From Burkholderiales bacterium (GTDB lineage: Bacteria > Pseudomonadota > Gammaproteobacteria > Burkholderiales > Usitatibacteraceae), in NCBI GenBank assembly GCA_019634955.1, contig JAHCAK010000016.1, positions 1 to 64,000 on the forward strand: a stretch of DNA of 64,000 nt, written 5' to 3'. A model generated the notes under the pieces. The model saw nothing but the letters and a program-made list of their open reading frames with translations. It had not been told where the DNA came from and searched no databases. The position numbers and the translations under genes were made by a program. Below are positions 1 through 64,000 of the stretch, piece by piece. How positions within the stretch are numbered: position 1 is the stretch's first letter; the number at the start of each line of letters is the position of its first letter.

Positions 1-188
1 GACAGCAGGCCGACCTTCTCGAGCGGCTCGACGCCCTCGACTTCCGGTCCTTCCGGCTCCGCTGGTGGCGGCGGAAGGCCCTCTCGCCGCTGACACTTTG
101 GGGACGTACCCCGGGGTACGTCCCCGGGGTCTGTCCCCGGGGTACGTCCCTGATCGATGCGGTCTCTGAAGAGGCTGATACGGCCTGA
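1..188 (+). CDS. C-terminal end of an unidentified protein (5' end outside window)
   Basis: The frame starting at base 3 has almost only G or C at third codon positions up to about base 95, which is the coding pattern of this genome, so I take it as the tail of a gene entering from the left. The residues (rich in Leu, Arg, Asp and Trp) are too few to name a family. The frame then runs through a palindromic repeat and stops at 186-188, overlapping the next gene by 32 bases. An alternative is frame 1, which stops at 91-93 with the TGA at the edge of the repeat, but its third-position GC is lower and its peptide is Ser/Gly/Pro-rich low complexity. Confidence 0.4.
   Translation, partial: QQADLLERLDALDFRSFRLRWWRRKALSPLTLWGRTPGYVPGVCPRGTSLIDAVSEEADTA
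98..152. repeat. GTACGTCCC-type palindromic repeat
   Basis: Alternating copies of GGGGACGTACCCC and GGGGTACGTCCCC with one GGGGTCTGTCCCC variant, able to fold on itself. The same family recurs at 15154-15231. It lies between the upstream gene tail and the O-antigen-ligase-like gene, whose ATG is only a few bases beyond it. Confidence 0.8.
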
Positions 189-1596
189 AAAGTCGCTCTA
201 TTGGGCCTTGCTCGCGCTGATCGTGTGGCTCCCCGTGCCGTTGGGGAGCAACCGGGCGTGGGCGTGGGCGCTGATGGAGGTGGCCGCCTTCACGATGCTG
301 GGCCTGTGGCTGGTGCTGTGGGCGCGGAACAAGGTCGTGGTCGAGGTCCCCCTTCGCAAGAGCTGGCCCGTGTTCGCGCTTCTCGGCGCGTGGGTCATGC
401 TCCTCCTCCTGCAGATCATCCCGATGCCGGTGTCGATGGTGGAGGCACTGTCGCCGGAATCGGCGCGGATCCACGGGCTCACTTCCGTGCTGGGGGTGAC
501 GAAGGACTGGATCACGATCTCGATCGAGCCGCACGCGACGCAGATCGCGCTGCTGAAGACGCTCGCGTACATCGCCATCTTTTTTCTCTTCTTGGCCTTG
601 GTGAACAACCGCGAGCGGGTGCAGAACGCGGCGCGGGTGCTGGTGTATGCCGCGGTGCTGCACGCGATCTACGGGGTGCTGATGCACCTCTCGGGCGTGA
701 AGGGCGTGTACCTCGGCGAGGAGTTCGTGCACGGGGGCTCGGCGAGCGGCTTCTATCCCAACCGAAACCACTTCGCCGGCATGCTCAACATGATGCTCGC
801 GATCGGCATCGGCCTCCTCATCGCTGGGCTGGCGGAGCGCAAGGCCACGACCTGGAAGAAGGTGGCGGCGAACCTCATCGAGTGGATCCTCTCGCCGAAG
901 ATGCTGCTGAGGCTGTCGCTGTGCATCCTGGTGATCGCGCTCACCACGACGCATTCTCGGATGGGCAACACTTCCTTCTTCGCCGCGCTGCTGATCGCGG
1001 GGATGATCGGCATCGCGCTCTCGCGGCACGCCACGCGCAACGTGGTGGTGCTGCTGGTGAGCCTCGTGGTGCTGGATCTCGCGATCGTAGGGAGCTGGTT
1101 CGGTGTGGAGAAGCTGGTGAAGCGGCTGGAGGAGACCACAGTCCAAAGCGTTGAGGAGCGGGAAGAGCCGGCCGCCTATGCCTTGGGGATCATCGAGAAC
1201 TTCCCTGCGTTCGGTTCAGGTGCGGGGAGTTTCTACGTGACCTTCCCGAAGTACCGGCCGGAGACGATCAAGCCTTTCTTCGACTACGCGCACAATGACT
1301 ATGCGCAGATCGCCTCCGAGACGGGCGTGGTTGGGTTCGGCCTGCTGGGGCTGGTCGTGGCGATCACGCTGGGCGTGGCGCTGCGGGCGCAGGCGGTACG
1401 GCGTGACCCCTTGATGCGCGGCATGTCCTTCGCCTCGATCATGGGCATCACCGCGATCCTCATCCACTCGTGGGTGGACTTCAACCTCTACATCCCCGCC
1501 AACGCCGTGTTCTTCATGGTGCTGCTGGCGCTGGGGTGGATCTCCCTCTACATGGATCGGCAACCGCCGGCGCCGGAAGCTGGACCGGTTCCGTAG
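157..1596 (+). CDS. O-antigen ligase family (Wzy_C-type) polytopic membrane protein
   Basis: A 479-residue protein with about ten hydrophobic segments and a longer extracytoplasmic loop (around residues 325-385) carrying conserved-looking Gly, Tyr, Arg and His residues before the last helices (GAGSFYVTFPKYRPE, then a DYAHNDYAQ stretch). That layout is typical of the WaaL/Wzy_C superfamily, which ligates or polymerises undecaprenyl-linked glycans in the inner membrane. The real substrate cannot be read from sequence. The ATG follows a repeat with no clear Shine-Dalgarno site. The TAG stop lies inside an ACCGGTTCCGTAG repeat. A sugar epimerase gene lies 2.8 kb downstream, but not in the same operon. 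Confidence 0.8.
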   Translation: MRSLKRLIRPEKSLYWALLALIVWLPVPLGSNRAWAWALMEVAAFTMLGLWLVLWARNKVVVEVPLRKSWPVFALLGAWVMLLLLQIIPMPVSMVEALSPESARIHGLTSVLGVTKDWITISIEPHATQIALLKTLAYIAIFFLFLALVNNRERVQNAARVLVYAAVLHAIYGVLMHLSGVKGVYLGEEFVHGGSASGFYPNRNHFAGMLNMMLAIGIGLLIAGLAERKATTWKKVAANLIEWILSPKMLLRLSLCILVIALTTTHSRMGNTSFFAALLIAGMIGIALSRHATRNVVVLLVSLVVLDLAIVGSWFGVEKLVKRLEETTVQSVEEREEPAAYALGIIENFPAFGSGAGSFYVTFPKYRPETIKPFFDYAHNDYAQIASETGVVGFGLLGLVVAITLGVALRAQAVRRDPLMRGMSFASIMGITAILIHSWVDFNLYIPANAVFFMVLLALGWISLYMDRQPPAPEAGPVP

Positions 1597-1630
1597 ACCG
1601 GTTCCGTAGACCGGTTCCGCGGAACCGGTC
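1583..1630. repeat. GACCGGTTCCGTA tandem repeat with terminal palindrome, between convergent genes
   Basis: Two and a half units of the 13-mer GACCGGTTCCGTA, ending in the perfect 20-bp palindrome ACCGGTTCCGCGGAACCGGT. It separates two convergent genes and supplies both stop codons: the TAG of the plus-strand gene (1594-1596) and two bases of the TGA of the minus-strand gene (1629-1631). Related copies are at 5632-5668 and 6811-6863. It could act as a bidirectional terminator, although there is no T-tract. Confidence 0.85.
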
Positions 1631-3059
1631 AAAACTTGGGCAGCGGGCTGTTCTGCAGCGCCTTCTGGCGTTCCTTGTCGGTGGCGGCGCGGCGGGACTT
1701 GAGCATGGGCTGGTAGTCCTCGTGCAGCGTGGCCACGTCGGTCACGTTGAGGTCGTAGCGCTCGATCATGCGGCCGATGGGCGTCTCGCGGATGTACATC
1801 TGCACCGTGACGAAGAGCGCGCAGAAGGGCTGCCCGTTGGCCTCCACGCGCGCGCTGATCGGGTGGAAGCCCATGAAGTCGCTCTGGCCGCGCGGGAACT
1901 CCTCGCCGCCGAAGAGCTTGCCGAAGGCGGCGTTGGCGTAGCCGGCCTCCTCGATCTTCTCGCGGAAGCACTCGTCGCCGGTGACCATCTTGCCCGCGGG
2001 CGTCACGCCCCACTCCAGCGCGCCCTTGGTGACGCGGGTGAGGAAGTTCTCGATCACGCCGGGGATGCCGAAGCGGTCGCGCAGGGCGTTCAGGAACACT
2101 TCCTCGAGCGGGAGGTTGTCCTGCGGCCACATCTCGGAGCGCTTGATGAGCGCCACCTTGTTGCCGCGGATGGTGGAGACGGCCATCACCACCTGGCCTT
2201 CGCGCGGGCCGTCCTTGGGGCCTTCCTTCACGCCGATCACGCCGCCGCCCAGCAGCTCCGGGAAGCTGCCGGTGGTGAAGTTGCCCGTGAAGACCTTGTA
2301 GCCCTCCTTCTGCAGGCTGGCGGAGAGCTTGAGCACGCCCTTGGGGCCTTCGCCCAGCTTCGCGCCGCCGAGGGGCGGGAAGGCCTTGCCGTAGGGGGTG
2401 CCGGCGACCGTGTTGAGGTCCGGGTCGGGCGGGGGCTTCGTGGGGTCGGCGGGGATGGCGGCGGGGTTCAGGGCGGGGGCGGCGCCTTCGAGGAGCTCCG
2501 CGCGCTCCGAGGGCGTGCAGTTCAGCTCGTTGCTGCGGTCGCCGAGGCAGAGCGAGACCTGCCGCCCGTTGATCCAGCGCGCCGCGAAGGGGACGCCGTT
2601 GCGCAGGCCCTGGTTCACGCCGCTCCAGATCTTGCCCTTGCGGTATTCGAGCGAGCCCACGCGGCCGTCGGGCAGCACGATGCGGTAGGGGCCGTTGGGC
2701 TCGTTGTTCGAGTAGAAGGCGTCGATGCGGGTCGTGCCGCGGGCGGTGGTGGTGACGATGGCCACGCGGCCGTTGAGCTTGCCCTCGGCGAATTCGCCGG
2801 CGTACTCGCGGGTGGTGTCGGCGTTGGCGCCGATGGTCACCGAGTACTTGCCCCGGCCGTGGGCGAGGCCGTTGCGGCAGTCGCCGGTGTAGGGGGTGGA
2901 GAGGGTCGCGTTGGGTATCGCGGGGATGACCTTGCAGGCGGTTGCCTGTGGTGCGGCGGGGGCGGCGGTGGCGGCGGTGGCGGTGGTTATGGCGGTCGCA
3001 CCGGCGCCGGCGAGGAGGGCTGCGGCGGCGAGGAGGGTGGGGCTTGTTCTCGTTGTCAT
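1629..3059 (-). CDS. secreted protein with MORN-like motif, function unknown
   Basis: A 476-residue product if started at the ATG at 3057-3059 (a TTG two codons upstream is the alternative). The first 40 residues form an Ala/Thr-rich signal peptide. Residues about 57-73 (YTGDCRNGLAHGRGKYSV) match the MORN pattern Y-G-x-x-x-G-x-x-H-G-x-G, and residues 85-130 look like weaker copies. A Pro-rich linker follows at about 200-220, and the C-terminal 250 residues are of no family I recognise. MORN repeats usually mediate membrane or protein contacts. It is monocistronic and flanked by repeat elements on both sides. Confidence 0.75.
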   Translation of the reverse strand: MTTRTSPTLLAAAALLAGAGATAITTATAATAAPAAPQATACKVIPAIPNATLSTPYTGDCRNGLAHGRGKYSVTIGANADTTREYAGEFAEGKLNGRVAIVTTTARGTTRIDAFYSNNEPNGPYRIVLPDGRVGSLEYRKGKIWSGVNQGLRNGVPFAARWINGRQVSLCLGDRSNELNCTPSERAELLEGAAPALNPAAIPADPTKPPPDPDLNTVAGTPYGKAFPPLGGAKLGEGPKGVLKLSASLQKEGYKVFTGNFTTGSFPELLGGGVIGVKEGPKDGPREGQVVMAVSTIRGNKVALIKRSEMWPQDNLPLEEVFLNALRDRFGIPGVIENFLTRVTKGALEWGVTPAGKMVTGDECFREKIEEAGYANAAFGKLFGGEEFPRGQSDFMGFHPISARVEANGQPFCALFVTVQMYIRETPIGRMIERYDLNVTDVATLHEDYQPMLKSRRAATDKERQKALQNSPLPKF

Positions 3060-3094
3060 CGGCAAATCATACCAATCCGCCCCTCTCCCTCAAT

Positions 3095-3136
3095 TTGGGG
3101 ACGGTTCTTAAGAACCGTCCCCAAAAGGTGTCCCTA
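3095..3136. repeat. GGGGACGGTTC palindromic repeat
   Basis: Bases 3095-3124 form a perfect 30-bp palindrome with arms TTGGGGACGGTTCTT and a TTAA centre. It is followed by GGTGTCCCTA, whose reverse complement TAGGGACACC also borders the related copy at 31021. The TAG there is the stop codon of the minus-strand Fic gene. Confidence 0.9.
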
Positions 3137-4294
3137 GCCGCCAGGAGTCCAGCCCCAGCCCGGGATGGCGATGTCGTACCGCGTCGATCGCCCCGCCCCG
3201 GCACGCACGAGCAGGCCGGCGTTCGCGAGGTCCGCGAGGTCGCGGCTCGCGGTGGCGCTGGATGCGCCCGTGAGCGCGCGGTACTTGCGCACTGTCATGC
3301 CGCCCTCGAAGTGGCCGGGGCCGGCCTCCAGCATGCGATCGAGTGCCTTGCGCTGGCGCTCGTTGAGCGGCGTGTTGCGGTGCTCGGCCCAGAATCGCGC
3401 GCGGGCGATGGATTCGTCGAGCATCCGCGCGGCGCCGCTGCACGAATCGATGAATGTCTCGATGAACCACGCGAGCCACGGCGTGACGTCGCCCGATCCG
3501 CGCTGGGCCCGATTCAGCTCCTCGTAGTACTGCGCCTGCCGGGCGCGCATCGCCGCCGAGACGCCGTGGAGGCGATGCGGCAGCCGCACCGATTGCGCGA
3601 GGGCCATGTCGACGATGGCGCGGCCCACGCGCCCGTTGCCGTCCTCGAACGGGTGGATCGTCTCGAACCAGGCGTGGGCGAGGCCCGCCCGCACGATGCC
3701 GTCCATCGACGCGCCCGCCCGCGTGCCGTTGAACCACGCGAGGAACCGTGTCATCTCGCGAGGCACGTCGCGGGAGGGCGGGGCTTCGTAGTGGACGGCT
3801 TCCTTCCCCACCGGGCCGGAGACGATCTGCATCGGCTCGTCGCGCTCCCGGTAACGCCCGGTGGCCACGGGGCGCAGCAGCGAGTGGCCGGCGGGGAAGA
3901 GGGCGCCTTGCCAGCGGCAGAGGCGGTCGTGGGTGAGGTCGGAGTCCCAGCCGGCGGCGGCGTCCTCCATCACGTCGAGCAGTCCCTCGACGCTTCGCGG
4001 CACGGCGGCAGTGAAATCGGGCGAGATGCCCAGGCGCCTCGCGACCGAGGACCGGACCGCCGCGATGTCGATGGTCTCCCCTTCGATGGCCGCCGTGGCC
4101 ACCGCGTCGCCGGACCAGGTGTCGCGGATCGCGTGCGCGAGGCCCTGCCCGGCCAACGCCTGGGCCTTGCCGATGAGTATCCCCTGCTCGAGGCGTGCGC
4201 GGGCCAAGGCGGCCGAGAGCGTGTCCTGGTCGAAGGTGAGGGTTGGCCAGGCGGGGGACTGCCAGAGCCACTGAAGGGTCGGAGGCTTATTCAT
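3134..4294 (-). CDS. Fic family protein (probable AMPylase) with N-terminal inhibitory motif
   Basis: From the ATG at 4292-4294 the protein has 386 residues; an in-frame ATG at 4330 would add 12. The Fic active-site motif is intact at residues 214-225 (HPFEDGNGRVGR), with the catalytic His and the anion-hole residues. An inhibitory-helix motif of the (S/T)xxxE(G/N) type is visible at 67-72 (TAAIEG), which suggests a class II Fic enzyme held inactive by its own N-terminus. The Trp-rich N-terminus resembles the DUF4172 domain, and the C-terminus looks like a winged helix. Fic enzymes usually transfer AMP from ATP to a hydroxyl side chain. No partner antitoxin gene is adjacent. The stop codon is in a repeat. 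Confidence 0.9.
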   Translation of the reverse strand: MNKPPTLQWLWQSPAWPTLTFDQDTLSAALARARLEQGILIGKAQALAGQGLAHAIRDTWSGDAVATAAIEGETIDIAAVRSSVARRLGISPDFTAAVPRSVEGLLDVMEDAAAGWDSDLTHDRLCRWQGALFPAGHSLLRPVATGRYRERDEPMQIVSGPVGKEAVHYEAPPSRDVPREMTRFLAWFNGTRAGASMDGIVRAGLAHAWFETIHPFEDGNGRVGRAIVDMALAQSVRLPHRLHGVSAAMRARQAQYYEELNRAQRGSGDVTPWLAWFIETFIDSCSGAARMLDESIARARFWAEHRNTPLNERQRKALDRMLEAGPGHFEGGMTVRKYRALTGASSATASRDLADLANAGLLVRAGAGRSTRYDIAIPGWGWTPGG

Positions 4295-4375
4295 GTCATA
4301 TGGTGATGTGATTGGCGAGATTAATCCCATCCAGACGGGCTGGCAAGCCTATTCACATCAAGAATTGCGCTGATT

Positions 4376-4403
4376 TTGCCCAAGAATCCCCTCATAGTAG
4401 AAT
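4376..4403 (+). promoter_or_regulatory. promoter of the epimerase gene, probably giving a leaderless mRNA
   Basis: TTGCCC (4376-4381) and TAGAAT (4398-4403) are separated by 16 bp. The ATG at 4410 is 7 bases after the -10 element, so transcription would start at or next to the start codon. No Shine-Dalgarno sequence precedes the ATG. Confidence 0.5.
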
Positions 4404-4409
4404 GCCCCG

Positions 4410-5420
4410 ATGAGAATCCTCGTCACCGGCGCAGCCGGCTTCATCGGCTCCACCCTGTCGAACCGGCTGCTGGCCCGTGGTGATGAGGTCATCGGCGTCG
4501 ACAACCTCAACGACTACTACGACCCCACCCTCAAGGAGGCGCGGCTGGCCCGGCTGCAGGCGCAGGCGCGGTTCGGCTTCCGGCGGCTGGATATCGCGGA
4601 CCGCGAGGGGATGGCCGCGCTCTTCGCGGCCGAGCGCTTCGACTGCGTGGTGAACCTCGCGGCGCAGGCGGGGGTGCGGTACTCGCTCGTGAACCCGCAC
4701 GCGTATGTCGACGCGAACGTGACCGGGTTCCTGAACGTGCTGGAGGGGGTGCGGCACCACGGGGGGCACCTGGTGTTCGCCTCGTCGTCGTCGGTGTATG
4801 GCGGGAACACGCGGCTGCCGTTCAGCGAGAAGGATTCGGTCGATCACCCCGTTTCCCTCTACGCGGCCACCAAGCGCGCCAACGAGCTGATGGCGCATTC
4901 GTACTCGCACCTCTTCGGCGTGCGGGCGACGGGCTTGCGGTTCTTCACCGTGTACGGGCCCTGGGGGCGGCCGGACATGGCGCTTTTCCTCTTCACCAAG
5001 GGGATCCTCGCGGGCGAGCCGATCCCGGTGTTCAACGAGGGGAAGATGGTGCGCGACTTCACCTACATCGACGACATCGTCGAGGGCGTGGTACGGGTGA
5101 TCGATTCGCCGGCGGCTCCGGATCCCGCGTGGGATAGCGATGCGCCGTCGCCGGCCACGAGCCGGGCGCCGTGGCGGATCTTCAACATCGGCAACAACAA
5201 GCGCGTGGAACTGATGCGCTACATCCGCGCGATCGAGAGCGTGCTGGGGCGGCAAGCGAAGCTCAACCTGCTGCCGATGCAGGCCGGGGATGTGCAGGCG
5301 ACGGAGGCGGATACTTCGCTCCTTTCGGCCGCGGTCGGGTTCAAGCCCGATACGCCGGTGGAGGAGGGGGTGCGGCGGTTCGTGGAGTGGTATTGCGACT
5401 ACTACAAGGTGACCCGGTGA
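4410..5420 (+). CDS. NAD-dependent epimerase, UDP-glucuronate 4-epimerase-like
   Basis: A 336-residue extended short-chain dehydrogenase. The Rossmann motif GAAGFIG is at residues 7-13, the catalytic Ser cluster at about 125-128 (before VYGG), and the YxxxK pair at Y151 and K155. The DNLNDYYDP stretch after the second strand and the overall length fit the CapI/LpsL group, which interconverts UDP-glucuronate and UDP-galacturonate in the cytosol for surface polysaccharide synthesis; I assign the group by resemblance and the exact substrate is inferred. The stop overlaps the GTG of a small membrane protein, so the two are co-transcribed. Confidence 0.9.
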   Translation: MRILVTGAAGFIGSTLSNRLLARGDEVIGVDNLNDYYDPTLKEARLARLQAQARFGFRRLDIADREGMAALFAAERFDCVVNLAAQAGVRYSLVNPHAYVDANVTGFLNVLEGVRHHGGHLVFASSSSVYGGNTRLPFSEKDSVDHPVSLYAATKRANELMAHSYSHLFGVRATGLRFFTVYGPWGRPDMALFLFTKGILAGEPIPVFNEGKMVRDFTYIDDIVEGVVRVIDSPAAPDPAWDSDAPSPATSRAPWRIFNIGNNKRVELMRYIRAIESVLGRQAKLNLLPMQAGDVQATEADTSLLSAAVGFKPDTPVEEGVRRFVEWYCDYYKVTR

Positions 5421-5632
5421 AAGTGAAACGCAACAGCGTCGCGCTCGCCCTGAAGCTCTGGGTGCTCGCGAGCGTCTTCGTCGTCCCCTTCCTCGACTGG
5501 TGGGAGATCGGCCTGTGGTGCCTGCCGGGCATCGTCCTGGCCCTCTGGTGGCGCTCCCTGCCCGAGGATCCGCCCGAGCCCGTCGAGCGCCTGCCCTACC
5601 AGCACCTCTACGAGCGCCCGCCCGAGAAGTAG
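5417..5632 (+). CDS. small membrane protein, unknown function
   Basis: A 71-residue protein starting with GTG at 5417, in a GTGA overlap with the epimerase stop. A short basic N-terminus is followed by two hydrophobic segments rich in Trp (about residues 9-25 and 31-46) and a Pro/Glu-rich tail. I recognise no family. Translational coupling suggests a role alongside the epimerase. The TAG stop is formed by the start of a GACCGGTTCCGTA repeat. Confidence 0.65.
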   Translation: MKVKRNSVALALKLWVLASVFVVPFLDWWEIGLWCLPGIVLALWWRSLPEDPPEPVERLPYQHLYERPPEK

Positions 5633-5668
5633 ACCGGTTCCGTAGACCGGTTCCGCGGAACCGGTCTA
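5632..5668. repeat. GACCGGTTCCGTA repeat between convergent genes
   Basis: One and a half 13-mer units ending in the palindrome ACCGGTTCCGCGGAACCGGT. As at 1583-1630, the copy sits between convergent genes and its edges are their stop codons: TAG at 5630-5632 on the plus strand and TAG (CTA at 5666-5668) on the minus strand. Confidence 0.85.
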
Positions 5669-6262
5669 TTTTCGCTTGCGGGGGGCGGCCGCGCGGATGA
5701 TCTCGCCGGCTTCGTCGATCGCGATGCGCACCATGCGCGAGTCGCCGATGTAGCCGGCGAGGGCTTCCTCGGCGCGCGCGCGGACCGCCTCCTCGTCCAG
5801 CAGGCCTGCGGCGGCGAGGCTGCGGATGTCTTCGCGATCGTTCGGCGCCATCCGGGCGATCTTCGATACGGCCAGGTCGGTCGGGGAGAGCACGCGCAGG
5901 TCGATCAGGTTCCTGTCGATGCCCTCGACCTCGAGCGTGACGGAGTCTTCGTAGGCATTCTCGTGCAGCAGGCCGAGCGTGTCGTTGTACTGGCGGTCGA
6001 AGTACAGCACGCGAGGGGTGCCGTCGCGGTCGCGGTACGACACCTCGAGGTTCTCGGGGAGCAGCACGCGCCGGGAAAGCGTGGCATCGATGTCCGCCGA
6101 GATCCTGGCGCCCGTGTAGGCGTGCACGGCGGCGCCGCCCGCAACGAAGATCCTCACGGGTTCCGTGAGCATCGCCCGGCTTCCGTGGAGCGAGGACTGG
6201 ATCCTTCGCACGATCTCGGCGAAGGCATCGAGGTAGCCCGGCCAGGCTTTCGTGGCCTTCAT
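5666..6262 (-). CDS. nucleotidyltransferase-like protein (DUF6036 type), putative toxin of a toxin-antitoxin pair
   Basis: A 198-residue protein with the polymerase-beta nucleotidyltransferase signature: GG at residues 42-43 in FVAGGAAVHAY and the metal-binding DxD at 57-59 in SADIDATLS. The middle (YFDRQYNDTLGLLHE) and DLAVSKIAR region resemble DUF6036 proteins, relatives of AbiEii toxins. The ATG overlaps the stop of the upstream HTH gene by four bases, so the pair is translationally coupled. Putative activity is nucleotide transfer to an RNA or protein target; the target is unknown. Confidence 0.75.
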   Translation of the reverse strand: MKATKAWPGYLDAFAEIVRRIQSSLHGSRAMLTEPVRIFVAGGAAVHAYTGARISADIDATLSRRVLLPENLEVSYRDRDGTPRVLYFDRQYNDTLGLLHENAYEDSVTLEVEGIDRNLIDLRVLSPTDLAVSKIARMAPNDREDIRSLAAAGLLDEEAVRARAEEALAGYIGDSRMVRIAIDEAGEIIRAAAPRKRK

Positions 6263-6765
6263 GCGGCAAGCCGGCGTGCGTCGCGCAACATGGGAAGGAA
6301 GCGGGATGGCCGCGCGGGCGACTTCTCGAGCCATCGGGCGAACTCGGCGGGATCGCGCATCGCAGGGCAGAGCGCGGCTGCGAGCGCGAGGTAGCCATCG
6401 CGGTCGGCTTGGTCGTCGTTCGCGCAGAGCGTCGCCAGGCCGGCCATGAAGTAATCGGGGCCGGCGTTCTTCCACGCGCGGATGTCGAGTGTGCCGCTGG
6501 CGCACAGGCGCAGGCAGGCATCCTCGGCTTCGCGGTCCCACTTCGGGGGCAGGGCTCGGTCCGGTTCCGGGATGAGGTCGATCCTGTGTCCCACGGCGGC
6601 GGCGAGTTTCGTGAGCGTGGATAGGTCGCAATCGGCGCGGTGGAAGAGGCGCGAGAGGGTTTCCTTGGGCAGCCCCGCTCGTTGTGCCCATTGCGTGCGC
6701 GACATCCCGCGCGCTTCGGCGGCGAGCGCGAGGGGCTCCAGGGTGGCGTGCAGGGTGTGCTTCAT
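6259..6765 (-). CDS. XRE-family helix-turn-helix protein, putative antitoxin and autoregulator
   Basis: A 168-residue protein with an XRE helix-turn-helix at about residues 21-45 (MSRTQWAQRAGLPKETLSRL), followed by a C-terminal domain of about 100 residues that I do not recognise. It precedes the nucleotidyltransferase gene with an ATGA overlap. The first-gene position and DNA-binding domain suggest that it neutralises the downstream protein and represses the operon. A palindrome 20 bases upstream is a candidate operator. Confidence 0.75.
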   Translation of the reverse strand: MKHTLHATLEPLALAAEARGMSRTQWAQRAGLPKETLSRLFHRADCDLSTLTKLAAAVGHRIDLIPEPDRALPPKWDREAEDACLRLCASGTLDIRAWKNAGPDYFMAGLATLCANDDQADRDGYLALAAALCPAMRDPAEFARWLEKSPARPSRFLPMLRDARRLAA

Positions 6766-6784
6766 CGACCCATTTTGCCGGCGA

Positions 6785-6802
6785 GTTGATGTTAAAGTCA
6801 AC
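6785..6802 (-). promoter_or_regulatory. candidate operator of the XRE/nucleotidyltransferase operon
   Basis: Imperfect palindrome GTTGATGTTAAAGTCAAC, 20 bases upstream of the XRE gene start. It is AT-rich in a GC-rich setting and on the minus strand contains TTGACT, which may be a -35 element. Its position and symmetry fit autoregulation by the HTH protein. Confidence 0.45.
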
Positions 6803-6810
6803 AAACCGGC

Positions 6811-6863
6811 GTAGACCGGTTCCGCAGACCGGTTCCGTAGACCGGTTCCGTAGACCGGTTCCG
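6811..6863. repeat. GACCGGTTCCGTA tandem repeat between divergent genes
   Basis: Four near-identical 13-mer units, one with a GCA variant, without the terminal palindrome. Unlike the copies at 1583 and 5632, it lies between divergent genes, just upstream of the rpsF promoter. Confidence 0.8.
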
Positions 6864-6871
6864 GGAAGGCT

Positions 6872-6900
6872 TTGAGCGGGAAGGGAAATCGGGCTATAAT
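6872..6900 (+). promoter_or_regulatory. near-consensus sigma-70 promoter of rpsF-priB-rpsR-rplI
   Basis: TTGAGC (6872-6877) and TATAAT (6895-6900) with a 17-bp spacer, about 100 bases before the rpsF start. This is the best-matching promoter in the window and fits a highly expressed ribosomal operon with a long leader. Confidence 0.75.
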
Positions 6901-7001
6901 CGCGGGCTCCCCAAGGCGGCAACAGGGCCTTCGGGAGGACAATTCGACCCCTTGCCCCACCGCATGCGCATGCCGGGGGGCTTCACCCATAAGGAGACTT
7001 C

Positions 7002-7412
7002 ATGCGCCATTACGAGATCGTTTTCATCGTGCATCCCGATCAGAGCGAGCAGGTGCCCGCCATGATCGAGCGCTACCGGGCCACCATCACGGCCGGCAGC
7101 GGCAAGGTGCACCGCATCGAGGATTGGGGCCGGCGCCAGCTGGCGTATCCCATCCAGAAGATATTCAAGGCGCACTACGTGCTCATGAATATCGAGGTCA
7201 ACAACGAGACCCTCGCCGAGCTCGAGCACGCCTTCAAGTTCAACGACGCCGTCCTTCGCCACCTCACCGTGTCGATGAAGGAAGCGGTCACCGGCCCCTC
7301 CCCGATGATGAAGGAGGAGAAGAGCCGCAACGTGACCGAAGGCGCCGACAGGAAGGAAGGCGCCGAGAAGAAGGAAGAGGCTGCCAAGCCCGCCGAACAG
7401 GCCCAGGCCTGA
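7002..7412 (+). CDS. rpsF: 30S ribosomal protein S6
   Basis: A 136-residue protein beginning [17 protein letters not shown], the typical S6 start, with the S6 fold over about 95 residues (including [10 protein letters not shown]) and a Lys/Glu/Ala-rich tail of the kind modified by glutamate addition in some species. S6 binds S18 and 16S rRNA in the small-subunit platform. AAGGAG lies 8-13 bases upstream of the ATG. It is first gene of the operon with priB, rpsR and rplI. Confidence 0.98.
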
Positions 7413-7423
7413 GGCGCGGCGGG

Positions 7424-7720
7424 GTGAAGCGGAACCAGTTCCTCCTCGACGCCGAGATCCTCGACGTGGGCCCTCTCCGGAGGACGCCCGCCGGGATCGA
7501 AAGCGTGGCGTTGAGGCTGAAGCACCTGTCCGAGCAGGACGAAAGCGGTGCTTCGAGGCAGGCGGAACTGACGATCGACGCCTCCGCCTTCGGAGAGCTT
7601 GCCCCGCAGCTGGGCGCGCTCGCCAAGGGCCAGAAGGTGGCGGTCAAGGGCTTCCTCACCAAGCGCAGCCATTCCAGCGACATCCCGGTGCTCATCATCA
7701 ACGAATTCAGATCGATCTAA
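7424..7720 (+). CDS. priB: primosomal replication protein N
   Basis: A 98-residue OB-fold protein starting at the GTG at 7424. It begins VKRNQFLLDAEILD and has the single-strand-binding-protein-like pattern of PriB. It helps PriA and DnaT-type loading of DnaB onto repaired forks. Its place between rpsF and rpsR is diagnostic of beta- and gammaproteobacteria, and dnaB itself follows 1 kb downstream. It is 11 bases after rpsF and 12 before rpsR. Confidence 0.93.
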   Translation: MKRNQFLLDAEILDVGPLRRTPAGIESVALRLKHLSEQDESGASRQAELTIDASAFGELAPQLGALAKGQKVAVKGFLTKRSHSSDIPVLIINEFRSI

Positions 7721-7732
7721 GCGAGGATATCC

Positions 7733-8023
7733 ATGCCCAGACCCGGACCCCGCGGCCGCGGCCGCGACGGAAAGAAGGACGGAAAGCGCCCCAATCGCGG
7801 TGGCGGCCTGTTCCGTCGCCGCAAGTTCTGCCGCTTCACGGCGGAGAAGATCAAGGAAGTCGACTACAAGGACATCGCGATCCTGAAGGACTTCATCAAC
7901 GAGAACGGCAAGATCATCCCGGCGCGCATCACCGGGACGAAGGCCCGCTACCAGCGCCAGCTCGGCGTGGCGATCAAGCGCGCGCGCTTCCTGGCGCTCT
8001 TGCACTACACCGACAAGCACTGA
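7733..8023 (+). CDS. rpsR: 30S ribosomal protein S18
   Basis: 96 residues. A basic, Gly/Arg-rich N-terminal extension of about 25 residues is followed by the conserved core [21 protein letters not shown], then [11 protein letters not shown] and the terminal region typical of S18, which pairs with S6 in the ribosomal platform. GAGGA precedes the ATG. Confidence 0.98.
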
Positions 8024-8033
8024 GGAGACCGCC

Positions 8034-8483
8034 ATGCAAGTGATCCTGATGGAAAAGGTGGTGAACCTCGGCAGCCTCGGCGACGTGGTGAAGGTGAAGG
8101 ACGGCTATGCCCGCAACTTCCTCATCCCGCACGGCAAGGCCAAGCGCGCGACCGCAGCCAACCTGAAGGAGTTCGAGGGCCGCCGCGCGGAGCTCGAGAA
8201 GAAGGCCGCGGAAATCCTCACGGCCGCCCAGGAGCGCGCCACAAGGCTCGAGGGGCTGGTGGTGCAGGTCACGCGCAAGGCCGGCGTGGACGGGCGCCTC
8301 TTCGGCTCCGTCACCAACGCGGACATCTCGGAGGCGCTCGAGGCCCAGGGCATCAAGGTGCCGAAGGCCGAGATCCGCATGCCGCAGGGCCCGCTCAAGC
8401 ACGTGGGCGAGTTCCCGATGACGGCGCAACTGCACTCGGACGTGGTCGCCAACTTCACGGTCACGGTGCTGGGCGAGCAGTAA
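8034..8483 (+). CDS. rplI: 50S ribosomal protein L9
   Basis: 149 residues, the usual L9 length. The N-terminal rRNA-binding domain is clear ([19 protein letters not shown], then [14 protein letters not shown]), followed by the long connecting helix and the C-terminal domain. Last gene of the operon, followed directly by a strong hairpin terminator. Confidence 0.98.
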
Positions 8484-8504
8484 CCCTTTCCCGGGTTCCC
8501 CCGC

Positions 8505-8528
8505 GGGCCGCCTTCGGGCGGCCCGTTT
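8505..8528 (+). terminator. Rho-independent terminator of the rpsF operon
   Basis: Stem GGGCCGCC / GGCGGCCC with a TTCG tetraloop (8505-8524), followed by GTTTCATTT. It lies 22 bases after the rplI stop. Confidence 0.85.
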
Positions 8529-8532
8529 CATT

Positions 8533-8620
8533 TGGGGATGTCATTCGGGGACTCCATTTGGGGACTGTCCCCGCTCTTGGGGGACTGTCCCCAAATGGAG
8601 TCATCGGGGACAGTCCCCAA
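8533..8620. repeat. GGGGACTGTCCCC-type palindromic repeat cluster
   Basis: Several copies of GGGGACTGTCCCC and GGGGACAGTCCCC joined by TCATTTGGGG-like spacers, forming alternative hairpins. It lies between the rplI terminator and the dnaB upstream region. Family members are also at 35605-35700 and 53685-53765. Confidence 0.85.
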
Positions 8621-8640
8621 TTGTCCACACTTTGTCCACA
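8621..8640 (+). promoter_or_regulatory. two DnaA-box-like sites upstream of dnaB
   Basis: TTGTCCACA occurs twice (8621-8629 and 8632-8640), one helical turn apart (11 bp), each one mismatch from the canonical DnaA box TTATCCACA. They lie 46-65 bases before the dnaB ATG. DnaA control of dnaB is an inference. Confidence 0.5.
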
Positions 8641-8685
8641 GGGTTATGCATTGAGGGCGCCGAAGGTAAGGTGACAGAATCCCGA

Positions 8686-11136
8686 ATGGCCTCCATCCCC
8701 AATTCCGACCGCTTCCACGCAGGCCGCCCCGGCGGCGACACGCAGGTGGAATCCCTCAAGCTCCCGCCCCACTCGGTGGAGGCGGAGCAAAGCGTGCTCG
8801 GCGGCCTCCTGCTCTCCAACCCCTCCTGGGACCGCATCGGCGACACGCTGGGCGAGAGCGACTTCTACCGCGCCGACCACCGCGTCATCTGGCGCACGAT
8901 CTCGCGCCTCATCGAGGACAACAAGCCCGCCGACGTCCTCACGGTCGCCGAAGCCCTCAAGCAGAACGGCGAGCTCGACGCCGTGGGCGGCCTCGCCTAC
9001 CTGCAGGGCCTCGCCTCCGCCACGCCATCGGCCGCCAACATCCGCCGTTACGCGGAGATCGTCCGGGAGCGGGCGATCATGAGGAAGCTCGCCGAGGTCG
9101 GCACCGCCATCGCCGACAGCGCCTTCACGCCGCAGGGCAAGGAGGCCAAGCAGCTCCTCGACGAGGCCGAGACGAAGATCCTCGAGATCGGCGAATCCGG
9201 CGGCCGCAGCCAGCACGGCCTGCGCAAGATGTCGAACCTGCTCGGCGAGGTGATGGAGCGCATCGACGAGCTCTACAAGAACCCGGCCTCCGTCACGGGG
9301 GTGGCCACGGGCTTCGTGGATCTCGACGAGATGACCTCGGGGCTGCATCCGGGGGAGCTCATCATCGTCGCGGGAAGGCCCTCGATGGGGAAGGCCCAGC
9401 CGCTCGACGCCCGCGTGAAGACCCGCGCCGGCTGGAAGGCGATGGGCGAGGTCCAGGTGGGCGACGCGCTCGCTTCCATCGACGGCGCGCCCTCCATCGT
9501 GACGGGCGTCTTCCCGCAAGGCGAGCGGCAGGCCTACCGAGTCACCTTCTCCGACGGCCGCAGCACCGAATGCTGCGCGGAGCACCTCTGGCGCATCTAC
9601 TACCGCTCGTGGGCCGGGCCCCGCGTGGTCGCCACCGCCAAGCTCATCGAGATGCTCTCCCGCAAGCGCTACCGGCATCGCCTGTGGGTGGACATGGTCG
9701 AGGGCGAGTTCGGCCACGCCGACCCGCTCCCCATCGATCCGTGGGTGCTCGGCGCGCTTATCGGCGATGGAACGCTGGGCGGCGCGACACCCATCTTCTC
9801 GACCGCCTCCGAGGAGATGATCGAGCGCATGCACGCCCATATCGGCGAAGGCATGCGCGTGAGCTACGCGCAGGGTTACGAGTTCCGCCTGGCCAATGCC
9901 TCGTTCGCGGGCCGCGTGGGCAGCGGCCGCAAGCCGAACCCGATCACCGAAGGGCTGCGCGCGCTCGGCTTGTGGGGCAAGGGCTCGCACGAGAAGTTCA
10001 TCCCGCCGCTCTACCTCTCGGCCAACCGGGCGGCGCGGCTGAACCTGCTGCGCGGGTTGCTCGATACCGATGGCTGGGTGGAGAAATGGGGCTCCGTGCG
10101 CTTCTGCACGAGCAGCTACCAGCTCGCGCGGGATGTGGTGGAACTCGTCCGGTCGCTGGGTGGCTGGTCCACGCTGAACGACAAGCGGACCACTTTCTCG
10201 CACAAGGGTGAACGGCGCGAAGGCAAGCACGCATTCGTCGTGAGCATCCATCATCACGATCCTCGCTCGTTCTTCCTGCTTTCGGAGAAGCGAGATCGTC
10301 TTCCCGCCGAGTGGACGAGGAATTGGAAACCCGTCGTCACGTCGATCGTCCCCACGCGCGTCACCGCCACGCAGTGCATCTCGGTCTCCCACCCGTCGCG
10401 CCTCTACGTGACGGACGATTACGTGGTCACCCACAACACCGCGTTCAGCCTCAACATCGCCGAGCACGTCGGCATGGAGCTCAAGCTCCCCGTCCTCGTC
10501 TTCTCGATGGAAATGGGCGGCGCGCAGCTCGCCACGCGGATGCTCGGCTCCGTCGGCCGCGTCGATGCGCAGAAGCTGCGCACGGGCCGCCTGGACACGA
10601 GTGACTGGGACCGCCTCGGCGCCGCGCTGGGCAAGCTGAACGAGACGCCGATCCTCATCGACGAGACGCCCGCGCTGAACCCTCTCGAGCTTCGCGCCCG
10701 CGCCCGCCGCATGTGGCGCGAGTACGGCGGCCTGGGCCTCATCGTCATCGACTACCTGCAGCTCATGAGCGCGGCGGAATCCGGCGTCGAGAACCGCGCC
10801 ACCGAGATCAGCGAGATCTCGCGCTCGATGAAGGCGATGTCGAAGGAGCTGCAGGTGCCCGTGATCGCCCTCTCGCAGCTCAATCGCGGCCTCGAGCAGC
10901 GGCCGAACAAGCGGCCGGTGATGTCGGATCTTCGTGAAAGTGGGGCCCTGGAACAGGACGCAGACGTGATCGTCTTCATCTACCGCGACGAGGTCTACCA
11001 CGAGGATTCGCCCGACAAGGGCATCGCCGAGATCATCATCGGCAAGCAGCGCAACGGCCCCATCGGCACCGTGAAGCTCACCTTCCTCGGCCGCCACACG
11101 CGCTTCGAGAACTACGCCGGGCCCGCCGGCTTCTGA
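8686..11136 (+). CDS. dnaB: replicative DNA helicase DnaB precursor with in-frame intein
   Basis: The 816-residue precursor contains residues 1-236 of DnaB, a 348-residue intein, and the remaining 232 residues; spliced DnaB would be 468 residues, the normal size. The N-terminal DnaG-interacting domain begins at about residue 27 (PPHSVEAEQSVLGG). The RecA-like ATPase P-loop GRPSMGKT is split between Lys and Thr by the intein. Walker B (LIVIDYLQLM) and the arginine-finger region lie in the C-extein. DnaB is the hexameric fork helicase. I chose the ATG at 8686 because the upstream in-frame codons run into the DnaA-box region. Without splicing the enzyme cannot bind ATP. Confidence 0.97.
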   Translation: MASIPNSDRFHAGRPGGDTQVESLKLPPHSVEAEQSVLGGLLLSNPSWDRIGDTLGESDFYRADHRVIWRTISRLIEDNKPADVLTVAEALKQNGELDAVGGLAYLQGLASATPSAANIRRYAEIVRERAIMRKLAEVGTAIADSAFTPQGKEAKQLLDEAETKILEIGESGGRSQHGLRKMSNLLGEVMERIDELYKNPASVTGVATGFVDLDEMTSGLHPGELIIVAGRPSMGKAQPLDARVKTRAGWKAMGEVQVGDALASIDGAPSIVTGVFPQGERQAYRVTFSDGRSTECCAEHLWRIYYRSWAGPRVVATAKLIEMLSRKRYRHRLWVDMVEGEFGHADPLPIDPWVLGALIGDGTLGGATPIFSTASEEMIERMHAHIGEGMRVSYAQGYEFRLANASFAGRVGSGRKPNPITEGLRALGLWGKGSHEKFIPPLYLSANRAARLNLLRGLLDTDGWVEKWGSVRFCTSSYQLARDVVELVRSLGGWSTLNDKRTTFSHKGERREGKHAFVVSIHHHDPRSFFLLSEKRDRLPAEWTRNWKPVVTSIVPTRVTATQCISVSHPSRLYVTDDYVVTHNTAFSLNIAEHVGMELKLPVLVFSMEMGGAQLATRMLGSVGRVDAQKLRTGRLDTSDWDRLGAALGKLNETPILIDETPALNPLELRARARRMWREYGGLGLIVIDYLQLMSAAESGVENRATEISEISRSMKAMSKELQVPVIALSQLNRGLEQRPNKRPVMSDLRESGALEQDADVIVFIYRDEVYHEDSPDKGIAEIIIGKQRNGPIGTVKLTFLGRHTRFENYAGPAGF
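9394..10437 (+). other. class 3-type intein with LAGLIDADG homing endonuclease, in the DnaB P-loop
   Basis: A 348-residue protein intron, precursor residues 237-584. It starts with Ala, not Cys, Ser or Thr, so the usual first acyl shift is impossible. It carries the WCT triad of class 3 inteins: Trp at intein 66 two residues after the block B His (AEHLW), Cys at 328 (block F, TQCISV), and Thr at 346 in the C-terminal THN. The next extein residue is Thr. Both LAGLIDADG helices are present at about 118-126 (VLGALIGDG) and 218-227 (LLRGLLDTDG), with the metal-binding acidic residues. Base composition matches the host gene. Confidence 0.92.
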
Positions 11137-11165
11137 CGGCGCGCCGCGCGAAGACGACGGCCGCC

Positions 11166-12236
11166 GTGTCCCGACCCATCCACGCGGAAATCCGGCTCGC
11201 CGCGTTCGGCCGCAACTACGCGGTGGCGAAGCGCGCGGCCCCGGGCTCCCGCGTGCTCGCCGTCGTGAAGGCCAACGCGTACGGCCACGGCATCGCGCGC
11301 GTGGCCAGGGCGCTCCCGCAGGCGGACGGCTTCGCCACGCTGGAACTCGACGGCGCGGTGCGGCTTCGCGAGCAGGGCTTCGCGAAGGAGATCCTCCTTC
11401 TCGAGGGCTTCTTCGAGGCGGGCGAGCTTCCCGTCCTCGCGCACCACCGCATCGCCACCAGCGTGCACTGCGAGGAGCAGCTTCGCATGCTGGAGGTGAA
11501 CCCGCCCCCCGCGCCCGTCGACTGCTACTTGAAGATCAACACGGGCATGAACCGGCTGGGCTTCATGCCGGAGGCGGCGATCCCCGCGCTGGAGCGCCTG
11601 CAGGCCTGCGGCGCCGCGCGCTCCATCACGCTCATGACGCACTTCGCCACCGCCGACGGCCCCGAGGGCGTGCACGAGGCGATGAACCGCTTCGAGGCGG
11701 CCACGCGCGGCGTGTCGCTCCCGAGAAGCCTCGCCAACTCCGCGGCCATCCTCGCCCACCCGCGCACGCACGCCGAGACGGTGCGCCTGGGCATCGCCCT
11801 CTACGGCGCAACGCCCTTCGCGGACCGAAGCGCGGAGAGCCTCGGCCTCGCACCCGCGATGACGCTGCGCTCGCGCCTCATCAGTGTGCAGGACATCGGC
11901 CCCGGCGAGCACGTGGGCTACGGCGCCACCTTCTTCGCGCCGCACGCGATGCGGATCGGGGTCGTCGCCTGCGGCTACGCGGACGGCTACCCGCGCCACG
12001 CGCCCAACGGCACGCCGGTGCTGGTCGACGGCGTGCGCACGGTCACGGCCGGCCGCGTGTCGATGGACATGATCACGGTGGATCTCACGCCGGTGCCGGC
12101 GGCGCGCATCGGCTCGCCCGTGGTGCTGTGGGGCGAGGGGCTTCCCATCGACGAGGTGGCCGCGCACGCGGGCACGGTGGGCTACGAGCTCATGTGCGCG
12201 CTGGCCCCGCGCGTGCCGGTGGTGGAGGTCGCGTGA
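11166..12236 (+). CDS. alr: alanine racemase
   Basis: 356 residues, starting at GTG 11166. The PLP-binding lysine lies in VVKANAYGHG near residue 34, and the opposing catalytic Tyr lies in HVGYGATFFAP in the C-terminal beta domain. It converts L-Ala to D-Ala for peptidoglycan. It follows dnaB by 29 bases, a gene order seen in other proteobacteria. The stop overlaps the GTG of the next gene, so a membrane protein is translated from the same message. Confidence 0.96.
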   Translation: MSRPIHAEIRLAAFGRNYAVAKRAAPGSRVLAVVKANAYGHGIARVARALPQADGFATLELDGAVRLREQGFAKEILLLEGFFEAGELPVLAHHRIATSVHCEEQLRMLEVNPPPAPVDCYLKINTGMNRLGFMPEAAIPALERLQACGAARSITLMTHFATADGPEGVHEAMNRFEAATRGVSLPRSLANSAAILAHPRTHAETVRLGIALYGATPFADRSAESLGLAPAMTLRSRLISVQDIGPGEHVGYGATFFAPHAMRIGVVACGYADGYPRHAPNGTPVLVDGVRTVTAGRVSMDMITVDLTPVPAARIGSPVVLWGEGLPIDEVAAHAGTVGYELMCALAPRVPVVEVA

Positions 12237-13108
12237 AGCGGCGCGCGAAGGGCGAGGCGGCCCTCACGCGCGACGCCGTCCGCTCGGAGGTGGCGAAGCG
12301 CTACGCCACGCGCTTCCACATGTCGCTCATCATCGCCGGCAGCGTCGCGATGGGCACGCTCGTGACTTCCTTCCTCATGCATGCGGGCGTGGATTCGCTG
12401 TGGCTCCGGTGGCTGCCGGCACTCGCCTCCGCGTACCTCGCGTTCTTCGCGGGCGTGTGGCTGTGGCTGCACCTCTCGGCGTACGGGCGGCACCTGCGGG
12501 AATCATCTCGGTCGCGCGGCAGTTCCGTCGTGGACGCGGGCGTGGACGTGCTGGATGCGCTCACGGACATCCCGATCCCGCGCGGTGGCGGCACGGTCGC
12601 GCGCGAGGTGCTGCGCGCGGGCGGCGGCGCGTTCGATGGCGGGGGCGCGTCGGCGAGCTGGGTGGCCGATTCGGCGTCGCAGCTCGTGTCGTCGGGTTCG
12701 TCCGGCGTCACTCGCGGCATCGGGGAGGCGGCTGGCGAGGCGGTGGGCGAGGCGGTGGGCGGCATCGCGAGCGACGAGGGCGGATTCGCGCTCGTGGTGG
12801 CGATCGCGCTGCTGGCCATCGTGCTCGCGCTCTTCTTCGGCGCCGCGGCGTTCGTCGTCTGGCAGGCGCCGGCCATCCTGGGCGAAGTCGTGTTCGAGGT
12901 GATGCTGGGCTCGCCGCTCGTGAAGGGCGTGAAGGCCGTGGGCGCGGGCAACTGGGCCGGGGCGCTGCTCGCGCACACCTGGAAGCCGTTCGGGCTCGTG
13001 GCGGGGTTCGCGATGGCATTCGCCGTGTTCGCGGCGGCGATGGCGCCGCAGGCGCGGTCGGCGATGGAGGTGATCGCGGTGCTTTCGGCCGGGGCAACGG
13101 GAAATTGA
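12233..13108 (+). CDS. membrane protein of unknown function
   Basis: A 291-residue protein starting at the GTG that overlaps the alr stop. It has two hydrophobic segments near residues 30-80, a soluble Gly/Ser/Ala-rich middle (about 95-180) and three more hydrophobic segments between about 185 and 285. I recognise no family. The Gly/Ala-rich stretch with repeated GEA units (GEAAGEAVGEAVGG) is unusual. Translational coupling to alr suggests a shared envelope context, but no function can be assigned. Confidence 0.7.
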   Translation: MKRRAKGEAALTRDAVRSEVAKRYATRFHMSLIIAGSVAMGTLVTSFLMHAGVDSLWLRWLPALASAYLAFFAGVWLWLHLSAYGRHLRESSRSRGSSVVDAGVDVLDALTDIPIPRGGGTVAREVLRAGGGAFDGGGASASWVADSASQLVSSGSSGVTRGIGEAAGEAVGEAVGGIASDEGGFALVVAIALLAIVLALFFGAAAFVVWQAPAILGEVVFEVMLGSPLVKGVKAVGAGNWAGALLAHTWKPFGLVAGFAMAFAVFAAAMAPQARSAMEVIAVLSAGATGN

Positions 13109-13201
13109 TATGGATTGCCGGGCATTTCTCCTGGCATCGCGCTCTCCGTATCGACCATCCTGGGAATGCGTCCAGCGCGGTGAGGCAGCCCAGGGGCGAT
13201 C

Positions 13202-13471
13202 ATGCGATTCGAGTGGGACCGCGCAATGGCGGTCGCAAATCTCGCCAGACACAAGGTATCCTTCGTCGAAGCGGTGACCGTCTTTTTCGATCCGCTGTCG
13301 GCAACGGTGCCGGATCCCGATCACTCTTTCGGCGAGCACCGATTCGTCACGATGGGGATGTCGACCGAGGGGCGGTTGCTCGTGGTATCCCACAGGGATT
13401 TCGCATCATCCATCAGGATCATCTCCGCCAGGGTGGCGGGATCGAGCGAGCGAAAGCGCTATGAAGCCTAA
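13202..13471 (+). CDS. BrnT family toxin-like protein
   Basis: An 89-residue protein with the BrnT pattern: FEWDRAMAVANLARHKVSF near the start, a DP in the middle, HSFGEHRF, then GRLLVVSHRD, and RIISAR...ERKRYE at the end. BrnT proteins are RelE-fold ribonucleases that block translation. The next gene overlaps it by 11 bases, as expected for a toxin-antitoxin operon with toxin first. Intact length. Confidence 0.85.
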   Translation: MRFEWDRAMAVANLARHKVSFVEAVTVFFDPLSATVPDPDHSFGEHRFVTMGMSTEGRLLVVSHRDFASSIRIISARVAGSSERKRYEA

Positions 13472-13733
13472 GGCCCGGAAGGTTGCCCAGATGCGCGCCG
13501 AGTACGATTTCACCGGCGCCGTCCGCGGCAAGTACCACGATCGCCTCGGCGAGGAGGGGTCGAACGTGGTGGTCCTCGATCCCGACGTGGCGAAGGTCTT
13601 TCCCGATTCCACTGCCGTGAACGAGGCGCTGCGGGTGGTGATCAAGGCGAGCCGCGCGGTTCGCCGGCCCGCGCGAGCATCGAGGGCGCCGTCGGCGAAA
13701 CCGGCTGCCGGATCGAAGTCTCGCTCGTCGTAA
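13461..13733 (+). CDS. antitoxin-like protein partnering the BrnT-type toxin
   Basis: 90 residues. The core (MRAEYDFTGAVRGKY, then NVVVLDPDVAKVFPDSTAVNEALR) matches a short family commonly found directly downstream of BrnT or RelE-like toxins, in place of the usual BrnA ribbon-helix-helix. The last 25 residues are an Arg/Ala/Ser/Lys-rich basic tail that looks recently extended. It overlaps the toxin gene and ends 3 bases before radA. Confidence 0.75.
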   Translation: MKPKARKVAQMRAEYDFTGAVRGKYHDRLGEEGSNVVVLDPDVAKVFPDSTAVNEALRVVIKASRAVRRPARASRAPSAKPAAGSKSRSS

Positions 13734-13736
13734 TCG

Positions 13737-15092
13737 ATGGCCAAGCCCAAGTCGGTCTACACCTGCACCGAGTGCGGCGGCCAGTCGCCCAAGTGGCAGG
13801 GCCAGTGCCCGCACTGCGACGCGTGGAACACGCTCGTCGAATCCGTGGTCGAGCCCGGCAAGGGCGCGGGCGCCAACCGCTTCGCCTCGCTGGGCGGCGC
13901 GGGGGAGGTCGTCACGCTCTCGGAGGTGGAGGCGAAGGACTTCCCGCGCATGCCCACGCTCATCGGGGAGTTCGACCGCGTGCTGGGCGGCGGCATGGTC
14001 GAGGGCGGCGTGGTGCTGATCGGCGGCGACCCGGGCATCGGCAAGTCGACGCTGCTGCTGCAGGCGGCGGCGCGGCTGGCGGAGCAGGGCGGCGTGCTCT
14101 ACGTGACGGGCGAGGAGAGCGCGCAGCAGGTGGCGCTGCGGGCGCGGCGGCTGGAGGTGAACGCGTCGAAGATCCGGCTGCTGCCCGAGATCGAGCTGGA
14201 GAAGGTGCAGGCGACGATCGCGTCTTTGAAGCCCCGGGTGGCGGTGATCGATTCCATCCAGACGCTCTATTCCTCCGCGCTCACCTCGGCGCCGGGGTCG
14301 GTGGCGCAGGTGCGCGAATGTGCCGCGCAGCTCACGCGCGTGGCCAAGCAGTCGGGCACGGCGATCGTGTTCGTGGGGCACGTCACGAAGGAGGGCGCGC
14401 TCGCGGGCCCTCGCGTGCTCGAGCACATGGTCGACACGGTGCTCTACTTCGAGGGCGACACGCACACGAGCTTCCGGCTCATCCGCGCGTTCAAGAACCG
14501 CTTCGGCGCCGTGAACGAGATGGGCGTCTTCGCGATGACGGAGAAGGGCCTGCGGGAGGTGACGAACCCCTCGGCGTTGTTCCTTTCGCACCACCGGGCG
14601 GATGTTCCGGGGTCGTGCGTGATGGTCACGCAGGAGGGGACGCGGCCGCTGCTGGTGGAGCTGCAGGCGCTCGTGGACGAGGCGCACAGCCCGCAGCCGC
14701 GGCGGTTGACCGTCGGCCTGGAGCAGAACCGCCTCGCGATGCTGCTCGCGGTGCTGCACCGGCACGCGGGGATCGCGCTATTCGACCAGGATGTCTTCGT
14801 GAACGCGGTGGGCGGCGTGCGGATCGCGGAGCCGGGGGCGGATCTCGCCGTCACGCTCGCCATCGTCTCGAGCCTGCGCAACAAGGCGCTGCCGGCGAAG
14901 CACGTCGTGTTCGGCGAGGTGGGGCTCGCGGGCGAGGTGCGGCCCGTGCAGCGCGGGCAGGAGCGGCTTCGCGAGGCAGCCAAGCTCGGCTTCACCCACG
15001 CCATCGTCCCCACGGCCAACAAGCCGAGGCAGCGCATCGAGGGCATCGAGGTCATCGCCGTCGACCGCCTCTCCGACGCCGTCGACCGGTAA
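13737..15092 (+). CDS. radA: DNA repair protein RadA
   Basis: 451 residues. The N-terminal zinc finger has C10, C13, C24 and C27. The RecA-like ATPase has Walker A GGDPGIGKST near residue 100 and the RadA-specific KNRFG motif (FKNRFGAVNE), and the C-terminus is Lon-protease-like. RadA is a DnaB-like helicase that extends heteroduplex during recombination. The stop TAA abuts a GGGGACGGTTC half-repeat. Confidence 0.97.
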   Translation: MAKPKSVYTCTECGGQSPKWQGQCPHCDAWNTLVESVVEPGKGAGANRFASLGGAGEVVTLSEVEAKDFPRMPTLIGEFDRVLGGGMVEGGVVLIGGDPGIGKSTLLLQAAARLAEQGGVLYVTGEESAQQVALRARRLEVNASKIRLLPEIELEKVQATIASLKPRVAVIDSIQTLYSSALTSAPGSVAQVRECAAQLTRVAKQSGTAIVFVGHVTKEGALAGPRVLEHMVDTVLYFEGDTHTSFRLIRAFKNRFGAVNEMGVFAMTEKGLREVTNPSALFLSHHRADVPGSCVMVTQEGTRPLLVELQALVDEAHSPQPRRLTVGLEQNRLAMLLAVLHRHAGIALFDQDVFVNAVGGVRIAEPGADLAVTLAIVSSLRNKALPAKHVVFGEVGLAGEVRPVQRGQERLREAAKLGFTHAIVPTANKPRQRIEGIEVIAVDRLSDAVDR

Positions 15093-15231
15093 TTGGGGAC
15101 GGTTCCTATACGCGAGCAAGCGCGGTGGAGTGTGCGTGCTCCGTGGCCTTCCTGGGACGTACCCGCGGGTCTGTCCCGCGGGTCTGTCCCGCGGGTACGT
15201 CCCGCGGGTACGTCCCCGGGGTACGTCCCTA
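15092..15231. repeat. composite repeat region: GGGGACGGTTC half-site and GTACGTCCC palindromes
   Basis: A half copy of the GGGGACGGTTC element follows the radA stop at about 15094-15110. Bases 15154-15231 hold five or six units alternating GGGACGTACCC, GGGTCTGTCCC and GGGTACGTCCC around GCGGG and CCGGGG spacers. The last unit provides the TAG stop (15229-15231) of the minus-strand kinase. It separates convergent genes. Confidence 0.85.
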
Positions 15232-16569
15232 CTTGATGAGGAGGGTGACGAGGAGGGCGATGGCCGCGATCGAGAGGACGACGATCGCGATGAGCGCCGG
15301 GGCGTTGGAGCCGGTGCTCTCGGGGAAGTCGGGGGCGGCCTGGCGCGCCTCGGGCGGCGGGGCGGCGAAGCGGGGGATGGGCTTGAAGCGGGGCTGCTCG
15401 GGCTCGGGCGGCGCGGGGTCCTGCGCGGCCGGCGGCGGCACGGCGGGGGCGAGCGGGCTGCCCGGCTCGATCCGGCCGCGGTAGGCGCGCATCTTCTGCG
15501 TCGCCGTGATGTACTCCTCGAACTCCTCGGTCTGGTTCGTCATCGAGGCGAGCCGGAGCGTCGCGTCGAAGGAGTCGAACCCCTTGGCGATCCCCAGCGG
15601 CTTGGTGCTCTCGTCGTCCTTCACCGCGGCCTTGTCGAGCTTGGGCTCGGCGAGCGGGATGGTCGAGACGTCGGGTGCGAGTGCCTCGGGCGCCGGCCGC
15701 GGCGGCGGCGCCGACCGGGCCTTCAGCGCGACCGAAGGCTTGGCGGAGTCGAGTTGCCGCCGCACCTCGCGCAGGTCGTCGGCGAACTCCTTCACCGTCT
15801 GGTAGCGGTCGTCCACGGCCTTGGCCATCGCCTTGGCCACGATGAGATCCAGCATCGCAGGGACGTTGCGGTTGTGCATCGACGGCGGCGGCGGCGCCGT
15901 GTTCACCGTCGCGTACATGATCGCGTTCACGTTGTCGCCGTCGAACGGCGCCTGCCCCGTGAGCGCCTCGTAGAGCACCACGCCCAGGGAGAAGATGTCG
16001 GTGCGCGTGTCGAGCGACTTGCCGATCACCTGCTCCGGCGACATGTAGCGGGGCGAGCCCAGGATCAGCCCCGTCATCGTCTTCACGGCGGAATTCGGCA
16101 GCCGCGCGATGCCGAAGTCGGTGATCTTCGCGATCCCGCCCTTGAGCACCATGATGTTGGAGGGCTTCACGTCGCGGTGCACGATGTCCTGCTGGTGCGC
16201 GAACCACAGCCCGTCGGCCACCTGCGCGATGATGTCCACCACCTGCTCGGTGGGCGGCAGCTGCCCGGTGGCGATGAGGTCCTTGAGCTCCTTGCCCTCG
16301 AGGAACTCCATCGCCATGTAGGCGACCTGGTCGTTCTTGCCGACGTCGTAGATCGTGACGATGTTCGGGTGGTTCAGCCGCCCGGCCGCCTTGATCTCCT
16401 GCTGGAAGCGCGCCTCGTACTCCTCGAGCTCCTGCCGCGAGAGGTTCAGGTTGATCGTCTTGATCGCGACCGTGCGGTCGATGATCGGGTCGACGGCCTT
16501 GTAGACCGTGCCCATCGCGCCCTGGCCGATCTCGGCGACTATCCGGTACCGCCCGAGGCTCGGGATCAT
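15229..16569 (-). CDS. membrane-anchored Hanks-type serine/threonine protein kinase
   Basis: 446 residues. The kinase domain spans about 8-275: Gly loop GQGAMG at 15-20, ATP-binding Lys37 in AIK, catalytic loop HRDVKPSN (131-138, Asp133), DFG at 151-153 and APE-like SPE in YMSPEQ. All key residues are present, so it should be active. A Pro/Ala-rich juxtamembrane region follows, with one transmembrane helix at about 424-444 and almost no extracytoplasmic part, so it lacks a PASTA-type sensor. Its ATG overlaps the stop of the TPR lipoprotein gene; together with the cyclase-domain gene they form a three-gene operon. Confidence 0.93.
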   Translation of the reverse strand: MIPSLGRYRIVAEIGQGAMGTVYKAVDPIIDRTVAIKTINLNLSRQELEEYEARFQQEIKAAGRLNHPNIVTIYDVGKNDQVAYMAMEFLEGKELKDLIATGQLPPTEQVVDIIAQVADGLWFAHQQDIVHRDVKPSNIMVLKGGIAKITDFGIARLPNSAVKTMTGLILGSPRYMSPEQVIGKSLDTRTDIFSLGVVLYEALTGQAPFDGDNVNAIMYATVNTAPPPPSMHNRNVPAMLDLIVAKAMAKAVDDRYQTVKEFADDLREVRRQLDSAKPSVALKARSAPPPRPAPEALAPDVSTIPLAEPKLDKAAVKDDESTKPLGIAKGFDSFDATLRLASMTNQTEEFEEYITATQKMRAYRGRIEPGSPLAPAVPPPAAQDPAPPEPEQPRFKPIPRFAAPPPEARQAAPDFPESTGSNAPALIAIVVLSIAAIALLVTLLIK

Positions 16570-17369
16570 GGCGCCTTCTTCTTGGCCTTCTCGGCGAGCG
16601 CCTTCTTGGCCTGGGCCTTCGCCCCGGCGAAAGTGCGCGTCCACGACGGGTGGCCGGCCTCCGCGGGGGTGAGGTCGAAGTCGGGGTCGATGTCGTAGAT
16701 GCGGATGAACTCCGCGCGGCACGCCGGCCAGCGGTTGAGCAGGCACAGGCTGAAGGCCGCGTGCTTGAGGGCGCGCACCTGGTCCTTCTTCTCCTTGAGC
16801 CCCTCGGCGAAGGCGCCCTCGAGGAGCTTGTGCGCCTCGGCGTACTCGCCCGCGTCGTACTTCACGAGGCCGTCGACCAGCAACTGCTCGGCCTTGGCGA
16901 GCGCCGCCTTGGGCTTGCCCTCGGCCGCCTCGCGCTCGGCGATGAGGGTCGCGCGCACCGTGCGGTACACCGGGCCCCAGATCGGGTGGCCGTCCTCGGC
17001 CGCGGTGAGCACGAACGCGGGGTTGATCTCGAAGGCCTTGCGGAACTCCGCGGCGCACTGCGGCTCGCGGTTGCCCACGCAGTGGATGAAGGCGAGGTAC
17101 TTGCGCGCGCGGCTCTGGTCGACGCGGTCCAGCAGGCCGTGGTCCAGCGAGGCCGAGAAGCTCTTCGCCGCGCCGTCGAAATCGCCGGCGTCGTAGAGCT
17201 TGAGCCCCGTGGCGAGCTGCTCCTGCGCGCGGGCGCGCAGCGAGTCCTCGGTGATCTGCGGCGCCACGACGGGCTTGGGGGCGTCCTTCGGCGGCACCGG
17301 CGCGCACGCGGCGAGCGCCGCGACGAGGGCGGCCGCGCAGGCGTGGCGGAGGGCGGCAAGGCTTCGCAT
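16566..17369 (-). CDS. TPR-like repeat lipoprotein
   Basis: 267 residues. A lipoprotein signal peptide with lipobox LAAC near residue 24 precedes two similar halves (about 45-135 and 160-250). Each half contains a TPR-like LKLYDAGDFDGAAKSF or LVKYDAGEYAEAHKLL helix pair and ends in a shared GHPIWGPVYRT or GHPSWTRTFAG motif, so the protein is an internal duplication. The tail is Lys/Ala-rich. It is likely a periplasmic-side scaffold. It lies between the cyclase and kinase genes with overlapping start and stop codons. It may be related to TPR lipoproteins associated with type VI secretion, but no such genes are in the window. Confidence 0.7.
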   Translation of the reverse strand: MRSLAALRHACAAALVAALAACAPVPPKDAPKPVVAPQITEDSLRARAQEQLATGLKLYDAGDFDGAAKSFSASLDHGLLDRVDQSRARKYLAFIHCVGNREPQCAAEFRKAFEINPAFVLTAAEDGHPIWGPVYRTVRATLIAEREAAEGKPKAALAKAEQLLVDGLVKYDAGEYAEAHKLLEGAFAEGLKEKKDQVRALKHAAFSLCLLNRWPACRAEFIRIYDIDPDFDLTPAEAGHPSWTRTFAGAKAQAKKALAEKAKKKAP

Positions 17370-18646
17370 CACTGGAACCGGTGCCGGATGGTGAGCTCGT
17401 CGCGCGACTTCACCTCGATCGACTCGGTGTGGGCGGCGAAGGTGGTGTTCCGGATCTCGATCTTGTACTTGCCCGGCGCGAGCTTCATCGACTTCATGGG
17501 CGGGCTCACGCCGCCGGACTTGCCGTTCACGAACACCTCGCCCCACGGCTGGATGGCGAAGACGACGGTGGCGGGCGGGACGGCGGGCGCGGCGGGCTTG
17601 GCGGGCTCCGAGGGCTTGCCGGCATCGCCCTTGGCGGGCTCCGCGGGCTTGGCGGGCTCTGCCTTCTGGTGCACGGCGGGGCCCGCGGGCTTGGGCGGCT
17701 CGGCGGGCTTGGCGGGCTCGGCGGCGGGCTTGGCGGGCTCGGCGTGCTTCCCGTCCGCGCCGCTGGCCGGGGCCGCCTTGGGCGCCTCCGCGGTGGGCAC
17801 TGGCGCGGGTGGCGTCGTGGATTGCGGGGTGTCCGGCGCGGTGAGGGCGGCGACCGCGGGCGGCGCCTCGCCCTTCTTCGTCACGACGAGATAGCCCAGC
17901 ACCGCGACCACGCCGGCGAGCACCCCGGCCACCAGGGTGAGCTTCTTCTTGTCCTGCGCGAAGTTGGGGATGGTGAGGGTGACGGTGGCCGAGCCCACGG
18001 GGCCGGTCGCGGAGGCCGTGCGCTTCACGTTGGTGCTCGTGGTCGCGGCCCGGTCCTTCATGCTGTCCTTGGCCTTCTTGAGCGCGCCCTCGTTGTGGCC
18101 CACCACGTAGATCTCGTGCTCGCGCACGTGCTTGTCGGTGCGCGAGCCCTCGTAGGTGAAGAGCTTGGCGTACTCGCTCGCGAGGTTGGACACCACGTCG
18201 TAGTACGAGCGCGACACCACGATCTGGCCGGGGCGCGCGAAGCTCATGATGCGCTGCGCCACGTTGATGCCGTCGCCGATGATGTTGGGGTGCCCGTTGA
18301 TGTCCTTCACCAGCTTCACCGGGCCGAGGTTGATGCCCATGCGCACGGCGTCGTCGCCGCCTTCCTCGATCTGGGTGGCGGTCTGGTTCTCGCGCACCAT
18401 CGCCTCGCGCAGCGACAGCGTGGTGAAGAGCGCGTCCTCGGGGTCGCCGAGGAACGAGAGCGCCGCGCCATCCCCGGTGTCGAGGATGATGCGGTCGTTC
18501 ACCGGGATGTCCTTGATGGCCTCGGAGAGGTTGTTCGTGAGGCTGGTCTTCAGGCGGATCTGCTCGGCCACCGGCTTCTTGGAATAGCCGACGAGGTCGA
18601 TGAACACGACGCTGCAGATGAATGTCCGGTTGGCCTGATCGAGCAT
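17369..18646 (-). CDS. class III nucleotide-cyclase-domain membrane protein with PEGA-like C-terminus
   Basis: 425 residues. The cyclase-like domain (about 8-185) has both metal-binding Asp positions (D17 in FIDLVGYS, D59 in TGDGAALSF) and the Asn/Arg pair (N128, R132 in GDGINVAQRI). The usual substrate-selecting Lys is not evident, so the substrate, or even activity, is open. One transmembrane helix is at about 236-255. A long linker of AEPAKPAEP-type repeats covers about 270-360 and a PEGA-like domain about 362-425. Its stop and the next start share a base (TGATG), heading the operon with the TPR lipoprotein and kinase. Confidence 0.85.
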   Translation of the reverse strand: MLDQANRTFICSVVFIDLVGYSKKPVAEQIRLKTSLTNNLSEAIKDIPVNDRIILDTGDGAALSFLGDPEDALFTTLSLREAMVRENQTATQIEEGGDDAVRMGINLGPVKLVKDINGHPNIIGDGINVAQRIMSFARPGQIVVSRSYYDVVSNLASEYAKLFTYEGSRTDKHVREHEIYVVGHNEGALKKAKDSMKDRAATTSTNVKRTASATGPVGSATVTLTIPNFAQDKKKLTLVAGVLAGVVAVLGYLVVTKKGEAPPAVAALTAPDTPQSTTPPAPVPTAEAPKAAPASGADGKHAEPAKPAAEPAKPAEPPKPAGPAVHQKAEPAKPAEPAKGDAGKPSEPAKPAAPAVPPATVVFAIQPWGEVFVNGKSGGVSPPMKSMKLAPGKYKIEIRNTTFAAHTESIEVKSRDELTIRHRFQ

Positions 18647-18772
18647 CGAGCGACCTGGTACGGCGGTGCGCCGCCTCCCTCCAGAGTGTTTATTGCTTTA
18701 AAAAAAAGGACTTACCGAGCGAAGTTCGGCAAAGACTTAGTTTAGCCGATTCCCGCCGAGGATGCCTGTGGA
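18647..18772. other. AT-richer intergenic gap before the signalling operon
   Basis: About 125 bases between the SDR stop and the cyclase-domain start, both minus strand. It includes an A8 run (near 18698-18706) and TTAGTTTAGCC, AT-rich for this genome. It probably contains the promoter of the cyclase-lipoprotein-kinase operon, but no confident -35/-10 pair was found. Confidence 0.3.
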
Positions 18773-19537
18773 TTAAGTCACGATATCCAGCGGGAGGCTT
18801 CCGCAGGACCGTCCCTCGGGCCCGAGCAGGCGCAGGTAGGCGTGCGCGACGCTTTCGGCCGATGGCAGGGCCGCGCGGTTCTCGCCCGGGTGGCTCTGGG
18901 CGCGCTGCGGCGTGGCCACGGGGCCGGGCACCACCACGTGGAAGCGGGGCTTGCCGGCCTGCTCGCACTCGTCGGCCCAGATGGCGGCCAGCGTCCCGAG
19001 CCCGGCCTTCGAGACGGCGAACGCGCCCCAGTAGGCGGCGGGGTGGAAGGCGTGCGTCTCGGCCGTGAACACCACCGCGCCGTCGGGGGCGGCTTCCAGC
19101 ATCGGCAGGCAGGCGCGCGTGAGGGCGAAGGGCGCGGCGAGGTTCACGCGCAGGTGCGCGAGGCACTGCTCCAGCGGCTGGTCGCGCAGCGGGATGAGCG
19201 GCGTGAAGTGCACGGCGCAGTGCACGATCGCGTCCAGGCGCTTCATGTCGTGGCGCAGCATCCCCGCGAGCGTCTCGAACTCGCGGTCGCCCGCGCCGGC
19301 GAGGTCCAGCGGGATGGCGACGGGCTCCGCGCCCCCCGCGGCCACGATGGCGTCGTAGGTCCCGGTGAGCGCGTCGGGCTTCCTGCCCAGCAGCGCCACG
19401 GTGGCCCCGTGGGCGGCGCACGCCAACGCGACCGCGCGCCCCAGCCCGCGCCCGGCGCCGGTCACCAGCACCACGCGGTCCTTCAGGAAGCCGGCCGGCG
19501 CCTGCCAGCTCGCGGAAATCGTCGTCTTGTCGTTCAT
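18773..19537 (-). CDS. short-chain dehydrogenase/reductase (YciK-like), catalytic Tyr replaced
   Basis: 254 residues with the NAD(P)-binding motif TGAGRGLG at about residues 26-33 and an NAG-like region. In the active-site segment ([11 protein letters not shown]) the Lys is present but the position four before it is Phe, where SDR enzymes have Tyr, and the Ser position is Thr or Ala (FTAETH). The nearest resemblance is the YciK group. It may be a non-canonical or inactive enzyme. Its ATG overlaps the hpnE stop by four bases, so it is co-translated with squalene biosynthesis genes. Confidence 0.8.
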
Positions 19538-20832
19538 GTCGTCTGCCTGTTCGTGAAATGGGCGGCGGCGCGCAGGCCGCTCGCGACGGCCGCCTCCAGG
19601 GTGGCGGGGTAGGGCCCCTCGGTGTAGTCGCCGGCCAGCACCAGCCCGGGCTCGCCCGTTTCCGCCGGCGGGCGGAAGGCGCCCGGCACGCAGGCGAAGG
19701 TGGCGCGCTTCTCGGTGATCACCTTCGTCCATCGCGGCGGGTCGATGGTGCCGCCGAGCCGCTCGACCTCGCGGTGCACGGCGGTGGCGAGCACGTCGTG
19801 GTCCAGCGCGGCCTGCGCGCGCGAGGCCGAGATCACCGCGGCCACCAGCCCGCGCGGGCCGCCGAGGGCCTCGCGGTCGAAGAGCCACTGCGCGTGCCCG
19901 CTTTCCACGCCCGTCATGGGGAAGGGCAGCGTCGCGCGCGCGTCGTATTGCAGGTACACGGTGGTGATGGGCTCGTGCGCGATGGCCGAGAGCCGCGCGG
20001 CCAGCGGCGCGAGCGCGGGGACGCCCCCGAGTAGCGCGGCCGCCTCGTAGGGGGCCGTCGCGCAAACCACGCCGTCGAAGGCGCGCGCGCCCTCGGGCGT
20101 CGCGAGCCGCCAGCCATCGCCCGCGCGGGCGAGCGACTGCACGCGCGCGCCCAGCACGATCTCGGTGCCGCGCTCGCCCAGCCACGCGATGGCCGGGTCG
20201 GGCAGCAGCGTCGAGAGGTCCCACGCCGGAAGGAGGAGGTCGGAATCCTCGCGGCGCCGCAGGAGCGCGTCGCGCAGCACGCGCGCGAAGACGGCGGCGT
20301 CGGCCCGCTCGGCCGGCGTGTTGAGCGCCGCCACGCAGAGCGGCTCCCACAGCAGCCGCCGCAGCCGCTCGGGCTGCCCGAGCCGCGCGAGGAAACCGGC
20401 CACCGTCTCGCCGGGGGTCGCCGCGGCCTCCGCGCGCCGCAGCGCCATCGAGAGCCGCATCGCCGCCAGGCGTTCCCCGGCCGAGAGCCCGCGGGCCAGC
20501 GCGAGCGCCGTGGCCAGGTGCAGCGGCGCGGGCAGCCCCGGCGCGGCGAAATCGAGCGCGCCGGGGTAGTGGATCGCGAGGCGGTGGCGGCGCACGGCGC
20601 TCGCGGGGACGCCGACGGCCTCCATCAGGGCGAGCGTCTCGCGGTAGGCGCCCAGCAGGACGTGCTGGCCGTTGTCGAGCGTGGTGCCGCGGTACTCCAC
20701 GCGCCGCGCCCGCCCGCCGGCCGTGCGGTTGGCGTCGAAGAGCGTGACGGGGGCGCCGGCCTGCACGAGCGCGACCGCCGCGGCAATGCCCGAGTAACCC
20801 GCCCCGATGACGGCGATGCGACCGGTGGCCAA
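19534..20832 (-). CDS. hpnE: hydroxysqualene dehydroxylase
   Basis: 432 residues. The N-terminal FAD-binding motif [10 protein letters not shown] and the GGRARR motif place it in the amine oxidase/phytoene desaturase superfamily, with [11 protein letters not shown] close behind. The C-terminal FAD segment [23 protein letters not shown] is typical. Two squalene/phytoene synthase homologues directly upstream identify it as HpnE, which reduces hydroxysqualene to squalene with a flavin cofactor. It is 4 bases from hpnD. Confidence 0.92.
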
Positions 20833-20836
20833 CGCC

Positions 20837-21670
20837 TCAGCCCCCGATCCAGGTCTTCCACGCGATCCAGAGCTTGCGGATCGGGGTGAGGGAGACGCGG
20901 CCCTCGAGCACCGGGAAGCCGTCGCGGCGGATCTCGGCGAGCAAGGTGCGGTAGATCGCGGCCATGATGAGCCCGGCGCGCTGGTTGCGGCGGTCCTCGG
21001 GGTGCAGCCTCGCGATGGCTCGCGCGTAGGTGGCTTCCGCCCGGTCGGCCTGCCCGGCCATCACGGCGCGGAAGGCCTCGCCGCCGCGGCGCGAGAGGAT
21101 GTCCTCCACCGTGAGGCCGTGGCGCGCGAGCTCGTCGGCCGGGAGGTACACGCGGCCGCGGCGCGCGTCCTCGCCCACGTCGCGGATGATGTTGGTGAGC
21201 TGGAAGGCGAGGCCCAGCTCCTCGGCGTACTCGAGGGTGGCGGCGTGGCGGTAGCCGAAGATGCCGGCCGAGAGCTGGCCCACGACGCCGGCCGCGCGGT
21301 GGCAGTAGAGCCTGAGCTCCTCGAAATCGGCGTAGCGGTGGCGCACGAGGTCCATCTCCATGCCGTCGATGATCTCGTTCATGCGCGCGCCGTCGATGCC
21401 CATGGGCGCCACGAACGGGGCGAGCGCCTTCGTGACCGGGTGCGAGGGGTGGCCGGCCATCAGGTCGGCGACCTCGGTGCGCCACCACGCGAGCTTGGCG
21501 CGCGCGACGTCCAGGTCGCTCGCCTCGTCGGCCACGTCGTCCACCTCGCGGCAGAAGGCGTAGAAGGCCGTGATGGCCCGGCGCTTCTCCGCGGGCAGGA
21601 AGAGGAAGCTGTAGTAGAAGCTCGAGCCGCTGGCGGCCGCCTTCTGCTGGCAGTAGTCGTCGGGAGTCAT
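20837..21670 (-). CDS. hpnD: presqualene diphosphate synthase
   Basis: 277 residues from the ATG at 21668-21670, which overlaps the hpnC stop (ATGA). The two Asp-rich motifs of trans-isoprenyl head-to-head synthases are present: REVDDVADE near residue 47 and [17 protein letters not shown] near residue 158. In the HpnCDE pathway it joins two farnesyl diphosphates to presqualene diphosphate. The assignment between HpnD and HpnC rests on gene order and on similarity to the phytoene synthase-like N-terminus ([18 protein letters not shown]). Confidence 0.9.
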
Positions 21671-22563
21671 GGGGCGGCCATGCCGACGGGCATGGGCCTC
21701 CAGAAGATCGCTTTCCACAGGATGCGCCCCCAGTCCCCGGCCTTCAACACCGGGCGGTGGGCGAAGACGTCGCCCTGCACGGCCTCGATGCGGTCGAGGA
21801 TGCGCAGGCCCCCGGCGCAGATGGCGCGGATCTCGAGGCCCATGCGGCCCGGCAGTCGCGACCCCAGCGGCGTGCCCGCGCGCATCATGGCCCGCGCGCG
21901 CTGGCACTGGAAGCGCATGAGGTCGCCCCAGGCAAAGTCGGCCCGGCCGGCGGCGAGCTGCGCCTCGGTGACGCCGAAGCGCTCGAGGTCCTCCTGCGGC
22001 AGGTAGACGCGGCCCTTGCCCCAGTCCACGGCCACGTCCTGCCAGTGGTTGATGAGCTGCAGGCTGGAGCAGATGGCGTCCGAGTCGCGCAGGTTCGCCG
22101 GGTCGTTCTTGCGGAAAAGTGCGAGCAGCAGCCGCCCCACCGGGTCGGCCGAGCGGCGGCAGTAGTCCATCAGCTCGTCGAAGGTGGCATAGCGCTTCTT
22201 GGTCACGTCCTGGCGGAAGGCGTCCAGCAGGTCGTGGAAGAGGGCGAGCGGCAAGTCGTGGGCGACGATGGCGTCGTGCAGGCGCGAGAAGACGGGGTCG
22301 TCGGGGCGCTCGCGGCGGCCGATGCGGTCGAGGTTGCGCGCATAGCCGTCGAGGAGCGCCAGGCGCTCGGCGTCGGGCCGGTCGCCCTCGTCGGCGAAGT
22401 CGTCGGCGCTGCGGGCGAAGGCGTAGATCGCCTCGATCGGGGTGCGCAGGCGGGCCGGCAGCAACCAGGAGGCGACGGGGAAGTTCTCGTAGTGCTCGAC
22501 CGGCAAGGGGAGGGCGGGAAACGCTTGAATTTTCGGGATTATATCGGTCCGGGGCGGCCCCAT
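21667..22563 (-). CDS. hpnC: hydroxysqualene synthase
   Basis: 298 residues from the ATG at 22561-22563. A TTG at 22504-22506 would give 279 residues starting directly at the family-like VEHYENFPVASWLLPARLR; it is attractive because a TATAAT on the minus strand (22543-22538) lies between the two candidates. Asp-rich motifs are SADDFADE and WQDVAVDWGKGRVYLP. HpnC converts presqualene diphosphate to hydroxysqualene. First gene of hpnC-hpnD-hpnE-SDR. No squalene-hopene cyclase gene is in the window. Confidence 0.9.
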   Translation of the reverse strand: MGPPRTDIIPKIQAFPALPLPVEHYENFPVASWLLPARLRTPIEAIYAFARSADDFADEGDRPDAERLALLDGYARNLDRIGRRERPDDPVFSRLHDAIVAHDLPLALFHDLLDAFRQDVTKKRYATFDELMDYCRRSADPVGRLLLALFRKNDPANLRDSDAICSSLQLINHWQDVAVDWGKGRVYLPQEDLERFGVTEAQLAAGRADFAWGDLMRFQCQRARAMMRAGTPLGSRLPGRMGLEIRAICAGGLRILDRIEAVQGDVFAHRPVLKAGDWGRILWKAIFWRPMPVGMAAP

Positions 22564-22593
22564 GCGCGGTCTCGGGCGCGGCCCGGCTTCGGG

Positions 22594-22599
22594 TATAAT
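22594..22599 (+). promoter_or_regulatory. -10 element of tRNA-Leu
   Basis: Consensus TATAAT, 12 bases before the mature tRNA 5' end. The -35 region is poor. It lies in a divergent region with the hpnC promoter. Confidence 0.55.
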
Positions 22600-22611
22600 T
22601 CGCGTCTCACC

Positions 22612-22696
22612 GCGAAAGTGGCGGAATTGGTAGACGCACCGGATTTAGGTTCCGGCGCCGAAAGGCATGGGGGTTCGAGTCCCTTCTTTCGCACCA
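22612..22696 (+). tRNA. tRNA-Leu (anticodon UAG)
   Basis: 85 bases with acceptor stem GCGAAAG / CTTTCGC, anticodon stem CCGGA / TCCGG around a TTTAGGT loop giving UAG, a long class II variable arm, the T-loop GTTCGAGTCC and an encoded CCA end. It reads CUN leucine codons, chiefly CUA. Confidence 0.96.
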
Positions 22697-22796
22697 ATCT
22701 CGACCGGCCGGCGGCAGCCCCGCCGGCCCGCTCCGCGACCGGCAACGGGTCGCCCCTCGCGACGGTGACCCGGGAAAACCTCACAGGACTATCCAC

Positions 22797-24107
22797 ATGC
22801 AGCAGGCAGTCGAAACGAAACCGAGCCCGCTCGAGCGGCAACTGAAGGTGGCGGTGCCCGTCGCGGCGCTGGAGGCGGACATCGCCGACCGCATCAGGAA
22901 GCTCGCCCGCACGGTGAAGATGCAGGGCTTCCGTCCCGGCAAGGTGCCCATCAAGATGGTGGAGCGCCACTACGGCTTCCAGGTGCGCCAGGAAGCGCTC
23001 TCGGAAAGCGTGCAGCGCCTCTTCGCCGAGGCCGTGCGCACGAACAACTTCCGCGTGGCCGGCATGCCGCGCTTCGAGCCCGTGACCGGCGGCGCCGACA
23101 CGGAGGCCTTCGAGTTCCAGGCGGTCTTCGAGGTCTATCCCGACATCACCATGGGGGAGCTCTCCTCGGCCGAGGTGAAGCGCCCGGTGACGGCGGTGGA
23201 GGAGAAGGACGTCGACGCCACCATCGAGACGCTCCGGAAGCAGCGCGCCAAGTACGAGCCCGTCACGCGCGGGGCCGCCGACGGCGACCTCGTGAACATC
23301 GACTTCGAGGGCAAGGTGGACGGCGCCCCCTTCGACGGCGGCAAGGGCCAGAACTTCACCGTGGTGCTGGGAGAGGGCCGCATGCTCCCCGACTTCGAGG
23401 CGGCCCTGAAGGGGCTGGCCGAAGGCGGCGAGAAGACCTTCCCGATCACCTTCCCCGAGGACTACGTCGATCACCTCAAGGGCAAGACGGCGGAGTTCTC
23501 CGTCAAGGTGAACCAGGTGGCCGAGCCGAAGCTCCCCCCGGTGGACGCGGAGTTCGCGAAGAGCCTCGGCGTGGAGGACGGCGACGTCGCCCGCATGCGC
23601 GCCGAGATCCGCCAGAACGTCGAGCGCGAGGTGAAGAAGCGCGTGCAGTCGCGCGTGAAGGACCAGGTGATGGCCGGCCTCGTCTCGAGCGCCACCTTCG
23701 AGGTGCCGCGCGCCCTCATGGACGCCGAGATCGCCCGCATGCAGGAGCTGGCCGTGGCCGACCTCAAGCAGCGCGGCATGACGACCGAGGGCATCCAGCT
23801 CCCGGCCGACCTCTTCGCCGACCGCGCGAGGAGCCGCGTGACGCTGGGCCTGCTGGTCGCCGACCTCGTGCGGAAGAACGACCTCTCCGCGCGCCCCGAG
23901 CAGGTGCGCAAGGTGATCGAGGAGCACGCCGAGAGCTTCGAGCAGCCCGCCGAGATGGTGCGCTGGTTCTACGGCCAGCCCGAGCGCATGGCCGAAGTCG
24001 AGGCGCTCGTGATGGAGGACAACGTCGTAGAATGGTCGCTCGCGCGGATGAAGGTGGAGGACCAGGTCACCCCCTTCGACGAGCTGATGGGCACGAAGAA
24101 GCCCTGA
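22797..24107 (+). CDS. tig: trigger factor
   Basis: 436 residues. The N-terminal ribosome-binding domain contains the GFRPGKVP signature (residues 42-49), the FKBP-type peptidyl-prolyl isomerase domain is at about 160-245 ([15 protein letters not shown]), and the helical C-terminal arm domain follows. It is the first chaperone met by nascent chains at the ribosome exit. Followed by clpP, clpX and lon, the standard order for this protease cluster. Confidence 0.97.
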
Positions 24108-24124
24108 GACACGAGGAGAACCGC

Positions 24125-24751
24125 TTGAGAGACGAATACCAGGGGCCCGTGGGCCTGGGCCTCATCCCGATGGTGATCGAGCAGTCGGGGCGCGGCGAGC
24201 GCGCCTACGACATCTATTCGCGCCTGCTCAAGGAGCGCGTGATCTTCCTCGTCGGGCCCATCAACGACTCGATGGCCAACCTGATCGTGGCGCAGCTCCT
24301 GTTCCTCGAGAGCGAGAACCCCGACAAGGACATCAACCTCTACATCAACTCGCCCGGCGGCAGCGTCTCGGCGGGGCTCGCCATCTACGACACGATGCAG
24401 TTCATCAAGCCGGACGTCTCCACCCTCTGCACCGGGCTCGCCGCGAGCATGGGGGCGTTCCTGCTGGCCGCCGGCGCCAAGGGCAAGCGCTTCATCCTGC
24501 CCAACTCGCGCGTGATGATCCACCAGCCCTCCGGCGGGTTCTCCGGCCAGGCCTCCGACATCGAGATCCACGCGAAGGAGGTCCTGTACCTCAAGCGGCG
24601 CCTGAACGAGATGATGGCGCAGCACACGGGCCAGCCCATCGAGGTGATCGACCGCGACACCGACCGCGACAATTTCATGGGGTCGGAAGAGGCGGTAAAG
24701 TACGGCCTGGTCGACAAGGTCCTCACCAACCGCGCGCAGGCCGCGGGCTGA
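24125..24751 (+). CDS. clpP: ATP-dependent Clp protease proteolytic subunit
   Basis: 208 residues starting at TTG 24125, chosen because GAGGAG is 7 bases upstream and the resulting N-terminus ([19 protein letters not shown]) matches ClpP; the first in-frame ATG would remove about 15 residues including the axial loop. The catalytic triad is S108 (GLAASMGAF), H133 (MIHQPSGG) and D182, with standard spacings. Forms the 14-mer degradation chamber used by ClpX and ClpA. Confidence 0.96.
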
Positions 24752-24770
24752 CGGGGCGCGGGGAAACGCG

Positions 24771-26036
<1,266 letters not shown>

Positions 26037-26078
26037 CGGGCCCCGCGAATCCCACGCTGAACGGCGGCCTGCGCGGGG

Positions 26079-26107
26079 CTTGACCTCACGGGGCCCCGTC
26101 CCCATGT
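26079..26107 (+). promoter_or_regulatory. sigma-32-type heat-shock promoter of lon
   Basis: CTTGACC (26079-26085) and CCCCATGT (26100-26107), separated by 14 bp, match the sigma-32 consensus CTTGAA-N13-17-CCCCATnT almost exactly. It lies about 30 bases before the lon ATG and separates lon from clpX. Confidence 0.65.
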
Positions 26108-26138
26108 AACATTGTCGAACACCTCCCAGGAAGCTCCC

Positions 26139-28550
<2,412 letters not shown>

Positions 28551-28583
28551 GGACAACCCCGAACCATCGCAAGGGAGCAAGAC

Positions 28584-28856
28584 GTGAACAAGACGGATCT
28601 CATCGAGGCGATCGCCAAGAGCGCCGACATCTCCAAGGCGGCCGCCGGCCGCGCCCTCGAGGGGGCGCTCGCGGCCATCCGCACCTCGCTGCGCAAGGGC
28701 CAGCCCGTGAGCCTGGTGGGCTTCGGCACCTTCCACGTGGGCCGGCGCGCCTCGCGCTCGGGCAGGAACCCCCGCACCGGCGCGCCCATCAAGATCAAGG
28801 CCGCCAAGGTGCCCAAGTTCCGGGCTGGAAAAGCGCTCCGGGATGCATTAAACTAA
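28584..28856 (+). CDS. hupB: DNA-binding protein HU
   Basis: 90 residues, GTG start with AAGGGAG upstream. The flexible-arm signature [20 protein letters not shown] is present with the DNA-intercalating Pro and the terminal [10 protein letters not shown] histone-like dimer that bends DNA. Its position directly after lon is the usual one in proteobacteria. Confidence 0.97.
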
Positions 28857-28866
28857 TGGGCTTCCC

Positions 28867-28942
28867 GGGTGCTTAGCTCAGTTGGTAGAGCGTCGCCCTT
28901 ACAAGGCGAATGTCGGGGGTTCGAGACCCTCAGCACCCACCA
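28867..28942 (+). tRNA. tRNA-Val (anticodon UAC)
   Basis: 76 bases; acceptor stem GGGTGCT / AGCACCC; anticodon stem TCGCC / GGCGA with loop CTTACAA giving UAC; T-loop GTTCGAGA; encoded CCA. It begins 10 bases after the hupB stop. Confidence 0.97.
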
Positions 28943-28960
28943 GCAGTCGGCAGATTTTCG

Positions 28961-29037
28961 GGAGTGGTAGTTCAGTTGGTTAGAATACCGGCCTGTCACG
29001 CCGGGGGTCGCGGGTTCGAGTCCCGTCCACTCCGCCA
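28961..29037 (+). tRNA. tRNA-Asp (anticodon GUC)
   Basis: 77 bases; acceptor stem GGAGTGG / CCACTCC; anticodon stem CCGGC / GCCGG with loop CTGTCAC giving GUC; T-loop GTTCGAGT; encoded CCA. Probably processed from one transcript with tRNA-Val, 18 bases upstream. Confidence 0.97.
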
Positions 29038-29045
29038 GTCCACCA

Positions 29046-29075
29046 GGGCGAACCCGTGCGGGTTCGCCCTTTTCG
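29046..29075 (+). terminator. Rho-independent terminator after tRNA-Asp
   Basis: Perfect 10-bp stem GGGCGAACCC / GGGTTCGCCC with a GTGC loop (29046-29069), followed by TTTTCGTTT. Confidence 0.88.
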
Positions 29076-29115
29076 TTTGAACGCCCGCCCCGCCGGGCCC
29101 TGAAGGCGCCAGAGC

Positions 29116-31023
29116 ATGCTCGACAAGATTCGCACGTTCGCCCAGTACAGGATCGTCAAGTTCCTCTTCGCGATCTTCCTCATCATCCCCTTCGGGCTCT
29201 TCGGCATCGACTACTACTTCCGCACCCCGCTGGGCGGCGACACGGTCGCCACCGTGGGCGACCTGCGGGTGAGCCAGCAGGATTTCGACACGGCCCTGCG
29301 CCAGCAGCAGGAGACGCTCGCGGCCCAGTTCGGGCGGAACTTCGACCAGTCGATCATGGAGAACCCGGAGCTTCGCCGCTCCGTGCTAGACCGCGTGATC
29401 AACGAGCGCCTCGTCTCGCAGGGCGCGCGGCGCGCGGGCGTGTCCATCGACGACAAGGCGCTCGCCGACCGCATCGCCAACGAGCCCGCCTTCCAGGAGG
29501 ACGGCAAGTTCTCCCGCGAGCGCTACGAGGCCATCGCGCGGGCGCAGGGCTATTCGGTGGTGGGCCTGGACGAGCTGCTGCGCGACGAGATGCGCCTTTC
29601 GCGCTACCGCGACGCGATCGTGCGCACGGCCATCGTGCCGCGAGCGACCCTGGAGGGCTTCATCCGCCTCTCCGAGCAGAGCCGCGAGGTGAGCATGGTG
29701 GCGATCGGGCCGGAGGCGTTCCTGGCCTCCGTGAAGCCCACCGAGGAGCAGCTCAAGGCCTATTACGACGCGCGCGCCAAGGAGTTCGCCGTGCCCGAGC
29801 AGGTGCGCGTGGAGTACGTGGAGCTCTCGCTGGACGCGCTGGCGGCCAGGACCCCGGCCGACCCGGAGGAGGTGAAGAAGTTCTACGAGGCGAACAAGTC
29901 GCGCTTCGTGCAGCGCGAGGAGCGGCGCGCGAGCCACATCCTGCTCACCGTGAAGCCGGACGCCACGGAGGCCGAGAAGAAGGCCGTCGAGGAGAAGGCG
30001 AAGGCGCTCGCGGACGAGGTGCGCAGGAAGCCGGCGTCGTTCGCCGAGGTCGCGAAGAAGCAGTCGCAGGACCCCGGCTCGGCCGTGCAGGGCGGCGACC
30101 TCGGGTTCTTCGCCCGTGGCGCCATGGTGAAGCCCTTCGAGGAGGCCGCCTTCGGCGCGAAGAAGGACGAGATCGTGGGGCCGGTGAAGAGCGACTTCGG
30201 CTGGCACGTGATCCGCGTGACCGACATCCGCCCGGAGAAGGGCAAGAGCCTCGCCGAGGCGACCCCGGAGATCGAGGCGGAGCTGAAGAAGGGCGTCGCC
30301 GCGCGCCGCTACACCGAGGTGGCCGAGGGGCTCACCAACATCGTCTACGAGCAGTCGACGAGCCTCAAGCCCGCGTCGGATGCCTTCGGACTCGCGGTGC
30401 AGCAGTCGGGCTGGATCCCGAAGGGCGGGGCGGCGCCGGGCGTGCTCAACAACCCGAAGCTCCTCGCGGAGATCTTCTCGGACAACGCCATCAAGGCCAA
30501 GCGCAACACCGCGGCCATCGAGGTGGCGCCGAGCGTCATGGTCGCCGCGCGCGTGGTCGAGCACAAGCCGGCCGACCAGCGCCCGTTCGACACCGTGCGC
30601 GCCTCGATCGAGCAGCGCTTCAAGCGCGAGGAAGCCGTGAAGCTCGCGGTGGCCGACGGCGAGACGAAGCTCAAGGCCGTGATCGAGGGCAAGGACGCCG
30701 GCCTCAAGTGGCCCGCGCCGCTCGCCGTGAGCCGCCAGAAGCCCGGCGGGCTGCCGCCGCAGGTGCTGGACAAGGTCTTCCGCGCCGACGCGAAGCAGCT
30801 GCCCGCGGTCGTGGGCGTCGCGACGCCCATGGGCTACTCGCTCGTGAAGGTCACCAAGGTGATCGAGGTCGACAAGATCGACGACGACAAGCGCAAGGCG
30901 CTGGCCGAGCAGCTCAAGCAGACCCTGGCGCTCGCCGAGCTGGAGAGCACCCTCGCCACCCTCCGTGGCCGCGTGGGCGTGCAGGTCTCCAAGGAAGCCT
31001 TCGACCGCAAGCCCACTCCGTAG
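29116..31023 (+). CDS. ppiD: periplasmic folding chaperone PpiD (SurA-N / parvulin)
   Basis: 635 residues. It begins MLDKIRTFAQYRIVKFLFAIFLIIPF, a short cytoplasmic end then a single N-terminal membrane anchor (about 14-35), followed by a SurA-N-like chaperone region. A parvulin domain is at about 268-365 (ASHILLTVKPDA, GSAVQGGDLGFFARGAMVKPFEEAAF, FGWHVIRV). It assists outer-membrane and secreted protein folding near the translocon. The TAG stop is the first three bases of a repeat element. Confidence 0.94.
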   Translation: MLDKIRTFAQYRIVKFLFAIFLIIPFGLFGIDYYFRTPLGGDTVATVGDLRVSQQDFDTALRQQQETLAAQFGRNFDQSIMENPELRRSVLDRVINERLVSQGARRAGVSIDDKALADRIANEPAFQEDGKFSRERYEAIARAQGYSVVGLDELLRDEMRLSRYRDAIVRTAIVPRATLEGFIRLSEQSREVSMVAIGPEAFLASVKPTEEQLKAYYDARAKEFAVPEQVRVEYVELSLDALAARTPADPEEVKKFYEANKSRFVQREERRASHILLTVKPDATEAEKKAVEEKAKALADEVRRKPASFAEVAKKQSQDPGSAVQGGDLGFFARGAMVKPFEEAAFGAKKDEIVGPVKSDFGWHVIRVTDIRPEKGKSLAEATPEIEAELKKGVAARRYTEVAEGLTNIVYEQSTSLKPASDAFGLAVQQSGWIPKGGAAPGVLNNPKLLAEIFSDNAIKAKRNTAAIEVAPSVMVAARVVEHKPADQRPFDTVRASIEQRFKREEAVKLAVADGETKLKAVIEGKDAGLKWPAPLAVSRQKPGGLPPQVLDKVFRADAKQLPAVVGVATPMGYSLVKVTKVIEVDKIDDDKRKALAEQLKQTLALAELESTLATLRGRVGVQVSKEAFDRKPTP

Positions 31024-31079
31024 GGACACCCATTGGGGACGGTTCGTCAGAACCGTCCCCGAAACCTGTCCCTTTTCTA
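31021..31079. repeat. GGGGACGGTTC palindromic repeat between convergent ppiD and fabI
   Basis: The element begins with TAGGGACACC (the TAG being the ppiD stop), continues with TTGGGGACGGTTCGTCAGAA and its arm AACCGTCCCC, and ends in an outer arm CCTGTCCC and TTTTCTA, whose complement TAG is the fabI stop. Same family as 3095-3136. Both convergent genes take their stop codon from the element. Confidence 0.88.
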
Positions 31080-31874
31080 CTCCTCGCCGGCGAGGCCGGC
31101 GGTGGTGGTGGAGAAGCCGGAATCGACGTAGGTCACCTCGCCGGTGATGCCGCTCGCGAGGTCGGAGAGGAAGAAGGCCGCGGCGTTGCCGACCTCCTCG
31201 GTGGTCACGTTGCGGCGCAGCGGCGCGTTCTTCTCGACGAAGCGGAAGATCTTGCCGAAGTCGCCGATGCCGGCCGCCGCCAGCGTCTTGATGGGCCCCG
31301 CCGAGATGGCGTTCACGCGGATCCCCTGCGGCCCCAGGCCCATGGCGAGGTAGCGCACGCAGGCCTCCAGGCTCGCCTTGGCGAGCCCCATCACGTTGTA
31401 GTGCGGGATGGAACGCACCGCCCCGAGGTAGGAGAGGGTCACGATGGAACCGCCGCCGCGCGCAGCCATGGCCGGGGCCGCGCCCTTGGCGAGCGCCGCC
31501 AGGCTGTAGCTGGAGATATCGTGCGCGATGCGGAAGGCCTCGCGGGTGACGCTCTCGTGGAACTCGGCCTTGAGCGCCTCGCGCGGGGCGAAGGCGATGG
31601 CGTGCAGCAGGCCGTCGAAGCCCTCCGGCCAGTGCTTCGCGAGGGAAGCGAAGAGCGCGTCGATCTGCGCGTCATCGGCCACGTCGCAGGGGTAGAGGGG
31701 CGCGGCGCCGAATTCCGCCGCCAGGCCCGCCACGCGCTCGCGGATGCCCTCGCCCTGGTAGGTGAAGGCGAGCTCCGCGCCCTCGCGCGCCGCCGCCCTG
31801 GCCACGCCGTAGGCGATGGACCGGTTGGAGAGCATCCCGGTGACCAGGATGCGCTTGCCCTGCAGGAACCCCAT
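31077..31874 (-). CDS. fabI: enoyl-[acyl-carrier-protein] reductase (NADH)
   Basis: 265 residues. It begins [23 protein letters not shown], the FabI cofactor-binding start. The FabI-type catalytic Y-x6-K is YNVMGLAK after [11 protein letters not shown], and [12 protein letters not shown] is the substrate loop. It catalyses the last step of each fatty-acid elongation cycle and is the target class of triclosan and isoniazid-type inhibitors. Monocistronic, convergent with ppiD. Confidence 0.97.
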
Positions 31875-31987
31875 CGGCGACGCCCTTTCCAATAGAATTG
31901 CGGCAATTTTCGGCCGCGTCCGGGGTCGAATTCTACCCTGTTCCCGGTCCCGCTCCCCCGAAGCCCCACGCCGGAGGTCCCCTGCCC

Positions 31988-33805
31988 ATGAAGCTCGCGA
32001 GCCTTCTCGCACCCCTTGCCGCGGCATTGCTCCTCGCAATGCCCGCCGCCCACGCCGCAGGCGGCAAGGTGTTCCGCTACGCCTTCGAGATCGCCGAGAC
32101 GGGCTTCGACCCGGTGGAGATCTCCGACCTCTACTCCTCCAACGTCATCGCCAACATCTTCGACCCGCCGCTCACCTACGACTACCTGGCCCGGCCCATC
32201 AAGCTCATCCCCAACACGCTCGCGGCGATGCCCGAAGTGACGGAGAACGGCACCCTTTACACGATGCGCGTGCGGCCGGGCATCTACTTCGCCGACGACG
32301 AGGCGTTCAAGGGGGCGAAGCGCGAGCTCACCGCCCACGACTACGTCTACTCGATCAAGCGCCACTTCGACCCGCGCAAGCGCTCGCCCAACCTCTACCA
32401 GTTCGAGGGCCAGATGGTCGGCATGGACGAGGTCCTGGCCGATGCGCGCAAGAACAACCGCATGGACTACGAGCGCGTGGCCGAGGGCCTGCGCGCGCTG
32501 GACCGCTACACCTTCCAGATCCGCCTCAAGCAGCCCAACTACAACTTCCTCTACTACCTCGCCTACTGCAACCTCACCTGCGCCGTGGCGCGCGAGGTCG
32601 TCGAGCACTACGGCGACCGCACCGCCGAGCACCCGGTGGGCACGGGCCCCTTCCGGCTCGCGTTCTGGAAGCGCTCCTCGAAGATGGTCTTCGAGCCCAA
32701 CCCCAACTACCGCGAGGACCTGTTCGACGGAACGCCCCCGGCCGACGACGCGGCGGGGCAGTTCATCCTCTCGCGCCTCAAGGGCAAGCGCCTGCCGCTG
32801 GTGGACAAGGTCGAGGTCTACGTGATCGAGGAGCCGCAGCCGCGCTGGCTCGCCTTCCTCAACAACGAGCTCGATTTCCTCGAGCGCGTGCCCAACGAGT
32901 TCGCCAACGTCGCCACGCCCAACAACGAGCTCGCGCCCAACCTGCGCAAGCGCGGCGTGCGCATGGAGCGCACCGCCGGCATGGAGCTCACCTACTCGTA
33001 CTTCGGGATGAAGGACCCCGTGGTGGGCGGCTACGAGCCGGAGAAGGTGGCGCTTCGCCGCGCCATCGTGCTGGGCCAGGACGTGGGCGCGGAGGTCCGC
33101 ATCGCGAGGAAGAACCAGGCGATCACCGCGCACAGCCCCATCGGCCCCGGCGCGCTGGGCTACGATCCCGACTTCCGGTCGACCGCCACGGAATACGACC
33201 CGGCCAAGTCCAAGGCGCTGCTCGACATGTACGGGTACGTGGACTGCAACGGCGACGGCTGGCGGGACCTGCCGCGCAAGTCGGCCGCGGACGAGTGCAA
33301 GCCCTTCACCATCGAGTACGCCTCGGCGCCCTCGGCCCAGCAGAAGCCGCTGGACGAGAACTGGAAGAAGAACATGGACGCCATCGGCATCAACATGGCC
33401 TTCAAGAAGGCGAAGTGGCCCGACCTCCTCAAGGAATCGAAGGCCGGCAAGCTGCAGATGTGGGGCCTGGGCTGGAGTGCGGCCATCCCCGACGCCGACG
33501 CCTTCTTCGTGATGCTCTACGGCCCCAACGGCGGGCAGGCCAACCACTCGCGCTTCGACCGGCCGGAGTTCAACCGCCTCTACGAGGAGGCCAAGCGCCT
33601 GCCCGACGGGCCGGAGCGAAACGCAATCTACCGCGAGATGAACCGTCTCTTCCTCGTCTACGCGCCGTGGCGCCTGGGCGTGCACCGCATCTACACCGAC
33701 CTCTCGCAGCCCTGGACCATCGGCTTCCGGCGCCACCCGGTGATGCGCGGCTTCTGGAAGTACGTCGACATCGACCAGCCGGTGCTCGCGCAGGCGAGCC
33801 GCTGA
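31988..33805 (+). CDS. ABC transporter substrate-binding protein, family 5 (first of three)
   Basis: 605 residues from the ATG at 31988, with a signal peptide cleaved after about residue 24 (AAHA-A). Family 5 features are the [20 protein letters not shown] start of the lobe, [20 protein letters not shown] and the repeated [11 protein letters not shown] motif. Such proteins deliver peptides or similar solutes to an Opp/Dpp-type importer in the inner membrane. It is nearly tandem with two paralogues of similar length and shares motifs with both. [15 protein letters not shown] segment resembles a calcium-binding DxNxDG loop. Confidence 0.9.
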
Positions 33806-33807
33806 CG

Positions 33808-35604
33808 ATGGGCCTCGCGCGACTGCCGGTTCGCCTCGCGACGGGCCTCGCCGCGGCGGCGTTCGCGCTCGGGGCTGCGGCCGACACGCAGAAGGTGCTG
33901 CGGGTGCCCTTCATCATCGCCGAGACCAACTTCGACCCGGCGTTCGCCTCCGACACCTACTCCAACACGGTGATCGACGAGATCCTCGAGGCGCCGCTCA
34001 CCTACGACATGCTGGCGCGCCCGTACAAGCTGCGCCTGCAGACGGCGGCGGAGATGCCGGAGGTCACCGAGGGCGGGCGCGTCTACACGGTGCGGCTGAA
34101 GAAGGGCATCTTCTTCGCCGACGACCCCGCCTTCGCCGGCGTGAAGCGCGAGCTGCACGCGCGCGACTACGAGTTCGCCGTGAAGCGCCTCATCGACCCG
34201 AAGATCGCCTCGCCCAACGCGTGGCTCGTGGAGGGGCGGATCGAGGGCATCGACGCGGCCGCGGCCGAGGCAAAGAAGGCCGGGCGGCTGGACTACGACA
34301 AGCCCATCCCGGGGATCCAGGTGCTGGATGCGCACACGATCCGCTTCCGGCTTGCCAAGCCCGACTACAACTTCCTCTACATCCTCGCCATGAACACGCT
34401 GGGCGCGCAGGCCCGCGAGGTGGTGGAGCACTACGGCACCGACATCGGGGCGCACCCGGTGGGCACGGGGCCCTTCGTGCTGAAGGAGTGGCGGCGGTCC
34501 TCGCGCATCGTGCTGGAGAGGAACCCGAACTACCGCGAGGAGTACTTCGAGGCCGATCCCCCGGCCGACGACCCCGTCTCGCAGCGCCTGTACCGCGAGA
34601 TGAAGGGCAAGCGCATCCCGCAGCTCGACCGCGTGGAGATCTACGTGATCGAGGAGAGCCAGCCGCGCTGGCTCGCCTTCCTCAACGGCGAGCTCGACTG
34701 GGTGAACCTGCCCTACGAGTTCAAGAGCATGGCGATCCCCGAGGGCCGGCCCGCGCCGTGGCTCGCGAAGAAGGGGGTGAAGTACATCCCCTCGGTGGAC
34801 CTCGACCTCACCTACATGTACTGGAACATGAAGGACCCGGTGTGGGGCGGCTACACGCCGGACCGCATCGCCCTGCGGCGGGCGATCTCGCTTTCCTACG
34901 ACATCGGCGAGGAGATCTTCCTCGTGCGCAACGGCACGGCGATGGAGGCGAGGACGGCGCTGCCGCCCGGGGTGCTGGGCCACGACCCGGACTTCACCAC
35001 GGGGCCCACGCACGACGTCGCGCGCGCGAAGGCGCTGCTGGACATGTACGGCTACGTGGACCGCGACGGCGACGGCTGGCGCGACCGCCCGGACGGCGGG
35101 CCGCTCGTCTTCCACTACGCCACGGCCCCCTCGCAGCTCGACCGCCTCTTCACCCAGCTCTGGATGAAGGCCACGCAGTCGATCGGGGTGCGCATGGAAG
35201 TGGAGGTCGCCAAGTGGCCGGACCTGCGCAAGAAGAGCAAGCTGGGGCAGCTCTCCAACTGGCACCTCGCCTGGAACGCGGATTTCCCGGACGGAGAGAA
35301 CTTCTACCAGCTGCTCTACGGGCCCAACTGCGGGTCGTCGAACGACGGTTGCTTCCAGCTGGAGGCCTTCGACCGGCTCTACGACCAGGCCGCCGCCGTG
35401 CCGCCGGGGCCGGAGCGGGTGGCCATCTACCGGGAAATGGCGCGGGTCGTCGCCGTCTACGCCCCGTGGAAGACCTTCGTCCACCGCATGCGCAACCAGC
35501 TCATCCAGCCGTGGGTGCTGGGCTGGCGCAAGCACCAGTTCATCCACGACGCCTACCGCTACGTGGACATCGACCTCGACCTGCGCGCCCGCTACCTCCG
35601 CTGA
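33808..35604 (+). CDS. ABC transporter substrate-binding protein, family 5 (second of three)
   Basis: 598 residues, with the ATG two bases after the first gene's stop. Signal peptide to about residue 25. Shares the lobe-I start (IIAETNFDPAFASDTYSN), [33 protein letters not shown] and MYGYVDRDGDGWRD with its neighbours. The near-zero spacing to gene one means co-translation. The stop is followed by a GGGGACTGTCCCC repeat cluster, which separates it from the third paralogue. Confidence 0.9.
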   Translation: MGLARLPVRLATGLAAAAFALGAAADTQKVLRVPFIIAETNFDPAFASDTYSNTVIDEILEAPLTYDMLARPYKLRLQTAAEMPEVTEGGRVYTVRLKKGIFFADDPAFAGVKRELHARDYEFAVKRLIDPKIASPNAWLVEGRIEGIDAAAAEAKKAGRLDYDKPIPGIQVLDAHTIRFRLAKPDYNFLYILAMNTLGAQAREVVEHYGTDIGAHPVGTGPFVLKEWRRSSRIVLERNPNYREEYFEADPPADDPVSQRLYREMKGKRIPQLDRVEIYVIEESQPRWLAFLNGELDWVNLPYEFKSMAIPEGRPAPWLAKKGVKYIPSVDLDLTYMYWNMKDPVWGGYTPDRIALRRAISLSYDIGEEIFLVRNGTAMEARTALPPGVLGHDPDFTTGPTHDVARAKALLDMYGYVDRDGDGWRDRPDGGPLVFHYATAPSQLDRLFTQLWMKATQSIGVRMEVEVAKWPDLRKKSKLGQLSNWHLAWNADFPDGENFYQLLYGPNCGSSNDGCFQLEAFDRLYDQAAAVPPGPERVAIYREMARVVAVYAPWKTFVHRMRNQLIQPWVLGWRKHQFIHDAYRYVDIDLDLRARYLR

Positions 35605-35700
35605 TCGGGGACTGTCCCCGCTTTTGGGGACTGTCCCCGATCAGCGGTCCCCGATCTGACCCATGGGGGACAGTCCCCAAAATCGGGGACAGTCCCCCAT
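35605..35700. repeat. GGGGACTGTCCCC-type palindromic repeat cluster inside the transporter locus
   Basis: Starts directly after the TGA of the second substrate-binding gene (TGATCGGGGACTG) and contains about six alternating GGGGACTGTCCCC / GGGGACAGTCCCC units with CGATC or CCATGGG joints. It splits the three-gene array and carries or precedes a new -10 element for the third gene. Confidence 0.88.
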
Positions 35701-35722
35701 GGGTCAGCACCGGTTTCTCCTC

Positions 35723-35728
35723 TATAAT
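35723..35728 (+). promoter_or_regulatory. -10 element before the third substrate-binding gene
   Basis: Consensus TATAAT just downstream of the repeat cluster and 31 bases before the TTG start. The -35 region (TGGGTC at the correct distance) is weak and overlaps the repeat edge. Confidence 0.5.
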
Positions 35729-35758
35729 CCGCGATTTGCCCGTGCCCGGAGCCCCGGT

Positions 35759-37567
35759 TTGAAGCATGCCCTGACCCTCGCCGCAGCCTGCCTCGCCTGC
35801 GCCCTCGCGGCGGCCGGGCCGGCCATGGGGTCGGTGGAGCCCAAGGTGGTGCGGATGGCGTTCCGGACGGCGGAGGCGGGCTTCGACCCGCAGCGCATCT
35901 TCGACCGCTACTCGGTCGGGGTGTGCGAGAACCTCTTCGAGCCGCTGCTCACCTACGATTACCTCGCGCGCCCCGTTCGCCTGGTGCCGCTCACGGCCGA
36001 GGCGGTGCCGCAGCCGGAGGAGGGCGGCACGCGCTACACCTTCCGCATCCGCCCCGGCATCCTCTTCGCCGACGACCCGGCCTTCAAGGGGCAGAAGCGC
36101 GAGCTGGTCGCGAAGGACATCGAGTATTCCATCAAGCGCTTCCGCGACCCGCGCAACGCGAGCCCCTACGAGTGGCTCTTCGAGCACAAGGTCCTCGGCC
36201 TGGACGAGTTCGCGGCCGCGGCGAAGAAGGCGGGGCGCCCGGATTACGACGCGAAGGTCGCGGGGCTCGAGGTGCGCGACCGCTACACCATCAGCATCAA
36301 GCTCACCGAGCCGGACTTCAACTTCCTCTACGTCCTCGCCATGCCCAACGTGGTCCCCGTGGCGCGCGAGGTGATCGAGGCGTACGGCGAGGACACGATG
36401 GCCCACCCGGTGGGCACCGGGCCCTTCGTGCTCAAGGAGTGGGTGCGCCGCTCCAAGATCGTGCTGGAGCGCAACCCCAACCACCGCGGCTACGAGCTGG
36501 ACCCGCGCTGGGCCGACCCCGCCGACGAGTTCGACCGCGCCGCCGTCGACGCCCTGCGCGGCAAGCGGCTGCCGCTCGTCGACCGCGTGGAGATCTACCC
36601 CATCGAGGAGGAGCAGCCGCGCTTCCTCGCCTTCGTGAACCGCGAGCACGACCTCCTCGACGAGACGCCCTCGGACTTCATCGAGCAGGTCCTGCCCAAC
36701 GGCCGGCTCGCGCCCTCGCTCGCGCGGCAGGGCGTGGCGGTGTTCCGCGAGGAGGCCCCGGAGATCACCTACGACGTCTTCAACGTCGAGGACGCGGTGG
36801 TGGGCGGCTACGGGCCGGAGAAGGTGGCGCTGCGCCGCGCGCTGGTGCTCGCCCACGACCGCGGGCAGGAGATCTTCATCGTGCGCAAGGGCCAGGCCAT
36901 GGCCGCCCAGAGCCCCCTGCCGCCGGGCATCGTGGGCTACGACCCCGCCTTCCGCACCACGCAGCAGGATCACGACCCGGCACGGGCCAAGGCGCTCCTC
37001 GACCTCTACGGGTACGTCGACCGCAACGGCGACGGCTGGCGGGACCAGCCGGACGGTCGGCCCCTCGCGATCGAGTACAAGTACAACGCCGGCAGCCAGT
37101 CCAACCGCCAGCTCGCCGAGCTGTGGGTGAAGTCCGCGGCGGCCATCGGCGTGCGCATGGAGGCGGCGGCGGTGCAGTTCATCGACCTGCTCAACGACAA
37201 GCGCGTCGGCAAGTTCCAGATGGCGGGCTCGGCCTGGACGGCGGACTACCCCGACGCCCAGAACTTCCTGCAGCTCCTCTACGGGCCCAACACCGGGCAG
37301 TCCAACGAGGCCCGCTTCCGCCTCGACGCCTTCGACCGCCTCTACCGGCAGTCGGTCGCCGTGCCCGACGGCCCGGCGCGCAACGCCCTGTACCACGAGA
37401 TGAACCGCCTCATCCTCGCCTACGCGCCCTGGCGCCTGGGCGTGCACCGCGTCTTCAACCACCTGCAGTACCCGTGGGTGAAGGGCTACAAGAAGCACCC
37501 GATCCTCTACACCAACTTCAAGTACCTCGACGTCGACGTCGCCGCCCGCAAGGCGGCGGCGAGATGA
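35759..37567 (+). CDS. ABC transporter substrate-binding protein, family 5 (third of three)
   Basis: 602 residues from the TTG at 35759-35761, chosen because it begins the signal peptide (LKHALTLAAACLACALAAAGPAMG) and lies 31 bases after a TATAAT; upstream ATG codons fall in the repeat. It shares [40 protein letters not shown] and LYGYVDRNGDGWRD with its two neighbours. The permease gene follows 43 bases later, so this copy may be the principal partner of the channel. Substrate unknown; likely oligopeptides. Confidence 0.88.
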   Translation: MKHALTLAAACLACALAAAGPAMGSVEPKVVRMAFRTAEAGFDPQRIFDRYSVGVCENLFEPLLTYDYLARPVRLVPLTAEAVPQPEEGGTRYTFRIRPGILFADDPAFKGQKRELVAKDIEYSIKRFRDPRNASPYEWLFEHKVLGLDEFAAAAKKAGRPDYDAKVAGLEVRDRYTISIKLTEPDFNFLYVLAMPNVVPVAREVIEAYGEDTMAHPVGTGPFVLKEWVRRSKIVLERNPNHRGYELDPRWADPADEFDRAAVDALRGKRLPLVDRVEIYPIEEEQPRFLAFVNREHDLLDETPSDFIEQVLPNGRLAPSLARQGVAVFREEAPEITYDVFNVEDAVVGGYGPEKVALRRALVLAHDRGQEIFIVRKGQAMAAQSPLPPGIVGYDPAFRTTQQDHDPARAKALLDLYGYVDRNGDGWRDQPDGRPLAIEYKYNAGSQSNRQLAELWVKSAAAIGVRMEAAAVQFIDLLNDKRVGKFQMAGSAWTADYPDAQNFLQLLYGPNTGQSNEARFRLDAFDRLYRQSVAVPDGPARNALYHEMNRLILAYAPWRLGVHRVFNHLQYPWVKGYKKHPILYTNFKYLDVDVAARKAAAR

Positions 37568-37610
37568 CGGCGCTGCCCGGCCCGACCGGGGCCGCAACAG
37601 GAGAAGTGGC

Positions 37611-38549
37611 ATGACCGCCTACGTGATACGACGAATGTGGCAGATGATCCCGACCCTCGCGGGCGTGATCCTGCTGATCTTCTTCCTGTTCAACTGGGTG
37701 GGGGGCGACCCCGCGCAGGTGCTGGCGGGCAAGATCTCCAACCCCGAGCAGATCGCCAACATCCGCAAGCAGCTGGGCGTGGACCAGCCGTACTGGTACC
37801 AGCTCTGGGTGTTCGTGCAGCAGGTCTTCACCTTCGACTTCGGCCGCAGCTGGTCCACCAACGAGGAGGTCTCGCGCATCCTCCTCACGCGCGTGGGGCC
37901 GACGCTCACGATCATGGTGCCGGTGCTGCTGATCGAGACGGTGCTCGCCGTCGTCTTCGCGATCATGGTCGCCTACGTGCGCGGCAGCCTCACCGACCGC
38001 ACGATCATGGTGATCTGCACCACCGCCATGTCGATCAGCTTCCTCGTCTACATCATCTTCGGGCAGTGGCTCTTCGGCTTCATCCTCGGCTGGTTCCCGG
38101 TGCAGGGCTGGAGCGAGAGCTACTGGCGGAACCTCACCACCTACGCGCCGCTGCCCATCATGCTCGCGATCTTCGTGGGCCTCGCCCCGCAGCTGCGCCT
38201 GTACCGCTCCTTCTTCCTCGAGGAGATCAACCAGGACTACGTGCGCACCGCGCGCGCCAAGGGCCTGCCGGAGAAGAAGGTGATGATGAAGCACGTGCTC
38301 AGGAACGCGCTCATCCCCATTCTCACCAACGTGGGCATCTACCTGCCCAGCGTCTTCGTGGGCTCGTTCCTGCTGGAGGTTTTCTTCTCGATCCCGGGCC
38401 TCGGCCGCGAGATCGTGACGGCGGTGAACCGCAGCGACTTCCCGGTGATCAAGGCGGTGACGGTGTACCTCGCCATGCTCACCATGATCGTGAACCTGCT
38501 GGTCGACGTGATGTACAAGCTCGTCGACCCGCGCGTGTCCTTCAAGTGA
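37611..38549 (+). CDS. ABC transporter permease (OppB/DppB-like)
   Basis: 312 residues. The N-terminal helix MTAYVIRRMWQMIPTLAGVILLIFFL and five further membrane segments follow the DppB/OppB pattern. The ATPase-coupling EAA loop is EEINQDYVRTARAKGLPEKKVMMKHVLRNAL [positions about 204-234]. With the next gene it forms the inner-membrane channel for the solute bound by the substrate-binding proteins. Confidence 0.93.
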   Translation: MTAYVIRRMWQMIPTLAGVILLIFFLFNWVGGDPAQVLAGKISNPEQIANIRKQLGVDQPYWYQLWVFVQQVFTFDFGRSWSTNEEVSRILLTRVGPTLTIMVPVLLIETVLAVVFAIMVAYVRGSLTDRTIMVICTTAMSISFLVYIIFGQWLFGFILGWFPVQGWSESYWRNLTTYAPLPIMLAIFVGLAPQLRLYRSFFLEEINQDYVRTARAKGLPEKKVMMKHVLRNALIPILTNVGIYLPSVFVGSFLLEVFFSIPGLGREIVTAVNRSDFPVIKAVTVYLAMLTMIVNLLVDVMYKLVDPRVSFK

Positions 38550-38556
38550 GGCCCCG

Positions 38557-39609
38557 ATGAGCGCCGTCCTCCCCAACAACGCCCCGCCCGCCATGCAGGA
38601 ATCCCCGGGCCTCTGGACGCTCGCCTGGCGCCGGCTGCTGAACGACCGCGTCGGCATGGTGTGCCTGGCGATCGTCGCGACCTACCTCGCGATGATGCTC
38701 GCCTCCTACGCGGGAATCGTCGCCCGCGACTGGAACAAGGAGAAGGGCGTCTCCTACGCCAACCCCTCGTTCATGGCCGGCGCCGAGAACCTCGAGGCCC
38801 GCGAGGTCACGAACAAGGACTTCGGCTCCAAGGCGAAGCCGGTGGACCTCTCCGACATCGACCCGCTCGCGCCGCGCTACAAGGAGTGGGAAGAGCGCGC
38901 GGCCAAGATCGCCGTGACCGAGGTCAAGCGCGCCGAGACCCTGCCCTTCGGCGGCGACAAGTGGGGCCGCGACGTGCTCGAGAAGGCCATCAAGGGCTCG
39001 GAGGTCTCGATCTTCGTGGGCCTCACGGCGGCGCTCTTCGCCACCCTCATCGGCACCGTGCTGGGCGCCATGGCCGGCTACTGGGGCGGCCGGGTGAACG
39101 ATTTCCTCGAGTGGTTCTACAACATCTTCACCTCGATCCCGTACATCCTGCTCATCCTCGCCTTCGCGGCGGTGTTCAAGCGCGGCCTGGACACGATCAT
39201 CGTGATCCTCGCGCTCACCGGCTGGACGGGCATCTACCGGCTGGTGCGCGCCGAGTACATCAAGCACTGCGGCCGCGAGTACGTGAAGGCCGCGCAGGCG
39301 ATCGGCGCCTCGCACCTGTCGCGCATGTTCGTGCACATCCTGCCCAACGCGAGCCACGTGATCCTGGTGCAGCTCTCGCAGCACGTGGTGAGCTTCATCA
39401 AGGCGGAGGTGATCCTCTCCTTCCTCGGCCTCGGCGTGCCGGTCGACATGGTCTCGTGGGGCACGATGCTCGCCGAGGCGCAGAACGAGCTGGTGATCGG
39501 CAAGTGGTGGCAGCTCTTCGCCGCGGGCGCGAGCATGGCGATCCTGGTGACGGCCTTCTCGATGCTCACCGACAGCCTGCGCGACGCGCTGGACCCGAAG
39601 CTCAAGTGA
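38557..39609 (+). CDS. ABC transporter permease (OppC/DppC-like)
   Basis: 350 residues, 7 bases after the first permease. The first membrane helix (about 29-49) is followed by an unusually long soluble insert of about 85 residues (DWNKEKGVSYANPSFMAG onward) before the remaining five helices. The EAA loop GREYVKAAQAIGASHLSRMF is typical of OppC-type permeases. The insert is longer than in E. coli DppC and resembles peptide permeases of the YejE type. Confidence 0.92.
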   Translation: MSAVLPNNAPPAMQESPGLWTLAWRRLLNDRVGMVCLAIVATYLAMMLASYAGIVARDWNKEKGVSYANPSFMAGAENLEAREVTNKDFGSKAKPVDLSDIDPLAPRYKEWEERAAKIAVTEVKRAETLPFGGDKWGRDVLEKAIKGSEVSIFVGLTAALFATLIGTVLGAMAGYWGGRVNDFLEWFYNIFTSIPYILLILAFAAVFKRGLDTIIVILALTGWTGIYRLVRAEYIKHCGREYVKAAQAIGASHLSRMFVHILPNASHVILVQLSQHVVSFIKAEVILSFLGLGVPVDMVSWGTMLAEAQNELVIGKWWQLFAAGASMAILVTAFSMLTDSLRDALDPKLK

Positions 39610-39623
39610 CGGCGGAGACGACG

Positions 39624-41324
39624 ATGGCGACCGAACAGAACCTGCTGCAGGTCCGTGACCTGCGCGTCACCTTCCGCATCGACCGGCACACGAGCTTCGA
39701 GGCCGTGAAGGGGGTGAGCTTCGACATCCCCACGCACCGCACCGTGGCGCTGGTGGGCGAATCCGGCAGCGGCAAGAGCGTGACGGCCATGTCGATCCTG
39801 GGGCTGCTGCCCGAGAACGCGACCATCCCCGCGGCGAGCCGCATCCTCTACGGGAGCGAGGACCTTCTCAAGGCCACGCCCGAGCGCCTGCAGGCGATCC
39901 GCGGCAAGGACATCTCGGTCATCTTCCAGGAGCCGATGACCTCGCTCAACCCGGTGTTCCCCGTGGGCGAGCAGATCGGGGAGGTGCTGCGCCTGCACAT
40001 GGGCATGAGCCCGAAGGCGGCCGCCGCGCGCGCGGTGGAGCTGCTCTCGGAAGTGGGCATCCCCGACCCGCAGCTTCGCGTGCGCAGCTTTCCCCACGAG
40101 ATGTCCGGGGGGCAGCAGCAGCGCGTGATGATCGCCATGGCGATCGCCTGCGAGCCCAAGCTCCTCATCGCCGACGAGCCCACCACGGCGCTCGACGTGA
40201 CGATCCAGAAGCAGATCCTCGAGCTGGTCGCGCGCCTGCAGGAGCGCCACCACATGTCGGTGCTCTTCATCACCCACGACCTCGGCGTGGTGGGCGAGAT
40301 CGCCGACCGCGTCGTGGTGATGCAGAACGGCGAGATCCAGGAGCAGGGCGCGGTGAAGGACATCTTCGAGCGCCCGCAGCACCCGTACACGAAGGCGCTG
40401 CTGGAGTGCCGGCCGCGGCTGGACCGCCGCCCGATGCGCCTGCCGGTGATCGACGACTTCATGAAGGGCGGCGGCGCGGCCAACTACGACGAGCGCCCGC
40501 GCGGGGTGAAGGAGTCGGATGCCGTGATCCTGGAGGCGCGGGCCCTCAACAAGACCTTCTTCCTCAAGGAAGGCCTCTTCGGCAAGCGCGCGGTCACCGC
40601 CGTGAAGGACGTGAACTTCCGCCTCGCCAAGGGCAAGACCCTGGGCCTGGTGGGCGAGTCGGGCTCCGGCAAGACCACCGTGGGCCTCACCCTCATGCGG
40701 CTGCACGACGCGACCAGCGGGGAGGTGCTCTTCGAGGGGAAGAACCTGCTCTCGCTCTCGGACCGCGAGATGATGGCCTACCGGCGCCGCATCCAGATCA
40801 TCTTCCAGAACCCGTACGCCTCGCTCAACCCGCGCTTCACGGTGGGCAACATCCTCACCGAGCCCATGAAGATCCACGGCATCGGGCGCGACCAGAAGGA
40901 GCGGGTCGACATGGCCTTCCAGCTGCTCGCCCGCGTGGGGCTGCCCGAGTCGTCCTTCTACAAGTACCCGCACGAGTTCTCCGGCGGGCAGCGCCAGCGC
41001 ATCGCCATCGCGCGCTGCCTCACCATGAAGCCCGACGTGCTCATCTGCGACGAGAGCGTCTCGGCGCTGGACGTCTCGGTGCAGGCGCAGGTGCTGAACC
41101 TCCTGCAGGACCTGCAGGACGAGTACGGGCTTTCCTACATCTTCATCTCCCACGACCTCGCGGTGGTGAAGTACATCTCCGACGAGATCATGGTCATGAA
41201 CCAGGGCGAGATCGTCGAGATCGCCAACGCCGACGAGATCTACCTCAACCCGGGGCAGGAGTACACCCGCAAGCTCCTCGCCTCCATCCCGAAGGGCTGG
41301 GACGCCACACGCGCCGCCGCCTGA
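39624..41324 (+). CDS. fused double-domain ABC ATPase of the importer
   Basis: 566 residues from the ATG at 39624, which has GGAG 6 bases upstream; the GTG overlapping the permease stop (39606) is possible. It contains two complete nucleotide-binding domains: Walker A GESGSGKS at 45-52 with MSGGQQQRV and IADEPTTALD, then GESGSGKT with FSGGQRQRI and CDESVSALD. It therefore combines the OppD and OppF roles in one chain, like YejF. Powers the three-gene import system upstream. Confidence 0.95.
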   Translation: MATEQNLLQVRDLRVTFRIDRHTSFEAVKGVSFDIPTHRTVALVGESGSGKSVTAMSILGLLPENATIPAASRILYGSEDLLKATPERLQAIRGKDISVIFQEPMTSLNPVFPVGEQIGEVLRLHMGMSPKAAAARAVELLSEVGIPDPQLRVRSFPHEMSGGQQQRVMIAMAIACEPKLLIADEPTTALDVTIQKQILELVARLQERHHMSVLFITHDLGVVGEIADRVVVMQNGEIQEQGAVKDIFERPQHPYTKALLECRPRLDRRPMRLPVIDDFMKGGGAANYDERPRGVKESDAVILEARALNKTFFLKEGLFGKRAVTAVKDVNFRLAKGKTLGLVGESGSGKTTVGLTLMRLHDATSGEVLFEGKNLLSLSDREMMAYRRRIQIIFQNPYASLNPRFTVGNILTEPMKIHGIGRDQKERVDMAFQLLARVGLPESSFYKYPHEFSGGQRQRIAIARCLTMKPDVLICDESVSALDVSVQAQVLNLLQDLQDEYGLSYIFISHDLAVVKYISDEIMVMNQGEIVEIANADEIYLNPGQEYTRKLLASIPKGWDATRAAA

Positions 41325-41346
41325 CCCCCTCCCACCAGGAGACCCG

Positions 41347-43335
41347 ATGAAGCCGCACTCGCTCGCCGCCGCGATCCTCGCCGCCGCGGCCACCGCCGCA
41401 TCCGCCTCGGCACCCGCCGACCCCGCCCAGCGCCCCCTCATCGCCACCTACGACGCCGCCGCCGTCACGCAGCGCTGCGAGGAGGGCATCGCGCACGCGA
41501 AGGCCCTGATCGCGGCCATGGAGGCGAAGAAGGGCGACGCGGGCTTCCTCGACGAGTGGAACCGCATCCAGGTCGCGATGGAGGACGTGGTGAACCCCAT
41601 CTACCTGATGGGCAGCGTCCACCCCGACAAGGCGGTGCGCGACGCGGCCGACCCCTGCCTCACGAAGTACACGACGCTCTCCACCGAGCTCATGCAGAGC
41701 GAGAAGCTGTTCGCGCGCGCGAAGGCGGTGAAGCCCGGCAACGCCCACCAGGCCAAGCTCAAGAAGGACCTCATCGAGGGCTTCGAGGACACGGGCGTGG
41801 CCTTGCCCCCGGAGAAGAGGAAGCGCGCCAAGGAGATCTTCGACCGCCTCGAGGAGATCCGCCAGGCCTACGACAAGGCCGTGCGCGAGGACCCCGCGAA
41901 GGTCGTCGTCACGCCCGCCGAGATGGAGGGGATGCCCGAGGCCTACGTGAAGGCGCAGGAGGGCAAGAAGAACGCCGAGGGCAACTACGCCCTGGGCCTC
42001 GACTACCCGACCTGGGTGCCGTTCATGGCCAACGCGAGGAGCGAGGAGGCGCGCAAGCGCTACTGGCTCGCCAAGCAGCGCGAGGGCGGCGCCGGGAACC
42101 TCGGGCGCCTGGACGAGATCTTCCGCCTGAGGAAGGAGCTCGCCGGCCTCTACGGCCTGCCGAGCTTCGCGCACTACACGCTGCGCCGCCGGATGGTGGA
42201 GAATCCGGAGACGGTGGCGAAGTTCCTCGGCGACGTGAAGGCCGCCGTGACGGAGCTGGAGAAGAAGGATGTCGCCGAGCTGCGCGCCGAGAAGGCGAAG
42301 TCGCTCGGCCGCCCCGTGGCCGAGGTCGCCCTCAACCGCTGGGACGTGGCCTACTGGCAGGAGCAGGTGAGGAAGACGCGCTACGCGATCGACCAGGAGA
42401 AGCTGCGCAAGTACTTCCCCACGGGCAAGGCGGTCGACTTCACGCTCGAGCTCTCGCAAACGCTCTACGGCGTGAAGTTCGCCGAGCGCAAGGTCCCCGT
42501 GTGGCACCCGGACGTGCGCTACTTCGACGTGACGGACGCGAAGACCGGGGCGTTCCTCTCGGGGTTCTACCTCGACCTCTTCCCGCGCGAGGGCAAGTAC
42601 AACCACGCCGCCGCCTTCCCCGTGCGCGGGGTGTCGACGCTGGCGAGGCGCACGCCGATCTCCGTGCTCGTGACCAACTTCGACCGGCAGGGGCTCGACC
42701 ACCGCGAGATGGAGACGCTCCTGCACGAGTTCGGCCACGTGCTGCACGGCGTGCTCTCGCGCACCACCTACAACTCGCACGCCGGCACCAGCACCCCGCG
42801 CGACTTCGTGGAAGCCCCCTCGCAGATGTTCGAGGAGTGGGTGCGCCGCGAGCAGCCGCTCTCCCTCTTCGCCAAGGTCTGCCCGGAGTGCCCGCGCCTC
42901 ACGAAGGAGGAGATCGCCCGCCTGGAGGCCGCGCGCCGCTACGGGCAGGGCCTGCGCTACGCGCGGCAGTGGCTCTACGCCGCCTACGACATGGCGCTCT
43001 CCACGGACCCGCAGCCGGCGATGGCGCTGTGGAAGAAGATGGAGTCGGCCACGCCGCTGGGGCACGTGGAGGGGACGATGTTCCCGGCCTCGTTCTCGCA
43101 CATCGCCGCGCACTACGCCTCGGGCTACTACGGCTACATGTGGTCGGAGGTGCTGGCGCTCGACATGCTCTCGAAGTTCCGCAAGGACATGCTCGACCCG
43201 AAGGTGGGGCACTTCTACCGCGACACCATCCTCGCGCAGGGCGGGCAGGTCGAGCCGGCCGCGATGGTGCGCAAGTTCCTCGGGCGCGAGCCCTCCAGCA
43301 AGGCCTTCTTCGCCGAGATCACCGGCAAGCGCTGA
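41347..43335 (+). CDS. M3 family zinc metallopeptidase (thimet oligopeptidase-like), secreted
   Basis: 662 residues. A signal peptide of about 20-22 residues (MKPHSLAAAILAAAATAASA) suggests a periplasmic location, unlike cytosolic E. coli OpdA. The M3 zinc motif HEFGHVLHG is at about residue 459-467. M3 peptidases cut short peptides of up to about 18 residues. It starts 22 bases after the ABC ATPase gene, so the operon appears to import oligopeptides and trim them. Confidence 0.92.
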   Translation: MKPHSLAAAILAAAATAASASAPADPAQRPLIATYDAAAVTQRCEEGIAHAKALIAAMEAKKGDAGFLDEWNRIQVAMEDVVNPIYLMGSVHPDKAVRDAADPCLTKYTTLSTELMQSEKLFARAKAVKPGNAHQAKLKKDLIEGFEDTGVALPPEKRKRAKEIFDRLEEIRQAYDKAVREDPAKVVVTPAEMEGMPEAYVKAQEGKKNAEGNYALGLDYPTWVPFMANARSEEARKRYWLAKQREGGAGNLGRLDEIFRLRKELAGLYGLPSFAHYTLRRRMVENPETVAKFLGDVKAAVTELEKKDVAELRAEKAKSLGRPVAEVALNRWDVAYWQEQVRKTRYAIDQEKLRKYFPTGKAVDFTLELSQTLYGVKFAERKVPVWHPDVRYFDVTDAKTGAFLSGFYLDLFPREGKYNHAAAFPVRGVSTLARRTPISVLVTNFDRQGLDHREMETLLHEFGHVLHGVLSRTTYNSHAGTSTPRDFVEAPSQMFEEWVRREQPLSLFAKVCPECPRLTKEEIARLEAARRYGQGLRYARQWLYAAYDMALSTDPQPAMALWKKMESATPLGHVEGTMFPASFSHIAAHYASGYYGYMWSEVLALDMLSKFRKDMLDPKVGHFYRDTILAQGGQVEPAAMVRKFLGREPSSKAFFAEITGKR

Positions 43336-43358
43336 GGGCGGCAATCACCTGCGCGGGG

Positions 43359-43380
43359 CGGGGGCTTTCGGGCCCCCGTT
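43359..43380 (+). terminator. hairpin between the M3 peptidase and sodB
   Basis: Perfect 7-bp stem CGGGGGC / GCCCCCG with loop TTTCGG, followed by TTCGCCTT, a weak T-tract. It is placed 23 bases after the peptidase stop and just before the sodB promoter. Confidence 0.55.
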
Positions 43381-43385
43381 CGCCT

Positions 43386-43391
43386 TATAAT
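43386..43391 (+). promoter_or_regulatory. -10 element of the superoxide dismutase gene
   Basis: Consensus TATAAT located 39 bases before the ATG. No good -35 is visible; the upstream position is occupied by the terminator hairpin. Confidence 0.55.
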
Positions 43392-43429
43392 TTCCCCTTC
43401 CCCGAAGACCTTTCCCCCGGAGACCTCCC

Positions 43430-44023
43430 ATGTTCACGCTGATGGCGCTTCCCTACGCGGACAACGCGCTCGCCCCGATCATCACGCCCAACACGATCGG
43501 CTTCCACCACGGCAAGCACCACAAGACCTACGTGGACAACCTGAACAACCTGGTGAAGGGCACGGACCTCGAGGGCAAGTCGCTCGAGGAGATCGTGAAG
43601 GCCACGGCCGGCAAGCCCGACAAGGCGCCGCTCTTCAACAACGCCGCGCAGATCTGGAACCACGACTTCTACTGGAAGAGCATGAAGCCGAACGGCGGCG
43701 GCGCGCCCACGGGCAGGCTCGCCGACGCGATCAACGCCTCCTTCGGCAGCTTCGAGGAGTTCAGGAAGCAGATGTCGGCCACCACCGTCTCGCAGTTCGG
43801 CAGCGGCTGGGGCTGGCTCGTGGCGGACGCGGCCGGCGCCCTCAAGGTGGTGAAGACCGGCAACGCCGAGGTGCCCTTCACGCAGGGCCTGAAGCCGCTC
43901 CTCACGATCGACGTCTGGGAGCACGCCTACTACCTCGACCACCAGAACCGGCGCGCGGACTACGTGAACGCCGTGATCGACAAGCTCGTCAACTGGGAAT
44001 TCGCGGCGGCGAACCTGGGCTGA
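43430..44023 (+). CDS. sodB: superoxide dismutase (Fe/Mn family, SodB-like)
   Basis: 197 residues from the ATG at 43430 (GGAG 9-12 bases upstream); an in-frame ATG at 43442 matches more closely the usual start. Metal ligands are the His of [10 protein letters not shown], the His of WNHDFYW, and Asp and His of [10 protein letters not shown]. The QIWNHDFYW and GSGWGWL stretches are typical of the iron-type enzyme. It disproportionates superoxide in the cytoplasm. The TGA abuts the stop of the convergent mltD gene with no spacer. Confidence 0.95.
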
Positions 44024-45400
44024 TCACTGCACCCGCAGCCGAAGCCCCGGCTGGATCACGGCCCGCGCGGACAGGTTGTTGAGGTGCAGCAGGTCGGGAA
44101 CGGCGCGGCCGAACTGGCGGGCGATGCCGTAGAGCGTGTCGCCGGCCTTGACCACGTAGAAGGCGGTGGAGCGCTTCTCCGCGGCCGGCGCCGGCGCCGG
44201 GACCGCGTGCGCGGACGCCTTTGCCTGCGGTGACGCGGGCGAGGGCGCGGCCGCCGCGACCTGCACGGGCGCCTTGCCGCGGCCCGGCACGAGGATCGGC
44301 TGCGACGCGGTGAGCCGCCCCTTCCTGTTCACCTGCAGGTTGTTCACCTGCTTGAGCGTCGCCGGCGACATCCCGTAGCGCTTCGCGATGGCGTGGAGCG
44401 ACTCGCCCTTCTTGCCCTGGATCGTGTTCCAGGTGACGAGCGGCTGGTCCCAGGCCTCGAGGTTCTCGCGGAAAGCCTCCGCCTTGTCCGCGGGCACCAC
44501 GAGCACCCCCGTGGGCACCACCGCCACCGGCTTGTTGTGGGCCGGGTTGAGGGCGATGAACTCTTCCTCCGGCATGCCGGCGAGCTTCGCGGCGAGCTTC
44601 ACGTCGATCTTCGGCGGCGCCTCGACCGTCGTGAAGTAGGGCTGGTCCGGGATCGACTCGAGGTCGATGCCGTAGAGCGTGGGCGCGAGCACGATGTTCT
44701 TCACCGCCATGAGCTTGGGCACGTAGTTCACCGTCTCGGGCGGGAGCCTGAGGCTCAGGTAGTCCGTGGGCAGGCCCTTCCTCTGGTTCGCGGCGATGGC
44801 GCGCCCCACGCAGCCCTCGCCGCAGTTGTAGGCCGCGAGTGCCAGCTCCCACTCGCCGAACATGTCGTACAGGCGCTGCAGGTAGTTGAGCGCGGCGTCG
44901 GTGGCGGCGACGATGTCGCGGCGGTTGTCCTTCCAGTGGTCCTGCGCGAGGCCGTAGTTCTTGCCGGTCGACGGGATGAACTGCCACAGGCCCGAGGCGC
45001 GCGAGCGCGAATAGGCGTGCGGGTTGAAGGCGCTCTCCACGACCGGCAGCAGCGCGATCTCCGTGGGCATGCCGCGCTTCTCCACTTCCTCGACGATGTG
45101 GTGCAGGTAGCGGCTGCCACGGTCGACGAAGCGCTTGATGTAGTCCGGCCGGCCGGAGTACCACGCCTCGTGCTCGTGGACGAGCGGGGATTCGAGCGGG
45201 TCGAGGAGGAAGCCCTTGCGGATGCGCTGCCAGAGGTCCGGGTCGGGGAGGGGGACATCCGGTTCCTCGAACGCATCGGGAAGCGCTGCGCGGGGGGGCG
45301 ACGGGGCGGCCGGCGGGGTGGCCAGGGCGCCGGTCGCGGCCAAGGCCGCCACCAGCGGGATCCACTTGAGACTCCGCTTCCACGCCATATTCTTAAGCAT
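44024..45400 (-). CDS. mltD: membrane-bound lytic murein transglycosylase D with LysM domains
   Basis: 458 residues, with a signal peptide (about 1-28; a second ATG four codons later is equally possible). The GH23 lytic transglycosylase domain at about 105-240 has the catalytic Glu in PVVESAFNP and the ASGLWQFIPSTGKNYGL signature. At least two LysM modules follow (near WNTIQGKKGESLHAIAKRYG and FYVVKAGDTLYGIARQFG). It cleaves glycan strands to 1,6-anhydro products in the periplasm. It has no obvious lipobox, unlike E. coli MltD. Monocistronic. Confidence 0.93.
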   Translation of the reverse strand: MLKNMAWKRSLKWIPLVAALAATGALATPPAAPSPPRAALPDAFEEPDVPLPDPDLWQRIRKGFLLDPLESPLVHEHEAWYSGRPDYIKRFVDRGSRYLHHIVEEVEKRGMPTEIALLPVVESAFNPHAYSRSRASGLWQFIPSTGKNYGLAQDHWKDNRRDIVAATDAALNYLQRLYDMFGEWELALAAYNCGEGCVGRAIAANQRKGLPTDYLSLRLPPETVNYVPKLMAVKNIVLAPTLYGIDLESIPDQPYFTTVEAPPKIDVKLAAKLAGMPEEEFIALNPAHNKPVAVVPTGVLVVPADKAEAFRENLEAWDQPLVTWNTIQGKKGESLHAIAKRYGMSPATLKQVNNLQVNRKGRLTASQPILVPGRGKAPVQVAAAAPSPASPQAKASAHAVPAPAPAAEKRSTAFYVVKAGDTLYGIARQFGRAVPDLLHLNNLSARAVIQPGLRLRVQ

Positions 45401-45454
45401 TGTTTCCTATGGGTTTTTTAATGCTACGCCCAAGGCGCGGCGGGGTCAATTCGG

Positions 45455-46777
45455 CTACAGCACCAGCGCGAAGTCGCGCAGCAGGGCACCCGGCAGGCGC
45501 ATCGAGGCGGTGTTCCTCGCGCCGTAGGTGCCGCCCTGCAGGATGAGCTCGCGCTCTCGCGTGAGCGCCTCCAGCTGCGAGCCGAGGATGCGGAAGGCCG
45601 AATCGTCGAAGCGCATCACGTCGATGGGCTGGCGGATCTCGCCGCCTTCCACCCAGAACGAGGCGAAGCGCGTCATCCCGGTGAGCCGGCAGGCCGCGCG
45701 GTCGGAGAAGTTGAGGTACCAGAGGTTGCCCACGTAGATGCCACGGTCGAGGGCTTGGAGCACCTGCGCGCCCGGGAGTTCGCCGGCGGCGAGGTCCAGC
45801 GATTCCGGCACCTCCTCCGCGTTGGCGCCGTTGGTCGCGACTCCGTACTCCTTCGCCGAGCGCGGCGAGGCGAGCGCGTCGCCCAGCGCGCCCGCGCGGA
45901 TGAGCTCCACTCGCCCCGGCCGCACGAAGCCCTCGCGCTGGAAGCCGGCCGCGAGCCCCTCGGCGGTATTCTCGGCAATGGTCACGCGCGGGTCGAAGCG
46001 GTCGCGTCCGTCGGCGAGCCGCATGAGCGGGCTCTGCTTGGTGCGCTGGCTCTTCAGGCCGAAGCCGCCCCAGCAGAGCATGCCCACCACGTCCTCCATC
46101 GCCGCCGGCGAGAGGTAGGCGCGGTAGCCGCCGGGCGAGAGCGCGCGCGCCGGCCGCCCGAGGAGCGCGAGCTGGTCGCGCGCGAAGCCCATCCGGCGCG
46201 CGAAGTCGTCCGCCTCCCAGCGCGAGCCCGAGTAGGAGGTCTTCACCGCCTTGTCGCGGTCGTGGTACAGGCACCACTCGAAGCTGAAGTTGTCCACGCG
46301 CTGCCAGTTGCGCTGGCCCAGCGAGTTGGCGAAGCCCTCGTGGATGGGCCCGCCGGCGTAGTGCCCGACGAGATCCAGCCCCCGGCCTGCCTCGAGCGCC
46401 GCGTCGATCACCACGGCGGCGTCCGGGACCGCCCCCACGGACTCGCGCGCCGTGTTCACGGGCGACTCCGCGTAGAGGAGGTAGGGGTCCGCCGGGGCGT
46501 CGGCGACGGCGTCGCGCAGCAGCGCGAGCATCGCCTTCAGCTGGTCGCGATCGGCGGCGGGGCTCCCCGAGAGCGTCGCCGCCGCGTCGACGCGCCGCCC
46601 GTCGCGGATCAGCGTGAGGGTCCACCGCGCCTGCCGCACGCTGGTGGCCTGCCGCACGGCGCTGCGGTTGAAGCGGATGAAGTCCGACTCCTCCGCCGCG
46701 AAGTGCGAGGCGATCACCTCGCCCGCCCCCGCCAGCGACTGCACGTAGCCGGCCAGGTCGAAAAAGTGCTCCTTCAT
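45455..46777 (-). CDS. TldD/PmbA family protein, non-catalytic-type subunit
   Basis: 440 residues. PmbA/TldD fold features include the AAEESDFIRFNRSAVRQA start of domain 1 and GYRAYLSPAAMEDVVGMLCWGGFGLKSQRTKQSP in domain 2. No HExxxH zinc motif is present, so it is likely the TldE-like partner of the downstream-located (upstream-transcribed) TldD paralogue 2 bases away. TldD-TldE heterodimers degrade unfolded peptides and process microcins. The stop is TAG at 45455-45457. Confidence 0.85.
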   Translation of the reverse strand: MKEHFFDLAGYVQSLAGAGEVIASHFAAEESDFIRFNRSAVRQATSVRQARWTLTLIRDGRRVDAAATLSGSPAADRDQLKAMLALLRDAVADAPADPYLLYAESPVNTARESVGAVPDAAVVIDAALEAGRGLDLVGHYAGGPIHEGFANSLGQRNWQRVDNFSFEWCLYHDRDKAVKTSYSGSRWEADDFARRMGFARDQLALLGRPARALSPGGYRAYLSPAAMEDVVGMLCWGGFGLKSQRTKQSPLMRLADGRDRFDPRVTIAENTAEGLAAGFQREGFVRPGRVELIRAGALGDALASPRSAKEYGVATNGANAEEVPESLDLAAGELPGAQVLQALDRGIYVGNLWYLNFSDRAACRLTGMTRFASFWVEGGEIRQPIDVMRFDDSAFRILGSQLEALTRERELILQGGTYGARNTASMRLPGALLRDFALVL

Positions 46778-46779
46778 CG

Positions 46780-48222
46780 TCAAGCCGCGCCGCCGAAGAC
46801 TTCGACGCCGGCGAAGCGGCAGGCGGGGGAGGCGTGGCCCACGCGGATCGCCTGGTTGGGCTCGCCCTTGCCGCAGAAGGGCGTGCCCAGCACTTCCACG
46901 GTGGCGGCATCGCCCACGCCGGTGAGCGAGCGCCAGAAGGTGGCGGAGATGCCGCGGTAGTTGGGGTTTCGCACCACCTCGGCGAGCCTGCCGCCGCGGA
47001 TCATGCGGCCCCACTCGCAGCCGAACTGGAACTTGTTGCGCGAGTCGTCGATGGACCACGAGACGTTGGTGCGCATCATCACGCCGTGCTCGATGCCGGC
47101 GACGAGCTCCTCCAGCGAGGAGGCGCCCGGCTCGATGTTGAGGTTGGCCATGCGGTCGATGGGCGGGCGGTTCCAGGCGCAGGAACGGGTGTTGGCCACG
47201 CCCGCGATGCCGGCGCGCGCCTGCGAGACCGCGCCGCCCAGCGGCCGCTCGAGGATGCCCCGGCGGATGAGGAACTGCCGCTCGGCGGCGAGCCCGTCGT
47301 CGTCCCAGCCGTAGGAGGCGTACTCGCCGGGGCGCGCGGGGTCGAAAGTCACGTCGAGCAGCTCCGAGCCGTAGCGGTAGGTGCCGAACATGTCGAGCGT
47401 GACGAAGCTCGTGCCGGCGAAGTTCCTCTCGTCGCCGAGGATGCGGTCGAGCTCCAGCGGGTGGCCGATCGACTCGTGGATCTGCAGCATCATCTGGTCG
47501 GGCATGAGCAGCACGTCCATCTTCCCGGTGGGGCAGTTGGGCGCGGCCAGGAGCTCCAGCGCCCCCTCGGCGACGGCGCGGCCGCTGCCCGCGAGGCCGA
47601 ACGCGTCGAGCACCTCGAGGCCGCCTTGCCGGCAGAAGCCGTTGCCGCGGCCGCCGTGGGTGCGCGTCTGCGTGATGCCGTCGGCGTGCGCCGTGGCGGA
47701 CATGTTCGGCACGAGGAAGTGGAACTCCTGCTCGACCTCGCCGCCGTCGGCCGTGACGTAGGCGGCGCGCGTGCGCGTGGTCCACAGGTTCGCCTCCCAG
47801 TCGACGATGCGCGGGTCGATGCGGCACTGCCGCGCCTCCGCGGCCAGCAGCTCGACCTTCTCGCGGCGCGTGAGCCGGGCGGGGTCGTCGGCGACCGCGG
47901 TGGCGAAGCGCCCGGCCGGCCGCGGCATCGCGATCCGGCCGTAGTCGGTGACGGCGCGCCCGGCCGTGAGCGCCGCCAGGCGCTTCGCGCGCATCGCCGC
48001 CTCGCGCAGCCCCGCCGGCGTGAGGTCGCTCGTGGCCGCGTAGCCGAGGCCGCCCTTGTCGATCACGGTCACCATCGCGCCGCGGTCGGTCGCGAGTTGC
48101 GGGGGCTCGGGGACGTCCTGGCGGACGGTGAGGATCTCTGAGGTTTCCTCCATGAAGCGCAAGGCGCAGAAATCGACAGCCGGGGCAACCGCCCTGAATT
48201 CGCGCGCGAGGGTTTCGATCAT
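46780..48222 (-). CDS. TldD-like zinc metallopeptidase
   Basis: 480 residues. The HExxxH motif is intact in QIHESIGHPLELDRILGDE, with GNGFCR-like and TSFVTLDMFG regions typical of TldD. It is the first gene of a two-gene operon with the partner lacking the motif, 2 bases downstream. As other bacteria carry a separate canonical tldD/pmbA pair, this may be a paralogous set with its own substrate. The ATG lies next to a 47-bp sequence repeated in inverted orientation in the upstream gap. Confidence 0.9.
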   Translation of the reverse strand: MIETLAREFRAVAPAVDFCALRFMEETSEILTVRQDVPEPPQLATDRGAMVTVIDKGGLGYAATSDLTPAGLREAAMRAKRLAALTAGRAVTDYGRIAMPRPAGRFATAVADDPARLTRREKVELLAAEARQCRIDPRIVDWEANLWTTRTRAAYVTADGGEVEQEFHFLVPNMSATAHADGITQTRTHGGRGNGFCRQGGLEVLDAFGLAGSGRAVAEGALELLAAPNCPTGKMDVLLMPDQMMLQIHESIGHPLELDRILGDERNFAGTSFVTLDMFGTYRYGSELLDVTFDPARPGEYASYGWDDDGLAAERQFLIRRGILERPLGGAVSQARAGIAGVANTRSCAWNRPPIDRMANLNIEPGASSLEELVAGIEHGVMMRTNVSWSIDDSRNKFQFGCEWGRMIRGGRLAEVVRNPNYRGISATFWRSLTGVGDAATVEVLGTPFCGKGEPNQAIRVGHASPACRFAGVEVFGGAA

Positions 48223-48624
48223 CGGGGCTCCGGCTGATGTGAAGCGGCCGCCTTGCGGCGGCCTTGGCCGGCATTTTACCCCGGAGTTCGGGCCCACCTC
48301 CCGCGCGGCGTGCAAACGCCGCCCTGCCGCCGCGAGGCGGCCCCGTTCTTTCGGCCGGGGCCCCGATGATCGACCCACGCGCGTCGATCAGGATGGAGGC
48401 ACATCGTCGTGCAGGGAGGCGGCGTCGAGCGAAGGGCCGCCCGGGAGGCCGGGGAGGTGTGGTGTGGCTCGGATTCTGGTTTTCGGCCGACTTCAATTCC
48501 CTCCGAAGTCGTCACCCCCGCCTATGTCTCGAAGCCCCCGAAGCTGTCGCCCGGCGCCCCTTCGCTCGGCCGAAAACCAGAAACGAGCCACACCACACCT
48601 CCCCGGCCCGAAAACCGGGGGACT
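48223..48624. other. 402-bp noncoding gap with inverted repeats
   Basis: No convincing gene on either strand. Bases 48217-48262 (minus) and about 48326-48373 (plus) are similar inverted copies, each ending in GCCCCGATGATCGA, which in the first copy contains the tldD start. A longer inverted repeat at 48447-48608 is listed separately. CGATGATCGACC...GTCGATC (48365-48389) forms another small hairpin. CCCCGG...CCGGGG (48601-48620) forms one more just after the GNAT stop. Confidence 0.6.
48447..48608. repeat. long inverted repeat, 43-44-base arms
   Basis: Arms 48447-48490 and 48566-48608 are reverse complements except for one substitution and one indel; each begins GGCCGGGGAGGTGTGGTGTG and ends GGTTTTCGGCCGA on its own strand. 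The 75-base centre has no recognised motif. The structure resembles a miniature inverted-repeat element or a strongly folding RNA. No flanking target duplication was identified. Confidence 0.85.
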
Positions 48625-49122
48625 TCACCTCCGGGCAGGCCAGCCATTCGCAAACGCGGTGAACTCCGGCTCCGTCATGCGCACGAGTTCCCACTCCGGC
48701 AACACCCGGCCTCCAAGCGACTCGTAGAACCGGATCGACGGCTCGTTCCAGTCCAGCACCCGCCACTCGAAGCGCCCGCACCCGCGCTCGACGCAGAGCT
48801 GCGCGAGGTGGCGCAGCATGGCCTTGCCGATGCCGTGGCCGCGGTGCGCGGGCTCGACGAAGACGTCCTCGAGGTAGAGGCCGGGCTTGGCGAGGAAGGT
48901 GGAGAAGGTGGTGAAGAAGAGCGCGAAGCCCACCGCGCGCCCGCCGCGCTCGGCGAGGATGGCCTCGGCCGCGGGGCGCGGGCCGAAGAGGGCGCGCTCG
49001 AGGTCGGCGGCGGTGCCCACCTTCTGGTGCGCGAGCTTCTCGTAGACGGCGAGTTCGTGGACGAGGCGGTCGATCTCGCCGCAGTCGGCGGGCGCGGCGG
49101 GCCGCAGGAGGAATTCGGGCAT
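48625..49122 (-). CDS. GNAT family N-acetyltransferase (diamine acetyltransferase-like)
   Basis: 165 residues covering one GNAT domain. The acetyl-CoA-binding motif A is VFVEPAHRGHGIGKAML (R/Q-x-x-G-x-G/A), preceded by LYLEDVFV and followed by RVLDWNEPSIRFYESLGG, typical of spermidine/spermine or thialysine acetyltransferase-like proteins. Substrate inferred only by resemblance. The stop of gloB lies 10 bases upstream, so the two probably form an operon. Confidence 0.9.
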   Translation of the reverse strand: MPEFLLRPAAPADCGEIDRLVHELAVYEKLAHQKVGTAADLERALFGPRPAAEAILAERGGRAVGFALFFTTFSTFLAKPGLYLEDVFVEPAHRGHGIGKAMLRHLAQLCVERGCGRFEWRVLDWNEPSIRFYESLGGRVLPEWELVRMTEPEFTAFANGWPARR

Positions 49123-49131
49123 GGCGGGTCT

Positions 49132-49905
49132 CTAGCGGAAGGTGTTCTTCCACTCGCGCACGGCGGTGAAGACCTCGACCGGTGTCGCGAGCGCGCGCCC
49201 GGCGTGGCGCGAGGCGGAAGCGATCACCTCGGGCGAGGCCCAGCGCAGGAAGGGGTTGGTGGCCCGCTCGTCGGCGATCGTGCAGGGCAGCGTCGGGCGC
49301 CCGGCCGCGCGCGCGGCGGCGTCCCGCTCGCTGCGCTCGAAGAGCGCGGCGTTGCCGGGCTCCACGGCGAGGGCGAAGCGGATGTTGGACATCGTGTACT
49401 CGTGGGCGCAGTAGACGCGCGTGGCGGGCGGCAGCGCCGCGAGCTTCGCGAGGGAAGCGACCATCTGCGCCGGCGTGCCCTCGAAGAGGCGCCCGCAGCC
49501 GCAGGCGAAGAGCGTGTCGCCGCAGAACACGAGCCCGTCGCCGGCGTAGGCGATGTGGCCGCGCGTGTGGCCGGGGACCTCGAGGACGGAAAGCGCGGGC
49601 CCGAGCCCCGGCACGGTGATGCGGTCGCCCTCCGCGAGCCGGTGCGTGAGGCCGTCGATCTTCTCGCCGGCGGGGCCGTACACGGGGCAGCGCCACCGGC
49701 CGGCCAGCCACTCGACCCCGCCCACGTGGTCGCCGTGGTGGTGGGTCACGAGGATGGCGGAGAGCGCCAGGCCGCGGGCTTCGAGGAAGGCCTGCACGGG
49801 GGCCTCGTCGCCGGGGTCGACCACGGCGGCGTGGCGGCCGTCCTCGGCCACCCAGAGATAGTTGTCCTCGAAGGCCGGGACGGGATGGACCTGCACCTGC
49901 GTCAT
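49132..49905 (-). CDS. gloB: hydroxyacylglutathione hydrolase (glyoxalase II)
   Basis: 257 residues of the metallo-beta-lactamase fold. The zinc motif is [10 protein letters not shown], with further ligands in [29 protein letters not shown] and CAHEYT. The C-terminal glutathione-binding domain is present and ends in VREWKNTFR. It hydrolyses S-D-lactoylglutathione in methylglyoxal detoxification. Divergent from the methyltransferase-rnhA pair, the same arrangement as around gloB in E. coli. Confidence 0.96.
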
Positions 49906-49950
49906 TTCGCGTTTCCCGTTCGGGTCCTGCACCCGGGAGGCCGAGTCTAT

Positions 49951-49956
49951 TAGAAT
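49951..49956 (+). promoter_or_regulatory. -10 element giving a probable leaderless methyltransferase mRNA
   Basis: TAGAAT ends 6 bases before the ATG at 49963, exactly as in front of the epimerase gene at 4410. No Shine-Dalgarno sequence precedes the ATG. The -35 region is poor. Confidence 0.45.
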
Positions 49957-49962
49957 TGCCGC

Positions 49963-50715
49963 ATGACGACCAACCCGCTCGCCGACTGGTTCGCGACGCC
50001 GCTGGGGGCCTACCTCCTGGCCAAGGAGCGCGCGTACCTCGACGACGTGACCCCGGACATCTTCGGCTTCCACGCGCTGCAGCTGGGGCTGCCGCAGTTC
50101 GACCTGCTGCGCGAGAACCGCATCACGCACCGCATGCGCGTCGACGCGGGGGGCGAGGCGACGCTGCGCGCCAAGGGCACGGAGCTGCCCATCGCCACGC
50201 AGTCGATCGACCTGGCGCTGCTGCCGCACGTGCTGGAGTTCGCCGAGGACCCGCACGCGATCCTGCGCGAGGTCGACCGCGTGATGATGCCCGAGGGGCG
50301 GATCGTCATCCTCGGCTTCAACCCGTGGAGCCTGTGGGGCCTGCGCAGCGCGCTGGGCCCGAGGCGCCACGAGACGCCCTGGAACGGCAAGTTCGTCTCG
50401 CTCTTGCGCGTGAAGGACTGGCTCTCGCTCCTGGGATTCGAGGTCTCCGCCGGCCGGCTCGTCTGCTACGTGCCGCCGGTGAAATCGGACAAGTGGCTCG
50501 AGCGCCTCGCCTTCATGGAGCCCGCCGGCGATCGCTGGTGGGCCGTGGGCGGCGCGGTCTACATGCTGCAGGCCATCAAGCGCGTGCGCGGCGTGCGCCT
50601 CCTCACGCCCGCGTGGCAGGAGGCGGTCGCGCGCGAGAAGCGCGTGGCGCTCGCCGCCAAGCGCGAGGGGGCGGCCGGGCACCAGCGGGCGGGGTCCCTG
50701 AAGATCGTCAAGTGA
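49963..50715 (+). CDS. SAM-dependent methyltransferase-like protein (YafS neighbourhood)
   Basis: 250 residues. The class I methyltransferase core is weak at the N-terminus, where the usual GxGxG loop is replaced by [13 protein letters not shown]. The later motifs are recognisable: [41 protein letters not shown]. Its position between gloB and rnhA matches E. coli yafS. The missing SAM-binding glycines raise the possibility of altered or lost activity. The stop overlaps the rnhA GTG. Confidence 0.82.
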
Positions 50716-51173
50716 CCTCCCCCCATCGCGAAGCCGCTGCAAGAGCGGTCGAGATCTACACCGATGGCGCATGCAAGGGCAATCCCGGCCCCGGGGGCTG
50801 GGGGGCCCTGCTCACCTTCGACGGGCAGGAGAAGGAGCTGTGTGGCGGGGAGCTCACGACCACCAACAACCGCATGGAGCTCACGGCGGTGATCGAGGCG
50901 CTGGCGGCGCTGAAGCGCCCCAGCCGCGTGATCCTGCACACCGACTCGCAGTACGTGCAGAAGGGCATCACGGAGTGGATCCGCGGCTGGAAGGCGAAGG
51001 GCTGGAAGACGGCCGCGAAGGCGCCGGTGAAGAACGTCGACCTCTGGAAGCGGCTGGACGAGCTGGCCGCCTTGCACCACGTCGACTGGCGCTGGGTGAA
51101 GGGGCACGCGGGGCACGACGGCAACGAGCGGGCGGATGCGCTGGCGAACCGCGGGGTCCCTTCGGGGCGGTAG
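50712..51173 (+). CDS. rnhA: ribonuclease HI
   Basis: 153 residues from the GTG overlapping the upstream stop (GTGA). The catalytic carboxylates are in [18 protein letters not shown] (Asp), [12 protein letters not shown] (Glu), LHTDSQYV (Asp) and [16 protein letters not shown] (Asp). The basic protrusion [10 protein letters not shown] is present. It cuts RNA in RNA-DNA hybrids, including primers and R-loops. Confidence 0.97.
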
Positions 51174-51187
51174 GGCGGGAAGACCGA

Positions 51188-51222
51188 TGGAACCGCGGAT
51201 GAACGCGGATGAACGCAGATGA
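51188..51222. repeat. GCGGATGAAC direct repeat
   Basis: Tandem GCGGATGAAC, GCGGATGAAC, GCAGATGAAG units at 10-bp spacing in the short gap between rnhA and dnaQ. The same motif is common as a dispersed repeat in many proteobacterial genomes. It is unrelated to the GGGGAC families elsewhere in the window. Confidence 0.6.
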
Positions 51223-51258
51223 AGGTGCACGAGGGCTGGCAAGGGGAGCGATGAAGGC

Positions 51259-51963
51259 ATGAGAAGGATCGTGCTCGACACCGAGACGACGGGGCTGGAG
51301 CCGTCGGAGGGCCACCGCGTGATCGAGATCGCGTGCGTGGAGCTCTTCGACCGCAGGGCCACGGGCCGCAACTTCCACCGCTACCTCAACCCGGACCGCG
51401 AGATCGACAAGGCGGCGGTCGAGATCCACGGGCTCACGACCGAGTTCCTGGCCGACAAGCCGCGCTTCGGCGACATCGCCGACGAGCTGGTGGAGTTCCT
51501 GGAAGGCGCCGAGGTCCTCATCCACAACGCGGCCTTCGACGTGGGCTTCCTCGACGCGGAGTTCGCGCTCGTCGGGCGGCCGGGCGTGAAGACGGTGTGC
51601 ACGGTGACGGACACGCTCGCCATGGCGCGCGAGCTGCACCCGGGCAAGCGCAACTCCCTCGACGCGCTGTGCGAGCGCTACCAGGTGGACAATTCGCGCC
51701 GGTCGCTGCACGGGGCGCTCCTCGACGCGCAGCTGCTCGCCGACGTATGGCTCGCGATGACCCGTGGGCAGGACACGCTCGACATCTCCCAAATGGCCGG
51801 CGCCGCCGCGGGCGAGGGCGGCGGGCGCATCGAGCGGCCGGCGCGGCTCGCGGTGGTCCGCGCGGGCCCGGACGAGCTGGCCGCTCACGCGGCCATGTGC
51901 GAGCGCATCGACGCGGAGAGCAAGGGCCGCTGCCTGTGGAAGCAGGCCGGGGCGCCCCCCTAG
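51259..51963 (+). CDS. dnaQ: DNA polymerase III epsilon subunit (3'-5' exonuclease)
   Basis: 234 residues. The DEDDh exonuclease motifs are complete: ExoI LDTETTGLEP, ExoII HNAAFDVGFLDAEF and ExoIII HGALLDAQLLADVW. The C-terminal tail (about 190-234) would contact the alpha subunit. It proofreads the replicative polymerase. The next gene starts 2 bases after the stop. Confidence 0.97.
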   Translation: MRRIVLDTETTGLEPSEGHRVIEIACVELFDRRATGRNFHRYLNPDREIDKAAVEIHGLTTEFLADKPRFGDIADELVEFLEGAEVLIHNAAFDVGFLDAEFALVGRPGVKTVCTVTDTLAMARELHPGKRNSLDALCERYQVDNSRRSLHGALLDAQLLADVWLAMTRGQDTLDISQMAGAAAGEGGGRIERPARLAVVRAGPDELAAHAAMCERIDAESKGRCLWKQAGAPP

Positions 51964-51965
51964 CC

Positions 51966-53672
51966 ATGCCCGCCGCCCCGGACACGCGCACGGAGGAGCT
52001 GAGCCGGCTGGCGGCGCGGCTGGTGGCGCTGGGGGCGATCCCGATCGCGGTCTTCTGCGGCGCCTTCGCGCTCGCGCGCGCCGCGCTCGGCGTGACGCAG
52101 CAGGCGCAGGCCCTCACCTGGATGATCGCGCTCGCGGCGGCGGTCGGCGCGGTTTTCGTGCTGGCCCGGCGCACGGCGCGCGCGCTCGACGGCGAGGTGC
52201 AGGTGATCCGCGAGGCGGTGCGCCACGTCTCGGCCGGGGCGCGGGAGACGGAGCTGCCGGAGCTGGACCCGCCGCTCGAGGGCCTCAAGCGCCAGGTCCT
52301 CTCGCTCGCCACGGACTTCCAGGCGAAGGAGCAGCGCCTGCAGGAGCGCCTCGACACCGCGCGCCAGCAGGTCTTCTTCCTCACCACGCACGACCCGCTC
52401 ACCGGGCTCGCCAACCGGAAGACCCTCGAGGAGCGGCTGGAATCGGCGCTCGCCAACGCCCGCAGCCTCGGCGGCACCCACGGGCTGGTCTATCTCGACA
52501 TCGACTTCCTGCACCGCATCAACGACGCCTTCGGCCACCTCGCCGGCGACGAGCTGCTGCGCGGCCTCGTGCCGGTGCTGAAGGCGAGCCTGCGCGAGGA
52601 GGGCCTGCTCGCGCGCATCGGCGGCGACGAGTTCGCGGTGCTGCTGGAGAACTGCAGCGCCGACTACGCGATGCAGGTGGCGCTGCGCCTTCGCGACGCC
52701 GTGCAGGCCTGGCAGTTCGAGTGGAAGGACCATGCCTTCCAGGTGGGCGTGAGCGCGGGCGTGGTGGCGATCACGCGCCTCACGCCCAGCCTCTCGGCCA
52801 TCTTCAACGAGGCCGACAGCGCCTGCTTCGCCGCCAAGGAGCAGGGCAGGAACCGCGTGGTGGCCTTCCACGAGGCGCAGGGCGCGCAGTCCATGCGCCA
52901 GACGAGCCGCGGGTGGCTGAAGCGCATCAACGACGCCATCTCGGGCGGGGCCTTCACGCTGCTCTACCAGCCGTTCCTGCCGCTCGCCGCCACGCGGGTC
53001 GCCGGCGCGCCCCCGCGGGTGGAGGCGCTGCTGCGCATGAGCGAGACGGGCGGGGAGCTGATCCTGCCGATGTCCTTCATCCCGGTGGCCGAGCGCTACG
53101 ACCTCATGCGCACCATCGACCGGTGGGTGGTGGAGCGCGCGTTCTCGGACTTCCGCCGCCTCGCGCGCGAGAGCGGCCGCGATCGCCCGGCCGAGTTCTC
53201 GATCAACCTCTCGGGCCACTCGCTCACGGCGCCGGATTTCGCCGACGTGGTGCGCGAGCTCTTCGCGCAGTACGGCGTGCCGCCGTCGAGCATCTGTTTC
53301 GAGATCACGGAGACGGCGGCCATCGCCAACGTCGAGCGCGCGCGCGGCGCGATCGAGGGGCTGCGCGCCATGGGCGCGCGCTTCTGGCTGGACGACTTCG
53401 GCAGCGGGCTTTCCTCCTTCAACTATCTCAAGCACTTCCCGGTCGACGGGCTCAAGATCGACGGGCTGTTCGTGAAGGGCGTGGCGAGGAACCCGCTGGA
53501 CCACGCCCTCGTCGAGGCGATCCAGAAGATCGCCGCTTCCCTGGGGCTCGCCACCGTCGCCGAGTGCGTGGAGAGCGAGGAGATCGCCCAGCGCCTCGTG
53601 GAGATCGGCGTGCCCTGGGGGCAGGGCTTCCACCTCGGTCCCCCCGGCCGCCTGGACGCCGTCATCCCCTGA
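51966..53672 (+). CDS. membrane GGDEF-EAL protein (cyclic-di-GMP turnover)
   Basis: 568 residues. Two N-terminal membrane helices (about 18-37 and 44-62) are followed by a HAMP-like/coiled-coil stretch to about 130. The GGDEF domain (about 132-300) has an intact RIGGDEF signature, and the EAL domain (about 320-555) has VEALLRM and the conserved DDFGSGLSSFNYLKHFPVDGLKID loop. Both domains look catalytically competent on motif evidence, so direction of activity cannot be stated. It starts 2 bases after dnaQ. Confidence 0.93.
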   Translation: MPAAPDTRTEELSRLAARLVALGAIPIAVFCGAFALARAALGVTQQAQALTWMIALAAAVGAVFVLARRTARALDGEVQVIREAVRHVSAGARETELPELDPPLEGLKRQVLSLATDFQAKEQRLQERLDTARQQVFFLTTHDPLTGLANRKTLEERLESALANARSLGGTHGLVYLDIDFLHRINDAFGHLAGDELLRGLVPVLKASLREEGLLARIGGDEFAVLLENCSADYAMQVALRLRDAVQAWQFEWKDHAFQVGVSAGVVAITRLTPSLSAIFNEADSACFAAKEQGRNRVVAFHEAQGAQSMRQTSRGWLKRINDAISGGAFTLLYQPFLPLAATRVAGAPPRVEALLRMSETGGELILPMSFIPVAERYDLMRTIDRWVVERAFSDFRRLARESGRDRPAEFSINLSGHSLTAPDFADVVRELFAQYGVPPSSICFEITETAAIANVERARGAIEGLRAMGARFWLDDFGSGLSSFNYLKHFPVDGLKIDGLFVKGVARNPLDHALVEAIQKIAASLGLATVAECVESEEIAQRLVEIGVPWGQGFHLGPPGRLDAVIP

Positions 53673-53684
53673 TCGAGACGTTCG

Positions 53685-53765
53685 GGGACTGACGTTCGGG
53701 GACTGTCCCCGATTTTGGGAACTGTCCCCGAATGTCTTGGGGACAGTCCCCAACAGGCCGGTCCC
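53685..53765. repeat. GGGGACTGTCCCC-type palindromic repeat cluster
   Basis: Four or five units of GGGGACTGTCCCC / GGGGACAGTCCCC with TTCGGGGACTG and TTTTGGG joints. It begins about 13 bases after the GGDEF-EAL stop and ends beside the cytochrome c promoter, with CCAACAGGCCGGTCCCC as the last partial unit. Confidence 0.85.
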
Positions 53766-53770
53766 CGGGC

Positions 53771-53776
53771 TATAAT
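53771..53776 (+). promoter_or_regulatory. -10 element of the cytochrome c pair
   Basis: Consensus TATAAT (GGGCTATAATTCGCG), 75 bases before the first cytochrome ATG, directly adjoining the repeat cluster. The -35 falls within the repeat and is not recognisable. Confidence 0.5.
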
Positions 53777-53851
53777 TCGCGCCGAGCCGGCGGCGGGCCT
53801 TGGGAAGAGGGCCGGTCGCCAATCCCCAAGCCCAGACCAGAACGAGACGCC

Positions 53852-54175
53852 ATGTCCCGCACCCGCCTCATCCTCGCCGCAGCCATCACCGCGGCCCTCG
53901 CCTCGACGGCCCACGCGGCCGGCGACCCCGCCGCCGGCAAGCAGAAGAATTTCCAGTGCAAGGGCTGCCACGGCATCCCCGGCTGGAAGACCGCCTTCCC
54001 GGAGGTCTACCACGTGCCGAAGCTGGGCGGCCAGCACGCCGCCTACCTCGTGACCGCCCTCAAGCAGTACAAGTCGGGCGAACGCGACCACACCACCATG
54101 CGCTCCATCGCGGCGACCCTCTCCGAGAAGGACATGGAGGATCTCGCGGCCTACTACTCGCAGGCCGGGAAGTGA
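53852..54175 (+). CDS. small periplasmic cytochrome c (class I, cytochrome c4/c553-like)
   Basis: 107 residues with an N-terminal signal peptide (to about residue 22, AHA-A). One haem motif CKGCHG lies about residue 34-38, and the axial Met is likely in HTTMRSIAATLSEKD near residue 86. GGQHAAYL and MEDLAAYYSQ match the cytochrome c553 fold. It carries electrons in the periplasm. It is followed after 8 bases by a closely similar paralogue. Confidence 0.92.
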   Translation: MSRTRLILAAAITAALASTAHAAGDPAAGKQKNFQCKGCHGIPGWKTAFPEVYHVPKLGGQHAAYLVTALKQYKSGERDHTTMRSIAATLSEKDMEDLAAYYSQAGK

Positions 54176-54183
54176 GGCGCGCC

Positions 54184-54507
54184 ATGAAGACCTTCTCCAT
54201 CGCCCTCGTGGCCCTCGCCCTTTCCGCCCCGGCCCTCGCGGCCAAGGGCAACCCCGACGCCGGCAAGGCCAAGGCGGAGACCTGCAAGGCCTGCCACGGC
54301 GAGACCGGCGCCAGCGCCAGCGCGGAATTCCCGAAGATCGGCGGCCAGCACGCCGACTACCTCGCCACCGCGCTCAGGCACTACAAGCTCGGCAAGCGCA
54401 AGAACCCCATCATGGCCGGGCAGGTCGCCACGCTCTCCGAGAAGGACATGGCGGACCTCGCGGCGTACTACGCCTCGCAGCCCGGCGGGCTCGCGCTCAA
54501 GTACTGA
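54184..54507 (+). CDS. small periplasmic cytochrome c, tandem paralogue
   Basis: 107 residues with a signal peptide of about 19 residues (ALA-A). Haem motif CKACHG is near residue 34, with GGQHADYL, NPIMAGQVATLSEKD (axial Met) and MADLAAYYAS matching the upstream copy. The two together equal a di-haem cytochrome c4 divided into separate chains. Its end overlaps the convergent methyltransferase gene by 11 bases. Confidence 0.92.
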   Translation: MKTFSIALVALALSAPALAAKGNPDAGKAKAETCKACHGETGASASAEFPKIGGQHADYLATALRHYKLGKRKNPIMAGQVATLSEKDMADLAAYYASQPGGLALKY

Positions 54508-55396
54508 CCGCGCCCGCAGCCGTTTCGCGAGAAGCCCGGCCGAGTGCCGGGCTTTTTGCTGGCGCCACGGCCGGCGCGAGCTTGCGCAGGCGCCAGTAGA
54601 GCTCCCCCGGCCAGCCCGGGAACGCCGCGCCGAAGAGCAGGTTCGCGCGCAGCCACGCCTCCGAGTCCTCCAGCGCGCTCCCCGAGGCCCGCAGGCCGAA
54701 CGCGCCGGCCCGGAAATCGACGGCGAGGCCCGCCGCGAGCGCCATCCGCTCGAGGCGCGGCGGCGAGAACGCCGAGACATGGCCGAAGGGCTTCGCCGTG
54801 CGGCGCAGGCGCCTTTCGCGAAATGGCGCGAGCCACGCCGGCAGCGCAGGGAAGCCCCCGAGCACCACGCCGCCCGGGCGCACCAGCGCCGCGAGGCCGG
54901 CCAGTGCGCGCTCCGGCTCGCGCAGGTGCTCGAGCACGTGCAGCGCGATCACCGCGTCGTATCCCTGCGGCGCCAGCGCGGCACCGAGACCGTCGAGCGA
55001 CGAACCGTCGTCCAGGTCCGCGGCGTGAAGCCGGCCATAGCCCAGGCCCATGAGGCGAGGGGCGTCCAGGGCGCAGTCGATCGCGTCCCAGGCCGCGTAG
55101 GGATCGTGCCCCTCGAGCGGGCGGGCGCCGTCGACGAAGGCCTTCATCTGGCCGCGGTGCACGCCGGCCTCGAGCACACGCAGGGGCCGGCCGTGCCGCA
55201 GGGCTTCCTCGCGCAGCAGGCGCTCGACGAACCAGTAGCGGAGCAGGCGGAAGGGCACGCGGCGCGAGGCGGCGCGGGCGGTGATGCCGAAGTCGGGGTC
55301 GCGGGCGCTCGCATTGGCGGCGAGCGCATCCGCATCCCACAGGAGGGAACGCAGGTTTCGCACGGAAAGCTCCTCGAAAGGGGTCGCGGCGGGCAC
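54497..55396 (-). CDS. SAM-dependent methyltransferase, class I
   Basis: 299 residues. The SAM-binding motif I is RVLEAGVHRGQMKAFVDG (unusual VHRG in place of GCGxG), motif II region is AADLDDGSSL, and motif VIALHVLEHLREPERALAGLAALVRPGGVVLGGFP is typical of Methyltransf_11/25. The last 20 or so codons overlap a terminator hairpin and the stop overlaps the cytochrome gene tail. Substrate unknown; the nearby glycosyltransferase hints at a glycan, but the genes are divergently arranged. Confidence 0.82.
   Translation of the reverse strand: MPAATPFEELSVRNLRSLLWDADALAANASARDPDFGITARAASRRVPFRLLRYWFVERLLREEALRHGRPLRVLEAGVHRGQMKAFVDGARPLEGHDPYAAWDAIDCALDAPRLMGLGYGRLHAADLDDGSSLDGLGAALAPQGYDAVIALHVLEHLREPERALAGLAALVRPGGVVLGGFPALPAWLAPFRERRLRRTAKPFGHVSAFSPPRLERMALAAGLAVDFRAGAFGLRASGSALEDSEAWLRANLLFGAAFPGWPGELYWRLRKLAPAVAPAKSPALGRASRETAAGAVST
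54533..54558. terminator. terminator of the cytochrome pair, inside the convergent methyltransferase gene
   Basis: 8-bp stem AGCCCGGC / GCCGGGCT with loop CGAGT (54533-54553), followed by TTTTT. It is 25 bases after the second cytochrome stop, but also codes for the C-terminal end of the minus-strand methyltransferase. Confidence 0.75.
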
Positions 55397-55429
55397 GGCG
55401 TGCCCGGTCGGAAAGGCCTTGTCGGGAAC

Positions 55430-55795
55430 TCAGGCGGGAGGGCCCCGCGGGGCGCAGGCTCTTCGCGGCGCGCTGGCCGGTGGCGCAGGCGGGTCGGCGG
55501 GGAGGTCGTGGCGGGCATCGCTCGCAGGCGCGACCGGCGTGGCGACGGCGCAGGCCAGGGCCGGATCGTCCACGCGGTGGGCGTCGGAAACCACGACCGG
55601 GTCGGCGGCGGGGACTTCCTCGCCGACGGCCGCGTTCGCGAAATCGGCGCCCGGCGCGTGCACCCCGCCCACGTGCCCGGCGGGCAGCCGGCCCATCGCG
55701 TGGGCGTGCAGCAGCGGCTGCATCGCGAAGAGGAGCAGCGCGACCAGCGCGAGGCGCAGGCCGGAGAGGCGGGAGCGAGGGAGCGAGCGGTCCAC
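55430..55795 (-). CDS. small secreted or membrane-anchored protein, unknown
   Basis: 121 residues from a GTG at 55793-55795. A basic start is followed by a hydrophobic segment (LSGLRLALVALLLFAMQPLLHAHA), probably a signal peptide, then a Pro/Ala/Asp-rich low-complexity tail with several His residues. I recognise no family. It stands between the methyltransferase gene on the same strand and a divergent glycosyltransferase. Confidence 0.5.
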   Translation of the reverse strand: MDRSLPRSRLSGLRLALVALLLFAMQPLLHAHAMGRLPAGHVGGVHAPGADFANAAVGEEVPAADPVVVSDAHRVDDPALACAVATPVAPASDARHDLPADPPAPPASAPRRACAPRGPPA

Positions 55796-55872
55796 GGTGC
55801 GCGGATTATGGGGGGGACCGCGCCGCCATTCGATTGTGAATCGCAAGCCCCGGGCCGTAAGATCGCGGGGCC

Positions 55873-56844
55873 ATGACGCCGACGCCGGATTTCGAGACGC
55901 TCTGGGCCGAGGCCCACGCCTGCCACCAGCGCGGCGACGCACGCGGGGCCGTCCTGGCGCTTTACCGCGCCGTGGCGCTGCGCCCCGACGACATGCGCGC
56001 GCTCGCGCACCTGTGCCGCACGCTCTACGAGCACGCCGAGCTCTTCGCGCCGCCCCCCGCGCCGCCGGCCGCGGGGCCGGCACCCCTCGTGTCGGTGGTG
56101 ACCTGCAGCATCGACGCCGCGAAGTACGCCCGCGTGAAGGCGTCGTTCGCGCGCGCCTTCGGCGAGGACCCATGGGAACTCGTCGGCATCCACGACGCGA
56201 AGTCGCTGTGCGAGGGCTACGCGCGCGGCTTCGCGCAGGCGCGCGGCGACCTCGTCGTCTTCAGCCACGACGACGTCGAGATCCTCACGCCGGGGCTCGG
56301 CCGCGCGATCGCGGTGGCGCTGGCCGAGGCGGACGTGGCGGGGCTCGCGGGCACGACGCGGCTCGCGGGCCCGGCCTTCGCCTGGAGCGGCAAGGCGTTC
56401 GCGCGCGGGCGCATCGCCGAGCCCGGCCGCGGCCACGCGGGCGTGGACCTGGTCGTCTTCAACCCGACGCCGCGGGTCACGCCCGGCATGCAGGCGCTCG
56501 ACGGCGTCTTCATCGCCGCGACCCGCCGCGCGGTGGAGGCCGTCGGCTTCGACGCCGCGACCTTCGACGGCTTCCATCTCTACGACGTGGACTTCACCTG
56601 GCGCGCGCACCTCGCGGGCCTGCGCGTGGCGATCACGCCGGGGGTCGTCGTCCGCCACGATTCCACGGGCGCCTTCGACGCGAAGTGGGAGCACTACGCG
56701 GGCCGTTTCCTCGCGAAGTTCCCGGGGCTGCTGGGCGAGCGCAAGGCGAGCGACATGCTGCGCATCCCCTTCCCCGACGCGCCGGCGCTGGTCGCGTTCT
56801 GCGCGCGCCTGGACGAGGCGGGCCGCGCCGCCTCAGCCGGCTAG
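55873..56844 (+). CDS. glycosyltransferase-like protein (GT2-type) with N-terminal TPR-like region
   Basis: 323 residues. Residues about 1-50 look like one TPR (ACHQRGDARGAVLALYRAVALRPDD). From about 75 there is a nucleotide-diphospho-sugar transferase fold: PLVSVVTCSIDAAKY, then GDLVVFSHDDVEILTPG as the DxD-like metal site. A later YDVDFTWRAHLAGLRVAITPGVVVRHDSTGAF [residues about 236-268] segment is typical of GT2-type enzymes. Donor and acceptor are unknown. It converges on the DUF1841 gene, overlapping by 12 bases. Confidence 0.82.
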   Translation: MTPTPDFETLWAEAHACHQRGDARGAVLALYRAVALRPDDMRALAHLCRTLYEHAELFAPPPAPPAAGPAPLVSVVTCSIDAAKYARVKASFARAFGEDPWELVGIHDAKSLCEGYARGFAQARGDLVVFSHDDVEILTPGLGRAIAVALAEADVAGLAGTTRLAGPAFAWSGKAFARGRIAEPGRGHAGVDLVVFNPTPRVTPGMQALDGVFIAATRRAVEAVGFDAATFDGFHLYDVDFTWRAHLAGLRVAITPGVVVRHDSTGAFDAKWEHYAGRFLAKFPGLLGERKASDMLRIPFPDAPALVAFCARLDEAGRAASAG

Positions 56845-57270
56845 CTTCGCGGCGAGGCAGCCGAGGTAGGCGGCGTTGTCGAAGGGCGCGCCGTTGCGCT
56901 GCGCCTGCCAGACCTGCTCGGCAAGGCAGTCCATCACCGCGTGCCGCGCCTCGTGCGCCGAATCGTGCTTCGCGGCCAGGCGCTGCACGGCGTCGCGGAT
57001 GCCCGGCGGCTGGTCGATGGACACCTGCTCCTCGATCGCGAGGTGCATCGACAGGTGCAGAAAGGGGTTGGTCTCGCCGCCCTCGGGCCGCCATTCGCGC
57101 TCGCGGTAGCGATCGGGGTCGGCGAGCACCGCGTGGTACTCCGGGTGCTCCATGACGAGCGCCAGCGCCATCGACTCCAGCGGCGTGAGCGCCTGGCCCG
57201 CCCGCGACCGGGCCCACAGGCCGAAGAAGAACTCGCGCACCTGGTCCCGCGTGGGGTTGAAGAGGCTCAT
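56833..57270 (-). CDS. DUF1841 family protein
   Basis: 145 residues starting [19 protein letters not shown], the characteristic DUF1841 start, with NPFLHLSMHLAIEEQVSIDQPPGI in the centre (conserved His residues). Function unknown, although it is widespread in betaproteobacteria beside nth. Its ATG overlaps the nth stop by four bases. Confidence 0.9.
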   Translation of the reverse strand: MSLFNPTRDQVREFFFGLWARSRAGQALTPLESMALALVMEHPEYHAVLADPDRYREREWRPEGGETNPFLHLSMHLAIEEQVSIDQPPGIRDAVQRLAAKHDSAHEARHAVMDCLAEQVWQAQRNGAPFDNAAYLGCLAAKLAG

Positions 57271-57941
57271 TTCGGCAGGCGCGGGCGCCTCGGGGCCGGG
57301 GGCGCGGCGAGCGCCGCCTTGTCCTTCCACCCGCAGGGCGCGTAGACGCGGCACTCGCCGCACTTCGGCTTCCGCGCGAGGCAGGTGTAGCGCCCGTGGA
57401 GGATGAGCCAGTGGTGCGCGTGCAGGCGGAACTCCGCCGGCACGGCCTTCAGGAGCCTCTCCTCCACGGCGAGCGGGTCCTTGCCCGGCGCGAGCCCCGT
57501 GCGGTTGGCGACGCGGAAGATGTGCGTGTCGACCGCCATCGTGGGCTCGCCGAAGGCCACGTTCAGCACCACGTTGGCCGTCTTCCGCCCCACGCCGGGG
57601 AGCCTCTCGAGGGCCTCGCGCGTGCGCGGCACCTCGCCACCGTGCTCTTCCAGCAGGATGCGCGAGAGCGCGATCACGTTCCTCGCCTTGGTGCGGAAGA
57701 GCCCGATGGTCTTGATCGCCTCGCGCAGCGCCTCCTCGCCCATCGCGACGATGGCCGCGGGCGTGCCGGCCACGGGGAATAGCTTGCGCGTGGCGAGGTT
57801 CACGCCCTTGTCGGTCGCCTGCGCCGAGAGCACCACGGCGACGAGCAGCTGGTAGGGCGTGCCGTACTCGAGCTCGCTCTTCGGCTCGGGATCGGCCTCG
57901 CGCAGGAGGCGGAAGAACTCGTGGCGGGCGTCGGGCTTCAT
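57267..57941 (-). CDS. nth: endonuclease III
   Basis: 224 residues. The helix-hairpin-helix [13 protein letters not shown] carries the catalytic Lys and VDTHIFRV the catalytic Asp. The [4Fe-4S] cluster Cys pattern C-x6-C-x2-C-x5-C is present ([17 protein letters not shown]). It removes oxidised pyrimidines. A short basic tail (APRRPRLPK) follows. Its ATG overlaps the rsxB stop. Confidence 0.97.
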
Positions 57942-58447
57942 TCGAGGGCCTCCAGGCGCGCGGCCTCCTCGGCCTCGTCGCGGGCGAGCCGGAAGGCGCG
58001 GAACGCGTGGCGCTCGCGCGAAAGCGCCGGGTCCGGGAGCTGCTCCACCGGCGCGAGCGCGATGCAGTCCACGGGGCAGGGCGGAATGCACAGCTCGCAT
58101 CCCGTGCACCACGCGGCGATCACGGTGTGCATCATCCTGGGCGCCCCCACGATCGCGTCCACGGGGCAGGCGTCGATGCACTTCACGCAGCCGATGCAGC
58201 GCCGCTCGTCGATCACGGCCACCTGCGGCGGGCGGTACGCGCCGAAGGCGGGGTTGAGCGGCACCGCCGCGCGCCCGAGCACGGCGGCCAGCTTCGCCAC
58301 CCCCGCGTCGCCGCCCGGCGGGCACTGGTCGATGCCGGCCTCCCCGCGCGCGATGGCCTCGGCGTAGGGGCGGCAGCCGGTGTAGCCGCACTTCGTGCAC
58401 TGCGTCTGCGGCAGGAGCGCGTCGAGGCGCGCGGCGAGGTCGTTCAT
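57938..58447 (-). CDS. rsxB: RnfB/RsxB-like iron-sulfur protein
   Basis: 169 residues. The N-terminal Fe-S domain has C17, C20, C25 and C42, followed by two ferredoxin [4Fe-4S] clusters (C84, C87, C90, C94 and C114, C117, C120, C124). The N-terminal membrane helix of enterobacterial RsxB is missing, so this is a soluble form. It lies immediately upstream of nth, as in E. coli, but none of the other Rnf/Rsx subunits are in the window, and it may donate electrons to another partner. Confidence 0.9.
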
Positions 58448-59556
58448 GCGAGGTCGCCCGGCTCGAGCGGCGCGAACGGCCGCCCCGCCTCGGCGGCGAT
58501 GCCGGCGTGCGTGAGGCGGCCGCGCCAGAGCAGCACCCCGGCGGCGAGCCCCCGGTCCTCGGCGAGGGCGCGGGCGATGCCCTTGCCCGCGAGGGCGCGT
58601 GCGTAGGGGAGGGCGGCGGCGGCGAGCGCCGCGGCCCCCGTTCGCGCCACTGCCGACGGCATGTTGGGCACGCAGTAGTGCACCACGCCCTCGGCGGTGA
58701 AGGCGGGCTCGGCGTGCGTCGTGGGCCGCGAGGTCTCGGCCACGCCGCCCGCGTCGATGGAGATGTCGACGATCACGGCGCCCGGCTTCATGCGGCGCAC
58801 GAGCGCGCGCGGCAGGAGCTTCGGCGTGGGCTCGCCCGGGATGAACACGGCGCCCACGACCAGGTCCGCGGCGAGCGCGTGGCGCTCGATCGCCTCCGGG
58901 GTGGCGAGGCCCGCATCCACGGCGGGGCCCAGCCGCGCGGCGACCGCGTCGCGCGTGGCGGCGGAGCGCGTGAGGACCGTGACTTTCGCCCCGAGCGCCG
59001 CGGCCGCCTCGGCCGCGTTCATGCCGGCGTGGCCGCCGCCCAGCACGAGCACCTGCGCCGGCGGCGAGCCGGGAGCGGCGGCGAGGAGCGTCCCGTTGCC
59101 GCCGCCGGGAATCGTGAGGTGGTGCGCGCCCGCCTGGATCGCGAGCCGCCCGGCGATGACGGACATCGGCGCGAGGAGCGGGAAGCCGCCATCCGCGCCG
59201 CGGACCATCTCGAAGGCGATGGCGGTCACGCCGCGCGCGGCCACTTCCCGCGCGAGCGCGGGCTCGCCCACGAGGTGCTGGAAGGAAAAGAGCGTGGCGC
59301 CCGCCCGCAGCCGCACCCATTCGCCCTCCTGGATCTCCTTCACCTTGACGACGAGTTCCGCGTCCCAGGCCTCGTCGGGCGGGACGATCGCCGCACCCGC
59401 CGCGGCGAAATCCGCGTCGGCGATGCCGATGCCCTCGCCCGCGCCGGCGGCCACGCGCACTTCGTGGCCGTCGGCCGCGAGCGCCGCCGCCCCGGTCGCG
59501 TCCAGCGCGAGGCGCCGCTCGCCGGGCTTCGTTTCGCGGGGGATGCCGATCCGCAT
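58444..59556 (-). CDS. ald: alanine dehydrogenase
   Basis: 370 residues, the usual length. It starts [18 protein letters not shown], with the substrate Lys in LVVKVKEIQ and the catalytic His in SFQHLVGE. The NAD-binding [18 protein letters not shown] motif and the [18 protein letters not shown] region near the C-terminus complete the AlaDH signature. It interconverts L-alanine and pyruvate plus ammonia. It is the first gene of the ald-rsxB-nth-DUF1841 operon, with an ATGA overlap at the next gene. Confidence 0.94.
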
Positions 59557-59572
59557 TGCGGGAGGCGGCCGC

Positions 59573-60589
59573 TCAGGCCGCCTTCAGCGCGCGCCGCGCC
59601 TCGGCGATGAGGTCGGGCCCGCGGTAGATGAAGCCGGTGTAGAGCTGCACGAGGCTCGCGCCCGCCTCCGCCTTCGCCTTCGCGTCGGCCCCGGTGAGGA
59701 TGCCGCCCACGCCGATGAGCGGGACGCGGCCCGCGAGCAGCCGGGAAAGCTTCCGGAGCACTTCCGTGGAGATCGCGAACACGGGCCGCCCGGATAGGCC
59801 GCCGGCCTCGGCCGCGTGGCGGTGCGTCTCCACGCCCTTGCGGCCGATGGTGGTGTTGGTGGCGATGAGGCCGTCGATGCGGTGCTTCACGGCGAGCTCC
59901 GCGATGGCCGCGAGCTGCTCGTCGTCGAGGTCCGGGGCGATCTTCACCGCGAGCGGCTTCACGGCGCCCGCGCGCGCGGCGAGGGCGTCGCGCCGCGCCA
60001 TGATCGCCGCGAGCAGCTCGTCCAGCTTCTCCTTCGACTGCAGGTCGCGCAGGTTCTTCGTGTTGGGCGAGGAGATGTTCACCGCCACGTAGGTGGCGCG
60101 GTCGTACACGGCGTCGAGGCAGGCGAGGTAGTCGTCGGCCGCGCGCTCCAGCGGCGTGTCGAAGTTCTTGCCGATGTTCACGCCCAGCACGCCGCGGAAG
60201 GCGGCCTTTTCGACGTTGCGCAGCAGCTTCTCCACGCCCACGTTGTTGAAGCCCATGCGGTTGATGATCGCCTCGTGCTCCACCAGCCGAAAGAGGCGCG
60301 GCTTCGGGTTGCCGGGCTGCGGGCGCGGGGTGACGGTGCCCACCTCGAGGTGGCCGAAGCCCAGCGCCGCGAGCGGGTCGAGGTATTCCGCGTTCTTGTC
60401 CATGCCGGCGGCGAGCCCCACCGGGTTGGGGAAGCGGATCCCCATGACGGTGCGCTCCTCGCCGCGGTCGGCGCCGGCGCCGAAAAGCGCCGTGGCCGGG
60501 CCGAGGCCCGCCATCGCCTTCAGGGCGAGTTCGTGCGCGGTTTCGGGGTCGAGCTGGAAGAGGGCGGTGCGGGCGAGGCGGTAGAGCAT
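59573..60589 (-). CDS. pyrD: dihydroorotate dehydrogenase (quinone), class 2
   Basis: 338 residues. The N-terminal amphipathic membrane-binding helices (LYRLARTALFQLDPETAHE) mark class 2. The FMN barrel shows NPVGLAAGMDKNAEYL, NRMGFNNVG, and the catalytic Ser in NISSPNTKNLRDLQ, with GVGGILTGADAKAKAEAGA at the phosphate site. It oxidises dihydroorotate to orotate and passes electrons to quinone. Confidence 0.97.
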   Translation of the reverse strand: MLYRLARTALFQLDPETAHELALKAMAGLGPATALFGAGADRGEERTVMGIRFPNPVGLAAGMDKNAEYLDPLAALGFGHLEVGTVTPRPQPGNPKPRLFRLVEHEAIINRMGFNNVGVEKLLRNVEKAAFRGVLGVNIGKNFDTPLERAADDYLACLDAVYDRATYVAVNISSPNTKNLRDLQSKEKLDELLAAIMARRDALAARAGAVKPLAVKIAPDLDDEQLAAIAELAVKHRIDGLIATNTTIGRKGVETHRHAAEAGGLSGRPVFAISTEVLRKLSRLLAGRVPLIGVGGILTGADAKAKAEAGASLVQLYTGFIYRGPDLIAEARRALKAA

Positions 60590-60617
60590 CGGGGGTCCCG
60601 GGAAGTCCAGGACGCCA

Positions 60618-61340
60618 TTATCGCAGGCGCTTCCACTCCCCGCGGGTGAGCCCCTCGATGGGCCGGAACTCGCTCTTGTAGGCCATCTTGCGGCTCTGGG
60701 CGATCCAGTAGCCGAGGTAGACGTAGGCAAGCCCGCGGCGGCGCGCCTCGGCGACCTGCCACAGGATGTTCCAGGTGCCGAAGCTCGCCCTGGGCACGAG
60801 CGGGTCGAAGAAGGTGTAGACGGAGGAAAGCCCGTCGGCCAGCTCGTCCACGATCGACACCATGCGCAGGCGCCCCGCCTCGCGGAACTCGACGAGGCGC
60901 GTGTTCACGTTGGACTGCAGCAGGAAGTGCGCGTACTGCTCGCGGCTGTCGTGGTCCATGCCGCCGCCGCGGTGGCGCTCGCCCTGGTAGAGGCGGTAGA
61001 GGGCGTAGTGCTCGGCGCTGAACTTGAGCTCGCCGAAGGACGCCTCGAGGGCCTCGTGGCGCTTCCAGGCGCGGCGCTGCGAGCGCGAGGGCTCGAACTG
61101 CGCGGCCACCACGCGCACCGGCACGCAGGCCTGGCAGTGGTCGCACCACGGGCGGTAGGTGAAGGCGCCGGAGCGGCGGAAGCCCGCGGAGACGAGCGAG
61201 CCGTAGGTGTCGGTGTCGATGAGGTAGCTGGGCGTGGCCACCTGCGAGCGAGCGAGCCTGCCCGGCAGGTAGCTGCAGGGGTACGGGGCGGTCGCGTAGA
61301 ACTGCAGGTTCGCGATCGGGAGGTCGTTGAGCTTCGTCAT
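60618..61340 (-). CDS. bpt: aspartate/glutamate leucyltransferase (bacterial protein transferase)
   Basis: 240 residues. The ATE/Bpt N-terminal Cys motif is [13 protein letters not shown] and [12 protein letters not shown], and the GNAT-like C-terminal half includes [19 protein letters not shown] and [24 protein letters not shown]. It adds Leu from leucyl-tRNA to proteins beginning with Asp or Glu. Its ATG overlaps the aat stop, so both N-degron transferases are co-translated. Confidence 0.95.
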
Positions 61341-62038
61341 GCTTCCTCGGTGGCCGGCCAGCGGCTGCCGGTCGGGGGGTATTGTATCGACTCGGCCAGC
61401 CGCTGCGCGAACTCGCGCCGCGGGATCTCCCGGGCCCCCAGCGAGGCGAGGTGGCGCGTGGCCTGCTGGCAGTCGACGAGCCCGACGCCGAGCGCCTCGA
61501 GCCGCGCCACCAGCTTCACGAGCGCCACCTTGGAGGCGTCCGTCTCGCGCGAGAACATCGACTCGCCGAAGAAGACGCGCCCCAGCAGGATCCCGTAGAG
61601 CCCGCCCGCGAGGCGCCCGTCGCGCCACGACTCCACCGAGTGCGCGAAGCCCAGCTCGTGCAGGCGCGTGTAGGCGGCGACCATCTCCGGCACGATCCAG
61701 GTGCCGGCCTGCCCGTCGCGCGGCTCGGCGCACGCGCGCATCACCTCGGCGAACGCGGTGTCGAAGCGCGTCTCGAAGATCCCCTTCGCGACCGCCTTGC
61801 GCAGCGACCGCGAGACCTTGAGCTCGTCGGGGAAGAGGACCATTCGCGGGTGCGGCGACCACCACAGGATGGGCTCGCCCTCGGAGAACCACGGGAAGAT
61901 GCCCCTCGAGTAGGCATCCAGCAGGCGCGCCGGCGAGAGGTCGGCGCCCGCGCAGAGCAGGCCGTTGGGCGAGCGCAGCGCCTTCGAGATGGGCGGGAAG
62001 GGGTCGTGCGGACCGAGAAGCGGGATCACCCCGCGCAC
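61337..62038 (-). CDS. aat: leucyl/phenylalanyl-tRNA--protein transferase
   Basis: 233 residues with a GTG start. The conserved [46 protein letters not shown] and [27 protein letters not shown] segments define Aat. It adds Leu or Phe to N-terminal Lys or Arg, creating degrons for ClpAP. It is paired with bpt in an overlapping operon. Confidence 0.97.
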
Positions 62039-62067
62039 TTTAGCAGGAGGCGACTTACACTTCGCCC

Positions 62068-63237
62068 ATGCAGACCGCGCCGGGCGTCGCGCCCGCTTCC
62101 CGCCTCCCCGCCTCCGGGACCACGATCTTCAGCGTCATGTCCGCGCTCGCGCGGGAGCACGGCGCGGTGAACCTCGGGCAGGGCTTCCCCGACTACCCGA
62201 TCGACCCGGCGCTCATCGACCTGGTGACCGCCGCCATGAAGGCGGGGCACAACCAGTACCCGCTCATGCCCGGGGTGATGGCGCTTCGCGAGGCCATCGC
62301 CGCCAAGGTGGAGCGCCTGTACGGGCGCGCCTACGACCCGGAATCCGAGGTCACCGTGACCTCCGGCGCCACGCAGGCGATCTTCACGGCGATCCAGGCC
62401 CTGGTCGGCCCGGGCGACGAGGCGATCGTCTTCGAGCCGGCCTACGACAGCTACGTGCCGGCGATCCGGCTGGCGGGCGCGACCCCGGTGACGGTGCCGC
62501 TCGCATTCCCCGGCTACCGCGTCGACTGGGCGGCGGTGCGGCGCGCCGTCACGCCGCGCACGCGCCTCATCCTCGTGAACACGCCCAACAACCCGGGCAC
62601 GAGCGTGCTCTCGGCTGGGGACTGCGCCGAGCTCGAGGCGGTGACGCGCGCAACGCCCATCGTGGTCGTGTCCGACGAAGTCTACGAGCACATGGTTTTC
62701 GACGGCAGGCGCCACGAAAGCCTCGCGCGGCGCCCGGAGCTCGCCTCGCGCAGCGTGGTCATCGGCTCCTTCGGCAAGACCTTCCACGCCACCGGCTGGA
62801 AGGTGGGCTGCGCGCTCGCGCCCCGCGCGATCACCGAGGAGATCCGCCGCGTGCACCAGTTCACCGTGTTCGCGGTCTCCTCGCCCATGCAGCACGCGCT
62901 GGCCGCGTTCCTCGCCGAGCCCTCGCGCTACGAGGGGCTGCCGGCGTTCTTCCAGAAGAAGCGCGACCTGCTGCGCGAGGCGCTCGCCGGCACGCCGCTG
63001 GAGCTGCTGCCCTGCGAGGGCGCGTATTTCCAGCTGGCGCGCTACTCGCGCGTGAGCGACGAGCCGGCGGCGGCCTTCGCCGAGCGGCTCGTGCGCGAGG
63101 TCGGCGTGGCCACGATCCCGCTCTCGGCCTTCCACCAGGACGGGACCGACCACCGCGTGATCCGCTTCTGCTTCGCGAAGAAGGAGGAGACGCTCCTCGC
63201 GGCCGCGGAACGGCTGCGCCGGCTCGCGGCGGGGTGA
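62068..63237 (+). CDS. PLP-dependent class I aminotransferase (methionine aminotransferase/YbdL-like)
   Basis: 389 residues. It starts with VNLGQGFPDYPID, and the fold-type I core includes NTPNNPGTSVLS, SDEVYEHMVFDG and the PLP-Lys motif SFGKTFHATGWKVG. This resembles YbdL and other kynurenine aminotransferase-like enzymes that use methionine or glutamine with 2-oxo acids. Exact substrate is inferred. Divergent from aat; its stop is 4 bases from the convergent rhodanese stop. Confidence 0.88.
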   Translation: MQTAPGVAPASRLPASGTTIFSVMSALAREHGAVNLGQGFPDYPIDPALIDLVTAAMKAGHNQYPLMPGVMALREAIAAKVERLYGRAYDPESEVTVTSGATQAIFTAIQALVGPGDEAIVFEPAYDSYVPAIRLAGATPVTVPLAFPGYRVDWAAVRRAVTPRTRLILVNTPNNPGTSVLSAGDCAELEAVTRATPIVVVSDEVYEHMVFDGRRHESLARRPELASRSVVIGSFGKTFHATGWKVGCALAPRAITEEIRRVHQFTVFAVSSPMQHALAAFLAEPSRYEGLPAFFQKKRDLLREALAGTPLELLPCEGAYFQLARYSRVSDEPAAAFAERLVREVGVATIPLSAFHQDGTDHRVIRFCFAKKEETLLAAAERLRRLAAG

Positions 63238-63241
63238 TCCG

Positions 63242-63688
63242 CTAGCCCTGCGCCCAGGGCAGGCCGGCGCGGCGCCAGCCGCCGAGGTTGCCGCGGCGGC
63301 CCTCCTCGTCGAGGTCCCCCTCGAAGCCCTCCAGCACGTTGAAGACGCGCGTGAAGCCGGCGCGCGCCGCGGCGATGGCCGCCTCGCGCGAACGCACGCC
63401 GCTGCGGCACAGGAGCAGCAGCGGCTCGTCCTTCGCGAAGCGTGCCGCGAGCTTCTCCGCGAACCGCGGGTCGGGGTCGCGCGCGCCGTAAGCCCGCCAC
63501 TCGAGGAGCGGCGCGCCCTCGACGTGGCCGACGAACTCCCACTCGGGGCGCGTGCGCACGTCGACGATCGTCGCGAGGCCTTCCTCGAAGAGCTGGTGCG
63601 CCTCGGCGGGCGTCACCTGCCCGGCGAACTCGAGGTTCGCGGCGCGGGCCCGGGCGGTGGCGAGGTCGAGGAGGTCTTTCCTATCCAT
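63242..63688 (-). CDS. rhodanese-like domain protein
   Basis: 148 residues with one rhodanese domain at about 28-140. The catalytic Cys is in the loop LLLLCRSGVRS (six-residue CRSGVR). The domain starts VTPAEAHQLFEEG and has IVDVRTRPEWEFVGHVEGA. It transfers sulfur between sulfane donors and an acceptor. It overlaps the upstream DUF934 gene by 8 bases, consistent with a role in sulfur assimilation. Confidence 0.9.
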   Translation of the reverse strand: MDRKDLLDLATARARAANLEFAGQVTPAEAHQLFEEGLATIVDVRTRPEWEFVGHVEGAPLLEWRAYGARDPDPRFAEKLAARFAKDEPLLLLCRSGVRSREAAIAAARAGFTRVFNVLEGFEGDLDEEGRRGNLGGWRRAGLPWAQG

Positions 63689-64000
63689 GGCGGGGGTCTC
63701 CGGGAAGGGGGCTGCGAAAGCGCGGCGGCCGGCCGTCGGCCGCCGCCTGGTAGGCGACGGAAAAATCGCGCAGCGAGGGCAGCGCCGCGTGCGGATCGGC
63801 GCCGTCGCGAAGCTGGAAGGCGTCGAAGCCGCTGCGCTGCAGGTAGAAGAGCTGGTCGCGCGTCACGTCCCCCACGGCGCGAAGCTCGCCCCTGTAGCCG
63901 TGCCGGCGGCGCAGGAGGTACGCCGTGGAGTAGCCGCGGCCGTCCGCGAACCTCGGGAAGTGCACGGCGACCAGGGCGAGGCGCGGCAGGTCTGCGGCGA
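63681..64000 (-). CDS. DUF934 protein (CysI-associated), 5' end outside window
   Basis: The C-terminal 106 residues are present; the true start lies right of the window. The visible part (LALVAVHFPRFADGRGYSTAYLLRRR, then LRAVGDVTRDQLFYLQRSGFDAFQL [within about residues 18-60 of the visible part]) matches DUF934, a short protein encoded beside sulfite reductase cysI in proteobacteria and thought to act with it. The rhodanese gene overlaps its stop, in line with a cysteine biosynthesis cluster continuing beyond the window. Confidence 0.9.
   Translation of the reverse strand, partial: AADLPRLALVAVHFPRFADGRGYSTAYLLRRRHGYRGELRAVGDVTRDQLFYLQRSGFDAFQLRDGADPHAALPSLRDFSVAYQAAADGRPPRFRSPLPGDPRHG

Follow-up and report, generated by a model that had tools for sequence, protein, structure and literature searches.

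An apparently genus-restricted family of palindromic repeats with conserved cores and locus-specific arms

The intergenic gap beside tldD in the window, by which we mean the whole 64,000-nucleotide stretch of DNA analysed here, holds one copy of an apparently undescribed family of palindromic repeats that is restricted, as far as we searched, to a single genus. The unit is ~160 nt long, with some copies lying within decayed palindromes of 260-520 nt; its cores carry conserved edges and a conserved centre, and its arms are specific to each locus. We interpret these repeats as MITE/REPIN-like mobile palindromes whose arms are homogenised, and whose core is flipped, by replication template switching, a reading to which we assign a probability of about 0.6. 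A long stem that covaries is generally accepted as proof that an RNA is functional. Here the covariation is near-perfect over ~40 bp and looks like the outcome of a process at the DNA level, which is a warning for covariation-based RNA discovery. The hairpins, each tagged by its locus, are also natural material for following arm homogenization, core inversion and inverted duplication from one close species to another. None of the open-access papers listed by our literature searches describes the family.

The tldD-gap palindrome and its family

An earlier note on this DNA had described two near-identical arms of 43-44 bases around a 75-base centre in a 402-bp gap beside tldD, and this description is borne out. 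The arms at 48447-48490 (44 nt) and 48566-48608 (43 nt) form 42 Watson-Crick pairs with one mismatch and one extra base at a spacing of 75 nt, and they are aligned by blastn with E values of 1e-14 within 1.8 kb and 5e-12 within the 3.86-Mb genome. This inverted repeat far exceeds chance expectation. The gap runs from the start of tldD (48222) to the stop of an acetyltransferase gene (48625), with Pfam assigning the two neighbours to TldD and GNAT. Folding of both strands, which had also been proposed, gives a very stable predicted fold on either one. The features of this region are as follows.

46780..48222, minus strand: tldD-type metallopeptidase gene, neighbour
48205..48262, no strand assigned: left arm of the second inverted repeat, the tldD start region, present in relatives
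48283..48643, no strand assigned: block missing from the same gap of relatives, with borders as seen against G002
48326..48383, no strand assigned: inverted copy of the tldD start region, within the inserted block
48426..48444, no strand assigned: stretch inverted relative to the right end of the core (48550-48568)
48447..48490, plus strand: left arm, 44 nt, sequence unique to the window locus
48472..48473, plus strand: extra base and mismatch, 17-18 bp from the core, at the family's imperfection cluster
48485..48490, plus strand: left stem/core junction GGCCGA, conserved (alignment A6, columns 15-20)
48491..48565, plus strand by models R1 and R2: core, 75 nt, member of the 38-place family (R1 105 bits, R2 87.7 bits; alignments A4, A6)
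48521..48528, plus strand: centre motif CCTATGTC; compared with CCTATGTCGA, the window copy has TC replacing the last GA
48566..48571, plus strand: right stem/core junction TCGGCC, conserved (A6 columns 99-104)
48566..48608, plus strand: right arm, 43 nt, reverse complement of the left arm
48625..49122, minus strand: GNAT acetyltransferase gene, neighbour, its predicted 3' end overlapped by the inserted block

The second inverted similarity that had been noticed at the start of tldD is also real, and its extent had been understated. The region 48203-48383 is self-complementary (E 6e-18), with arms of 58 nt (48205-48262 and 48326-48383) that are 78% complementary. It starts within the tldD coding sequence and is not centred on the main element; it is an inverted duplication of the tldD start that is separate from this element. 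Four relatives hold only the original tldD start, indicating that the inverted copy at 48326-48383 is the derived one. An alternative pairing that involves the GAGCGAAGG segments, likewise reported before, is found between 48426-48444 and 48550-48568 at 89%, and the first of these stretches may be the remnant of a second copy, like the pair that sister species G001 has in the same gap. On the other side of the gap (48625-48645), the acetyltransferase ends in NGWPARR, where relatives, as read by eye, have shorter and different C-termini.

When the whole 402-bp gap was compared with its own genome by blastn, the sole match was to its own inverted arms. The family of the centre was missed at first reading because the arms are unique to the window locus. 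When 61 genomes were searched, the centre together with the innermost part of the arm matched twice in G001. Both matches fall in the corresponding gap between tldD and the GNAT gene, on two contigs with a 154-nt overlap at 97%. A consensus of these three cores recovered three further copies in the genome of the window (G000) and one in G007, each with its own arms. We built one covariance model from seven copies (R1) and another from 35 copies (R2). R2 locates 38 places in seven of the eight genomes of the genus (8 in G000, 9 in G001, 2 in G002, 3 each in G003 and G004, 2 in G006, 11 in G007 and 0 in G005), where matches on both strands are counted once and the figure for G003 includes two identical contig ends. 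The comparison with relatives that had been suggested thus places the centre in a dispersed family.

Outside the genus, none of 292 genomes among the 300 relatives passes E 0.001 with R2, in a run with stricter filters and 12 candidates scored per genome. The R1 matches found there (E 6.7e-4 or worse) also do not pass E 0.001 with R2, and the two that were inspected (L104 and L105) are without a palindrome; within the genus, L037 of G005 was discarded on inspection by eye because it resembled coding sequence. An exact pattern applied to one genome from each of 84,980 species returned three metagenome-assembled genomes, which are the same as G007, G001 and G004 and are filed as Betaproteobacteria, Lysobacter and Burkholderiales, together with one Muribaculaceae contig that we take as a chance match. 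The pattern had 0 matches in viral contigs, the plasmid records gave only short weak matches in six, all from actinobacteria, and Rfam gave no bacterial match, the hits at E up to 1 being only microRNA models far below their gathering score.

The genomes of the genus are fragmented drafts (90 contigs in G000 and 200-470 in the relatives). Two contigs of G003, C92 and C256, end in an identical 141 nt inside a palindrome (L092:637-777 and L093:615-755). These elements can break assemblies, and copy numbers may therefore be undercounts. The 35-copy statistics given below omit L083, which has lost its right arm, L093, which is the duplicate contig end of L092, and G007:C303; they keep L088 and L092, two contig-end copies with truncated arms, and they include orthologs and same-gap pairs that are not independent. 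Seven gaps contain two copies. In six cases both are within one contig, with starts 280-465 nt apart, and the seventh is the tldD gap of G001, where the pair is spread across the two overlapping contigs.

Chance local duplication, or an assembly artefact at palindromes, is scarcely credible as the source of this family. Some contigs do end inside palindromes, as with the identical end of L092 and L093 and the contigs of L088 and L089 that start in or at one. However, the same core is present in independent assemblies under three project prefixes, it occupies orthologous positions, and copies occur inside long contigs. The conserved core already contradicts chance duplication and probably an artefact as well. 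The local random duplication that the earlier note would have favoured, if all relatives held unrelated sequence and no other copies existed, is likewise at odds with the 38 places found.

Among the 35 copies the core measures 75 nt in 14, 76 nt in 18, 74 nt in two and 77 nt in one, and 23 cores contain an exact CCTATGTCGA. The first two bases (GG) of the GGCC junction do not vary, and only the innermost ~10 bp of the arms are well conserved among copies. Cores range from asymmetric to nearly dyad-symmetric, with self-complement identities of 0.33-0.65. The arms are near-perfect over 39-48 bp in 32 of the 35 copies, the exceptions being the two contig-end copies and one with several indels, and pairing falls off past 40 bp from the core. 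The 5' arm is 74% G+T. Imperfections in the stem are clustered, with 21 of 41 located 16-22 bp from the core, in 20 of the 35 copies (p 2e-6 when copies are treated as independent), and the clustered imperfection is an extra base that occurs 12 times on the 5' arm and three times on the 3' arm. RNAalifold predicts the arm stem only, with no structure inside the core. The arm length fixed near 40 bp and the clustered imperfections suggest a structural constraint.

Presence at a given gap is polymorphic. The tldD gap is empty in five of the eight genomes, filled in G000 and G001, and without a match in G007. The flanks of the empty gap are contiguous within ~40 nt in G002, G003, G004 and G006 and within 79 nt in G005, and relative to G002 the extra block in the window spans 48283-48643. 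A second copy of G000, on contig C17 (L192), has an empty site in six of the seven other genomes, with only one flank matched in G005. This G000-only insertion lies between a gene for a Crp-type regulator and ftsK, directly upstream of this FtsK translocase gene. Two empty sites were compared by eye and neither shows a clean target-site duplication, the borders being blurred there by palindromic or duplicated flank. Between the long copies L078, L089 and L091, 276-366 nt are shared at 67-71%. G007 carries two of these copies, L089 and L091, and has an empty site where L078 would lie. Dispersed copies and empty sites make a MITE-like mobile element the best supported of the three guesses in the earlier note, with the correction that the arms are locus-specific and not shared terminal inverted repeats.

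With regard to gene context, nine of 13 gaps are tandem, four are convergent and none is divergent (p 0.02, assuming a quarter expected), with orientation taken from GC3-based heuristic open reading frames and from direct reading of L082 and the window. Of the nine tandem gaps, three have the core running in the same direction as the genes and six have it in the opposite direction, several of these cores being near-symmetric with a weakly defined orientation.

A functional DNA site for a recombinase, a nucleoid protein or a replication protein would account for several of these properties. Under this explanation the dyad core would be bound by protein, the arms would extrude as a cruciform or a single-stranded hairpin, and the host would make use of the copies. 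The CCTATGTCGA motif in 23 of 35 cores, the GGCCGA edges, the 74-77-nt spacing, the arm length near 40 bp and the clustered stem defect with its extra base mostly on one arm (12 vs 3) are all congruent with such a site. We nevertheless judge it to be unlikely, as carriers contain only 2-11 copies and G005 contains 0, species differ in whether a given gap is filled, and no conserved partner gene was found in a search for PF01797.

How the arms change

The two arms of the stem change together. Among the 20 stem pairs scored in 35 copies, 16 show both-sided change, and the changed cells comprise 162 that are two-sided vs 7 that are one-sided. Pairing is observed in 96.9% of the 700 cells and drops to 33-61% when the stems are slid, and covariation is 0.633 vs 0.197 in shuffles (0/500), the stem having been defined by consensus folding of these very sequences. 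The number of further pair types, one of five covariation measures, was within the range of the shuffles (35 vs 32.3, 64/500). Over the inner 40 bp there are 1,344 Watson-Crick, 10 G-U, 5 A-C and 5 other pairs (1,364 pairs, G-U 0.7%). These counts set aside the gap columns that contig-end copies and the end-gap setting add at 15-19, 25-29 and 35-39 bp. The 10:5 ratio of G-U to A-C is not a significant excess (p 0.30). The same trend is observed between orthologous loci, where eight comparisons, with one copy used twice, gave 34 two-sided vs 6 one-sided pair changes.

As a control we analyzed 6S RNA from the same bacterial family, using 14 genomes (7 of 14 above Rfam's cut-off) and a structure predicted from the alignment. 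This RNA exhibited 39 two-sided and 44 one-sided changes, with G-U in 122 of 854 cells (14%), and its change counts differ from those of the element with a Fisher p of 6e-19. An RNA helix in these bacteria therefore drifts by way of G-U pairs. Since two-sided changes dominate and G-U pairs are rare in the element, unlike in 6S, its arms evolve as DNA and not as an RNA helix. Copying of one DNA arm onto the other would leave such a pattern, and the matching, locus-specific arms have probably arisen through repeated copying of this kind. We also considered whether the arms had been copied from the flanks. By eye, the arms of L078, L088 and L091 appear related, and orthologs have for the most part retained their arms, so that this idea is rejected for the inner 40 bp and kept only for the outer parts.

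These results bear directly on the folding RNA that the earlier note had put forward. Were the family a structured non-coding RNA, it would be transcribed, its 40-bp stem would be selected for RNA pairing and its core would be a functional loop. The strong stem covariation, the very stable predicted fold on either strand, the conserved core motif, the position adjoining the 3' ends of genes in the 13 gaps analysed (0 divergent), and the clustering of imperfections in the middle of the stem are what such an RNA might show. However, G-U makes up 0.7% of arm pairs vs 14% in 6S RNA, one-sided to two-sided changes stand at 7:162 vs 44:39, and G-U does not significantly outnumber A-C (10:5, p 0.30). 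In addition, the core orientation relative to transcription is not fixed (3 same and 6 opposite in tandem gaps, with orientation weakly defined in near-symmetric cores), the core is inverted at one locus, and Rfam has no bacterial match. We therefore regard an RNA family as quite improbable.

Core inversion, exchange and a proposed explanation

Only one locus shows a clear inversion of the core. There, L083 (G001) and L089 (G007) agree in the orientation of a shared left flank and left arm, and their cores match (89%) only with one of them reversed, a comparison judged from the left arm only as the right arm of L083 is missing. From L083:728 onward, on G001 contig C173, other sequence abuts the core edge in place of that arm, and this is possibly an insertion sequence. 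The core of the right copy at L075 also matches that of L086 better when reversed (56/80 vs 41/83 columns); the arms of these two copies differ and a separate insertion is a possible alternative. Orientation is unchanged at four other ortholog pairs, namely L080/L086, L082/L090, L098/L101 and L099/L100.

An inverted core between species at one locus, and the better reversed match of the L075 right copy if this is not a separate insertion, would also be expected of a recombinase-controlled invertible switch (phase variation) that uses the arms as recombination sites. We consider this very unlikely, since beyond the inner ~10 bp the arms share no sequence that one enzyme could read, orientation is constant at the four other close ortholog pairs, and template switching or homologous recombination between the arms suffices.

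Cores and arms do not always diverge in step. At the L080/L086 locus (G001/G007) the cores differ at 17-18 of 76 positions, the flanks by 2-6% (mismatches, gaps set aside) and the arms at 1-5 of 40. The opposite is observed for L082/L090, where the arms differ at 12 of 40 and the core has 6 mismatches of 75. The core divergence at L080/L086 does not fit the model that we propose. The core of L075 is nearer to that of L076, which is at another locus of the same genome and has different arms (0.89), than to that of its ortholog L079 (0.78), as if cores had been exchanged between loci. Past the 40-bp arms, decayed palindromes reach ~520 nt, and inverted ends of neighbouring genes are seen by eye in L075, L076 and L079. 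The recombination hot spot that had been suggested for the window is thus partly right with respect to core inversion and to inverted duplications of gene ends.

In the explanation that we favor, copies would have spread as short hairpin-forming units that are moved by an enzyme acting in trans. Once in place, template switching by DNA polymerase, or conversion within the palindrome, would rewrite one arm from the other, and the arms would therefore drift together without passing through G-U intermediates. The same process could flip the core and could duplicate flanking DNA in inverted orientation, with some selection presumably keeping the core motifs and the arm length. Simple template switching predicts neither the ~40-bp arm length nor the imperfections at 16-22 bp. 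A mobile hairpin of another sort is conceivable though doubtful. Its core would be the only heritable part, its 40-bp arms would be re-made by self-templating at each locus to give a locus-specific signature, the core would move, flip or be exchanged via a folded single-strand intermediate, and an undescribed enzyme would determine the near-fixed arm length and the extra base in the middle of the stem.

Candidate movers and comparison with known systems

For mobile palindromes maintained by template switching, as favored here, Y1 transposases (PF01797) were searched as candidate movers, and they occur at six loci in five of the eight genomes. The PF01797 search found none in G002 and G003, both of which carry the element. 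The flanks of the six Y1 loci show no blastn similarity to element loci below 1e-4, and the only R2 matches at these loci are two weak and short ones of 43 and 51 nt (E 0.005 and 0.006, respectively). A Y1 transposase is thus unsupported as the mover, with none found in two carriers and flanking repeats unrelated by blastn, and no transposase from PF01797, the enzyme family searched, could be tied to the family. The Y1 genes, which are IS200-like, are themselves flanked by strong palindromic repeats that differ in sequence, such as GGGGTCAGGTTACTTTGCACA and TAGACCGGTTCCG, and that resemble published TIRYT repeats (L200:1010-1064, 1797-1846; L201:1249-1332, 2135-2218; L202; L203; L204; L205:1341-1403, 2135-2199).

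TIRYT repeats, or 'TIRtrons', are described as inverted repeats with many dimers, some having GGGG near the outer end (PMC3733652). The element resembles them in its inverted repeats and doubled copies, and the genus does have Y1 genes flanked by palindromic repeats. The TIRYT-type motif GGGGWSAS is present in only 3 of 35 copies.

REP and REPIN sequences associated with RAYT are short palindromic extragenic hairpins found mostly at tandem or convergent genes (PMC3733652), and REPINs are reported to have conserved inverted half-sites with compensatory hairpin changes (PMC3116915). The element is similarly a short extragenic palindromic hairpin, located in tandem and convergent gaps, with compensatory arm changes. 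There are several important differences. REPIN ends are conserved and the middle is variable (PMC3116915), whereas the present family has a conserved middle and variable outer arms. REPs usually exceed 100 per genome (PMC2817692) in contrast to 2-11 copies per carrier, and G-T pairs are often seen in GTAG REP stems (PMC3733652) in contrast to the near absence of G-U in these arms. A shared REP tag is also lacking near the outer arm ends, where GTAG/CTAC are present in 2 and 3, and CGTC/GACG in 3 and 4, of the 33 full-margin copies, with any tag at one position in at most 6 of the 33. The unit is ~160 nt vs the 20-40-bp palindrome of a REP, and none of the six Y1 loci has a RAYT (Y1) gene flanked by the element.

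Bacterial MITEs, which include RUP, NEMIS and ERIC (PMC3733652), are small non-coding intergenic elements with inverted repeats that are mobilised in trans (PMC10969869). Their terminal repeats are recognised by a transposase (PMC3733652), from which we infer that these repeats are shared within a family. The family described here is MITE-like in its dispersed non-coding copies and polymorphic insertion (38 places, empty sites). It is unlike a MITE in that the inverted repeats formed by its arms are locus-specific. A clean target-site duplication was not seen at the two empty sites with their blurred borders, and the PF01797 search found no parent transposon.

Template switching is reported to produce arm homogenization and spacer inversion (PMC8604942), and to make and maintain hairpins and give compensatory changes in them (PMC8794818). 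The element agrees with quasipalindrome correction, as these sources present it, in its identical arms, inverted spacer and several paired changes at once, with arm homogenization observed between orthologs (34 vs 6) and spacer inversion at one locus (L083/L089, left arm only). The cases described in the cited passages, which also refer to long ones, are short repeats or rRNA hairpins, unlike the ~40-bp arms, dispersed family and conserved core found here. As the element fails tested defining features of both MITE and REPIN, we file it as a small palindromic mobile repeat that is a member of neither group.
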